Below, one piece after another: positions 1 to 42,690 of a stretch of 42,690 nucleotides of DNA; the stretch's first letter is position 1, and each line of letters starts with the position of its first letter. Under the pieces are notes generated by a model. That model worked only from the letters and a program-made list of their open reading frames with translations, did no database searches and was not told where the DNA came from. This stretch comes from Bauldia sp. (GTDB taxonomy: Bacteria > Pseudomonadota > Alphaproteobacteria > Rhizobiales > Kaistiaceae), in contig JALHRF010000018.1 of NCBI GenBank assembly GCA_022841545.1, positions 1-42,690 of the forward strand, written 5' to 3'. A program made the translations under genes and the position numbers.

Positions 1-2
1 TG

Positions 3-800
3 CCGCTCGGCGAGATCCTGTTCTTCCGCGGGCTGTTCGCCACCGCTCTCCTGGTGCCGATCGTCATCGCCGCCGACGTGGTCAAGTACGTCCCCCTGCT
101 CTGGAACGCGTCGCTGTTCTGGCGGACCGTATCCGAGGTTTTCGCCGCCATCCTCTTCATCCTCGCGCTCTTCAACATTCCGATCGCCAACATCAACGCC
201 ATTCTCCAGGTCGTCCCGCTCATGGTGACCGCCTGCGCCGCGCTCTTCCTCGGCGAACAGGTGGGCTGGCGGCGCTGGGCGGCGATCATGGTGGGTTTCA
301 TCGGCGTCATGGTGGTGATCCGCCCCGGCCTCGAGGGCTTCGACGTCTGGAGCCTCGTGGCGCTCGGGTCGATGCTCTTCATCACCGTTCGGGACCTCAC
401 GACCCGCACCATGCCGCGCGGCATCCCGGCCCTCCTCGTTGCGCTGGTGACTGCCGTCTCGGTCGCGCTGACCGGCCCGGTCTACAGCCTGGTCGCGGAC
501 GAAACCTGGGTGGCGCCGAGCGGACATTCTCTCCTCCTCGTCGGCGGGGCTGCGGTCTTCCTGATCGGCGGCTATCTGCTCGCGGTCGACTTCATGCGCC
601 ATGGCGACATCGCCGTCGTCGCCCCCTTCCGCTACATCGTCATCCTCTGGGCGATCATCGTCGGCTACCTGGTTTGGGGGGAGGTTCCCGACGAGGCGAT
701 GATCGTCGGCACGGCTCTGATCATCGCGTCCGGGATCTACACGATCCAGCGCGAGCGACGGATCGCCAGGATCGTCGCCGAAAGCGACATCGACCGATGA
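3..800 (+). CDS. DMT superfamily permease, EamA family (5' partial)
   Basis: This is an inner-membrane drug/metabolite transporter; the substrate cannot be told from sequence. The reading frame is open from base 3, and the codons before the internal GTG at 54 read LGEILFFRGLFATALLVP, a typical EamA segment, so the true start lies left of the window. The visible protein has about eight hydrophobic segments in two EamA-like halves. The first half ends with LFLGEQVGWRRWAAIMVGF and the second near residue 200 with GYLVWGEVPDEAMIVGTAL, the two copies of the family's conserved E-x-x-x-x-x-x-x-G signature. The stop codon overlaps the start of the downstream MFS gene (ATGA), so the two transporters are probably translated together. 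Family assignment is firm. Confidence 0.9.
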   Translation, partial: PLGEILFFRGLFATALLVPIVIAADVVKYVPLLWNASLFWRTVSEVFAAILFILALFNIPIANINAILQVVPLMVTACAALFLGEQVGWRRWAAIMVGFIGVMVVIRPGLEGFDVWSLVALGSMLFITVRDLTTRTMPRGIPALLVALVTAVSVALTGPVYSLVADETWVAPSGHSLLLVGGAAVFLIGGYLLAVDFMRHGDIAVVAPFRYIVILWAIIVGYLVWGEVPDEAMIVGTALIIASGIYTIQRERRIARIVAESDIDR

Positions 801-2002
801 TCCCCGCCCCCCTCTGGTCGGCCTCGCCGCGGCTCCTGATCGTTCTCCTCATCGTCGTCTCGTCGCTCAACCCGATCGCGATCAACATGTTCGTGCCGGC
901 CATGCCGAACATCATGCGCGGCCTCGACACCGACCAGGCGACGATCCAGCTGGTGCTTTCCGTCTACCTGTTCTCGACGGCGGTCGCGCAGCTCCTGCTC
1001 GGGCCGCTGTCCGATCGTCACGGGCGGAGGCCGGTGCTGCTCGCCGGGCTCACGGTCTTCGTCGTGGCCAGCATCATCTGCACCACGGCGCAATCGATCG
1101 GCGTGCTGGTGGCCGCACGGGCCGTGCAGGGCTTCGGCGGCTGTGTCGGCATCGTGCTTGGCCGTGCGATCATCCGGGATCGCTACGAGCGCGACCGCGC
1201 AGCCGCCATGATCGGATACGTGACGATGGGGTTCGCCATCTCGCCGATGGTGGGCCCGATCATCGGCGGCCTGCTCAACGACTTCCTCGGCTGGCGCAGC
1301 ATCTTCGGGCTGCTCGCGGCGCTCGGTGTCGTCGTCACGGTCGTTGCGCTCCTGTTCCTGCCGGAAACCCGCGCCGCCGCGACCGACCCGTCGGAGCGGC
1401 CTGGCTTCCTCAAGAGCCTTGCCATCCTCGCGCGCCTGCCCGCCTTCTGGGCCTACGCCCTCACCTGCGCCTTCGGCACCGCCGTCTTCTTCTCCTTTCT
1501 CGGCGGCACGCCCTTCGTCGCGATCGACATGCTCGGCATGACCGGCACGGAATATGGGCTCTACTTCATCCTGGTACCGGGTGGTTTCATGCTCGGCAAC
1601 TTCCTCACCGGGCGGTTCAGCCAGCGTTTCGGCATCTTCGCGCTGGTCGTTACCGGCAGCGTGATCTCGCTGCTTGCCGTAATCGGCATGTTCCTGGCCT
1701 TCCTTGCCGGCTGGTACCACCCGATCGCCCTCTTCCTGCCGATGTATGCCATCGGCTTCGGCAACGGGCTCACGCTCGCCAATGCGCTCGCCGGGGCAGT
1801 CTCGGTGCGCCCGGACCTCGCCGGCGCCGCGTCCGGGTTCGCCGGCGCGATGCAGGTCGGGTCGGGCGGCGTGGCCACTGTCGTGATCGGAGCGCTGCTC
1901 AGCGCAACGCACTCGGTCTTTCCGCTGACGATCTGCATGGCCGTCCTCGCACTCCTCGGGGTCTTTGCCGCGATTTCGACCAGGGTCGCGCGCCAGACCT
2001 GA
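797..2002 (+). CDS. MFS multidrug exporter, Bcr/CflA type
   Basis: A 401-residue major facilitator protein, probably a proton-driven drug exporter in the inner membrane. Twelve hydrophobic segments are visible. The MFS motif A region reads GPLSDRHGRRPVLLAG after TM2, and TM4 contains RAVQGFGGCVGIVLGRAI, which resembles the Bcr/CflA R-x-x-Q-x-x-G signature. Length matches the family (about 400). The open frame extends upstream to 674, but the start at 797 is preferred: it begins just before the first hydrophobic segment and overlaps the stop of the permease gene by ATGA. The upstream extension is rich in Arg, Asp and His and is a shadow of the permease frame. The substrate is unknown. Confidence 0.9.
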   Translation: MIPAPLWSASPRLLIVLLIVVSSLNPIAINMFVPAMPNIMRGLDTDQATIQLVLSVYLFSTAVAQLLLGPLSDRHGRRPVLLAGLTVFVVASIICTTAQSIGVLVAARAVQGFGGCVGIVLGRAIIRDRYERDRAAAMIGYVTMGFAISPMVGPIIGGLLNDFLGWRSIFGLLAALGVVVTVVALLFLPETRAAATDPSERPGFLKSLAILARLPAFWAYALTCAFGTAVFFSFLGGTPFVAIDMLGMTGTEYGLYFILVPGGFMLGNFLTGRFSQRFGIFALVVTGSVISLLAVIGMFLAFLAGWYHPIALFLPMYAIGFGNGLTLANALAGAVSVRPDLAGAASGFAGAMQVGSGGVATVVIGALLSATHSVFPLTICMAVLALLGVFAAISTRVARQT

Positions 2003-2012
2003 CGAGCTTGGA

Positions 2013-3080
2013 CTAGCCCCGCCGCCGCACCATCACCGCAAGCGTAAGATCGTCGAAGGGATAGTCGCCGGGGTGCGCGGCGAGCGCCTTCTGCATCAGC
2101 GCGTACATGCGGTTCGCTGCATTGTCCGCCCCGCCCCTGGCGAAGCGGAACACGCCCGCACGGAGCGTGCTTTCGCTGAAGGCGCGCGTGAACGCGGTGT
2201 AGTCCCTGGCGAACGTCGCCGCGTCTCCGGTCTTGTCGAACGCCACTTGGTAGGGCGAGGCGACCGGCGTGAGCCCGCAATGGATGAGTTCGAGCCGATC
2301 GGCCAGCGGCCCCGCAAGCGGCGCAGTCGCCTCGGCGATCGTCCTCGGCACCACCGGAAAGCAATAACCCGCATACACGTCACTCGGGATTTCGCCGTCG
2401 TCGACAAGCGTCAGAATGCACACGTTCATCAGCGTCATCAGGCCCGCTGCGCTCACCCGAACGGGATCGACGGCGCCGTCGGAGCCCAGCATCTGGACGA
2501 GGAGCACGCCGCCCGGCTGAAGCTCCTCCGCGCGGGCGGCAAGGAAAGACTCCCAGTCGCTCGCCGCCTGCGCGAGGATCTTTGGCAGCTGATCCTGCGG
2601 TGCATCCGAACGATAGAGCGTGCGCGGCATGTCGGTGTCGGTCGGCTGCCGCGAGAGCCAATGCGCGGCCGACCCCGACATGCCGAGCGTGATGCTTGCC
2701 GGCAGCGTCACCCGCTCGAAGAATCCGTGGGGCGCGAACAGCGCCCGCACGGCCGGAAACACCTTGAGATAGCTCTGTGGACCCGCGAGATTGGCGGCGA
2801 GCGTGCCCCAGTCGTTGGTCGGCAGGTCGTTATGGAGCACCGCCATGTCGGTCGCGCCGCGCGCGGCGAGCAGTGTCAGCGCCTCGCCGACGATGGCCAT
2901 CGAGTTCCGCCCCTCCGAGCAGCCGTAGTCGGCGACCGTCGCCTGGCAGCCTGGCGCGACCATCAAGGCAGCGGCGGCCTGCTCCAGCAGCGAATTGCCG
3001 CTCGCCGCGACCTTTGCCTGGAAGGACGAGTTGGCGTCATAGTATCCGCCGCCAACCATTCCCTCGGTTGCACCCGTCAT
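2013..3080 (-). CDS. SABATH-type SAM-dependent carboxyl methyltransferase
   Basis: A 355-residue cytosolic methyltransferase of the SABATH family (plant salicylate/jasmonate/IAA carboxyl methyltransferases and bacterial relatives), which transfers a methyl group from SAM to small carboxylic acids. Visible signatures are DYGCSEGRNSM at residues 51-61 (SAM motif I), LHNDLPTNDWGTL at 82-94 (the family's NDLPxNDF element), and GMSGSAAHWLS, matching the substrate-site S-x-S-x-x-W-L-S block. The frame is open upstream to 3635, but that part is antisense-like and overlaps the next gene. The ATG at 3080 has a purine-rich GGGGAAG upstream. It converges on the MFS gene with only 10 bases between stops. 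The substrate cannot be predicted. Confidence 0.85.
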   Translation of the reverse strand: MTGATEGMVGGGYYDANSSFQAKVAASGNSLLEQAAAALMVAPGCQATVADYGCSEGRNSMAIVGEALTLLAARGATDMAVLHNDLPTNDWGTLAANLAGPQSYLKVFPAVRALFAPHGFFERVTLPASITLGMSGSAAHWLSRQPTDTDMPRTLYRSDAPQDQLPKILAQAASDWESFLAARAEELQPGGVLLVQMLGSDGAVDPVRVSAAGLMTLMNVCILTLVDDGEIPSDVYAGYCFPVVPRTIAEATAPLAGPLADRLELIHCGLTPVASPYQVAFDKTGDAATFARDYTAFTRAFSESTLRAGVFRFARGGADNAANRMYALMQKALAAHPGDYPFDDLTLAVMVRRRG

Positions 3081-3136
3081 CGCTCTTCCCCTTCGCCGCC
3101 CACCCCGATCACTGCTATCGGCCGCCAACGGACAGG

Positions 3137-3796
3137 CTAAGTTCCAGTGGAAACGGCGTCGGCTCGTAGATGTGGCCGCTTGGGCTTTTCGACCGTGTAG
3201 GCTTCGCACTCTTGGAGCAGGCGCGCCATCGCCGGCCGGTCGTTCGCGGCGAGCAGTGGGCAGAGGGTCCCGCTGACGCGATCGAATTCCTCGCGCAAGT
3301 CCGGGCTGGACCATCTGGTGCGGCCGGTCCCCAGTTCGGCGCAAGCCGCACGAGCTGCGTCGAGGTCGCCGCGCGCAATGTCCACGCCCACCCGCAGCAG
3401 CAGGAACAGGTCGAAGGGCTTGAGCGGGAACTTCTCCCGCGACGAGGCAAAGTCGAAAAAGTCGTCGAGCGTCCGGATCGCGCGCAAAGCAGGCTGCCCT
3501 TGTTCCTCGATAGCCTTGATGAGGTCGTCTTGCAGAGTCGGATTGGACCAAAGCCAGCCACCGCTTCCGCGCATCATGCCGCCCCAGCTGATGGGGAACG
3601 TCGTTCGGGGCTCGCAGAGGCTCATCACGGCCCATCGCGGCATGAAGCGCGAAGCTTCACCTGTCCGGTCGATGACGACGCCGCGGGGCACAGGCCGAAC
3701 CGGTTTCAGCATCAGCCACTGACCGACGATGGCGAGGTCATCATGCCTCTCCAGCAGGGGCGAGACAATGCGCTTGACTTGGCGGACTGTCGTCAT
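3137..3796 (-). CDS. Uncharacterised 219-residue protein
   Basis: I do not recognise this protein. It is soluble-looking, with no signal peptide or membrane segment. It begins MTTVRQVKRIVSPLLERHDDLAIVG, then has a Trp/Met-rich stretch (SWGGMMRGSGGWLW) near residues 70-84 and a helical C-terminal half. The composition and absence of internal stops look like a real gene rather than a shadow. It lies 56 bases upstream of the methyltransferase gene on the same strand, so the two may be co-transcribed. The start at 3796 has no strong ribosome binding site. The 203 bases between it and glnE hold nothing I can identify. Confidence 0.55.
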   Translation of the reverse strand: MTTVRQVKRIVSPLLERHDDLAIVGQWLMLKPVRPVPRGVVIDRTGEASRFMPRWAVMSLCEPRTTFPISWGGMMRGSGGWLWSNPTLQDDLIKAIEEQGQPALRAIRTLDDFFDFASSREKFPLKPFDLFLLLRVGVDIARGDLDAARAACAELGTGRTRWSSPDLREEFDRVSGTLCPLLAANDRPAMARLLQECEAYTVEKPKRPHLRADAVSTGT

Positions 3797-3999
3797 CGTG
3801 TTGGTCTTGTCTCGACAATCATGATGCGTCTGGCCGACGGGAAGCTCTCTCCCACTTTCCGCGCGATTTCTGTGGCCCTCGCGAATCCCAGACCGCGCCT
3901 TCCGGTCGTAGACGCAAACCGTGCCTTCGCCGGCGTACGCGAATACGTCGATCCGGACGGAATCTTTCGTGCCGCAGGCCCTCGTAGAGGATATTATTC

Positions 4000-6996
4000 C
4001 TACTGTCGAGGGTTGTCCCGCACCTTCCCGATGATCCGCTCGAAGCTCGCCCGCACCGCGGCCTGTGTGTCCCTCAGATGCCGGTCGAGCGTCGCGAAAT
4101 CCGGTAGCTCGGCCGCCCGTGCGAGCAGGTCGAGCAGGCCGCCCGGCGCTTCGTCCGGAACGAATAGCCCGTCGACACAGAGCCGGAGAAGCTCGGTCAG
4201 CGCCTGGTAGAGCCGAAGCGCGGGAAGGAGCAGTTCGGCCTCACGCGCCGGGAGCAGACCGGCCTTCGCGGCGTTCTGGAGAACGGTCTCCGTCTCGGGC
4301 GACAGGATCCCGGGATGGGTCTTGACGTGGACGAGTTGCAGGTACTGCGCGATGAACTCGATGTCGACCAGTCCACCCGGCGCCTGCTTGAGGTCCCACC
4401 CCCCCTCCCCGCCTTTCTCGTCGGCGATCATGGCGCGCATCTCGAGCACGTCCGCGCGCACTTTCTTTGCGTCTCGCTTCTGCGATAGCGCCTTGCCGAT
4501 CACCCAGTCGATCTTGGACAGGATACGCTTGTCGCCGGCAATCGATCGCGACCGCGTCAGCGCCATGTGCTCCCAGGTCCAGGCCTCCTTCGCCTGATAC
4601 GCGGCGAAGGCATCGATGTGGGTGGCAAGCGGCCCGGACTTGCCGGAGGGCCGAAGCCGGAAGTCGACCTCGTAGAGCGTTCCCTCCGCTGTCGGCGCAG
4701 AAAGCGCCGCGAGCAGGCGCTGTGTCAGGCGCGTGAAATACTGTGGACCGGGTAGCGGTCGCTCGCCGTCGGAGGCTGCGGCGCGCTCGTCGAAGTCGTA
4801 GAGGAAGATCAGGTCGAGGTCGGACGCGGCCGTCATCTCCCGGCCGCCGAGCTTGCCCATGGCGAGCACGGCGACCTCGCCCCCGCGTATCCTGCCATGC
4901 GACTTCTCGAACTCTCGCTTCACTTCGTCGAGGAGCGCCGCGACGATCACTTCGGCAAGGGTGGCGAAGGCCGCGCCCGCGGCCCTTGCGCCGATCGTGC
5001 CCGCAAGCACGCGTACCCCAACCAGAAAGGCCTGCTCCTGACCGAAGATGCGGGCGCGGTTCAGCACATCCTCGTAGCCGTCGGCCTGGGCGAAGGAGAG
5101 CGCGATGCGTTCGGTGAGGATCGTCCGTTCGGGAACCCGGCCGAAGAAGGCCGGCTCGATCAGGGCGTCGAGGACATGCGGCCGGTGAACCACGGTCTCG
5201 GCGAGACGTGGCGCCGTCGCCATCATCGTCGCGAGCAGTCCGAGCAGTCCGGGATTGGAACTCAGCATCGAGAAGAGCTGCACGCCGGCGGGAAGGCGCG
5301 CGAGGAAGCGGTCGAAAGCCGCAAAGGCGGCATCGGCACTGCGGGTGGTCGCCAGCGCCTCGATCAGCGCCGGCACGAATTCGGTGAGCCGCTCCCGTGC
5401 CGTCGCCGAGCGCATCGCGGGATAGCGTCCGAAGTGCCAACCCCGTACGGCGGCCGTCACCTGTTCAGGCTGTGCGTAGCCCAGCTTCGACAGGGTGAAG
5501 AGCGTCTCGGGGTCATCGGAGTCGCCGGTGAAGACCAGGCTCCCCAGCGTCGAGGTCAGCGACGGCGCCGCCTCGAAGAGATCGGCGTAGTGGTCGCGCA
5601 CCTTGGCGAGCGTCTCCGTCAGGGCGGACGCAAAGGTGGACACGTCGTCATACCCGGCCATCGCGGCCACCACCGCCAGCCCGTCCGCATCCTCCGGCAG
5701 CGAGTGGGTCTGCTCGTCGGCGATCATCTGGAGGCAATGCTCGATGCGGCGAAGTTCGGCGTAGGCCGCGGCAAGATCGTCGCGCGTCGCCGCGTCGATC
5801 CACTCTCCCCTGGCCAGCGCGTCGAGCGTCTGAAGTGTGCCGCGGTTGCGCAGTTCGGGATTGCGGCCACCGGCGATGAGCTGCTGGGTCTGGACGAAGA
5901 ACTCGATCTCGCGGATGCCGCCGCGGCCGAGCTTGATGTTATGACCGGCGACCGCGATCTCCTCATGGCCGCGATGATCATGGATCTGGCGCTTGATCGA
6001 GTGGATGTCGCTGATCGCCGCGTAGTCGAGATACTTCCGCCAGATATAGGGCACGAGCTCGCGGAGGAACGCGTCGCCGGCGGCGACATCGCCGGCGATC
6101 GGGCGGGCCTTGATCAGCGCCGCCCGCTCCCAGTTCTGCCCGAGGCTTTCGTAGTACTGGAGCGCCGCGTCGGTCGAGATCGCGATATTGGTGGCGCCCG
6201 GGTCGGGGCGGAGCCGGAGGTCGGTGCGGAAGACGTAGCCATCCTCGGTGTGCTCGTTGAGGATCTGGACCAGCTTCTTCGTGAGGCGGACGAAGAGCAC
6301 CGACGGCTCCTTGTCCTCGGGCAGCTTCGCCACCTCCGGGTCGAACAGGACGATAAGGTCGATGTCGCTCGAATAGTTGAGCTCACCCGCGCCGAGCTTG
6401 CCCATGCCGAGGATGATCCACCCCGAACCGCGCGCCGGATCCGTCCTTTCAGGCAGGGCGATATGCCCGGCCTCTTCGGCCTCCTTGAGGACGAAGCGCG
6501 CCGCCGCCCCGACAGCGGCATCGGCGAAGGCTGTCAGCGCCGATGTCACCTCGACGACGTCCCATATTCCTCCGAGATCCGCGAGCGCGACGAGCAGCGC
6601 CAGTTCCTGCCGCCCGCGCCGGAGGGCGCGCATCAGCTCGGGCTGATCCTCCGCCTTCCACGCTGCCGAGGCTTCGCCGACGATGCGGCCGAGGCTGGCC
6701 TTGGGATCGGCGTCGAGCAGCGCGGCGAGCCTGGCCGGGTCGTCGATCATCAAACCGCGCAGGAACGGCGAATACGCCATCACCGATCCGAGGAAGGCCG
6801 CGAGCTGTTTCTTGCGCTTGAGGCCGGAGAGCGCCTTGACGCCATCCCGCTTCGCAGCCGCAAGCAGTTCGTCCAGGCGAAGTTCGGTGGCCGGAGATGT
6901 CCGGGATCGCGGCTTGATGTCCGCCCACGGGCCAGCGGATGCTCCCTTGGCGGGCCGCTTCACCGAAGAACGGTCGGATCGTGTTGTCGTGCCCAT
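4000..6996 (-). CDS. glnE: Bifunctional glutamine synthetase adenylyltransferase/deadenylase
   Basis: GlnE attaches AMP to, and phosphorolytically removes it from, a Tyr of glutamine synthetase subunits, controlled by PII and glutamine. Both nucleotidyltransferase domains are complete. The N-terminal deadenylase has GMGKLGAGELNYSSDIDLIV around residues 197-216. The C-terminal adenylylase has AMGKLGGREMTAASDLDLIF near residue 710. The length of 998 fits the family. The frame is open to 7173, but the start at 6996 is chosen because the upstream part runs into the DUF1902 gene; the first 35 residues are basic and poorly structured, so a GTG or ATG further in is possible. In related genomes glnE commonly follows a kinase gene of a degP-linked two-component system. 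Here higBA and a HicB-like gene separate them. Confidence 0.95.
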   Translation of the reverse strand: MGTTTRSDRSSVKRPAKGASAGPWADIKPRSRTSPATELRLDELLAAAKRDGVKALSGLKRKKQLAAFLGSVMAYSPFLRGLMIDDPARLAALLDADPKASLGRIVGEASAAWKAEDQPELMRALRRGRQELALLVALADLGGIWDVVEVTSALTAFADAAVGAAARFVLKEAEEAGHIALPERTDPARGSGWIILGMGKLGAGELNYSSDIDLIVLFDPEVAKLPEDKEPSVLFVRLTKKLVQILNEHTEDGYVFRTDLRLRPDPGATNIAISTDAALQYYESLGQNWERAALIKARPIAGDVAAGDAFLRELVPYIWRKYLDYAAISDIHSIKRQIHDHRGHEEIAVAGHNIKLGRGGIREIEFFVQTQQLIAGGRNPELRNRGTLQTLDALARGEWIDAATRDDLAAAYAELRRIEHCLQMIADEQTHSLPEDADGLAVVAAMAGYDDVSTFASALTETLAKVRDHYADLFEAAPSLTSTLGSLVFTGDSDDPETLFTLSKLGYAQPEQVTAAVRGWHFGRYPAMRSATARERLTEFVPALIEALATTRSADAAFAAFDRFLARLPAGVQLFSMLSSNPGLLGLLATMMATAPRLAETVVHRPHVLDALIEPAFFGRVPERTILTERIALSFAQADGYEDVLNRARIFGQEQAFLVGVRVLAGTIGARAAGAAFATLAEVIVAALLDEVKREFEKSHGRIRGGEVAVLAMGKLGGREMTAASDLDLIFLYDFDERAAASDGERPLPGPQYFTRLTQRLLAALSAPTAEGTLYEVDFRLRPSGKSGPLATHIDAFAAYQAKEAWTWEHMALTRSRSIAGDKRILSKIDWVIGKALSQKRDAKKVRADVLEMRAMIADEKGGEGGWDLKQAPGGLVDIEFIAQYLQLVHVKTHPGILSPETETVLQNAAKAGLLPAREAELLLPALRLYQALTELLRLCVDGLFVPDEAPGGLLDLLARAAELPDFATLDRHLRDTQAAVRASFERIIGKVRDNPRQ

Positions 6997-7064
6997 GATC
7001 CGGTCAGACCCAGCAACCCTGCCTCGGAGAGGCGGCGTCCGACCTCCTTGCCATAATCGTTCAC
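6960..7064 (-). pseudogene. Probable hicA-like toxin remnant
   Basis: A GTG codon overlaps the stop of the DUF1902 gene (GTGA), the arrangement expected for a HicB-like/HicA pair. The 34-residue product begins MNDYGKEVGRRLSEAG, which resembles the first helix of HicA toxins that accompany DUF1902 antitoxins. It then stops too early; HicA is usually about 60 residues with a G-S-H catalytic motif. In the +1 frame the next residues are GSDRIM, reminiscent of GSHEIW, so a frameshift plus loss of the His is possible. That stretch also overlaps the presumed N-terminus of glnE. The call rests on a short match and on position only. Confidence 0.35.
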
Positions 7065-7324
7065 GCGGCGTCGCGGATTCGCAGCCGCGTGCTCGCATGC
7101 GCAATCGACTCGATGCGTCGGTCATGATTGCGGGCCTCAATGCCGTCGGCCTCGTCGAGCACCCCTTCGTCAATGAGGTCCTGGACGATTGGAGGCAGCA
7201 AATCGATCAGCGCTTCGAGCGTGTCGGCCTCGGCATTCAAGCCCGGTACATCGCTCGATTCGACATGCCAGACGCCGGCCTCTTCATCCCGCGCTGCCTT
7301 CACGACAATGAGCTGACCGGACAT
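7061..7324 (-). CDS. DUF1902 (HicB-like antitoxin fold) protein
   Basis: An 87-residue protein. The first 55 residues (MSGQLIVVKAARDEEAGVWH, followed by a DVPGLNAEADTLEAL block) match the partial RNase H-like HicB fold of DUF1902, a family usually found as an antitoxin with HicA mRNA interferases. There is no DNA-binding C-terminal domain, only an Arg-rich tail. The ATG at 7324 is the first in frame and follows the divergent space shared with higB. The partner toxin downstream appears truncated, so the gene may be an orphan antitoxin. Family is fairly certain from the N-terminal pattern; function is inferred. Confidence 0.75.
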   Translation of the reverse strand: MSGQLIVVKAARDEEAGVWHVESSDVPGLNAEADTLEALIDLLPPIVQDLIDEGVLDEADGIEARNHDRRIESIAHASTRLRIRDAA

Positions 7325-7568
7325 CGTCTTCCCCGCGCAGTTCGCACACCGCCTAGCCTCGGTCGTTGATATAGGACGGGTCGCCGTACATCAACGCACG
7401 AAGGCTCCGCTCCCTGCCGGCCTTTGGGATCCAACCCCTGTGCCGGCAATGCCCACCCCGGCAGAACGGCCGTTGCCCAGTCAACGCCGACACCAGCGAG
7501 ACGGGCCTGTGACAGACGATCGGTCAGCGGATGCTGGACGTCTGTCTGCTATCTGCTTGCATATCCCG

Positions 7569-7847
7569 GTGATCAGATCCATCAGGAGCAAGCCGCTCGC
7601 CGACTTGTGGGCCAATGGAACCACGGCGAAGATCGATCGCCGCCTGCACGGTCGCATCCTGTTGATATTGGATCGCCTGGATGCGTCCGCAGTTCCGGAG
7701 CAGATGAATTTGCCCGGCTTCGACTTCCACGCGCTCCGGGGTTTCGATCCGACGCGCGACACGGTGCACGTCAATGGCCCGTGGTGCATCACATTCGAGT
7801 TCGAGGGTGAGGATGCCTGTCGCATCGACCTCGAGCAGTATCACTAG
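7569..7847 (+). CDS. higB: HigB-family toxin (RelE superfamily mRNA interferase)
   Basis: A 92-residue RelE/HigB-type ribosome-dependent endoribonuclease. The C-terminal half carries the family block MNLPGFDFHALRGF, then a HVNGPWCITFEFEG segment and the terminal DLEQYH, all strongly characteristic. The frame is open to 7440, but residues before VIRSIRSKPL have no counterpart in the family (usual length about 92), so the GTG at 7569 is chosen. It lies 10 bases upstream of higA, the toxin-first order typical of HigBA. The pair sits between glnE and the kinase gene, in the opposite direction to both, which suggests insertion. Confidence 0.9.
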   Translation: MIRSIRSKPLADLWANGTTAKIDRRLHGRILLILDRLDASAVPEQMNLPGFDFHALRGFDPTRDTVHVNGPWCITFEFEGEDACRIDLEQYH

Positions 7848-7857
7848 GGATGACCGG

Positions 7858-8169
7858 ATGACCGAGTACCGAGCCAAACGCAATCCGGACCGCTGCCCCG
7901 CGCATCCGGGCGAACTCCTCCGCGAGGTGGTGATTCCCGCTACGGGCCGCGGCCGGACGGAGATCGCAACGCTTCTCGGAGTCTCGCGGCAGCACCTTCA
8001 CGACATTCTTTCCGAAAGGAAGCCGGTGTCGCCGGCCATGGCCGCCCGACTAGGCAAGCTGTTCGGCGACGGCGCCGGACCCTGGGTCCGCATGCAGGCC
8101 GCCCATGACGCGTGGCACGCCGAGCGGGACACCGACACGAGCGCGATCCAGACGATCAAGGCGGCGTAA
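7858..8169 (+). CDS. higA: HigA-family antitoxin, XRE helix-turn-helix
   Basis: A 103-residue antitoxin that neutralises HigB and usually represses its own operon. Visible: AHPGELLREVVIPATG (HigA N-terminal signature) and the helix-turn-helix TEIATLLGVSRQHLHDIL followed by PVSPAMAARLGKLFG. The longer frame from 7774 overlaps higB and begins with a Ser-rich non-family stretch; the ATG at 7858 puts the start 10 bases after higB. The 3' end overlaps the convergent kinase gene by 14 bases (8156-8169), so the insertion left both coding ends tightly packed. Confidence 0.9.
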   Translation: MTEYRAKRNPDRCPAHPGELLREVVIPATGRGRTEIATLLGVSRQHLHDILSERKPVSPAMAARLGKLFGDGAGPWVRMQAAHDAWHAERDTDTSAIQTIKAA

Positions 8170-9553
8170 CGATCGGCAGCCGCATCGTCACCACGAGCCC
8201 GGGGTCATTGTCGTCGAGTTCGATCTTGCCGTTGTGGAAGGCGACCACGGCGTTGACCAGGCTCAGGCCCAGGCCGCTGCCCGCTGTCGACCGGCTCTTC
8301 TCCAGCCGCACGAAGCGCTGGAGGACGCGCGCGCGGTCGGCTTCGGGAACGCCGACGCCGTTGTCGGCGACACGAAGGACCAGCTCGTTCCCCTCCCGCG
8401 CCGTCGACAGGACAATGCGAAGCGGCCGCTCCGCGCCGTCCGGCAGCGCGTGCTTGATGGCGTTGTCGAGGAGATTGGCGAGCGCCTGGCCGAGCAGCTC
8501 GCGGTTGGCTTGGAGGGTGATCGGCTCCGGCGTGACGGCCTCGAGCTCCGCGCCCTTCTCTTCCGCGACCGGCTCGTAGAGCTCCACCACATCGCGGACG
8601 ACTCCGCCGGCATCGACCGCGCTTAGCGCCCCATCCGGCGGTCCGGCCTCGATGCGGGCGATCATGAGGAGCGCGTTGAAGGTCTGGATCAGCCGGTCCG
8701 ATTCCTCGATGGTCGCTGCCAGCGCGGCGCGGTAGGCCTCGTCGCTCGGCGGCCCGGCAAGCGCCGCCTCGACCCGGTTCCTGAGCCGCGTCAGCGGCGT
8801 CTTGAGATCGTGCGCGATGTTGTCAGAGACGTCGCGGAGTTGGAGCAGGAGATGCTCGATGCGCTCGAGCATGGCGTTGAGGCTGTTGGCGAGGCGGTCG
8901 AACTCATCGCCGGTGCCGGTCACCTCGAGCCGCCGCGACAGGTCGCCGGCCATGATGCCGCGGCTGGTCACCGCCACCGAATCGATCCGCTTGAGGACAC
9001 GACGGCTGACGAAGAACCAGCTCACCAGCGCGAGGCCGATGAGAAGCGCGACGGCCCAGATCAGCGCCCGGCCGATGATCGCGCGGAACTCCTCGCGCTC
9101 TCCGATGTCGCGCCCGACCAGCATCCAGAACCCGCCCGGCAGCCGGAGCACCTGGACCATGGCGAAGTGGCGGGGACCCTCCCCGAGGTTCCGCTCGTAG
9201 GGGACCGTGACCATGCCCATGCCCGACCGCTCGAAAAGGTCGGCCGGCACCTGACTGATGTTGCCGGTGAGGATGCGGCCGTTCACGTCGGTGATGAGAT
9301 AGAGGCTCGCGCCCGGCGTATGGCTGCGCTGTTCGATGATCTGGAAGATCGCGGCGAGGCCACCGCTCCGTCCCTGCTCGGCGAGGCCCCTGATCTCGGC
9401 CTCGATGGTGTCCTTGAGCTGCGCTTCGAGGAGCGCATTGGTGTTCCACGACAGGTAGAGCACGAAGGCGACGGCGAAGATCGAGAAGACCGCGAAATAG
9501 ATGACGGAGAGCTTGAATGCCGTCGTGCGGACGACCTTACCGAGCGCTGTCAC
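8156..9553 (-). CDS. Sensor histidine kinase
   Basis: A 465-residue membrane kinase of the EnvZ/CpxA-like type. TM1 (about residues 13-35) and TM2 (about 160-182) enclose a periplasmic sensor domain. A HAMP linker follows, then the dimerisation/phosphoacceptor box NIAHDLKTPLTRLRNR with the His near residue 247, and the ATP domain with NLLDNAIKHA (N box), DNGVGV (G1) and GSGLGLSLV (G2). It lies downstream of its response regulator with a 17-base overlap and in the same direction as degP, so it probably senses envelope conditions and controls degP or related genes. The ligand is unknown. Confidence 0.9.
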   Translation of the reverse strand: MTALGKVVRTTAFKLSVIYFAVFSIFAVAFVLYLSWNTNALLEAQLKDTIEAEIRGLAEQGRSGGLAAIFQIIEQRSHTPGASLYLITDVNGRILTGNISQVPADLFERSGMGMVTVPYERNLGEGPRHFAMVQVLRLPGGFWMLVGRDIGEREEFRAIIGRALIWAVALLIGLALVSWFFVSRRVLKRIDSVAVTSRGIMAGDLSRRLEVTGTGDEFDRLANSLNAMLERIEHLLLQLRDVSDNIAHDLKTPLTRLRNRVEAALAGPPSDEAYRAALAATIEESDRLIQTFNALLMIARIEAGPPDGALSAVDAGGVVRDVVELYEPVAEEKGAELEAVTPEPITLQANRELLGQALANLLDNAIKHALPDGAERPLRIVLSTAREGNELVLRVADNGVGVPEADRARVLQRFVRLEKSRSTAGSGLGLSLVNAVVAFHNGKIELDDNDPGLVVTMRLPIVTPP

Positions 9554-10217
9554 GGATCATGTATCCGGCGCCCCGCACCGTGTGGAGGAGCGGCTCGCCG
9601 AAACCCTTGTCGATCTTGCCGCGGAGCCGCGAGATGTGGACGTCGATCACGTTGGTCTGGGGGTCGAAGTGATAGTCCCAGACGTTTTCGAGCAGCATCG
9701 TCCGGGTCACCACCTGGCCCGCATGCTTCATCAGGTACTCGAGGAGTCGGAATTCCCGCGGCTGGAGCGGTATGGCTTGGCTTGCCCGGGTCACGGTATG
9801 CGCCAGCCGGTCGAGTTCGAGGTCACCCACGGTGTAGACCGTATCGGCCGCGCCCGGACGGCGGCGGCGGCCGAGCGCCTCGACCCGGGCGAGCAATTCT
9901 GTAAAGGCGTAGGGCTTGGCGAGATAGTCGTCCCCGCCGGCGCGAAGCCCGGTCACCCGGTCATCCACCTGCCCGAGCGCGGAAAGCACCAGCACCGGCG
10001 TGTGGTCGCCACTCTTGCGGAGGTCCTCGATGACCGACAGGCCGTCCCGTTTGGGCAGCATCCGGTCGGCGACGATCACGTCGTAGCCGCCCTCCGCCGC
10101 CATCGCGGCGCCGCTTTCGCCGTCGGCCCCATGTTCGGTGACGTGGCCGGCCTCCCTGAGCGCCTTGCCCAGATAGGCAGCGGTTTCGTTGTCGTCCTCG
10201 ATGATCAGGATGCGCAT
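9537..10217 (-). CDS. OmpR-family response regulator
   Basis: Receiver plus winged-helix DNA-binding protein, 226 residues. The acidic pair is IIEDDN at 5-10, the phosphoacceptor Asp is at 51 (VIVADRMLP) and the conserved Lys is in DDYLAKPYAF near residue 101. The C-terminal winged helix contains PREFRLLEYLMKHAGQVV and VIDVHISRLRGKID. The frame opens at 10253, but MRILIIEDD at 10217 is the usual start of this family; the 12 extra residues are not receiver-like. It is phosphorylated by the kinase encoded next (17-base overlap). It lies 150 bases after degP and a hairpin terminator, so it may have its own promoter. Confidence 0.9.
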   Translation of the reverse strand: MRILIIEDDNETAAYLGKALREAGHVTEHGADGESGAAMAAEGGYDVIVADRMLPKRDGLSVIEDLRKSGDHTPVLVLSALGQVDDRVTGLRAGGDDYLAKPYAFTELLARVEALGRRRRPGAADTVYTVGDLELDRLAHTVTRASQAIPLQPREFRLLEYLMKHAGQVVTRTMLLENVWDYHFDPQTNVIDVHISRLRGKIDKGFGEPLLHTVRGAGYMIRDSAR

Positions 10218-10280
10218 TTCTGGCGTGCCACGGATTTCGGATCGTGTGAGCATTGCCAGATCACATTGCCGGAATAAAGA

Positions 10281-10307
10281 GCGGCAGGCCGGAGACCGGC
10301 CTGCCGC
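10281..10307 (-). terminator. Rho-independent terminator after degP
   Basis: A perfect 12-base inverted repeat (GCGGCAGGCCGG / CCGGCCTGCCGC) with a 3-base loop. On the minus strand it is followed by TCTTTATT. It lies 61 bases after the degP stop, where a terminator would be expected. Confidence 0.75.
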
Positions 10308-10367
10308 CCACGGAATCGGAAGAGTCTCGGGGCGACGATCGAGCTGCTTCCGCTCCGGTTACAAGGG

Positions 10368-11906
10368 TCAGGCCCGGGCGAAGGACAGCGCGACGAAGCG
10401 CGTCTGCTCGCCGGTCTTGACCCTGAGGAGCACGGCCTTCATGCCGCCCTCCTTCGCGTTCTCGACCATCTTCTCGACATCGGCGGGCGACGTAACCGCG
10501 TCGTCGCCGACCGAGAGGATCACGTCACCGGGCTGGAGGCCGCGCTCGGCGGCCTGGCCGTTCGGATCGACGTCGGTGACCATGACACCCGCCTCGTCCT
10601 CGGACGGGGCAACCGCCAGGCCGAAGTCGTGAAGCGCCGAAGGCTGCGCCTCAGGCTGCTCGGACTGGTCGACGGCGGCCATTTCCTGAACGCCGGGGAG
10701 CGTGCCGAGCGTGACCTCGGTGTCATGCTTGGCTCCATCGCGCCAGTAGGTGACCTTCACCGTGGTCCCGGGATCGATGTCCGCGATCATGGCGGAAAGG
10801 TCGCGGGGGCCTTCGATCTCCTTGTCATCGACGGCAAGGATGGTGTCACCCGACTTGAGGCCGGCCGCCGCAGCCGGACTGTCGGGCTGCGCCTCGGCCA
10901 CCAGCGAGCCCTTGGCGACATCGAGGTTCAAACCCTCGGCGATCTCCGGAGTCACGCCCTGGATCTGGACGCCGAGCCAGCCGCGAACGACCATGCCGTC
11001 ATCCTGGAGGTCGGCGATGATCCGCTCGGCTGCGTTTGCCGGGATCGCGAAGGCGATGCCGACGTTGCCGCCCGAAGGTGAGAAGATGGCGGTGTTGACG
11101 CCGATCACCTCGCCGTTGAGGTTGAAAGCCGGGCCACCCGAATTGCCGCGGTTCACCGCCGCGTCGATCTGGATGAAGTCGTCATAGGGACCCGAACCGA
11201 TATCGCGGCCGCTGGCCGAGATGATGCCTGCGGTCACCGTGCCGCCGAGGCCGAAGGGGTTGCCGACGGCGACGACCCAATCGCCGACGCGCACCTTGTC
11301 CGCGGCGAACTTGACGTAGGTGAATTCACGGTCGGGGCTGTTGATCTTGAGGAGCGCGAGATCGGTCCTCTCGTCGACGCCGATGACCTTGGCCTCATAC
11401 TCGGTACCGTCCTCGAGAATGACGGTCACGCCCTCGCCCTTGCCGACGACGTGATCGTTGGTGACGACATAGCCGTCCTCGGAAATGATGAAGCCGGAAC
11501 CCAGGCTGGTCGAGAACGGGCTCTGCCAGCGCGGCTGGCGGTTGCCGTCGCCCCTGCCCTGGCCGTCGCGGAACTGCCGGAAGAAGCGCTCCATCTGGCC
11601 GTCGCCGCCGCCGAACTGCTCGAACTGGTCGAACGGCGACTCCATGGACGCGGTGTTCTCAGCGACCTTCGACTTGACACGGACGCTGACCACCGCCGGG
11701 CGGACCTTCTCCACCACGTCGGCGAAGCTTACCGGCTGGACGCCCTCGACGCGGACCGCGTCGGCAAGGGCCGGCGACTTCGGCAGGAGGATTGCCTCGC
11801 CGGCGATGACGCCACCGACCATCAGCGCGGCCGCAGTGCCGAGCAATGCGCGCTTCCTGAGGGAGCGCGACTTGGGTTCCTGAGAAGAAGGAATTTCGTT
11901 TGTCAT
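10368..11906 (-). CDS. degP: DegP/HtrA periplasmic serine protease-chaperone
   Basis: A 512-residue periplasmic quality-control protease. A twin-basic N-terminus (LRKRALLG) and hydrophobic stretch at about 20-45 form a signal sequence or anchor. The trypsin-like triad is His152 (VVTNDHVV), Asp182 (RTDLALLKI) and Ser256 (NRGNSGGPA). Two PDZ domains follow: one around 305-400 starting at RGWLGVQIQGV, a second at about 415-505 with DVDPNGQAAERGLQPGDVI. A Gln/Gly-rich loop near 90-130 matches the LA loop that varies in the family. The start at 11906 has GGAG 8 bases upstream. The neighbouring two-component system probably regulates or shares its stress regulon; I saw no clear alternative-sigma promoter. 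Confidence 0.95.
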   Translation of the reverse strand: MTNEIPSSQEPKSRSLRKRALLGTAAALMVGGVIAGEAILLPKSPALADAVRVEGVQPVSFADVVEKVRPAVVSVRVKSKVAENTASMESPFDQFEQFGGGDGQMERFFRQFRDGQGRGDGNRQPRWQSPFSTSLGSGFIISEDGYVVTNDHVVGKGEGVTVILEDGTEYEAKVIGVDERTDLALLKINSPDREFTYVKFAADKVRVGDWVVAVGNPFGLGGTVTAGIISASGRDIGSGPYDDFIQIDAAVNRGNSGGPAFNLNGEVIGVNTAIFSPSGGNVGIAFAIPANAAERIIADLQDDGMVVRGWLGVQIQGVTPEIAEGLNLDVAKGSLVAEAQPDSPAAAAGLKSGDTILAVDDKEIEGPRDLSAMIADIDPGTTVKVTYWRDGAKHDTEVTLGTLPGVQEMAAVDQSEQPEAQPSALHDFGLAVAPSEDEAGVMVTDVDPNGQAAERGLQPGDVILSVGDDAVTSPADVEKMVENAKEGGMKAVLLRVKTGEQTRFVALSFARA

Positions 11907-12116
11907 ATGCTAGTCTCCAGGCCTTTCTTGGACGCTGAAAACCCCCACAGCGCCGTTCGCCTGCGAATATGGGTGGCCCAACCTTACCGGCCACTGTCAG
12001 CGGGATTAAACTTCCGTAATGAAGGGAGCTCAGGAGCGCTTATTCGCAAGAATGTGAGCGCTGAGCCGCCGACGGCGTCTCAATCCTTGCGCGTCGATGG
12101 GCGCTGGATTTGCCAA

Positions 12117-12317
12117 TCATTTCAGGGGAGAAAATTCGGACAACCTCGCCTTCGCGAGTCGCAATGAGGCTTCGCTCGCCGCAAATTCGGCGTCCGCCTC
12201 GTCGTACGCAGCCCGGAACTCAGGGGCGTTCATCCAGCGTGCTTTGAGGTCCGCGATCTTTGTCTTGCGGGTACCGCTACTTTTCGGACAGGATCCTCGC
12301 GAGCGCAGCGTTCTCAT
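12117..12317 (-). pseudogene. Truncated XRE/HigA-type antitoxin remnant
   Basis: A 66-residue frame overlapping the 3' end of ccmH by 41 bases. Residues about 22-55 (ADLKARWMNAPEFRAAYDEA and on) match the leading region of XRE antitoxins of the pattern LKxRWxxDPEFRxxYxALExEFAxA. The frame ends exactly where the helix-turn-helix should begin, and the downstream 200 bases show no continuation in any minus frame. The only ATG lies inside ccmH in another frame, with no ribosome binding site. I read it as the remains of an antitoxin gene left between ccmH and degP; a short functional protein cannot be excluded. Confidence 0.45.
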
Positions 12318-12738
12318 CTTGACTGAGGCTCTGGGCCGTAGCGACAGTGGCTTTCCGCCTCCGCATCACCCGGAATGCCGCCACCCCGCCCAGCGCGAGC
12401 AGCAGCACCGGCGCGGCCCAGAGCAGCGCCGTCTGCGCATTGAATCGCGGCTTGAGCAGGATGAAGTCGCCGTAGCGGGCGACGAGGAAGTCCATGACCT
12501 CCTCATCCGAGTCGCCCGCCTCGATGCGCTCACGCAGGAGCACCCGGAGGTCATGGGCCAGCGGCGCGTCGGAGTCGTCGATCGACTGGTTCTGGCAGAC
12601 CATGCAGCGGAGTTCGACCGAGAGCGTCCGCGCCCGGGCTTCGAGTGCCGGGTCGTCCAGCTTCTCGTCCGGCGTGACGGCGTGCGCCCCGCCGCTCGTC
12701 GCGATCGCCACCGCCAGCCCAAGGAGAAGCCGCCGCAT
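12277..12738 (-). CDS. ccmH: CcmH/CycL, apocytochrome c thiol-disulfide subunit
   Basis: CcmH reduces or presents the heme-binding cysteines of apocytochrome c to the CcmF/CcmH/CcmI ligation complex. The 153-residue protein has a signal peptide cleaved after AHA at about residue 20, the redox motif RCMVCQNQS with Cys45 and Cys48, and a C-terminal membrane anchor at about 103-121, the usual layout. The start is 4 bases after the ccmF stop, so they are co-translated. The gene is complete, but its last 41 bases overlap a toxin-antitoxin remnant frame. Confidence 0.95.
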   Translation of the reverse strand: MRRLLLGLAVAIATSGGAHAVTPDEKLDDPALEARARTLSVELRCMVCQNQSIDDSDAPLAHDLRVLLRERIEAGDSDEEVMDFLVARYGDFILLKPRFNAQTALLWAAPVLLLALGGVAAFRVMRRRKATVATAQSLSQDENAALARILSEK

Positions 12739-12742
12739 CGCC

Positions 12743-14722
12743 CTACTCCGCCGGAACCGCCGCCATCTTCCGTGCCGGCTTTGGCGCGCCGACCCGCAGA
12801 CGACGGTCGCTGAGGGACAGGATTCCCCCGAGCGCCATCACCACCGACCCCAGCCAGATGAAAGTGACGAGCGGCTTCCAGTAGACGCGCACCACCACGG
12901 CTTTCTCGGGCGATATGTCCCCGAGCGACAGGTAGAGCTGGGAGGTTCCGAAGGTCGCGATCGCCGCCTCCGTCGTCTCCATCTGGCGCACGGCGAACGC
13001 GCGCTTGGTCGGCTCCATCACGGCGACGACGCTGCCCGCCTCCCGCACCGAGAACCGGACGACGGTCTCGCCGTAGTTTGGTCCATCGCGAAGGAAGACA
13101 TCGTCCAGCACGATCGTCCGGCCGCCGGCAATGACCTCGTCCCCCGGCCGCATGGTCAGGATGTCCTCGGTGGCAAAATTGCTGGCGACGACGATGCCGA
13201 GCACGGTCATCCCGACGCCGGCATGGGCGAGCGTCGTACCGAAGGCGGACCGCGGCAGGCCGCGAAGCCGCCGGAACGACTCGGCCGGGGGCGCTGCAAA
13301 GAGCTTGATGCGCCAGGCGATCTCGGAAATCGCCCCGGCGATCAGCCACACCCCGACCGCGACGCCGAACAACGCGAGCAGGTTCTCCGCGCCCGCCAGC
13401 CAGGCCGCGGCCATCGCGGCAAGGATGGCCAGGCCGAAAGCGAAGACCAGGCGTTCTGAGGCAGCGCGAAGGTCGCCCCGCTTCCAGGCGAGCATCGGCC
13501 CGAACGGCACGATCAGGAGGAGCGGCGTGATCAGCGGGATGAAGATCAGGTTGAAGAACGGCGCGCCGACCGAGATGCGTTCGCCGGTCAGCGACTCGAG
13601 TACGAGCGGATAGAGCGTGCCGACGAGAACCGCTCCCGCCGCTGCGGTCAGGAACAGATTGTTGAGGATGAGCGCGCCCTCGCGGCTGATCGGGGCGAAG
13701 ATGCCCCCGGGCGCGAGGCTCCCCGCCCGGAAGGCGAAGAGCGCGAGCGCGCCGCCGATGAAGATGACGAGGATGGCCAGAATGAAGACGCCGCGGGTCG
13801 GGTCGGCGGCAAACGTGTGCACCGACGTGAGCACGCCGGAGCGCACCAGGAACGTGCCGAGGAGGGAGAGCGAGAAGGCGAGGATGGCGAGGAGCACGGT
13901 CCAGATGCGGAGCGCGTTCCGCTTCTCCATCACGATCGCCGAGTGGAGGAGCGCCGTCACCGCCAGCCACGGCAGGAAGGAGGCGTTCTCGACCGGGTCC
14001 CAGAACCAGAAGCCGCCCCAGCCGAGCTCGTAATAGGCCCAGTACGAGCCCATCGCGATGCCGAGGGTGAGGAACATCCACGCCGCGAGCGTCCATGGCC
14101 GCACCCAGCGCGCCCATGCGGCATCGATCCGGCCGTCGATCAGCGCCGCCACCGCAAAGGCGAACGAGATCGAGCAGCCGACATAGCCGAGATAAAGGAG
14201 CGGCGGGTGGATCGCGAGCCCGATGTCCTGGAGCACCGGGTTTAGGTCGTTGCCCTCGATCGGCGCCGGCACGAGCCGGAGGAACGGGTTCGACGTGAAC
14301 AGGATGAAGAGCAGGAAGGCCGCTGCGATCCAGGCTTGGACCGACAGCACCAGCGCCTTCAGCCGGTCCGGCAGGTTGCCGCCGAAGGCCGCCACCATCG
14401 CGCCGAACAGCGCGAGGATCAGGACCCAGAGGAGCATCGAGCCCTCGTGGTTCCCCCAGACGCCGGTGACCTTGTAGAGGAGCGGCTTGGCCGAATGGGA
14501 GTTCTCGGCGACGTTCATCACCGAGAAGTCGGAGAGCACGTAGGCGTTGATCAGCAGGGCGAAGGAGATGCCGATGAGCAGGAACTGCGTCACCGCCGCC
14601 GGGCCGGCCACCGCCATCAGCCGCGGGTCGCCGCGCATTGCCCCGGCAAACGGGATCGTCGACTGCGCCAGCGCCAGCACCAACGCGAGGATCAGGGCGA
14701 AATGGCCGAGTTCGGCGGTCAC
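12743..14722 (-). CDS. ccmF: CcmF/CycK heme lyase subunit
   Basis: A 659-residue polytopic membrane protein that ligates heme to apocytochrome c. It carries the WWD motif (WGGFWFWDPVENASFLPWL, about residues 230-250), the family signature NSHSAKPLLYKVTGVWGNHEG near 75-95 (conserved periplasmic His region), and about 15 hydrophobic segments, as in CcmF. It starts with GTG at 14722, overlapping by GTGA the stop of the DUF6946 gene that has come between ccmE and ccmF. Operon order is otherwise ccmI-E-F-H. Confidence 0.95.
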   Translation of the reverse strand: MTAELGHFALILALVLALAQSTIPFAGAMRGDPRLMAVAGPAAVTQFLLIGISFALLINAYVLSDFSVMNVAENSHSAKPLLYKVTGVWGNHEGSMLLWVLILALFGAMVAAFGGNLPDRLKALVLSVQAWIAAAFLLFILFTSNPFLRLVPAPIEGNDLNPVLQDIGLAIHPPLLYLGYVGCSISFAFAVAALIDGRIDAAWARWVRPWTLAAWMFLTLGIAMGSYWAYYELGWGGFWFWDPVENASFLPWLAVTALLHSAIVMEKRNALRIWTVLLAILAFSLSLLGTFLVRSGVLTSVHTFAADPTRGVFILAILVIFIGGALALFAFRAGSLAPGGIFAPISREGALILNNLFLTAAAGAVLVGTLYPLVLESLTGERISVGAPFFNLIFIPLITPLLLIVPFGPMLAWKRGDLRAASERLVFAFGLAILAAMAAAWLAGAENLLALFGVAVGVWLIAGAISEIAWRIKLFAAPPAESFRRLRGLPRSAFGTTLAHAGVGMTVLGIVVASNFATEDILTMRPGDEVIAGGRTIVLDDVFLRDGPNYGETVVRFSVREAGSVVAVMEPTKRAFAVRQMETTEAAIATFGTSQLYLSLGDISPEKAVVVRVYWKPLVTFIWLGSVVMALGGILSLSDRRLRVGAPKPARKMAAVPAE

Positions 14723-15447
14723 GTGAAACGACCGTCGATTGCGGGAAGAGACAACCCTCGTATCGAGTTCTGTACCCAGCCCAAACGTAACCGGACTCCA
14801 TCGAGCTCGATCGGTCGAGAAAGTGCTCCGGGCTGGTCGACCGAAGCCTTCAAGGCGTCCGCGAAGACTTGAAAGTCTGCGAACCCTGCACAGACCGCAG
14901 CGGGGCTGAACGACTGGACGACCAACGCGGCGTCTTGTGCACCAGCCTCCTTAGCCTCGATAACAGTTGCAACGGTTCGATGAAGCAATTGATATCGGAG
15001 CGAGCCGATAGCATGTGCCTCCAGCCCAAGCCGACGAGCTAGTCCAACGAGCCGACTTCGCTTGGAAGGAGTGCCATCTGCGACCCACTCACCAACCAAT
15101 TGCCCAAACGACTCATCGACCTTCGCTTCGACGCCAAGGATAGCGGGACCATTCGGCGCATCCAGATAGGCGAGCACGTCGGTCTGGCTTGGGCGCCCAA
15201 ATTCATCCAGCTTGGTCTGCTTCTCGAAGATCGCCCTTGTAAGAACCGCGCCGCGGAATGCCGAATCGGACTCGATCACCACCCGAACAGCGGGTGGCAC
15301 TCCATTGGCGTCAAACCAACTGTGGACAGCTTCGTAGGCCGATCGGCCTTCCCGCCAATGACTCGCTCTCCCGAGAAACGGGATGATATCTTCTGGTCGA
15401 GAAAGTGGTGCCGTGTCGCGGCAATAGAAGATCCCAGTCATCGGCAT
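14719..15447 (-). CDS. DUF6946-like protein with PD-(D/E)xK-type motif, inside the ccm operon
   Basis: A 242-residue soluble protein with no known place in cytochrome c maturation. It matches what I recall of DUF6946: GRASHWREGRSA near the N-terminus, RPSQTDVLAYL at 86-95, ILGVEAKVDESFGQLVGEW at 103-121, SLRYQLLHRTVATVIEA, and VVQSFSPAA. Asp90, Glu107 and Lys109 are spaced like the D...ExK active site of PD-(D/E)xK nucleases (inference). It lies 6 bases after ccmE and overlaps ccmF by 4 bases, so it has become part of the operon. Its base composition is less GC-rich than the flanking ccm genes, which suggests transfer. The ATG at 15441 is better spaced from the GAGGG ribosome binding site than 15447. 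Confidence 0.8.
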   Translation of the reverse strand: MPMTGIFYCRDTAPLSRPEDIIPFLGRASHWREGRSAYEAVHSWFDANGVPPAVRVVIESDSAFRGAVLTRAIFEKQTKLDEFGRPSQTDVLAYLDAPNGPAILGVEAKVDESFGQLVGEWVADGTPSKRSRLVGLARRLGLEAHAIGSLRYQLLHRTVATVIEAKEAGAQDAALVVQSFSPAAVCAGFADFQVFADALKASVDQPGALSRPIELDGVRLRLGWVQNSIRGLSLPAIDGRFT

Positions 15448-15453
15448 CCCTCG

Positions 15454-15945
15454 CTACTGCGTCGCGGGCGCGGGCCCATCGCCTTCCCAGACGCCCTGCG
15501 CCTTCAGCGCGTCGACCACCTCCCTCGGCATGTAGTTCTCGTCGTGCTTGGCGAGCACCGAGTCGGCGCTGAACAAGCCATCGGCGCCGACCAGCCCGTC
15601 CGTCACCACGCCCTGCCCTTCGCGGAACAGGTCCGGCAGGATGCCTTTGTAGGCAACCGTCACCGTCGCTCCGCCGTCGGTCACGTCGAACGTGACGCGG
15701 CCGTCCTCGTGCTTGACGACGCTGCCCTCCGCCACCAGTCCGCCGAGTCGCAAGCGGGTGCCGGGCGGCGACGGATTGGCGGCGAAGTCGCTTGGCGAGT
15801 TGAAGAAGACGATCCGGTCGGTCATCGCGTAGAGCACGAGGGCCGCCGCGACTGCGAGCACCACGCCGGCGACGCCGATCAGCGTCAGGCGCCGCTGCTT
15901 CCGCGTCATTCCCTTGCGGCCACCACCCGTCATCGTCACGGTCAT
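15454..15945 (-). CDS. ccmE: CcmE/CycJ periplasmic heme chaperone
   Basis: CcmE covalently binds heme received from CcmC/D and passes it to CcmF. The 163-residue protein has a basic cytoplasmic tail (TRKQRR), one N-terminal membrane anchor (about 20-41), an OB-fold domain with [12 protein letters not shown], and the heme-binding His134 in [10 protein letters not shown] with Tyr138. The frame opens at 16092, but the ATG at 15945 overlaps the ccmI stop as ATGA and gives the normal length. The next gene is the inserted DUF6946 gene rather than ccmF. Confidence 0.95.
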
Positions 15946-17063
15946 CGGATCAGTCCTGTTGCCCGCGCCTCGCTCTCGACCAGCGCCAGTTTGTCGGTGG
16001 CGCCGGCGAGCGCGGAGCGCGCCTCGTCGAGCGCGGCCCGTGCGTCGTCCGGCCGGCCCAGCACCATATAGGACCGCACCAGCCGCGCCCAACCCTCTGC
16101 GTCACCGGGCTCGGACTCGAGCCGCTCGGCGAGCTGCGCCACCATGCCCTCGATCATCCCCGCCCGATCCGTGTCCGACATCGCTCCGGCGGCCTCGACA
16201 TCCGCCGCGGTCGGGCCCGGAAGTCCCCCCGGCCCGTCGGCTTCCAGTTCGGCGAGCACCTGATTCATGCCGCCGACCCAGCCGGCGCCCGGCGGGGCCT
16301 CGGCGATCAGCCCACGGATCGCGGCGGCGGCCTGGTCCGTGCGGCCCGCCTGCCCGTCGGCAAGTGCGAGATAGAACCGCGCCCGGATGTCCTTCGGATC
16401 GTCCCCGACGGCGCGTTCGAACGCGGCCCGCGCCTCGGCGACAACGGCGCCCTGGTTGGCGCGGACGAGAGCCTCGCCGAGATCGCCCTCCGTCGTCGCA
16501 TTGCTGCCGACAAGCCGGACGATATTGCCGAAGGCCATGGCTGCGTCCTCGTTCTGGCCCAGCCGCACATAGACCGGGGCCAGCACCTGCCAGCCGCGGG
16601 CGTCGTCGGGGTTGGTCGCAAGGTGCGCCTCGACCCGCGCCAGCAGGACCGCCATGTCCTGCTGGTCCGCGGGGGCGGAGAGGCGCGCGGCAAGCGGCGC
16701 GTCGGGATGGTCTGGCGAGCCGAGCGAGACGTAAAGGCCGAGTGCCAGGACCGGGATGCCGATTACCGCGACCGCGGCGGCCACCCGTCGTGGCGCTTCG
16801 CTCCCGCCGAGGATGCCAGCGGCCTGCCGCGCGGAGTCCGCCCGAATCAGGCGCCGGGCGATCTCGGTTCGCGCGGCCTCGGCCTCGGCCGGTGGGATCA
16901 CCCCGCGCTCGAGGTCGCGTTCCACTTCCTCGAGCTGGTCGCGATAGACCGAGACTTCCTGATCGGCCATGCGCCGCGCTTCGGCGCGGCCGCGATAGAG
17001 CGGCACGAGCACCGTCAGGGAAACGGCGGCAGCCAGCACCGCCATGGCGATCCAGAGCGTCAT
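15942..17063 (-). CDS. ccmI: CcmI/CycH apocytochrome chaperone
   Basis: CcmI holds apocytochrome c for heme ligation. The 373-residue protein has two membrane segments (about 3-21 and 93-112) around a cytoplasmic coiled-coil ([17 protein letters not shown], a CcmI hallmark) and a periplasmic TPR region from about residue 125 with repeats such as [19 protein letters not shown] and [18 protein letters not shown]. It is the first gene of the operon. The 73 bases upstream separate it from a lipoprotein gene on the same strand. Confidence 0.93.
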
Positions 17064-17136
17064 GGCCGCACATTACACCGGCAAAGGGGCAGCGCCGACT
17101 TGTCCTGGATCAAAGGCCCGTGTCCTCGGCCTTCGG

Positions 17137-17538
17137 TCAGATCACGGTCTGCCAGGATCCGCTTGCCTGGCGGCAGGCCGTGGCGCGGCCGCTCAGCGCC
17201 GGACCGCCATCGATGCTGACCATGTGCGTGTAGTCGCGGCAACTCGCGGCGTTGACCTGGTACGGGGCGCCGGGCGTCACTTCGCCGCGGCTTCCGCCTT
17301 CCTTCCACATCACCGGGACTCCGGTACGGCCGAATTCGAGCGCGCGGAACTCCGCTTCTCCCGCCTTCTTCTGGGCCGAGGTGCTAAGTCCCTGCCCGGC
17401 GAAGCTGGCGATGGGCGTATTGGCGGGCTCGCCGGCCTCCACGAGACCGAGGGCTGGAGTGGACGTACCTGACGTGTTGCAGCCGGCAAGCACGAAGCCA
17501 ACCAACCCCAACGCGGCAAAGGCCACGATCCGACTCAT
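17137..17538 (-). CDS. Small lipoprotein, RT0821/Lpp0805-like
   Basis: A 133-residue envelope lipoprotein. Signal peptide plus lipobox FVLAGCNTS puts the lipidated Cys at 19. The C-terminal half, with NAASCRDYTHMVSIDGGP and GRATACRQASGSW, resembles the surface-antigen-like C-terminal domain of the RT0821/Lpp0805 family common in alphaproteobacteria; two Cys there could pair. Function is unknown. It lies between feuQ and ccmI on the same strand. Confidence 0.8.
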   Translation of the reverse strand: MSRIVAFAALGLVGFVLAGCNTSGTSTPALGLVEAGEPANTPIASFAGQGLSTSAQKKAGEAEFRALEFGRTGVPVMWKEGGSRGEVTPGAPYQVNAASCRDYTHMVSIDGGPALSGRATACRQASGSWQTVI

Positions 17539-17634
17539 CCGGTCCCCTCCGGGAATATTGGAATGCCGAGCATCAACTTGCGAACCATACCATAATCAGA
17601 ATGGCGGAAATGAGGATTTCTTATCACGTTCCGC

Positions 17635-19002
17635 TCACGCCGCCGGCAGGTCGACCTCGGCCCGCAAACCGCCCGCCGGCGACCGGTCGAGCCGGAAACG
17701 CCCGCCGTACAACCCGACCAGTTCGGTGACGATCGAGAGCCCCAAACCCGACCCCGGCTTGGTCTCGTCGAGCCGTCGTCCCCGGCGGGTCGCCTCGGCG
17801 CGCTCGGCCTCGGTCAAGCCGCTCCCGTCGTCGTCGATGGCAAGGGTCAGGGTGCCCGGTGTAAGCTCGTCCGCCGGCCGCACGTAGGCGACCGTCACCG
17901 CCACCTCGGACTTGGCCCATTTGCAGGCATTGTCGACGAGATTGCCGACGATCTCCTCGAGGTCCTGCTTTTCCCCGCGAAACAGCGCGTCCGCAGCCAC
18001 TTCGGCGCCGATATCGATGCCGCGGTCCTCGTGGATTCGGGCCATCGCCCGGACGATGCTGTCGACCACCGGCTCGACCTCCGTCACCGCGCCGATCACC
18101 GTCGACCGGGCAGCGATTCGTGCCCGTTCGAGATAGTGGTTCACCTGCGTTCGCATCAGTTCGGCCTGCTCCGCCACCTTGTCGGCGAGCGGCCCGCTGG
18201 CGGCCCGCGCCTCGTTGGTGATGACGCTGAGCGGCGTCTTCAACGCATGCGCAAGGTTGCCGACCTGGGTGCGCGCCCGTTCGATGATCTGCTGGTTCGA
18301 TTCGAGCAGCGCGTTCAATTCCCTGGCGAGCGGCTGGATTTCGGCCGGGAACGGCCCCTCGACCCTCGTCTCCTTGCCGCTCCGGAGCGCCGCCAGCCCG
18401 CGGCGAACATTGTCGAGCGGTCGAAGGCCCCAGCGGATCTGGGCGGTGGTGGCGATCACCAGCCCGATGCCGAGGGCGGCCAGGGTCAGCGCCACGCTCC
18501 ACCGGAACGCGGCGATCTGGTCGCCCACCTCGCCGGCGTCGCCGGCGACCAGCACCTCATAGCGGTGGTCGGGATCGAAATCGACGGTCCGCGCCAGCAC
18601 TCGCAGCGACTGGTCGTCGGGGCCGACCAGCGCCCCCGACGTCATGCCGTCGAGGTCACCGGTACGGGTTGCGCCGGCAATGTCCAGCGTGTCCGTGAAA
18701 AGTGAGCCCGAGGCGAGCACCACCGGGCCGCCATCCGGCTCGCGAACCTGCCAGTACCATCCCGAATAGGTGAGCTCGAATCGCGGCTCGCCCAGATTGC
18801 CGGGATCGGCGGAAGCCGGAGGGGATTGCCGGGCGAGGCTGCCCACCAGCGTCCGCAGGTAGACGCTGAGCCGTTCGTCGAAGCCGCGCTCGACCGTGCG
18901 GGTGTAGAGCGAAGCGAGGACCACACCGGCAGCAAGGAGCGCCACCGCGCTCCACAGCGATGCGGCCGCGATGAGGCGGAACGCGAGCGAGTTACGCCGC
19001 AT
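17635..19002 (-). CDS. feuQ: FeuQ-like sensor histidine kinase
   Basis: A 455-residue membrane kinase. TM1 is at about 9-31 and TM2 at about 168-188, around a periplasmic domain of about 135 residues. The phosphoacceptor box is NLAHALKTPLSVI (His near 250; the ALKTP variant is typical of PhoQ/FeuQ-type kinases). The ATP domain has NLVDNACKWAKSE and DDDGSGL, then GSGLGLSIV. FeuPQ was described in Rhizobium leguminosarum and Sinorhizobium meliloti, where it controls iron-related genes or periplasmic glucan export, and I recall it lying near cyc/ccm genes. The name rests on that context and the kinase type, not on alignment. It overlaps the regulator gene by 11 bases. Confidence 0.8.
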   Translation of the reverse strand: MRRNSLAFRLIAAASLWSAVALLAAGVVLASLYTRTVERGFDERLSVYLRTLVGSLARQSPPASADPGNLGEPRFELTYSGWYWQVREPDGGPVVLASGSLFTDTLDIAGATRTGDLDGMTSGALVGPDDQSLRVLARTVDFDPDHRYEVLVAGDAGEVGDQIAAFRWSVALTLAALGIGLVIATTAQIRWGLRPLDNVRRGLAALRSGKETRVEGPFPAEIQPLARELNALLESNQQIIERARTQVGNLAHALKTPLSVITNEARAASGPLADKVAEQAELMRTQVNHYLERARIAARSTVIGAVTEVEPVVDSIVRAMARIHEDRGIDIGAEVAADALFRGEKQDLEEIVGNLVDNACKWAKSEVAVTVAYVRPADELTPGTLTLAIDDDGSGLTEAERAEATRRGRRLDETKPGSGLGLSIVTELVGLYGGRFRLDRSPAGGLRAEVDLPAA

Positions 19003-19663
19003 TCTGCGGTGCCACGATCCGGTAGCCGAGCCCGCGCACGGTCTCGATGAGATCGGGTGACACCTTCTTCCTCAATCTGCCGACAAAGACCTCGATGGTG
19101 TTGGAGTCCCGATCGAAATCCTGGTCGTAGAGGTGCTCGATCAACTCGGTCCGCGACACCACGCGCTCGCGGTGGTGCATGAGGTACTCGAGCACCTTGT
19201 ATTCGTGCGAGGTGAGCTTGACCGGGTTGCCGTTGACCGTCACGCGTCCCGAGCGGCTGTCGAGCCGCACGGGGCCGATCTCGATCTCGTTCGAGGCATG
19301 GCCGGCAGCCCGGCGGACGAGAGCCCGCACCCGCGCCAGCACCTCCTCGATGTGAAAGGGCTTGGCGACATAGTCGTCGGCGCCGGCGTCGATCCCCTGG
19401 ACCTTGTCGCTCCAGCGGTCGCGCGCCGTGAGGATGAGCACCGGCATCTTGCGCCCGTCCCGGCGCCATTTCTCCAGCACCGAGATGCCGTCCATGTGCG
19501 GCAGGCCGATGTCGAGGACCACGGCGTCATAGGGCTCGGTGTCGCCGAGGAAGTGGCCCTCCTCGCCGTCGGCCGCGGTATCCACCGTGTACCCCGCCTC
19601 CTTGAGGGCGGCGACGAGCTGCCGGTTGAGATCGGCGTCGTCCTCGACGACCAGAACCCGCAT
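18992..19663 (-). CDS. feuP: FeuP-like OmpR-family response regulator
   Basis: A 223-residue receiver/winged-helix regulator. VLVVEDDADL at 3-12 gives the acidic residues, Asp51 is the phosphoacceptor (VVLDIGLPHMDG), and the conserved Lys is in DDYVAKPFHIEE. The DNA-binding domain contains LTSHEYKVLEYLMHHRERVV and IEVFVGRLRKKV. It is cognate to the kinase that overlaps it by 11 bases and lies 21 bases downstream of a PepSY-domain gene, so all three are probably one operon. Confidence 0.85.
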   Translation of the reverse strand: MRVLVVEDDADLNRQLVAALKEAGYTVDTAADGEEGHFLGDTEPYDAVVLDIGLPHMDGISVLEKWRRDGRKMPVLILTARDRWSDKVQGIDAGADDYVAKPFHIEEVLARVRALVRRAAGHASNEIEIGPVRLDSRSGRVTVNGNPVKLTSHEYKVLEYLMHHRERVVSRTELIEHLYDQDFDRDSNTIEVFVGRLRKKVSPDLIETVRGLGYRIVAPQNAA

Positions 19664-19684
19664 GAGCAGCCCCTCCCCTTCCCG

Positions 19685-20002
19685 TCAGTAGCCGGCGATG
19701 CTGCCGCTCGCGGCGTCGACGGTCAGCGTCTCCACCGAACCGTCGGGCCGAAGCACCTTGACCATATAGACCAGCCGGCCGCCACTGTTGCAGAGCTGCG
19801 GGGTCGGCAGTATCTCGCCGCCGGTTGCCCTCTGAATCTGCTTCACCATCTTCGACAGGGACACCGCCTGGCCGTTCTGGACCGCCGACCGCGCCTCCTT
19901 GGAGGAAAGGCAGCCCGCGGCCAGCGCCGCGTCCGGCGCAAGCCCGACTCCCCCCGCGATGGGGAGGGCAACGAGGACGGCGAAGGCGAGTTTCCTGAAC
20001 AT
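19685..20002 (-). CDS. Periplasmic PepSY-domain protein upstream of feuPQ
   Basis: A 105-residue secreted protein. The ATG at 20002 gives a clear signal peptide (MFRKLAFAVLVALPIAGG, cleaved near AALAAG). A small PepSY-like domain follows: CLSSKEARSAVQNGQAVSL, then YMVKVLRPDGSVETLTVDAASG. There are two Cys in the mature part. The upstream extension to 20050 is not signal-like. Proteins of this kind often sit beside PhoQ/FeuQ-type kinases. In S. meliloti a small periplasmic protein, FeuN, restrains FeuQ, and this product could play that part (inference from position). Confidence 0.75.
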   Translation of the reverse strand: MFRKLAFAVLVALPIAGGVGLAPDAALAAGCLSSKEARSAVQNGQAVSLSKMVKQIQRATGGEILPTPQLCNSGGRLVYMVKVLRPDGSVETLTVDAASGSIAGY

Positions 20003-20107
20003 GGCGTCTTCAATACGGGCGGCAGTATGAATGTGCGCTGAATATGGCACGCGGCTTGCCGGCGTCCACCATTCAGGCCCGCTCTCCGGCGAACCAGCCC
20101 ATTTTCG

Positions 20108-20314
20108 CTACTTCTTCCCCATCGGCCCGTCGGTCACAGCCCGAAGCACCGCCATCAGCACGCCGATGCCGACCATGACCGGCCCTACCCTGTCTTCGGG
20201 CACGATCGTGGTCCAGTCGGTGGCCTGGAGGACACCGATGACCGCGATGGCGAGGGAGGCAAGGAGCGTCTTCCAGCCCTTTGCCGCCCGCCACGTTTCG
20301 ATGATCCGGTTCAT
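20108..20314 (-). CDS. Holin-like small membrane protein
   Basis: A 68-residue protein with two hydrophobic segments (SLAIAVIGVLQA near 19-31 and VMVGIGVLMAVLRAV near 47-61) and charged ends. The ATG at 20314 overlaps the endolysin stop (ATGA), the usual lysis-cassette arrangement. It resembles small proteins next to lysozymes in alphaproteobacterial prophages. A holin role is inferred from size, topology and position. Confidence 0.65.
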   Translation of the reverse strand: MNRIIETWRAAKGWKTLLASLAIAVIGVLQATDWTTIVPEDRVGPVMVGIGVLMAVLRAVTDGPMGKK

Positions 20315-21162
20315 TTGCGGTCTCCTATCGCTTGGTTGAAAAGGCGCGCCAGTTCGCCCCGGTACCGGACGGCGAGAGCCAGGGCCGCCACGGCCAAGGC
20401 CGCCAGCCCCGCACCTGCGGCCCAGAAAAACGCGTCGGATGGCGCTGCCACCGCTGCGATGGCGGCCGTCGCCGCCACCCCGGTCGAAGCCGCCACACCG
20501 CTGGTCCGCAGAGCCATGTCGCGAGCGAGACTTGCCCTTGTCGCCGGGCCGACAATCCCGTCGGCGACGAGATCGGGATGGCTCTTCTGGTAGGCGACCA
20601 CCGCCGCCTTGGTCACGGGTCCCCGCACGCCGTCGAGCGCGCCGCGATAGAATCCGAGCGCGGCGAGCTGCTTCTGATAGGCGAGCACAGCCGGATCGAC
20701 GCGGGCCGCCGGCGCGATGGTGCGGTACGTGCCCTCGAAGATCAGCCGAGCCTCGGCTTCGCGTCGCCGCACGAGTCCGGCGATCTGCCGCCCTCCCGCC
20801 CGGGTCCAGTCCATCAGGCCGCTGCGCGCGGCGGCAAGATTGCCGGCGCGATAGGCCTTCGCCCACGACGCTCGAGCGATGGCGCCGGTGTTGAAGTCGA
20901 AGGACACCGCACCGTCGAAGACGGTTTGGGCAACGGCCCCGAGAGCGACCTCGGTTCGTCGCTCGTACGCCGGCAGGTCGCGGGCGAGAATGGCGAAGGC
21001 CTCGTCCCGCGTGATCGTCATGCCGGCCACCGGCTTGGGTGCACCGGCGGCGGCCGTGTGACCGATGCCGATCGTCCACACGCCGGCAACGTCGCGATAG
21101 GCCTTCGTCACCACGCCTTCATGCGCGGCAATGAAGGCGATGCCCCTTGGGCTCGCCTTCAT
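20311..21162 (-). CDS. Endolysin: T4-type lysozyme with peptidoglycan-binding domain
   Basis: A 283-residue muramidase. Glu15, Asp24 and Thr30 (HEG, RDVAG, VWTIGIGHT) have exactly the E-8-D-5-T spacing of the phage T4 lysozyme catalytic triad (GH24). A peptidoglycan-binding-1 domain follows at about 148-212 (AYQKQLAALGFYRGALDGV, GIVGPATRASL), then a C-terminal hydrophobic anchor at about 236-262. The frame opens to 21357, but that leader is Ser/Pro/Arg-rich shadow; MKASPRGIAF at 21162 is the natural start. It forms the end of the GTA-type cluster with the holin-like gene. Confidence 0.9.
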   Translation of the reverse strand: MKASPRGIAFIAAHEGVVTKAYRDVAGVWTIGIGHTAAAGAPKPVAGMTITRDEAFAILARDLPAYERRTEVALGAVAQTVFDGAVSFDFNTGAIARASWAKAYRAGNLAAARSGLMDWTRAGGRQIAGLVRRREAEARLIFEGTYRTIAPAARVDPAVLAYQKQLAALGFYRGALDGVRGPVTKAAVVAYQKSHPDLVADGIVGPATRASLARDMALRTSGVAASTGVAATAAIAAVAAPSDAFFWAAGAGLAALAVAALALAVRYRGELARLFNQAIGDRK

Positions 21163-21226
21163 GGGGATGATCCTGATGTCTGGGGGTTCCGGCCTCGGGC
21201 AATCTCGGCCGGACGAGCGGTCCCGG

Positions 21227-23104
21227 CTAAGTGTACTGCCCGCCGGTTGCGGTGGAGCCCGCCGTCGAGCCCGGAAAGTAGCTCGCGCCGCCGCCGGTGA
21301 CGATGACGCCGTTGAGGTTCGCGATGTAGCGGGGACCGGTGACGGCGAAGGCGCCAAGCGTGAAGGTGGAGCCGACCGATACGAGATATCCGAGGTTCCC
21401 GGCCCCGGCGAAGGCGCTGCTGTAGGTCACATTGGCGGTCAGCGTGTAGGTGACGGTGTAGCTGAACAGTTGCCCCAATGCCTCGGCCCGCAGGAACCCG
21501 ACGCCGCCACCGCTGATCAGGTTGTTCGTCCCCGCCATGATGACGATCCCGCCCCCGGCGACGTAGACCCGGAAGTTGGCGGTCCCCGCGTACTCGTTGT
21601 TTCTGAGGGTGAGGTTGATCGGCGAGGCGACGTGCACGTCCTGCAGGCTGCTGGAGGTGAGCTTGAACCCGGCGACGACGAAGGTCGACGCCATCGCCGT
21701 GCCGCCGCTGACCGCCCGGTTGCCGGTGACATTGATGTGGACGTTGCCGGGCGTCGTCTCGTCGCCGATGAACTGGACGGTGCCGGAACCGACGACGGTC
21801 TTGAGCGTCAGGATGCCCGTATAGGTGCCGGCCCGGACATTGACCGTGACGTTGAAGGTCGAGATGTCGAGGGCGGCGATCGTGTCCATCGCCTTCTGCG
21901 GCGTCAGGAACGCGCCGCCGGCAGTGTCGGCCAGCCCGGTGTTGCCCTCCGACCCGTCGGTGCGGACGTAGTAGGTGCGGTTGGCGGTGAGCTGCTCGCG
22001 CTGCGGCACGTTGAGGACGCTGCCGAGCCCGACGTCGGCCTTGGCCAGCGCCAGCGCCGTCTTGAAGTCGGCGAACGTCGTCGCCTTGATCAGCTTGCCG
22101 GTGGTGCCGTCGAAGAGCGCCGGCACGCTGTCGGTGACGCTCGCCGGGCCGATCACCGCGCCGTCGAGATTGGCCTGGGCGACCGACCAGTGCGCGCCGA
22201 CTGTCGCCTGGTTGCCCGAGGCCGTGCCGTCGGTGAGGCAGAGAAGGAGGTCGCCGGCCTCGACATTGATGCCGGACCCGCCGCCGATCTTGCCGGCGAC
22301 GGAAACGCGCCAGGTGTCGCCGCGATCGCCCGCGGGGTAGTTCGGGTTGGCGGCGCAGTCGATGACACCCTTGAACACCATGGCGTCCTGGGCGGCGACG
22401 ATCTGGTCGACATACTGTTTGGTCGCCGCATGCATCGCCGCCGATGGATCGGACGCCAGCAAGGCTAGCCCGGTGTCCTTGTCGATCCGGATCGCATCGG
22501 TCCACGTTGCCCCGTCCGCCGACACCTTGAAGACGAAGTCGGTATCGCCGACGAGCCCGACTTCCGCTCGTCCCGAGAAGCCGCTCTGGAAGAGGAGCGA
22601 CGCTGTGTCCCCGTCCGCCTCCTTGTCGATCACGAACCGGACGTCGCCGGTGCCGCCCGCCCCGGCCTCCACCCCGGTGAAGAGCACCGCATTGGACCGC
22701 ACCGCGAGCCGGTTGGTGTCGTCGGCCCCGGTATTGACGCCGAGCCGCGCGACCGCGCCCAGAAAGCTCCCTATACCCACCCACGAATCGTCGTGGCGCA
22801 CGAGCACGGCGTTGGTCGCCTGGTCGAACGCGATCCAGCCCGGCCGGGCTTCGATCAGCACCCAGGCGCCGTCGATGAACGCCGCGATGTCGCCGTCGTG
22901 CCCGGCCCAGGCGCCGGTCGCGCCATCGGCGACCAAGTAGCGGTCGCCCTCCGCCGGACTCCCCGGCGGTGCGGTGAGAGCCGTGTCGATCACGGCGAGC
23001 TGCACCACGACGTCGAGCCGGCTGAGCGCATCGTTATGGGTGACATGCTTCTGCGCCTGGGCCGCCGCGAGATACGGCAGCGCGAGATGGGTCGTTTCGG
23101 TCAT
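21227..23104 (-). CDS. DUF2793 fibre-like protein with right-handed beta-helix C-terminus
   Basis: A 625-residue virion protein. The first 110 residues (THLALPYLAAAQAQKHVTHN, then GDRYLVADGATGAW) are the DUF2793 domain found in tail proteins of alphaproteobacterial GTAs and prophages. The C-terminal 250 residues are Gly/Thr/Val-rich repeats (FIGDETTPGNVHINVTGNRA, TFVVAGFKLTSSSLQDVHV) that look like a parallel beta-helix of a receptor-binding or capsular fibre. The start is set at METTHL-type MTETTHLALP (23104); eleven extra residues upstream are unlikely. It follows the megatron gene by 209 bases and probably recognises the recipient surface. Confidence 0.82.
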   Translation of the reverse strand: MTETTHLALPYLAAAQAQKHVTHNDALSRLDVVVQLAVIDTALTAPPGSPAEGDRYLVADGATGAWAGHDGDIAAFIDGAWVLIEARPGWIAFDQATNAVLVRHDDSWVGIGSFLGAVARLGVNTGADDTNRLAVRSNAVLFTGVEAGAGGTGDVRFVIDKEADGDTASLLFQSGFSGRAEVGLVGDTDFVFKVSADGATWTDAIRIDKDTGLALLASDPSAAMHAATKQYVDQIVAAQDAMVFKGVIDCAANPNYPAGDRGDTWRVSVAGKIGGGSGINVEAGDLLLCLTDGTASGNQATVGAHWSVAQANLDGAVIGPASVTDSVPALFDGTTGKLIKATTFADFKTALALAKADVGLGSVLNVPQREQLTANRTYYVRTDGSEGNTGLADTAGGAFLTPQKAMDTIAALDISTFNVTVNVRAGTYTGILTLKTVVGSGTVQFIGDETTPGNVHINVTGNRAVSGGTAMASTFVVAGFKLTSSSLQDVHVASPINLTLRNNEYAGTANFRVYVAGGGIVIMAGTNNLISGGGVGFLRAEALGQLFSYTVTYTLTANVTYSSAFAGAGNLGYLVSVGSTFTLGAFAVTGPRYIANLNGVIVTGGGASYFPGSTAGSTATGGQYT

Positions 23105-23164
23105 CAGCTTCCGACTCTCTTGAGATGAAGGGGTCAAACGAAATCCCGCGGCCCACGCGACATC

Positions 23165-23196
23165 CGCTCATGCCCGCGCACAAACGGGCATCCAGT
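23165..23196. repeat. REP-like palindrome
   Basis: The sequence around CGCTCATGCCCG / CGGGCATCC forms a short stem (TGCCCG at 23171-23176 with CGGGCA at 23185-23190). Near it, at 23297-23312, is CGTCATCCCGGATCCCC, a common REP-type core in alphaproteobacteria. Both lie in the 209-base space between the megatron and DUF2793 genes, which otherwise shows nothing. Confidence 0.4.
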
Positions 23197-23313
23197 CTCA
23201 CTCGGCCAACGATCGCCACTGGAACGCGCGATTCCGCTTGCGCGAGAGTGAGCAGCGGGTGGTTGGGACTGCCGATCCGCAGGGAGAATTTGGCGCGTCA
23301 TCCCGGATCCCCG

Positions 23314-26300
23314 TCAGAGGCCGAATACCCGCTCGGCCGGGCTCCCCGGGCCGTCGGTCGCACTGACCTGCCGTACACGCACCCCGATCGCACTCGGCGG
23401 TGCGCCGAAGTCCGCGGTCTGCTCGGCTGCGGGATAGAGCAACGCCGGCACGACGGTGGCAACGCTTCGCACGACCACGTCCCCGTCGAGGATCTCCACC
23501 CGGTAGGCCTCGTTGGCCTCCCCGAGCGGCACCTCGACCGGCTCCCAGGCGTCGCCGGCGATCCGGGTCTGCCGCGCCCAGGCAATGACGACATCGCCGC
23601 TGCCGGCATCGCGCCGCGCCGTGAGTCGGACCGGCGGCAGGCACCGCAGCCCACGCCGCGCCGGCGTCAGCCCGATATCGACGAAGAGGTCCGGGTCATA
23701 GACCGTGTCCGCCGGACCGCACCGCGCCGTGAGCTCGAGACCCGCTTCCGCCTCGCTGATCGCAAGCGGTGCGACGGCGCTGTTGAGGAGCACGAAGCGG
23801 GCGCCGGCGGCATGCCCGGCTTCGGCGACGTCGCCGGTGCCCCCCTGCCCCCGGAGCAGTCCCGCCAGGCGCCAGGTGGTGGCGTCGATCATCGTCGCCT
23901 CCCGGAACTGGATCACCTCGAACCCGGTTTCGGCGGTTCCAACGGCAGCAACATTGCCGCCGTTGAGCATCGCGAGCTCGGGCAGGCTGGCGAGCGTTCC
24001 GCCATAGAGTCTGACCGTGACGCGGTCTGCCCGGTCGAACCGCCAGAGCGGCCCCGGCCCGAGCGGCTCGGTCAATTCCCCCATGACTGCCGCCTGCTCG
24101 ATTGCCTGCCGCGGCAGGAACCCCGCCTCGGCGGTACCGAGCGCCACGGCGATGGTTCCCGGCCAAGGCCGTGCGAAGGCGGCGACCCGCGGAGCGTAGG
24201 GCGGCTCGTCGCCTGCGACGAGGGGCAGGTCGAGGAACATCACCTCCGGCGGCGACGGGGGCGCGGTCCGGCGCGGCAGGTGCACCCGCGGCGCATCCGG
24301 CGTCGGCGACAGGATCGCCGGGTCGATGCTCCGCGCCTCGATCCTGCGCGCCGCGCCGTCCTCGATCCGCGACACCATCAACGTCAGGGTCATGCCGCGA
24401 ACGGTTACGTCACAGATGTCGCCCGGCTCGACCGCCTGCGCGGCCCGCGGCAGCGCGAAAGTCGCCGTCTCGCGCCCGGCCCAAAGATCCTGGAGCATTG
24501 CGTCGGCCAGCCCCCGCGCCACGGCGTGGCTCATCGCGACTCCCGTCATGCTCCGGATGCTCCGTCCGCTGCCGGTGACCAGCCGGCGCGCACTCGCCTC
24601 GGTGGCGCGGACGTCGGCGAGCGGATCGTTGAAGCCGATCGCGATTTCCTGTGGCAGTTCGGTCTCCTGCGCCCGGCGCAGGCTGAACACCGGCCGGCCC
24701 GGCTCGTCGACCATGTCGGCCTCGCCGAATGGCGCCACGGTCTTGCGGCCGCGCGGCGCGATGCGGATCGCCGCGCCCGACTCGAATGCTTCGAACATGA
24801 GCAGCGAGGCGAGCGGCTCCAGGGCCTGACGCGCCGAGCCGATGCCGTCGATGAGGTAGCCGTCGACGACGCCGTCGAGTTCGGCGACCTCGACGCCGTC
24901 GATGTCAAAGTCGGCGAGAATCCGCATGACGAGGTCAGTGGCGGGCGCCGCCCCAAGCCGTCCGCTCAGCCAGTGCCCCGTATCCCAGTTCTCGCCGTCA
25001 CCCCATACGTCGAGGAGATAAGGGAACGCCGGGAATGGCCGCGCATCCCATGTCCAGAGATGGGTGCGGCCGTGGCGTACCATCCGCTCGCCATAAACCG
25101 CGGAGAGCGGATTGCTCCCATCGACATGGTTGGGATCGTTCGGGTCCCAATAGGACAGCACGGCCTCGCAATAGCGCCGCTGCATGAGGTCGTCACGGAC
25201 GCCGGTCGAGTAGTACGGGAAGGCGCTCGCCGACGATTTCGGGTCGGGAAAGACATTCGGCTGGTTGGCGCCCTTGTCGACCGCCGGGCAGCCCGCCTCG
25301 GTGAAGCGGATCTGCTTGCCCTCGGGGACCCAGGCCGTAGGGCTTCCCGCCTCGACGCCGCCCGGCCGGTTGAAATGGGCACTCCCCCACCAGGACTTGA
25401 GGTCCTTGAAGCGGAAGACCCACGGCTTGCCGTAGGCCCCGTCGGTGATCTCGGTCCGGACCTGGTCGTTCCGGTCGGCCTTGCTCTGGTAGTACCAGTC
25501 GAAGCCCTCGCCGCCGGCGACATTCGCCCGCAGATAGGCCGTGCTTCGCCCTGAGTCCCAGGCGGCCGCGTCGAGATGGTCGCTGCCCTCGCGCCAGTCG
25601 GCGAGCGGCATGTAGTTGTCGATGGCGACGAAATCGATGTCGTCATGCGCCCACAGCGGGTCGAGGTGGAAATACACGTCGCCCGATCCGTCGTCCGGGT
25701 GATGCCCGAAATACTCCGTCCAGTCCGCCGCGTAGGAGATCTTCACCGACGGCCCGAGGATCTGCCGGACATCTTCGGCGATGGTCTTCAGCCGGTTGAC
25801 GAAGGGGTAGGTGTTGGCATCGGAGCGAAGCGTCGTCAGTCCCCGCATCTCCGAGCCGATCACGAACGCATCGACCCCGCCCGCCGCCTTGCAGAGCTTG
25901 GCGTAGTGGAGAATGAACCGGCGATAGCTCCATTCATCCGGTCCGTCATAGACCACGGTGTCGCCGAAGAGCGAGAAGTCGCCAGGGTCGGCATTGCCGA
26001 CGAAGGCCGCCACCTGGTCGGCCGCCGTCGACGTCTTGTCCGGCGAGCCGTCGACCCCCGGCGCCTTCGACGCCGTGATCATGCCGCGCCAGGGATAGGC
26101 CCCCTGCTCGCCGCCGCCATAAGGATCGCCGAGTCCATTGCCGTTCGGAATGTCCATCATCACGAAGGGGTAGAACATCACGTTCAGCCCTCGCTCGTTG
26201 AGGTCGCGGATGGCCGCCACCACCGAGGCGTCGGACGGCGTGCCGCCATAGGCGGCGCGGCCCTGGTGCTGGCTGACGAGGTGCGCGGTCCCGCGCAGTT

Positions 26301-27225
26301 GGCCTGCCACCCGCCACACGCCCGGCGCGGTGACGATCGTCTGCGACACCACGCCCGGCCGGATCTCGCAGTGATTGGCGCGGAGGTCAGTGCCGAACCA
26401 CGCCGCCACCAGTCCGACGCTCTCGAGGTTCGGACAGAGATCCTGGAGTTCTCCGACGGCCGTCTTCCAGTCGGTCGCCGCCCGGTCGGTATGGTCGTTG
26501 AGCGGCTCGCGATGCCCGGGCCCGCGCACCTGCCGCATCTTGGTCGGGCTGTAGCCGAACTCGGTCGCGCCGGGAATCATCGTCACCGCACGGATGTCTT
26601 TCTCGAGTCGGCCGACCGGCCGGATCACCTCGAAGGAGAAGTGCGGCACCCGGTTGCCGAACTTCGCGAGCGGCAGCCGCTCGAAGACGATGTAGGCCGT
26701 GTTCCGATAGGCCGGCGCCCTGCCGTTGCCCTGCTTGGCCTCGATCAGGCTGTCGGGTTCCTGCCCCGATGTGCCGCGGTGAAGCCGGTAGCTGGCGTCT
26801 GCGAGATTGAACGGCTTGCCGTCGGCCCACACCCGGTTGATGCGGGCGATGGACCCCTCGCACAGCCCGATCGCGAAGTTGGCGAAATACCGATACTGTT
26901 TGAGCGTCGTCCCGCCACCCGATCCGCCCTTGCCGCCGCCCTCCGCCTCTTCCTCGCGCACCTCCTCCTCGAAGCGCGTCGCCCAGATCATCTCGCCCGT
27001 CACCCGCACCCGTCCATAGACCCGCGGGATCGGCGCCCCCTCGCGCGAGGTCTGGACGTCAAGGTCCGAGAGGCGTCCGCTCTCGACCGTCCGTCCGGTC
27101 GAGAACAGCGACTGGTCGATCGCATAGCCGGCAACCGCGCCGACAGCGCGGCCGATCACGGTGCCGATGGGCCCAAAGATCGAGCCGACCGCCGCGCCGG
27201 CGGTGGAGAGAAGAAGCGTGGCCAT
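23314..27225 (-). CDS. GTA megatron baseplate protein (RcGTA gp15 type)
   Basis: A 1303-residue multidomain tail-tip protein, the largest component of the GTA baseplate, thought to carry sugar-processing/adhesion and tail-closure functions. The N-terminal Gly/Ala-rich hydrophobic segment (GAAVGSIFGPIGTVIGRAVG) and IPRVYGRVRVTGEMIWATRF are typical. Residues about 440-740 form the GTA TIM-barrel-like domain (FVIGSEMRGLTTLR, VKISYAADWTEYFGHHP, GCPAVDKGANQPNVF). The C-terminal third matches the phage tail/baseplate domain. Length fits the family (about 1300) and there is no break. It would normally follow the NlpC/P60 gene directly; here a toxin-antitoxin pair lies between. Confidence 0.93.
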   Translation of the reverse strand: MATLLLSTAGAAVGSIFGPIGTVIGRAVGAVAGYAIDQSLFSTGRTVESGRLSDLDVQTSREGAPIPRVYGRVRVTGEMIWATRFEEEVREEEAEGGGKGGSGGGTTLKQYRYFANFAIGLCEGSIARINRVWADGKPFNLADASYRLHRGTSGQEPDSLIEAKQGNGRAPAYRNTAYIVFERLPLAKFGNRVPHFSFEVIRPVGRLEKDIRAVTMIPGATEFGYSPTKMRQVRGPGHREPLNDHTDRAATDWKTAVGELQDLCPNLESVGLVAAWFGTDLRANHCEIRPGVVSQTIVTAPGVWRVAGQLRGTAHLVSQHQGRAAYGGTPSDASVVAAIRDLNERGLNVMFYPFVMMDIPNGNGLGDPYGGGEQGAYPWRGMITASKAPGVDGSPDKTSTAADQVAAFVGNADPGDFSLFGDTVVYDGPDEWSYRRFILHYAKLCKAAGGVDAFVIGSEMRGLTTLRSDANTYPFVNRLKTIAEDVRQILGPSVKISYAADWTEYFGHHPDDGSGDVYFHLDPLWAHDDIDFVAIDNYMPLADWREGSDHLDAAAWDSGRSTAYLRANVAGGEGFDWYYQSKADRNDQVRTEITDGAYGKPWVFRFKDLKSWWGSAHFNRPGGVEAGSPTAWVPEGKQIRFTEAGCPAVDKGANQPNVFPDPKSSASAFPYYSTGVRDDLMQRRYCEAVLSYWDPNDPNHVDGSNPLSAVYGERMVRHGRTHLWTWDARPFPAFPYLLDVWGDGENWDTGHWLSGRLGAAPATDLVMRILADFDIDGVEVAELDGVVDGYLIDGIGSARQALEPLASLLMFEAFESGAAIRIAPRGRKTVAPFGEADMVDEPGRPVFSLRRAQETELPQEIAIGFNDPLADVRATEASARRLVTGSGRSIRSMTGVAMSHAVARGLADAMLQDLWAGRETATFALPRAAQAVEPGDICDVTVRGMTLTLMVSRIEDGAARRIEARSIDPAILSPTPDAPRVHLPRRTAPPSPPEVMFLDLPLVAGDEPPYAPRVAAFARPWPGTIAVALGTAEAGFLPRQAIEQAAVMGELTEPLGPGPLWRFDRADRVTVRLYGGTLASLPELAMLNGGNVAAVGTAETGFEVIQFREATMIDATTWRLAGLLRGQGGTGDVAEAGHAAGARFVLLNSAVAPLAISEAEAGLELTARCGPADTVYDPDLFVDIGLTPARRGLRCLPPVRLTARRDAGSGDVVIAWARQTRIAGDAWEPVEVPLGEANEAYRVEILDGDVVVRSVATVVPALLYPAAEQTADFGAPPSAIGVRVRQVSATDGPGSPAERVFGL

Positions 27226-27471
27226 GGAGAGACCAATGTGGTTGACGGAGCGACATGCAACGACCCGCTCATCCCCGCCTACGCGTCGCGCAAGCGGATA
27301 TGAGCTTCGGAGGCGTTCGGCTCATGTTCAGCGGGATGAGAGGGGGCGAGCGGAACCCGCTGCGCCCGGTCAACAAACCTTCGCTTGTCGGGTCTCGTTG
27401 GCAGCCGCACCCAACTCCGGGCGGAACTGCGGCGATGGTGCGAGGCGGCGCCTCACCCCATGGTCAATATC

Positions 27472-27933
27472 TTATGCGGCCAGGAGCAACCGATATTCGG
27501 CGGGGTTGCTCCCGTCGATTACGATCTGCTGAGGCTTCGCGCTTGGGACGCACCGGGCGCTGATGTCGGCGATGGTCTTGCCGTCGATTGGCAGGTGCAG
27601 GCGCTCGATCGCGAGAAGACGGATCAAGGCCTCGGCAGCCGGGTCGATCGGGGTCTCCCCACGCTCCCAGCGACCGACGCTCTGGCCATCGTGGTGGACG
27701 ATCGAAGCCAGTTCGGCCTGGGTCAGGCCCATTTCGGTGCGGAGGAAACGCATTTCAGCGCCACTCATTCCGGCCGCATGTTCCACGATACCGGTCGCAA
27801 TCGCCAGGTGAAGACCATTGACGTTCGGAACGGTAAAAACCTCGTCGCCCTCGTCATCCACGCACGACGGAAGCCCCTCGACCATGACGTTGTCCAAGCC
27901 ACTCTCCTTATAGTGGTAGATCGCAGCGTTCAT
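27472..27933 (-). CDS. XRE/MqsA-like antitoxin (HTH)
   Basis: A 153-residue antitoxin of the type that pairs with DUF4258 toxins. The N-terminal part reads YHYKESGLDNVMVEGL, then VPNVNGLHLAIATGIV. The helix-turn-helix is MRFLRTEMGLTQAELASIV with VGRWERGETPI, as in MqsA C-terminal domains; it lacks MqsA's two CxxC zinc pairs. The frame opens with a TTG at 27948, but the ATG at 27933 has GGGAA at the right spacing. It begins 17 bases after the toxin gene. It probably binds its own promoter (see the palindrome upstream of the toxin). Confidence 0.75.
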   Translation of the reverse strand: MNAAIYHYKESGLDNVMVEGLPSCVDDEGDEVFTVPNVNGLHLAIATGIVEHAAGMSGAEMRFLRTEMGLTQAELASIVHHDGQSVGRWERGETPIDPAAEALIRLLAIERLHLPIDGKTIADISARCVPSAKPQQIVIDGSNPAEYRLLLAA

Positions 27934-27950
27934 GGTGTTTCCCATCAATC

Positions 27951-28286
27951 TTACCTGCCATGGGCCAACGGTTCATCGGCCCACATCACGGTGATGATCT
28001 TGATATGGTTGCTTTTCCAGCTCGGGATCAGCACCAGACGAACGTCTCGGTTTCCCGAGTTCGGGGTCCGGCTCTCCATCTGATACTTCCAAAAAGCCGG
28101 TCTGCTAGACGGCTGCGCCAACTCGTAGACGAAACCGAACTTCAGCACATGCGTCACGTCGCCCATGATCAGGCCGCGCGCGGTCAACTGATCGAGAGCG
28201 TGCCGCTTGTATGAAATGTCGACCCCCCCCTTGGCGAGGTAGCGTATGCGTTCCGTCGCTTGCGCAGGAGTCCATGGCTCTGGCAC
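27951..28286 (-). CDS. DUF4258-type toxin candidate
   Basis: A 111-residue protein with the small alpha/beta RelE-like fold expected of DUF4258/BrnT-like toxins: SYKRHALDQLTARGLIMGDV followed by THVLKFG, a beta segment WKYQMESRT, and a C-terminal VRLVLIPSWKSNHIKIITVM. It starts with GTG at 28286; the GAGG upstream is unusually close. The gene is toxin-first and followed 17 bases later by the antitoxin gene. The pair lies between the peptidase and megatron genes of the GTA tail operon, same strand, so read-through expression is likely. Function as a toxin is inferred from the pairing. Confidence 0.72.
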   Translation of the reverse strand: MPEPWTPAQATERIRYLAKGGVDISYKRHALDQLTARGLIMGDVTHVLKFGFVYELAQPSSRPAFWKYQMESRTPNSGNRDVRLVLIPSWKSNHIKIITVMWADEPLAHGR

Positions 28287-28312
28287 CTCAACTAGTATTC
28301 GTTGGCACCATG

Positions 28313-28325
28313 TATCACGGTGATA
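28313..28325. promoter_or_regulatory. Putative operator of the DUF4258/XRE pair
   Basis: A perfect 13-base palindrome TATCACGGTGATA lies 27 bases before the toxin start, inside an AT-rich stretch. A TTGACT on the minus strand (about 28332-28337) just upstream could be a -35 element, which would place the palindrome in the promoter spacer. Such sites are the usual target of XRE antitoxins. The rest of 28287-28500 shows nothing else. Confidence 0.45.
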
Positions 28326-28500
28326 TATGGAGTCAAAGTACGAAGACTTCCAGTGTGGAGCTGTTCACACGTCCTGTGGCCCCGCTGTCACACATACCTG
28401 CATATCGCCTCGGCAACCTCAAGATGCCGATCGCTCCTCAATACACACTTCGCGCCTTCTGACATCGCCTTTATTCGGCGAACATTACGGCGGTGCGATC

Positions 28501-29028
28501 TCACCCCACCCCCGGAAACCGGAACACGAACGCCACGCGCCGCCGCCACCACGGCGACAGCGCGGCGAAGGCAACGGCGGCGCCCTGGTGCGCATGGACG
28601 AAGCGGCCCGCCTCGACCAGGATCCCGGCATGCTTCGCCGGCAGGGTCCCGCGCCAGCGGAAGAGGAGCACGTCGCCCGCCGCCGCCTCGTCAACCCGCA
28701 CGGCCGTCATGTGCCGCGCCGCGGCCTGCGCCAGCGTCTCGCGCCTCGCGGCCTCGGCCCAGTCCGGCGTGTAGCCCGGCGTCGCCTCCGGCTCGTCGCC
28801 ATACACCGCCCGCCACACGCCGCGCACCAGGCCGAGGCAATCGCAGCCGACGCCCTTCAGCGACGCCTGGTGACGGTACGGCGTCCCCACCCAGCTCACC
28901 GCCTCGGCGACGATGGCCCCGTGAGGCGCCGCCGACGCCGCCGCGCCCCCTCTCCCCTTGTTGTGGGAGAGGGTCGGGGCGAGGGGGTTGCGAACGTCAG
29001 ACCGGACAGGTGAAGTCACGTCGCTCAC
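28501..29028 (-). CDS. NlpC/P60 cell-wall peptidase (RcGTA gp14 type)
   Basis: A 175-residue tail-tip peptidase that cleaves cell-wall peptides to let DNA pass. The catalytic Cys is in GVGCDCLGLVRGVW (about residues 61-74), the His in LPAKHAGILVEAGRFVHAH, and SWVGTPYRHQA precedes them, as in the GTA subfamily. It starts with GTG overlapping the hub gene stop (GTGA). The first 34 residues are unusual: NPLAPTLSHNKGRGG is the translation of a REP-like palindrome (28948-28973), so the N-terminus has been extended or replaced by a repeat while keeping the frame. Confidence 0.88.
   Translation of the reverse strand: MSDVTSPVRSDVRNPLAPTLSHNKGRGGAAASAAPHGAIVAEAVSWVGTPYRHQASLKGVGCDCLGLVRGVWRAVYGDEPEATPGYTPDWAEAARRETLAQAAARHMTAVRVDEAAAGDVLLFRWRGTLPAKHAGILVEAGRFVHAHQGAAVAFAALSPWWRRRVAFVFRFPGVG
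28948..28973. repeat. REP-like palindrome inside the gp14-type coding sequence
   Basis: CCCTCTCCC (28948-28956) pairs with GGGAGAGGG (28965-28973) across an 8-base loop, continuing into GTCGGGGCGAGGGGG. This is the widespread intergenic repeat type of Hyphomicrobiales, here inside codons about 15-27 of the peptidase gene. Confidence 0.65.
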
Positions 29029-29915
29029 TCCACCACCGGCTTGCCGTCATTGTCCTCGCCGCGCCGCGCATAGGTGAGCGCGAAGTCGTTGCCGGGCATG
29101 TGCGGGAAGCCGCGAAAGTTGGCGCCGTTCGAGAATTTCTCCCGGCAGGTCGAGAAGCGCTTGTCGCACCCCGCCGTCACGACGAAGGCATCGCCCGCGC
29201 CGATGTCGTGGTGCATCGGTTGCCATAACCCGATCACCGCTTCGCCCGCCTCCTTGCGATGCGTCCGCACCTCTGCCGACCGCCCGGCGTTCGCCCCGCT
29301 GGTGAAGGTCAGCCGCCCGCGCTCGAACCAGCCCTTCGCGTACCCCGACAGACCGCTGGTCACGAACCGCCGGCGATCATTCGCCTCCGCCACCGTTCCG
29401 GTCCCGCGAAAGTCGGCATCGTCGAGGTCGATCCCGCAGCGGCCGTCGCCGAGATCGGCGTCGCAGGTCGGGCGGAAGGCGCGGCCGCGGGTCTCGTCGA
29501 GCGCCGCCGCCAGCCCGCGGATCTCGGCCCGGAATGCGCCGTCGTCGCGGGTCACCTCGCCGAGTCGACCGACGCGGAGCAGGTATCGCTCCGACGGCGT
29601 CGACCAGTTGACGAGGTGCACGCTCACCTCGGCGTTGTCGAAGAGTCCCGCCGCGAGATCGTCCGGATCGAGGCGGTCGGAGGTCACCGCCCCGAGCGCC
29701 TCCATCCCGCCCACCGCGAAGCCCGTCCCGCTCACGTCCTCGCTCGCGTCGAGCCCATCCGTTGGCTCGAACTCCGTGCCGTCGAAGACGAGCGGCCGGT
29801 CGTGGTCGGTGAACCCGAGCACCGCGCCGTCGCTCCGTTCTATCCGGAAGCAGCGGCAGAGCGTCGTGACGCGTGCGTCGAGATGCGCCTGGAGCGCGAG
29901 CGGAAGCGGTCGCAT
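29025..29915 (-). CDS. DUF2163 tail hub protein (RcGTA gp13 type)
   Basis: A 296-residue baseplate hub protein. MRPLPLALQAHLDARVTTLC at the start, the DHDRPLVFDG segment and the C-terminal CDKRFSTCREKFSNGANFRG, with its Cys pair, are highly characteristic of DUF2163. A second Cys pair is in CDADLGDGRCGIDL. The long upstream frame to 30128 is not homologous; the ATG at 29915 has AAGGAG close by (GAAGGAGTCTTACGCCATG). It overlaps the peptidase gene by 4 bases. In RcGTA it directly follows the DUF2460 gene, whereas here about 2 kb of cargo separates them. Confidence 0.93.
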   Translation of the reverse strand: MRPLPLALQAHLDARVTTLCRCFRIERSDGAVLGFTDHDRPLVFDGTEFEPTDGLDASEDVSGTGFAVGGMEALGAVTSDRLDPDDLAAGLFDNAEVSVHLVNWSTPSERYLLRVGRLGEVTRDDGAFRAEIRGLAAALDETRGRAFRPTCDADLGDGRCGIDLDDADFRGTGTVAEANDRRRFVTSGLSGYAKGWFERGRLTFTSGANAGRSAEVRTHRKEAGEAVIGLWQPMHHDIGAGDAFVVTAGCDKRFSTCREKFSNGANFRGFPHMPGNDFALTYARRGEDNDGKPVVE

Positions 29916-30051
29916 GGCGTAAGACTCCTTCGGCGTGCGGCCAGTCGGCGGCACGCCTGCGGTCTGCTGGATCGGGGGCGACCCCGGGTGCTCGATCAGA
30001 ATGGGAGGTTCGGCGGCAACGAGGCCGCGGGCATGGAGTCGGAAAGTCGCG

Positions 30052-30186
30052 CTAAACCGCCTCTTTGAGAGGCCATACCTCGACGACCCCGTGCGCAACC
30101 GCGCAGGGTGTGCGCGAGACCATGGCAACGGCCGCGGCGAGATCGGCTGCCTCGATCACCATGAAGCCCGCGACCGGAAGCACGGA
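30052..30186 (-). pseudogene. Fragment of a YCII-domain protein
   Basis: The last about 44 residues of a short chimeric frame (30052-30258) read AGFMVIEAADLAAAVAMVSR and end in HGVVEVWPLKEAV, matching the C-terminal strand-helix-strand of YciI-type proteins (GGFxxIEAxDLDEAxxxAxxxP...GxVEVRPL). The N-terminal half of the domain, including the catalytic His-Asp region, is missing; the frame instead runs into the decayed DUF2460 copy. It is a gene remnant at a recombination joint. Confidence 0.55.
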
Positions 30187-30352
30187 CGACGTCGCCCGGT
30201 TCCCGGTCCCGATGATCTGATCGACCGCGTCACGCCCGTGTTGGGCGCGCCGACCCAAAGTCGATACGGTGCAGCAGCGGAAACCGTAGGGCCTCCTGCC
30301 ACTCCGCGAAGAACGCTACGACGGCATGGAGCTCGTAACGCCAGAAAGTCAG
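30180..30352 (-). pseudogene. Decayed partial copy of the DUF2460 (gp12-type) gene
   Basis: On the minus strand this reads YELHAVVAFFAEWQEALRF, then LLHRIDFGSA and, after a frameshift, DQIIGTGNRATSSVLPV. The intact gp12-type protein has DDLHAVVDFFEERRGRLYGF, RDRVDFKSGA and DQTLGTGDGTTASLQL in the same order and spacing. The DNA match to 32180-32355 is visible by eye, with scattered substitutions and small gaps. It is therefore an old partial duplicate standing on the far side of the cargo from the intact gene. Confidence 0.75.
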
Positions 30353-30439
30353 AGGGCATGCGGTCGTCTGTCGACAAACATCCCCCCTCGACATCGCGCC
30401 CAACGACGCTTCGAATTGTGGTGGGTCGGCGCTTGCCGC

Positions 30440-30628
30440 TTATCTTCGCTCGAACGCAAGTTCTCGCGGCGAAGTGGCGATCAGGGTTCGTCCGTAGGGC
30501 TTATTGTCAATCCGAACGGTCATCTCGAACACGCCCGCTCGCTGGCCACCCTTCTGGACGAGTTTCACGTCAACCTGTTCGTGCTTGGACACCGTCGGCT
30601 CCTTCTTCACGGCAGTTTTGGGCATCAT
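30440..30628 (-). CDS. Small uncharacterised protein
   Basis: A 62-residue basic protein (MMPKTAVKKEPTVSKHEQ...). I do not recognise it. It has a good ribosome binding site (GGAGAAG 2-5 bases before tandem ATGs) and lies 51 bases after the GAF-like membrane protein gene on the same strand, so it may be its partner in a two-gene cargo unit. The C-terminal part (VFEMTVRIDNKPYGRTLI) looks like a small beta hairpin. Confidence 0.5.
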   Translation of the reverse strand: MMPKTAVKKEPTVSKHEQVDVKLVQKGGQRAGVFEMTVRIDNKPYGRTLIATSPRELAFERR

Positions 30629-30679
30629 GGCTTCTCCGTGTGGTTTCTAGAACGCTCAACGCTCAGAAACGATCCTCCG

Positions 30680-31675
30680 TCACGCCAAGTTCACCCCACG
30701 CTCCCGCGCTTCGTTCTGCGCCGCAATAAACCGAATGAGGGGATAGAATAAGGCGTCCGCCACCGCAAACAATATCTCGCGGTCCCACCGTTCCGTGAAC
30801 ACACCGCGCGATTCGCTGTCTACGGTGAGAAACCCGAGGGTCAACGGCTCAATCCCTTTGAGGTCCGGAAATTCCCCACGGCGAATAGCGCACGCCATCG
30901 TGCTTCGGTAAGGAAGGGGCCAACGACGATGGAATATCCGGTGCAGAACGCCGCCATCGGCGACCTGCTCGCCGTAGTTCGGTTGATACGCGGTCATGCT
31001 CGTCGTCGAAAATCCATGATGGCGTGGCAGATTATTGGAGATAAAGTACCAACTCGTTCCCTTGTTGCCAGTCATTCTAACGAATTCGCTGTTTTTCGAT
31101 AGAGGATCGTGGTTTTGCCGGACTCGCCATTGATCCATTTCGTGACAAGCATCGCGTGAGCCGGAATCTCGAGTCAATGTATAAAAATAGGGCTCATCTC
31201 CCACCGGGTAGATCAACTTGATTGTTGTCCTACAATGTGTTGATGTCAATATTAAAAATATTCGAGCTAGTTGATCCAATACGGCCTGGAACATTTTCCT
31301 AGTTTCCACTATATACTTTTCGTGCTCGCCTGGAGTGGCGCCCTCTTTCGGCTTTGCATTTTGCATGTAGGTTTCAATATCGCGTATTAGATGAGAAATC
31401 TTGTGTGCATTCGTTGTGATATTTGCGTATTTTACCTTGTGAATGGTGAAATATGCATACACACATAAGGCGAGAATCACGATTAGAGATACTGCACCGA
31501 AATAGATGGCAGCGACTCGCCCGATTTGATCTTGGCTCGAAAAGAAGAGCTTGATAAGGTCAAAACCGGCTATCAGAGCCAGGATTAGACCGACAACACC
31601 AGCGACCCAGCCCGCATAGCGACGAAGCCGAAACCACGCTTCTGAACCATCCGTAACGGATTCCCCAAGCTTCAT
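30680..31675 (-). CDS. Membrane protein with GAF-like C-terminal domain (low-GC cargo)
   Basis: A 331-residue protein not belonging to known GTA genes. Two membrane segments (about 21-45, GWVAGVVGLILALIAGF; and 55-79, IYFGAVSLIVILALCVYAYF) are followed by a helical linker (about 85-130) and a C-terminal domain whose last part, LTLGFLTVDSESRGVFTE then ILFAVADALFYPLIRFI, looks like the closing strands and helix of a GAF domain. The start at ATG 31675 is chosen for the adjacent GGGGGAG; a GTG at 31696 is possible. The DNA is much more AT-rich than its neighbours (for example 31180-31480), a sign of transfer. A sensor or defence effector role is a guess. Confidence 0.7.
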   Translation of the reverse strand: MKLGESVTDGSEAWFRLRRYAGWVAGVVGLILALIAGFDLIKLFFSSQDQIGRVAAIYFGAVSLIVILALCVYAYFTIHKVKYANITTNAHKISHLIRDIETYMQNAKPKEGATPGEHEKYIVETRKMFQAVLDQLARIFLILTSTHCRTTIKLIYPVGDEPYFYTLTRDSGSRDACHEMDQWRVRQNHDPLSKNSEFVRMTGNKGTSWYFISNNLPRHHGFSTTSMTAYQPNYGEQVADGGVLHRIFHRRWPLPYRSTMACAIRRGEFPDLKGIEPLTLGFLTVDSESRGVFTERWDREILFAVADALFYPLIRFIAAQNEARERGVNLA

Positions 31676-31881
31676 ACTCTCCCCCCGATTCCGCACGTAC
31701 TAGGAAATTTGAGGGTATGCTAGCGTGGGTTGAACGACAAGATCAATTCACGTTCAATGCCTCCTGAGTGCGTCCTCTACTCGAAGCCGCCGAGCAAGCT
31801 TTGTCGTTTCCCCACTTGCCTAAGGCAGCGCTTCACCAGGCGAGAGCGCCTACCGGGCACGTAACGGTGGCCAGAGAAGCG

Positions 31882-32532
31882 TCACAGCCTGATCTCCACC
31901 AGCGGGATCGCCGGGATGTCGCCTGCGGCGAAGCTGGTGAGGTTGACGTCGAGATGGTCGGTGTCGAACCGCACCGGCACGTCGAACTCGAACCCCGCTG
32001 TCACCGCAAGCCCCGTCGCCGGGATCGCACCCCCCGCAAAGGTCACCACGCCGGTGGTCAGATCGCAGCTCCAATCGTCGCCTTCGTCCAACTCGGCGCC
32101 GTCGACGGCGACCCGCACGGTGCCGGCCACCGGCTTCCGTATCGTGCGCGGCCAGGGCGCATGGAGAGCCCCATACCGCTTCACGAGTTGGAGGGAAGCC
32201 GTCGTGCCGTCGCCGGTCCCAAGGGTCTGGTCGAGCGGCGTCACGGCAACGCCCGGCGCGCCCGACTTGAAGTCGACCCGGTCCCGCCAGCGGAAGCCGT
32301 AGAGCCGCCCCCGCCGCTCCTCGAAGAAGTCGACGACAGCGTGCAGGTCGTCGAGCGAGCGGATTCCGTAGCCGGCATTGTATCGCCGCCGCGAGTCGGC
32401 CCAGCGCGTGTTCCGCTCCTCGTGCCCGGAACCGAGCGTGACGATCTCGGTGCGGCGCTCCGGTCCACCAGCCGAGCCGAACGCGATCTCGGTCGGGAAC
32501 CGTACCTCATGGAATGGCGTCAGCGCCGGCAT
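31882..32532 (-). CDS. DUF2460 distal tail protein (RcGTA gp12 type)
   Basis: A 216-residue tail protein. FHEVRFPTEIAFGSAGGPER near the start, RRRYNAGYGIRSLDDLHAVV and FRWRDRVDFKSG, and the C-terminal FDVPVRFDTDHLDVNLTSF are diagnostic of DUF2460/TIGR02217. The gene is complete. It lies 1 base after the tape-measure stop. The next gene downstream should be the DUF2163 hub, but about 2 kb of other sequence, including a decayed partial copy of this gene, has come between. Confidence 0.93.
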   Translation of the reverse strand: MPALTPFHEVRFPTEIAFGSAGGPERRTEIVTLGSGHEERNTRWADSRRRYNAGYGIRSLDDLHAVVDFFEERRGRLYGFRWRDRVDFKSGAPGVAVTPLDQTLGTGDGTTASLQLVKRYGALHAPWPRTIRKPVAGTVRVAVDGAELDEGDDWSCDLTTGVVTFAGGAIPATGLAVTAGFEFDVPVRFDTDHLDVNLTSFAAGDIPAIPLVEIRL

Positions 32533-32533
32533 C

Positions 32534-33088
32534 TCAGAGCCCCCTCCGTCCGCGGCCGACGGCGCGGGCGAGCATCGCCGTCACCTGCGCCTCGGACCGC
32601 CGGAAGCTGTCGGCGTCCGGCGTCGTCACGTTGACGTGCACCACCATCGACCCGCCACTGCCGCCCGCGACGCCGAGCCGCCCGTCGGACCCGCGCTGTA
32701 GCGGCAGGATCGCCTCCGGCCCCGCCTCCCCGGCAAGGCCCATGCCCCGCGCCAGCGGAAACAGGGTCGGCCCGCCGGTCACGCCGCCCCGCGCAAACAG
32801 CTCCGTCGCGCCGCGCGGAGCAAAGGCCGCGGTCAGTCCGCCCAGCGCCCCGCCGATCGCATTGCTGATCGGCCGCATCGCCGAATCGAAGGCGATCGAC
32901 GCCATCCTCAGCGCCAGGGCCTTCAGCACGTCGTCGAAGGCCCGCCCGCCGGTCGCCGCCGCCTTGAAGGCGCCGGTGATCGCGGTCGAGAAACCCGCCG
33001 CCTCGCGGGACAGCCGGCTCAGTCCGTCGCGCATCGGCTTCGTGTCGCAGACGACCCCGACTGTCACGGTGTCGATCGGATTCGGCAT
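32534..33088 (-). CDS. Short tail tape-measure protein (RcGTA gp11 type)
   Basis: A 184-residue protein. Short tape measures of this length are normal for GTAs with stubby tails. The Gly/Ala-rich hydrophobic centre (SNAIGGALGGLTAAF) and the C-terminal block ELFARGGVTGGPTLFPLARG with GLAGEAGPEAILPL are the signature of phage tape-measure C-termini. Start at 33088. It lies between the chaperone genes and the DUF2460 gene. Confidence 0.9.
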   Translation of the reverse strand: MPNPIDTVTVGVVCDTKPMRDGLSRLSREAAGFSTAITGAFKAAATGGRAFDDVLKALALRMASIAFDSAMRPISNAIGGALGGLTAAFAPRGATELFARGGVTGGPTLFPLARGMGLAGEAGPEAILPLQRGSDGRLGVAGGSGGSMVVHVNVTTPDADSFRRSEAQVTAMLARAVGRGRRGL

Positions 33089-33119
33089 CGCGTTCTCCTG
33101 TTGCTTCCTCGATCCGCGC

Positions 33120-33320
33120 TCACGCCCTGTCCGGGAACCGCCGCATCAGCGCATCGAGCATCGCCCGGTCCGGCGCGGCGGGTCGCACGCCGCCAAGCCC
33201 CTCGATCGCCGCCGCAAGCTCCCGCGGCGTCATCGCCCAGAACGCGGCGCTGTCGAGACGAAGCCGCCCGAACCCGACCGCCATGAGCTCCCGCCAGGGG
33301 AACTCAGCTGCATCACTCAT
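33120..33320 (-). CDS. Tail-assembly chaperone, rcc01693-like
   Basis: A 66-residue protein: FPWRELMAVGFGRLRLDSAA then FWAMTPRELAAAIEG, the pattern of the small phage_TAC/TIGR02216 protein found just before the GTA tape measure. It probably helps load the tail tube subunit on the tape measure together with the gp10-type protein. It lies 31 bases before the tape-measure gene. The 158 bases on its 5' side contain a REP-like repeat. Confidence 0.88.
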   Translation of the reverse strand: MSDAAEFPWRELMAVGFGRLRLDSAAFWAMTPRELAAAIEGLGGVRPAAPDRAMLDALMRRFPDRA

Positions 33321-33416
33321 CGTGCGTCCTTTGAGGCTCGTCTCGCTCGCTCCCCAGGAGGACGAGGTCTGCGTCGCTCGAGGCGAGGCACCGTCTTGCG
33401 GACGTACATCGTGCCT

Positions 33417-33470
33417 CCCTCATGCTGAGGTGCTCGGCCGCTCAGCGGCCGAGCCTCGAAGCACGCATTG
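33417..33470. repeat. REP-like palindrome between the chaperone genes
   Basis: GCTCGGCCGCT (33432-33442) and AGCGGCCGAGC (33444-33454) form a perfect 11-base stem around a single base, inside CTGAGG...CCTCGAAGCACG, a repeat type common in Hyphomicrobiales. It sits in the 158-base space between the two tail-assembly chaperone genes. Confidence 0.65.
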
Positions 33471-33478
33471 AGAGATTG

Positions 33479-33799
33479 TCACGCCGCCGGTCCAAAGGTC
33501 GCCCCGAGCAGGTCGGCCACGATCGCCACGAACCCTGCCGCGCCGCGGGCGGCGCGCATTCGCGCCACCGCCGCGTCGTCGATGTCGTTGCCGCCGCCAC
33601 GCAGTCCGGCGCCGATCACCTTGATCGCGTCGGCCGCCGAGAGTTGCCCCGCCTCGAACCGGCGGGCGAGCCCCATCAGATCCCTTGCCGCGAGCGCCGC
33701 CTCGAGTTCCGCCAGCGCACCAAGCGTCAGGCAGAGCGTGAAGCGCTCCCCGTCGAGGTCGGCCTCGATCTCGCCTCTTAGCCGGTTGACCATCGTCAT
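33479..33799 (-). CDS. GTA gp10-family tail-assembly chaperone
   Basis: A 106-residue protein starting MTMVNRLRGEIEADLDGERF, followed by TLCLTLGALAELEAAL and LSAADAIKVIGAGLRGGG, the standard GTA gp10 (Phage_TAC_11) pattern. The ATG at 33799 overlaps the tail-tube gene stop as ATGA; the longer frame to 34243 is a shadow of that gene. It probably acts with the rcc01693-like protein as the tail-assembly chaperone. Confidence 0.9.
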   Translation of the reverse strand: MTMVNRLRGEIEADLDGERFTLCLTLGALAELEAALAARDLMGLARRFEAGQLSAADAIKVIGAGLRGGGNDIDDAAVARMRAARGAAGFVAIVADLLGATFGPAA

Positions 33800-34209
33800 G
33801 CCGCCGCAAACGCGATGGCGCCCGCGGACTCGAGCGCGATGTCGTAGGTGAGTTCGCCATCGTGCTCGCCCGCGTATTCGAGCGCCGTCACCTGGAACGG
33901 TCCGGAGATCGTGCCGAAGTCGGGGACGATCACCTGCCAGTCGCGGATCGTCCCGTCGAAGAACACCTGACGGATGGTCGCGTCGGTCGAGGCGTCCTTG
34001 AAGATGCCGGCGCCCGATACGCCGGCCCGCTTCACTCCGGCGCCGGCGAGCAGCTCGCGCCACCGCCCCGACGACTCCGCGTCGGTCACGTCCACGCTCT
34101 CGGCGTTGAACGCGATCTGCCGCGAGCGAAGCCCGGCAACGGTGGTGAAACCGCCGCTGCCGGTCGCGTCGATCTTGAGGAGCAGGTCCTTCCCTTTCTG
34201 GGCAACCAT
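33796..34209 (-). CDS. Major tail tube protein, TP901-1 family (RcGTA gp9 type)
   Basis: A 137-residue structural protein forming the tail tube. Typical features: MVAQKGKDLLLKID at the start, AGLRSRQIAFNAESVDVTDA, SSGRWRELLAGAGVKRAGVS, and the C-terminal YAGEHDGELTYDIALESAG. Complete. It overlaps the gp10-type gene by 4 bases and is preceded by 141 bases containing a REP-like repeat. Confidence 0.93.
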   Translation of the reverse strand: MVAQKGKDLLLKIDATGSGGFTTVAGLRSRQIAFNAESVDVTDAESSGRWRELLAGAGVKRAGVSGAGIFKDASTDATIRQVFFDGTIRDWQVIVPDFGTISGPFQVTALEYAGEHDGELTYDIALESAGAIAFAAA

Positions 34210-34245
34210 GATCAGCCTTCCCTTCTCTCCACCCTGTCTCCAACC

Positions 34246-34270
34246 GTCATCCCCGCGAAAGCGGGGACCC
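34246..34270. repeat. REP-like palindrome between tail terminator and tail tube genes
   Basis: GTCATCCCCGCGAAAGCGGGGACCC: stem CCCCGC / GCGGGG with a GAAA loop. This is the classical alphaproteobacterial REP core. It occupies the 141-base space, which otherwise shows nothing. Confidence 0.7.
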
Positions 34271-34350
34271 GGTAAACGATGCCGATTCAGGTCAAGGCGC
34301 GGGCGGTGACTTGTTCACTCATCTGCCGCGCGATGCGGGGTCACGCCTCG

Positions 34351-34755
34351 CTACCCCGGCTCCGTTACCGCCCTGAAGCGGGCGACGCCGTGCCAGGTGA
34401 TGCCGTCGCGGTCCTGCCCGACATCGGCCGCCTCGAAGCGGAGGCTGACCAGCGCATGTCCGTCGAGATCGAGCGCGGCGTCGTGCAGCGCCGCGCGGAG
34501 TGCCTCAAGGATGGCCCAGCACTCCGCCTTGCCGCGCTCCCTTGACCAGACGTGGAGGACGAGACGGTGTTCCGCGCCATCCTCCGTCCCGGTGCTCCAG
34601 TCCCCGACCCGGGCGTCGCCGAGGGTCACGTAGGGAAACGCCGCGTTCCGGGGCGGGGCGTCGAAGATCCGGTCGCCGATCGTCGCGCCGACGCCGGTGT
34701 CGGCGACCAGCGCGGCGAACACCGCCTTCTGCAGGGCGAGCGCGGGATGGGTCAT
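34351..34755 (-). CDS. DUF3168 tail terminator protein (RcGTA gp8 type)
   Basis: A 134-residue protein: ALALQKAVFAALVADTGVGA then IGDRIFDAPPRNAAFPYVTL, and the C-terminal VSLRFEAADVGQDRDGITWH, diagnostic of DUF3168. The frame extends to a GTG at 34764, but the ATG at 34755 overlaps the upstream gene stop as ATGA and is preferred. The protein caps the tail at the head-tail joint. Confidence 0.92.
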   Translation of the reverse strand: MTHPALALQKAVFAALVADTGVGATIGDRIFDAPPRNAAFPYVTLGDARVGDWSTGTEDGAEHRLVLHVWSRERGKAECWAILEALRAALHDAALDLDGHALVSLRFEAADVGQDRDGITWHGVARFRAVTEPG

Positions 34756-35027
34756 CGTGCCCACCTGTCCGCCGCCGGTCCGATCACCGGCTCCGCCGGC
34801 GCGTCCAACGACCCCAATTCGCGGGCGAAGAGGCCCGGCCCGTTTGCCTCGACGGCGTAGTCCGCATGCCCGCGCCGGACCACCCGCGCTGCGACGCCCG
34901 CCTCGTCAACCCGCGCGGCGATCGCCTCCGCCCTCGCCCGTACCGCCGCATCCACGGCCGGGCGCGCCGAAACCAGTGCGCCGAGCGCCCGGATCAGGTC
35001 GCCGCGTGTGAGATCGATCGCGCTCAT
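34752..35027 (-). CDS. Extra HK97 gp10-like protein between head closure and tail terminator
   Basis: A 91-residue protein coupled on both sides by ATGA overlaps (35024-35027 and 34752-34755), so it is a genuine operon member. The C-terminal YAVEANGPGLFARELGSLDA followed by PAEPVIGPA resembles the YxxxVExGT...PAxPFLxPA end of HK97 gp10-type head-tail proteins. The RcGTA cluster has no gene here as far as I recall, so this is either a lineage-specific addition or a GTA-like prophage trait. Function in the head-tail joint is inferred. Confidence 0.7.
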   Translation of the reverse strand: MSAIDLTRGDLIRALGALVSARPAVDAAVRARAEAIAARVDEAGVAARVVRRGHADYAVEANGPGLFARELGSLDAPAEPVIGPAADRWAR

Positions 35028-35359
35028 GGCGTCTCGAGCTCCGTCTTCACCGTCAGATACCGCCGCCGTTCGTCGGGGTCGTAGACGACCAGGACCCGGT
35101 ACGTGCGGCCCCGGTACAGGATCCGCATGCCGCCGGTCACGTCGGCGCGGTGCCGCATCGTCACGACGTGGGTCACGACGCCGGTGAGACGCCCGGCCAC
35201 GATGCGCTCGGTCCCCGCCACCGGCTCGACCAGCGCCCAGACCGCGGCGAGCACCTCCCATGTCGCCGACCCGCCGCCGGCGCCGTCCGCCGCCGTCGCA
35301 GCGGCCTCGATCACCACGCGGTGGCGAAGCCACCCGGGATCGAACGCCAGCCGCCTCAT
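35024..35359 (-). CDS. Head closure protein (RcGTA gp7 type)
   Basis: A 111-residue SPP1 gp16-like stopper: FDPGWLRHRVVIEAA, VWALVEPVAGTERIVAGRL, VVTMRHRADVTGGMRILYRG and the final YDPDERRRYLTVKTELE are typical. It overlaps the connector gene upstream and the gp10-like gene downstream by 4 bases each. Confidence 0.92.
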   Translation of the reverse strand: MRRLAFDPGWLRHRVVIEAAATAADGAGGGSATWEVLAAVWALVEPVAGTERIVAGRLTGVVTHVVTMRHRADVTGGMRILYRGRTYRVLVVYDPDERRRYLTVKTELETP

Positions 35360-35928
35360 AGCGAGAGGATCCGATAGGGCGCGATCAGCGCCGCAAAGCC
35401 GAGCGGCGGCGTCTCGCCCGCAAGATCATGGCCGACCGCGCCGCGGTGCTCGTACCAGTGCGCCACGAGCATCATCACGGCGTGGCGGAGCGGCGACGGC
35501 ACGTCGAGGGTTGTCGGCCCATAGCCCGCGGTGACGTCGATCTCGATCGCGTTGACCGCGCGCGGCGGCGACGGAGCGGCGGCGCCGAGCACCAGTCGTC
35601 CCGGCACCGAGGCCGCGTCGACCACGTAGTCGTCCGCTTCGATCACGGTCGCGCCGCCCTCCGCGTCGCGGACGCGGATCGCGTCGACCGCAATCAGCGG
35701 CGCCACCGGAATCCGGAGCACGCGCTTCCGCGGCCAGCGGTCGAGGTGGATGCGCCAGCCCTGTTCGATCAGCACCCGACGGGTGGCGGACTCGACATGG
35801 AGGCGCGCGGCGACGATTGCGGCGTTGAGCAGCGCATCGTCGTCGTCATGGTCGACCCGAAGATGCGCCTTGACGTCGTCGAGCGACACCGGCTCCAGCG
35901 CCGGCCCGGTGAGCAGCGTTGCGGTCAT
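35356..35928 (-). CDS. Head-tail connector protein (RcGTA gp6 type)
   Basis: A 190-residue adaptor that binds the portal. EPVSLDDVKAHLRVDHDDDD followed by ALLNAAIVAARLHVESATRR is the standard signature; ADDYVVDAASVPGRL and the C-terminal LRHAVMMLVAHWYEHRG complete the family pattern. The frame to 36099 is noncoding upstream; the ATG at 35928 fits. It lies 193 bases after the capsid gene. Confidence 0.92.
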   Translation of the reverse strand: MTATLLTGPALEPVSLDDVKAHLRVDHDDDDALLNAAIVAARLHVESATRRVLIEQGWRIHLDRWPRKRVLRIPVAPLIAVDAIRVRDAEGGATVIEADDYVVDAASVPGRLVLGAAAPSPPRAVNAIEIDVTAGYGPTTLDVPSPLRHAVMMLVAHWYEHRGAVGHDLAGETPPLGFAALIAPYRILSL

Positions 35929-36121
35929 GGATGTCTCGGAATGGGAAAGGTGGAAACGAGCGAATAGGGAATGGCGAAGAGCGAATAGTCGCCCGGGCCG
36001 GCTTGATGGCCGCAACCAGGGGAGCTTCTTCCAATTCGCTGTTCTTGCCCCGGAAGCGCAGACGGCCCCGCCTTGCGAGCGGGGCCGTCCTTCCGGCACG
36101 GACCTCAGAGGGAGGGGCGGC

Positions 36122-37378
36122 TCAGGTCGTGCCGAACTTGAGGAGCTTGATGGCGTCGAAGTCCTGGACGCCGCCGCCGACGCGCTTGGTGGTGTAGAAG
36201 AGCACGTAGGGCTTGGCGGAATACGGGTCGCGGAGCACGCGGATGCCGACCCGGTCGACCACCAGATAGCCGCGGCGGAAGTCGCCGAAGGCGATCGAGT
36301 AGCTGTTCGCTGCGATGTCCGGCATGTCTTCGGACTCGGCGATCGGGAAGTTCATCAGGCTCGCCGTACCGCCGGCGATCGTCGCCGGCTGCCAGACATA
36401 GTTGCCGTCGGCGTCCTTCAGCTTCCGCACCGCGGCCTGCGTCTTGCGGTTCATCACGAAGGTGGCGTTCTGCCGGTAGCCGGACTTCAGCGTGTAGACG
36501 AGGTCGATCAGGCCGTCGGCCGGGTCGTCCTCGGCGAAGCCGGCCGAGACGCCGGTGACGATGTAGCCGATGTCCTCCCAGGCCCAGCTCGCCTGGGCGA
36601 CCTTGTCGTAGCTGAGGAAGCCCTTCGGCTTGTTGGTGCCGTCGCCGGTGACGAAGGCCGTGCCCTCCTGCGTGGCGAAGGCGGTCTCGACCTCCTCGGC
36701 CAGCCACTCGTCGATGTTGACGGCGGCGTCGTCGAGGAGCGTCGCGGTCGCCGCAGGCATGGCGTAGAGCTCCATCGCCGGGAAGGCGAGCTCGGCCAGC
36801 GTCGGCGCCGCGGTCTCGGGCCGCGCCGCCGTCTCGCCGACCCAGCCGGTGGCCGCGCCGGTGATCGCGAACGGCTTCTTGTAGACATTCCCGGACACCT
36901 GGCGGATGCCGGAGATGCCGCGGATCGGCGAGACGGACGCAAGGCGGCGCCCGATTTCGCGCTCGGTCTCCTCCGGCACGACGTAGCCGCCGTCGGAGCC
37001 GACCGCGAGCGACTTCCGCTCGATCGCCCGGAGCCCGTCCTCGTTGCCGCCGCGCACATAGGCGTCGAACGCCGCCTTGTGCTCGAGGTTCACCGCCGAA
37101 CGCGGCCCTTCCAGGCCGAGCGGCGGCCGCCGGCCGCGGAGCACATACTGGTCCATCGCCCGCTTCTGCTCGTCGAGCGCCTTCGAGATGCGCTCGACCT
37201 TCTCGACCGTCACCACGTCCGCGGCCCCCTTCCGCTCCAGTTCGTCGAGCTTCTTGTCGTTGCCTTCCTTGAAGGTCTCGAAGGTGCGGCGGAAATCGTC
37301 GAAGGCCTCGGCGAGCACCGGCTCGCCGGACTTCACCTCCGGCGCCTTCAGGCATGCGTCATGAGTCACGGTTTCCAT
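36122..37378 (-). CDS. HK97-fold major capsid protein (RcGTA gp5 type)
   Basis: A 418-residue capsid protein. Residues about 22-78 form a charged coiled-coil (FDDFRRTFETFKEGNDKKL onward), the delta domain that acts as scaffold and is removed by the prohead protease. The HK97 core begins near 100 with KAAFDAYVRGGNEDGLRAIE, then KSLAVGSDGGYVVPEETER, GTAFVTGDGTNKPKGFLSY, and ends DFDAIKLLKFGTT. The ATG at 37378 has AAAGGA upstream. It normally follows the protease directly; here about 3.4 kb of cargo lies between. The 269 bases 5' of it hold no gene I can support. Confidence 0.95.
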   Translation of the reverse strand: METVTHDACLKAPEVKSGEPVLAEAFDDFRRTFETFKEGNDKKLDELERKGAADVVTVEKVERISKALDEQKRAMDQYVLRGRRPPLGLEGPRSAVNLEHKAAFDAYVRGGNEDGLRAIERKSLAVGSDGGYVVPEETEREIGRRLASVSPIRGISGIRQVSGNVYKKPFAITGAATGWVGETAARPETAAPTLAELAFPAMELYAMPAATATLLDDAAVNIDEWLAEEVETAFATQEGTAFVTGDGTNKPKGFLSYDKVAQASWAWEDIGYIVTGVSAGFAEDDPADGLIDLVYTLKSGYRQNATFVMNRKTQAAVRKLKDADGNYVWQPATIAGGTASLMNFPIAESEDMPDIAANSYSIAFGDFRRGYLVVDRVGIRVLRDPYSAKPYVLFYTTKRVGGGVQDFDAIKLLKFGTT

Positions 37379-37647
37379 CGTGTCGGTCCTTTCGTTGCGG
37401 ATGATGAGACTTGCGCCCGGCCTCTGTGCACCGGGATGATTCAGCGCGAGCAGGAGCCGGCCGCCGGCGCCTTCCGCCCACGACCGCGCCGCGGCCACAC
37501 CTGTTCGACGATAGCGAAACCATGCCCGAACAGCGTCACGCTGTCAAGGATTATTTTCCTAGTACTGTATCTGCGTAAGAGACATGTGTCCGTGCAATGG
37601 AACGACGCCATCAGGCAGCCGACGCCCGCTTGGGTTCGGCATGCGTT

Positions 37648-38013
37648 TCAGCGCTTCTCGGACGTCATGTCCCTGGTACAAACAGCGCACGAGGTGGACG
37701 AACTCCACGAGGATCGGCAGAACGGGCTTCCAGGCTGCGCCGTGATCGGCCGTTTTTCGCGACCCCAAGAACGGCCAACCGCCGGCAAGACCGAACGCTC
37801 ACCTTTCGACCGCGACCAGATCGCCGCAAGCGCGCTCGCCCCGGCGCCCGCATCGATCATGCTGATCAGCCGCAGGGCGACGCGGTCGTACGCGTCATTG
37901 AACTCTGCAGCATCGTGGCGGACGCCTGTCGCGTCCCGGTCGATGATCAGCATCCAGCTGATCTGCTCCAGTGGCCCCCAACTTCCTCCCGCGCCTCCCC
38001 CGCCCGGCGGCAT
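37648..38013 (-). CDS. Uncharacterised cargo protein, possibly frameshifted
   Basis: A 121-residue frame with a good ribosome binding site (GAGGTGAGGAG directly before the ATG at 38013), 4 bases after the triple-DUF2019 gene. Residues about 15-80 look like a real protein (LEQISWMLIIDRDATGVRHD, then YDRVALRLISMIDAGAGAS), but the last third is Ser/Cys/Arg-rich. In another frame (down to 37559) the sequence reads PVLPILVEFVHLVRCLYQGH, which looks more natural, so a frameshift near 37760 is likely. I do not recognise the family; as the last gene of the cargo it may be another immunity-type protein. Confidence 0.4.
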   Translation of the reverse strand: MPPGGGGAGGSWGPLEQISWMLIIDRDATGVRHDAAEFNDAYDRVALRLISMIDAGAGASALAAIWSRSKGERSVLPAVGRSWGREKRPITAQPGSPFCRSSWSSSTSCAVCTRDMTSEKR

Positions 38014-38017
38014 CTCC

Positions 38018-39052
38018 TCACCTCGGCTTGACCGTCCCATCATCCAGCCGGCGCAGCCGGCTTTCGGCGGTTCCGGCATATGGCATCCAGTGCGAATCCC
38101 GGATGGTTTCCAGCGCCCGCCGCGCCGCGTCCGGCGCGACAGCGAGCGTGTCCATTGCCGCGTTGAGCCGCACCTGCAGATTCCTGTGTTCGAGGAGCGG
38201 CAGGAGCGCCCGGCGCTGGTCGCCGTCGCGGCCCCTCAGCTCGGCCTCGACGGCCCGGCACAATCCGAACAGCCGATTGTACCGCGAGATCTCGTCGACC
38301 TCCTCCGCCTCGTATTGCGCCAGCGAAATCGCGACATAGCGCTCGACCAGTTCCTCGGCGGTCATGTTGCGAAGCTGCACGCGCTTGCCATGCGTGCGTG
38401 CCCCCCTCGCCTGCGCGTGCACCGGCCCACCGGGCACGACGCCGCTCGGCCCTCGCTCCGGGGTCCAGCCGTCGTCATCGATCGCGTCCAGCCGGCTCCT
38501 CGACCGTTCAGGCGCAATCTCCCGCGTCGCGTCGGCTGCCCGGGCGCGGACGGCGATATGAGGGTGTGTGTAGAGCGAGAGCAGCGCCCGCAGCCCGTCG
38601 TCGCCGTCGCCGTCGCGCCAACGCAGCTCGTCCGCGATCGCCTCGATCTTCCAGTAATGGCGATCCCTGGTCTCGATCGCCGCGCCGTCCTCCCGGATAG
38701 CCAGCACCGCGAACCGCTCGAGCAGCTCCGTCGTGGGAACCGTCCGCAGGCGCGGATCGCGCACATGAAGCGGCGGCTCGCCGCCCTTGTTCATACCGCC
38801 GTGATACCACCGCATCAGCTTGATGATCTGCGCGGCCCGCTCGGGATCGGCCCGCTCCTTCTTCGTCAGCGAGGCGAGCCACTCGTCATCGCCCCGCGCC
38901 TGCAGCTCGCGCTCGACCGCCGAAAGCTTGGCGACATAGCTCCGCGATTTCTTGCCACCAAGCACCTCCGAAACAGGCCGCTCGTTCCCGATCGCGTGGT
39001 GGCGTTTGAGGAGACCGTTTACGTCCAGATCCTTCAACTTGACCCGCTGCAT
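38018..39052 (-). CDS. Protein with three tandem DUF2019-like units
   Basis: A 344-residue soluble protein. The third unit (about 228-344) is a full DUF2019 domain: MTAEELVERYVAISLAQYEA, RYNRLFGLCRAVEAELRGRD, HRNLQVRLNAAMDTLAVAPD, and a SHWMPYAG end. The second (about 105-200) is diverged (TTELLERFAVLAI, ALLSLYTHPHIAVRARAAD), and the first (about 5-80) keeps only the first two helices. The repeat pattern (short helices with HPN-QVRLNAA) is HEAT-like. The start at 39052 has AGGG upstream; 39088 is less likely. It is the third DUF2019 gene after the nuclease-like toxin and is inferred to be an immunity-type protein. Confidence 0.72.
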   Translation of the reverse strand: MQRVKLKDLDVNGLLKRHHAIGNERPVSEVLGGKKSRSYVAKLSAVERELQARGDDEWLASLTKKERADPERAAQIIKLMRWYHGGMNKGGEPPLHVRDPRLRTVPTTELLERFAVLAIREDGAAIETRDRHYWKIEAIADELRWRDGDGDDGLRALLSLYTHPHIAVRARAADATREIAPERSRSRLDAIDDDGWTPERGPSGVVPGGPVHAQARGARTHGKRVQLRNMTAEELVERYVAISLAQYEAEEVDEISRYNRLFGLCRAVEAELRGRDGDQRRALLPLLEHRNLQVRLNAAMDTLAVAPDAARRALETIRDSHWMPYAGTAESRLRRLDDGTVKPR

Positions 39053-39145
39053 TGCCCTGGCTCTCCAGAACATAACAGGAACATACAACCTTATGGTGTC
39101 CCGAACGTCAAGCCCTGAATCGGAGCACGTAGAGCGGCGGTGCCG

Positions 39146-39517
39146 CTACTTCGGCTCGAAAATTCCATCATCGAGCGCGAAGAGAGTCATGCCCGCGTCG
39201 CCCGCTTGCGGGTAGTGGTGTGAGGCGGCAAACGCTTCAAGCGCCTCGCGCGCGGCCTGCGGCGCGACGGCAAGTGTCGACTTCACCGCATTGAGCCGGA
39301 CCTGCATGTTCGGATGCTCGTAGAGTCGGAGCAAAGCCGTCCTCTGGTCACCGTCGCGACTCTTCAGCTCATATCTTATGTCGCGCAGCTGATCGAACAG
39401 ACGGTTGAATGCGGCGTGGTCGTCCTCAAGCTCAGCGCGATACTGCCTCAGCCCTAGATCGGCGAACCGATCGACAAGTTCATCCACCGACATTTCCTTC
39501 AGGCTCTTGCCTTTCAT
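39146..39517 (-). CDS. DUF2019 protein (second copy), probable immunity protein
   Basis: A 123-residue single-domain DUF2019 protein: MSVDELVDRFADLGLRQYRA, FNRLFDQLRDIRYELKSRDG, EHPNMQVRLNAVKSTLAVAP and a PQAGDAGMTLFALDDG end. About half of its residues match the first copy (39606-39980). The ATG overlaps by ATGA the stop of an orphan toxin 3' end (39514-39594), the same junction as between the intact toxin and the first DUF2019 gene. Immunity function is inferred from this arrangement. Confidence 0.8.
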   Translation of the reverse strand: MKGKSLKEMSVDELVDRFADLGLRQYRAELEDDHAAFNRLFDQLRDIRYELKSRDGDQRTALLRLYEHPNMQVRLNAVKSTLAVAPQAAREALEAFAASHHYPQAGDAGMTLFALDDGIFEPK

Positions 39518-39594
39518 TGTTTGAGCACTCCGAACTTGGTCAGCGCGTACAATCCTACTCGTCTGCGGGTATTGGCCCTACTGACGGACCAAGA
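39514..39594 (-). pseudogene. Orphan 3' end of a second toxin gene
   Basis: A 26-codon open stretch ending RRVGLYALTKFGVLKQ and TGA, directly overlapping (ATGA) the start of the second DUF2019 gene. The intact toxin ends FDVGLAGLRAVGVLK, also overlapping a DUF2019 start: 8 of the 13 residues VGL...GVLK are identical. The rest of the toxin is absent; an in-frame TGA precedes the fragment. It looks like the residue of a lost or displaced toxin whose immunity gene was kept. Confidence 0.6.
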
Positions 39595-39605
39595 TCACGC
39601 CATGC

Positions 39606-39980
39606 TCAAGTCGGCCGGTACACGCCCTTCTCCAGATTCCACAGCGACATACCCGCATGCAATGCCTGCGGCATCCAACGGGACTCGCGAATCGCGACCA
39701 GCATCGCACGAGCCGCCTCCGGCGCGACTGCAAGAGTGGCTTGCGCTGCGTTCAGCCGCACCTGCATGTTGGGATGATCGTAGAGTTTCATGAGCGCCGC
39801 GCGCTGATCTCCGGTCCTTGCCTTGAGTTCCGCCTCGACCGCAATGAGGCCGTCAACGAGACGATTGAATTTGGGGACATCGTCGTCCAGCTCTGCCTCA
39901 TACTGCGCGATGCCGATGGCCGCATATCGCTTGACCAGACTTTCGACTGACATCTGCTTGAGATCGATCTTCTTCATCAC
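39606..39980 (-). CDS. DUF2019 protein (first copy), probable cognate immunity protein
   Basis: A 124-residue DUF2019 protein: MSVESLVKRYAAIGIAQYEA, FNRLVDGLIAVEAELKARTG, DHPNMQVRLNAAQATLAVAP, and a PQALHAGMSLWNLEKG end. It starts with GTG overlapping the toxin stop, or with the ATG one codon on (TGATG), so it is translated together with the toxin, the normal set-up of a cognate toxin-immunity pair. DUF2019 itself has no described function that I know; the immunity role is inferred from position and duplication. Confidence 0.82.
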   Translation of the reverse strand: MMKKIDLKQMSVESLVKRYAAIGIAQYEAELDDDVPKFNRLVDGLIAVEAELKARTGDQRAALMKLYDHPNMQVRLNAAQATLAVAPEAARAMLVAIRESRWMPQALHAGMSLWNLEKGVYRPT

Positions 39981-40774
39981 TTGAGAACCCCCACCGCTCT
40001 CAGCCCCGCCAAGCCAACGTCGAAGCGAACGTCCTTATCCTTTCCAACGACATACTCCCTCGGGGTTAGCCAGCCATAGTCCCGGATGCGCGTCTCAAAC
40101 CACTTGTTGAGCTCCCAGTGCTTCAGCGTCGGTATGCGCACGAGGTTCTCGGGACCGTCCAGCCAGGACACGGGTATGTTGCCTTTGATGCCCGACGCGC
40201 GCTCGACGATGTGGTGTATGTCATAACCCTTCTTTCGCTCCGCCACAGCGGCCCGAAGCTCGTCCAGCGTCCTGGGCTCATCCTGATAGGCCTCGATGTA
40301 AGGCCAGTGATCGTAGATCCAGTACCCGGCCTCATACACGTCCAGGGCTCGGCCAATCGGGGTCACTCGAATCCCGACGCGCGCGGCCCTCAGAAGCCAC
40401 CGCGCAACCCGCTTTACGAACCGGTTCCGGTGGCGAGCTCTCTCCGGTCTTTCTTTCGGAACCTCCGGCGGTCGATCGTCGCCAGCATCATCGTCCGAAA
40501 CCGGCTCCTCGAACTCCGACGGTTCCAGTTCCTCGCCGCCTGACGCGCCGCCGTCCGTCCACCGCCCGCCGTCGGTGTTGCCGCGCGGCACGCGCGGCTG
40601 CGACGGCCAGTTCGGGTTGTAGCGCCGCTCCAGCCGGCGCTCGTGGAGCAGCCGCCCGAGACGCGCCATCGCCATCTCGAAGCGTCCTTCCGCCGTCGCC
40701 GCCTTCATCGCCAGCGTCGCACGGCGGATCGCCGCGAGGAGCGCATCGCGCTCCCGCATCCCAAGTCCGGTCAT
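39977..40774 (-). CDS. HNH-like nuclease toxin with a prohead-protease-like N-terminal tail
   Basis: A 265-residue protein in three parts. Residues 11-26 (ALLAAIRRATLAMKAA) repeat the last 16 residues of the neighbouring prohead protease (ALLNAIRRATAAMRAA), 13 identical. A linker follows with RVPRGNTDGGRWTDGG (61-76), a motif type seen between phage structural domains and toxin tips, then an acidic low-complexity stretch (80-110). The C-terminal domain has GYDIHHIVERAS (His187, His188, Glu191), DGPENLVRIPTLKHWELNKW (Asn210, His219, Asn223), a treble-clef HNH-type pattern. I infer a nuclease toxin that could be packed in the particle. It lies 70 bases after the protease gene and overlaps the first DUF2019 gene. 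No secretion signal. Confidence 0.78.
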   Translation of the reverse strand: MTGLGMRERDALLAAIRRATLAMKAATAEGRFEMAMARLGRLLHERRLERRYNPNWPSQPRVPRGNTDGGRWTDGGASGGEELEPSEFEEPVSDDDAGDDRPPEVPKERPERARHRNRFVKRVARWLLRAARVGIRVTPIGRALDVYEAGYWIYDHWPYIEAYQDEPRTLDELRAAVAERKKGYDIHHIVERASGIKGNIPVSWLDGPENLVRIPTLKHWELNKWFETRIRDYGWLTPREYVVGKDKDVRFDVGLAGLRAVGVLK

Positions 40775-40844
40775 GTCGGAAATCCCGCCGTCTACAGGGC
40801 CAGGCGCCGCACCTGCCGAGTGCCCACTGCCGACCGCCCGGTCC

Positions 40845-41360
40845 TCACGCCGCCCGCATGGCCGCGGTCGCCCGGCGGATCGCGTTGAGCAGCGCCGTAT
40901 GCCCCTTCACCGCCTCGACCCGCGCCTCGGGCAGCATCGGGAAGGTCACCACCGAGATTTCCCAGAGGTCGATCTCGATGAGCTGGCGGATGCCGGTCTT
41001 CCGGTCGGTCCGGCCGCGCACCGTGCGGTAGCCGATCGACAGCCCGTCGAGCGCGCCCGCCCGCATCAGGCTGAGCACCTCGCGCGCCCGCGCCACGCCG
41101 GGCGTCAGCCGCCCCTTCACCCACAGCCCCCGCCCGTCCTCGCGGATCTCGTCCCACACGCCGATCGGCTGGCCGGGGTCGTGCTGGTAGAGCATCTTCA
41201 CGCCGCCCGCGCCGCGCGTCCGGAGCGAGGCCGCGAACGCCCCCGGCATCACCATGTCGCGGCCGAGATCGGCCTTGCCGAACAGCGATGCATAGCCGGC
41301 AAAGGTTCCGTCCTCCGCGACGGCAAGCGCCGCGCGGGCAAACTTCGTTTCGGTCTTCAT
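40845..41360 (-). CDS. HK97-family prohead protease (RcGTA gp4 type)
   Basis: A 171-residue maturation protease that removes the capsid delta domain. FAGYASLFGKADLGRDMVMP near residue 20, KMLYQHDPGQPIGVWDEIRE with the catalytic His, ALDGLSIGYRTVRGR with the catalytic Ser, and IDLWEISVVTFPMLPEARV make the S78 family certain. The frame opens further up at 41411, but the ATG at 41360 has GAGG at good spacing. The C-terminal tail ALLNAIRRATAAMRAA is a predicted amphipathic helix, repeated at the N-terminus of the next gene; in HK97-type systems the protease enters the prohead by contacts with the capsid scaffold domain. Confidence 0.93.
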   Translation of the reverse strand: MKTETKFARAALAVAEDGTFAGYASLFGKADLGRDMVMPGAFAASLRTRGAGGVKMLYQHDPGQPIGVWDEIREDGRGLWVKGRLTPGVARAREVLSLMRAGALDGLSIGYRTVRGRTDRKTGIRQLIEIDLWEISVVTFPMLPEARVEAVKGHTALLNAIRRATAAMRAA

Positions 41361-41389
41361 GATGATCCTCGTGGCATCAAACACGCTGT

Positions 41390-41463
41390 CACCCCGGGCT
41401 CGGTGCAGCACGTCGTGGTGCGCCGCCGACCCGGGACCCCGAGACGCTGGCGCGCCAGCGTCC
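41390..41463. repeat. REP-like compound repeat
   Basis: GTCACCCCGGGCTCGG...CGACCCGGGACCCC followed by a perfect 18-base palindrome ACGCTGGCGCGCCAGCGT at 41444-41461. The set fills the space between the protease gene and a 44-codon frame. The same style of repeat is common between genes in Hyphomicrobiales. Confidence 0.6.
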
Positions 41464-41465
41464 CG

Positions 41466-41600
41466 TTATCCTTTCACCGCCCGCACCCGCGCGACATTGC
41501 TTCGCCGCCTCATCATCCTGCCGAGCCCCTCGGCAAAGGCGTGGAAGACGGCGCAATGGTCGACACGCCCGCCACCGGCGAGCCCAAGCATCGTGCGCAT
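41466..41600 (-). CDS. Possible 44-residue protein between g3.5 and prohead protease
   Basis: A short frame, MRTMLGLAGGGRVDHCAVFH to RRSNVARVRAVKG, basic at the C-terminus, with GGAG 8 bases before the ATG. No family is recognised. Its 3' end runs into a REP-like repeat. Base composition and the ribosome binding site favour a real gene, but length makes this uncertain. Confidence 0.35.
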   Translation of the reverse strand: MRTMLGLAGGGRVDHCAVFHAFAEGLGRMMRRRSNVARVRAVKG

Positions 41601-41713
41601 GTCATCGTCTCCATGTTGATTGCAGAAGGACCACCCGCCCTCCTGGGGCGGGTAGACCCATGGCCAGCGTGAGGCGGCTGCGCGAGCCTCACCCCACCGC
41701 GCCGTGGCTCGGG

Positions 41714-41899
41714 TCAATCCCGGTCGAAGAACCGGTTCAGCCGCGCGATCTCGCTGACGAAGTCGTTGAACCGCCGGTTCGAGGCCGCGAGTTCGCGAAG
41801 CGCCCAAAGCAGCAGCCCGCTCGCCCCGCTCGCCCACAGGAAGAGCGCGAGATGCGCGAGGTCGCCCCGCTCGCCGAAGATCTTCGCGATATCGTCCAC
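41714..41899 (-). CDS. Small GTA membrane protein (RcGTA g3.5 type)
   Basis: A 61-residue protein: RGDLAHLALFLWASGASGLL and LWALRELAASNRRFNDFV, then IARLNRFFDRD. One hydrophobic helix (about 14-33) is followed by an amphipathic helix. It matches what I remember of the small protein between portal and prohead protease in GTA clusters. It starts with GTG at 41899, with GAGG 6 bases upstream. Its position next to a portal remnant fits the normal order. Confidence 0.7.
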   Translation of the reverse strand: MDDIAKIFGERGDLAHLALFLWASGASGLLLWALRELAASNRRFNDFVSEIARLNRFFDRD

Positions 41900-41954
41900 G
41901 TCATCCTCGGCGGCTGCATTGGTGAATAGGCTTGGTGGCGGCCGCTCTCAAGAC

Positions 41955-42139
41955 ACCGCCCGTAGCCGACCACGGCGCGCTTCTCGTTCGCGCTGAGGAA
42001 CGCCGCCGCCCCGACCCGCGCCCACAGCGGCTCGCGCTCCGACGACAGCGCCTCGACCTGGTCGGTGTCGTACCAGAACTGCAACCCGCCGCCGTCGCCG
42101 ACGGCCGCCCACCCGCGCCCACAGCGCCGCGCGCTCGGA
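41955..42139 (-). pseudogene. Rearranged 3' fragment of a GTA portal gene (gp3 type)
   Basis: On the minus strand LQFWYDTDQVEALSSEREPL, then WARVGAAAFLSANEKRAVVGYG is the C-terminal end of an HK97-type portal protein. Only about 45 residues are left, and the remaining several hundred codons are absent. Upstream, at 42111-42139, is a second copy of the SERxxLWARV coding segment (26 of 29 bases identical to 42014-42042) 97 bases away and in another frame, so the fragment has suffered duplication and deletion. No start codon or ribosome binding site belongs to it. The sequence from 42140 to 42325 shows nothing I recognise. Confidence 0.7.
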
Positions 42140-42325
42140 GTGCGGTTTCCTCGACGGGTTGCTTGCGCGTAATCCGACCGGGGGCGGAGCTTCAGCGGTC
42201 TCGCGCGATGGCGACCCGGACTGGAGTCTTCGCGACGACGACGAATGACGCCAATTCCTCACCATGATCCGAGACCGGCTACCGCCATCTTGATCTGAGC
42301 GCCGCGGCCGCGGGATCATGGGTAG

Positions 42326-42568
42326 TCAGCGATACTGGCCATGCTCCTTGATGCTTGCGTCGATTTCCGCTGCGAGTTCAGGGTGCGCGGCGATCGCTTG
42401 CCTGATCAGGGCGGTCCCAACGCCGTCGATGGCAGCGGCAATGCCGCGAGCAAGTTCACGATACTCCTCCGGTGAACATCTCGCCTTCAGCGCTTGGAGA
42501 ACCGCCTCCAGCTCGCGCGATACCGTGAAGTCTACGCGAACCATTTGTCGCGCTAGATCGATGTCCAT
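42326..42568 (-). CDS. Small uncharacterised protein
   Basis: An 80-residue helical, mildly acidic protein (VDFTVSRELEAVLQALKARC, CSPEEYRELARGIAAAIDGV). I do not recognise the family. The start at 42568 lies directly at the edge of the probable insertion sequence and has no clear ribosome binding site, so its promoter may have been cut off. It stands where the body of the portal gene would be expected. Confidence 0.5.
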   Translation of the reverse strand: MDIDLARQMVRVDFTVSRELEAVLQALKARCSPEEYRELARGIAAAIDGVGTALIRQAIAAHPELAAEIDASIKEHGQYR

Positions 42569-42569
42569 G

Positions 42570-42690
42570 TTAGAGCGTGTTTGAGAAGGGGATTCCCAGC
42601 GTGACTCTGGCGTGATTCATCAGGTGTCGGTTTGATTCGGAGACCGACACGATGGCACGCAGGAAGCGGGGTCGGCGCGGCTACGCGACC
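42570..42690 (+). mobile_element. Left end of a probable insertion sequence
   Basis: Beginning near 42571 with GAGCGTGTTTGAGAA, the sequence looks like an IS terminal inverted repeat, followed by about 80 bases of leader with an internal inverted repeat (GTGTCGGT ... ACCGACAC at about 42624-42650). An ATG at 42652 opens a frame rich in Arg/Lys (MARRKRGRRGYAT) running out of the window, as a transposase N-terminus might. The other end is outside, so neither family nor target duplication can be confirmed. Confidence 0.4.
42652..42690 (+). CDS. Possible transposase start (3' partial)
   Basis: Thirteen codons (MARRKRGRRGYAT) reading off the right edge, basic, directly after the IS-like leader. 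Too short to assign on its own; the call depends on the terminal sequence at 42571. Confidence 0.3.
   Translation, partial: MARRKRGRRGYAT

Follow-up and report, generated by a model that had tools for sequence, protein, structure and literature searches.

A portal gene 3' end at a contig break in a Bauldia gene transfer agent cluster: a candidate displaced tail of a toxin-exchange array

Introduction

Has the gene transfer agent (GTA) cluster at the end of a Bauldia contig lost its portal gene, or does the fragment that remains there have another origin? A GTA cluster whose head genes are absent or fragmentary is commonly scored as decayed. A first-pass annotation had read this locus as one in which the portal is reduced to a stub beside a probable insertion sequence (IS). 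The window analyzed here (42,690 bases) is the entire contig C18, and its right edge is the contig end. The assembly to which it belongs comprises 5.58 Mb in 373 contigs, with an estimated completeness of 96% and contamination of 5.2%.

The gene transfer agent cluster

The minus-strand locus of the window is an RcGTA-like gene transfer agent cluster. Its baseplate megatron protein (23314..27225, minus strand) matches NF048004, the NCBI GTA_megatron model, with 1747 bits (cut-off 800), and a GTA_TIM match has an E value of 2e-148. Gene order is conserved, with an HK97-type prohead protease (Peptidase_S78; 40845..41411, minus strand), the major capsid protein (36122..37498, minus strand), and connector, tail tube, DUF2460, baseplate hub, NlpC/P60 and GTA_TIM proteins. 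The capsids closest to that of the window are from Bauldia. The same order is found in Bauldia litoralis (G002, about 30 contigs), in which a small g3.5-like gene and then the protease come after an intact portal of 404 aa; the window's copy of this small native gene downstream of the portal (DLAHLALFLWASGASGLLLWALRELAASNRRFNDF; 41714..41899, minus strand) is 81% identical in B. litoralis. The capsid and tail genes are intact, as first described: all GTA genes other than the portal are open and under purifying selection, with dN/dS values of 0.13-0.52 against B. litoralis for the structural genes and a higher value for the tail fibre. This ratio, suggested earlier as a guide to the fate of the locus, cannot date any loss.

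Two further features were observed among genes g12 to g15. Between g14 and g15, an MqsA-like antitoxin ORF and a small partner ORF (27472-28286, minus strand) possibly form a toxin-antitoxin pair within the GTA cluster. A 338-aa membrane protein is encoded between g12 and g13 (30680-31696, minus strand); because a similar-looking gene lies directly after the terminase of another Bauldia assembly (G003; L144 1918-2919), this gene may be mobile GTA-linked cargo.

Two portal 3' ends next to a repeated insertion sequence end

The 3' end of a portal gene, the stub, lies in its native context at 41955..42114 (minus strand) and ends in GLQFWYDTDQVEALSSEREPLWARVGAAAFLSANEKRAVVGYG. Read from 42114 to 41953 on the minus strand, about 54 codons (rather than the roughly 45 first counted) match residues 343-396 of the B. 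litoralis GTA portal at 61% identity, and they lead straight into the g3.5-like gene. The 29-base repeat reported 97 bases upstream is also real and is portal-derived. The two copies (42136-42108 and 42039-42011) are identical at 26 of 29 positions; 500 third-order Markov simulations of 800-base stretches gave at most 23/29, which rules out a chance origin, and four intact portals gave 19-21 of 29. Within the B. litoralis portal, the upstream copy aligns best at precisely the SEREALWGRVAA segment (24/29), and it is therefore a second portal 3' piece, shorter than the stub (SERAALWARVG; 42108..42139, minus strand), which abuts the stub in another frame. It starts at an ERxALW motif, at or near which most displaced portal copies in the relatives described below also start. 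Two portal 3' pieces, not one, are thus joined head to tail, and a simple 5' truncation leaves the first, short piece unexplained.

Upstream of the portal pieces is an 80-codon ORF (42326..42568, minus strand) of no accepted family, which we confirm to be unrelated to the portal. Among 31 genomes it has one distant relative (49%), in G029, in a non-GTA context. Assignment to the OHCU decarboxylases was rejected, the score being under the curated cut-off, as was a role as cognate immunity gene, since the sole relative found adjoins unrelated genes in G029. The interval from the IS to the stub showed no remnant of a toxin or linker.

The IS-like end occupies 42572..42690 (plus strand) and includes the beginning of a frame (MARRKRGRRGYAT...); the contig breaks inside it. 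This end, first placed at 42571, is confirmed: 116 of the final 119 bases of C18 recur at 100% identity, and in matching orientation, at the end of contig C90, and a 54-base stretch at the ends of C189, C220 and C140 is 80% similar to it. A plasmid comparison for the identity of the IS gave no match; as for terminal repeats and a transposase gene, just 119 bases precede the contig end, which is shared with C90. The description of the region as rearranged and adjoining a probable IS is therefore borne out. The assembly stops at a repeated IS end, and because the contig breaks at a repeat, the absence of portal and terminase from the window is uninformative about the genome. The lack of a terminase in the window, noted in the first-pass annotation, says as little about the genome: the window stops where the contig stops.

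Possible loss of the portal gene

Of the RcGTA pair formed by the portal and large terminase, only the portal 3' end is seen in the window, and the contig ends there. A GTA-type portal body was not found in the rest of the 96%-complete assembly, nor was a GTA-type terminase found in the assembly, either by family or by protein. A genome-wide search for a second portal gene, as proposed in the first-pass annotation, did recover other portals, on C268 and C16, but none of GTA type. These are divergent and were rejected as the missing portal at just 36% and 26% identity, respectively; C268 additionally encodes its own terminase, protease and a capsid of another type. The B. litoralis terminase-portal interval, traced in the source genome, led to no syntenic contig.

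This absence is the main evidence for true loss, in which the portal body and terminase would have been deleted, with the 80-codon ORF and the IS now in their place, and the remaining GTA cluster would be a recent relic or be kept without packaging. Such events do occur: Nitrobacter sp. Nb-311A (L065/G044) keeps an 88-codon portal stub in its native context and has no other GTA-type portal in its genome, and pseudogenization and loss of GTAs have been reported for several alphaproteobacterial lineages (PMC10883770). Loss alone does not explain the second portal 3' piece beside the stub, however, the remaining GTA genes are all open and under purifying selection, and the contig simply ends. We regard true loss as the serious rival to a displaced tail, though clearly the less likely of the two.

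Two comparisons bear on how the absence is to be read. Two other Bauldia assemblies that carry GTA genes, G003 and G004, are likewise fragmented; a GTA portal was not found in them either, and their GTA contigs end in the terminase, in the protease or just before the expected position of the portal. This weakens the absence from the source assembly as evidence of loss. A 10 kb locus (L059) considered as an example of a decayed portal was rejected, because the whole genome has an intact portal 5 kb further up; that an intact portal lay outside the 10 kb locus recommends caution for the window too.

Duplicated 3' ends and toxin fusions in related clusters

In each of 80 related clusters, we looked for parts of the cluster's own head genes that are present a second time. 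The last 70 residues were copied in 4 of 58 loci for the portal, 2 of 71 for the protease and 5 of 80 for the capsid. Copies of the first 70 residues were found in 0/58, 0/71 and 1/80 loci, respectively (the single capsid case is a weak 19-residue match), and of the middle part there was only one, for the protease, which is the same B. litoralis tail. Some of the ORFs that separate duplicated 3' ends are toxin-like or immunity-like.

In L077 and L082, the portal frame runs about 200 residues further, behind a linker (YREDQPRVPAG..GG.W). Both loci also carry g6, g9 and g12-g15, indicating that they are GTA clusters. The extension in L082 contains an RNAse_A_bac (CdiA-CT) RNase domain (49.9 bits, cut-off 27); it is the only one of the full-length portal fusions whose toxin domain has Pfam support. 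L077, G010 and G046 show a linker and an extension, and in the window no such fusion is visible. Across 83 loci, the GTA strand has 34 occurrences of the linker motif and the other strand 0.

The arrangement seen in the window recurs in relatives, in which portal tails coexist with an upstream portal (G010, G046, L077 and L086). In G010, a complete genome of the same family in one contig, the terminase is followed by a portal that carries a C-terminal extension after a QPRVPRG..GGQWT linker; there is a frameshift in this portal near residue 100. Next come an immunity-like ORF, a displaced 3' end of the portal (residues 284-389), two further ORFs and g3.5. The Hyphomicrobium MAG G046 has an intact portal fusion of 538 aa and, over the next 5 kb or so, three portal 3' pieces; CdiA_C and RNase A-type toxin domains lie among the pieces, the last of which adjoins the protease. 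The displaced tails of these two genomes lie 0.6-5 kb downstream of the portal. Their portal tails are homologous (39%, E 3e-21), as are the ORFs following the tails (38%, E 6e-17); tail and next ORF thus appear co-conserved, as expected for a putative toxin and immunity gene traveling together. Displaced portal pieces in L072, L077, L082 and L086 start at or within a few codons of ERxALW. That the short copy in the window shares this start is suggestive of a common junction, in a comparison that was chosen after the window was seen and was not a planned test.

Other head genes show related features. Second capsid 3' ends occur in L051, L063, L081, L031 and L069, several with toxin-like ORFs between. 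In L175 (G046:C15:13317-13751), a MafB19-like deaminase domain directly follows the GTA protease and is itself followed by a small ORF.

A complete genome also offers a precedent for a further explanation, an in-place split of the portal gene by a mobile element or IS, with the body on one side and the 3' end on the other: in G051, portal residues 16-276 and 273-393 lie about 13 kb apart (L177 2798-17138), and a serine recombinase-like gene directly follows the first part. The IS end in the window would fit such an event, but it lies about 450 bases from the stub and not at its edge, and a split would not create a second 3' piece; we consider this explanation improbable. Least probable is an assembly error, in which the joint between the IS side and the stub would be chimeric, from two genomes or from two copies of the GTA. 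The assembly is fragmented and contaminated, misassembly is easy where 3' ends are repeated and GTA genes are related, and the GTA contigs of relatives break in the same genes; on the other side, neither the two portal pieces nor the 80-codon ORF is found elsewhere in the assembly, and the same kind of joint is present in the complete genome G010.

The toxin-like module between protease and capsid

One of the 34 linker motifs lies in the window itself, in a toxin-like ORF behind the protease (39977..40774, minus strand). This ORF has no family hit; its QPRVPRGNTDGGRWT linker is followed by a nuclease-like tail (HHIV...N...H), and its N-terminus (ALLAAIRRATLAMKAA) resembles the C-terminus of the protease (ALLNAIRRATAAMRAA). 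A structure match, tried by sequence, gave none. Three consecutive DUF2019 ORFs follow (38018..39980, minus strand), which are immunity-like by position. Homologs of the toxin-like ORF in G002 and G004 contain an internal stop. In B. litoralis, duplicated protease 3' ends flank the toxin/DUF2019 module (L143 18267-18479 and 19687-19896), and in G003 they flank a DUF2019 ORF (L145 1-175 and 1118-1397).

A probable displaced tail in a proposed exchange array

The reading that we favor, with modest confidence, is that the stub is probably a displaced portal tail in a CDI/Rhs-like array, whose intact portal would lie beyond the contig break. In the mechanism that these sequence comparisons bring to mind, the 3' ends of Hyphomicrobiales GTA head genes would act like the junctions of CDI/Rhs toxin C-termini. 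Incoming DNA, composed of a portal 3' end, a toxin domain and an immunity gene, would recombine at the conserved ERxALWxRVxAAxFLTxxEKR segment; the portal would gain a new tail, and the old native 3' end would shift downstream while staying beside the native g3.5. Several tails could accumulate through repeated rounds. The window would then hold the stub tail and a fragment of a second tail, head to tail, with an IS further upstream in which the assembly halts.

Several findings count against a displaced tail: a GTA portal body and terminase were not found in a 96%-complete assembly, no vestige of a toxin or linker separates the stub from the IS, the 80-codon ORF matches no known immunity family and the one relative found for it lies outside a GTA, genuine loss of the GTA portal occurs in L065/G044, and the short copy spans just 11 codons or so. 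A secondary-copy origin of the stub, with the portal past the IS, had been named in the first-pass annotation as the case that would overturn its own interpretation; it is now the favored one, drawing on the arrays of relatives and on the contig break. The reduction of the portal to a stub, by comparison, is not established, given a contig that breaks off in a repeated IS end, the presence of two portal 3' ends, and tails that coexist with an upstream portal in relatives. Because intact portals, some of them with an antibacterial-type toxin, stand upstream of such tails in several relatives, the locus cannot be called dead from the window. Toxin delivery, also raised earlier, gains from the toxin-type domains on the portals of relatives but receives no support from the window's own portal piece.

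Implications

More broadly, we judge it an evenly balanced proposition that Hyphomicrobiales GTA head genes, the portal above all, carry exchangeable antibacterial toxin domains; displaced 3' tails would mark past exchanges, the DNA-transfer particle may also deliver toxin, and the window would hold one such array. In the open-access literature searched, including GTA papers and the pairing of GTAs with polymorphic toxins, we found no description of toxin domains on GTA head genes. If tails are shed in toxin exchange, a fragment is no proof of death, and such clusters would be misjudged in surveys that accept only complete genes. Fusions of portal and toxin in GTAs would also be directly relevant to the open question of what maintains GTAs: particles carrying DNA together with a toxin, kin being immune to it, could restrict gene transfer to kin.

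Comparison with known systems

The locus resembles the Rhodobacter capsulatus head-tail cluster (RcGTA) in its protease, capsid and g6-g15, including GTA_TIM/megatron and baseplate hub, in the same order; the RcGTA-like relatives found have capsids about 58-84% identical to that of the window. It differs from RcGTA in having toxin-like ORFs and duplicated 3' ends between the head genes, and no portal body is seen. In phage portal-effector fusions (PMC5512222), the portal likewise bears an extra domain whose injection is predicted, but those are phages, whereas here the fusions belong to GTA clusters with displaced-tail arrays. In MuF phage polymorphic toxins (PMC5576092, PMC3482391), toxin domains are borne on a head-associated protein beside portal and terminase, and delivery by the particle has been proposed; in contrast, no MuF domain is seen here, and the relatives fuse a toxin-type domain to the portal. 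The CdiA-CT/CdiI and Rhs orphan modules (PMC3150448) share an exchangeable C-terminal tail on a carrier, tandem displaced tails downstream, a fixed junction motif and an IS in the array. As in an orphan-tail locus, extra carrier 3' ends are present, as two portal pieces in the window and as arrays in relatives. Unlike in the CdiA-CT/Rhs systems, the carrier here is a GTA portal, protease or capsid gene, and several of the displaced pieces are the carrier's own conserved 3' end, not just the toxin tail.
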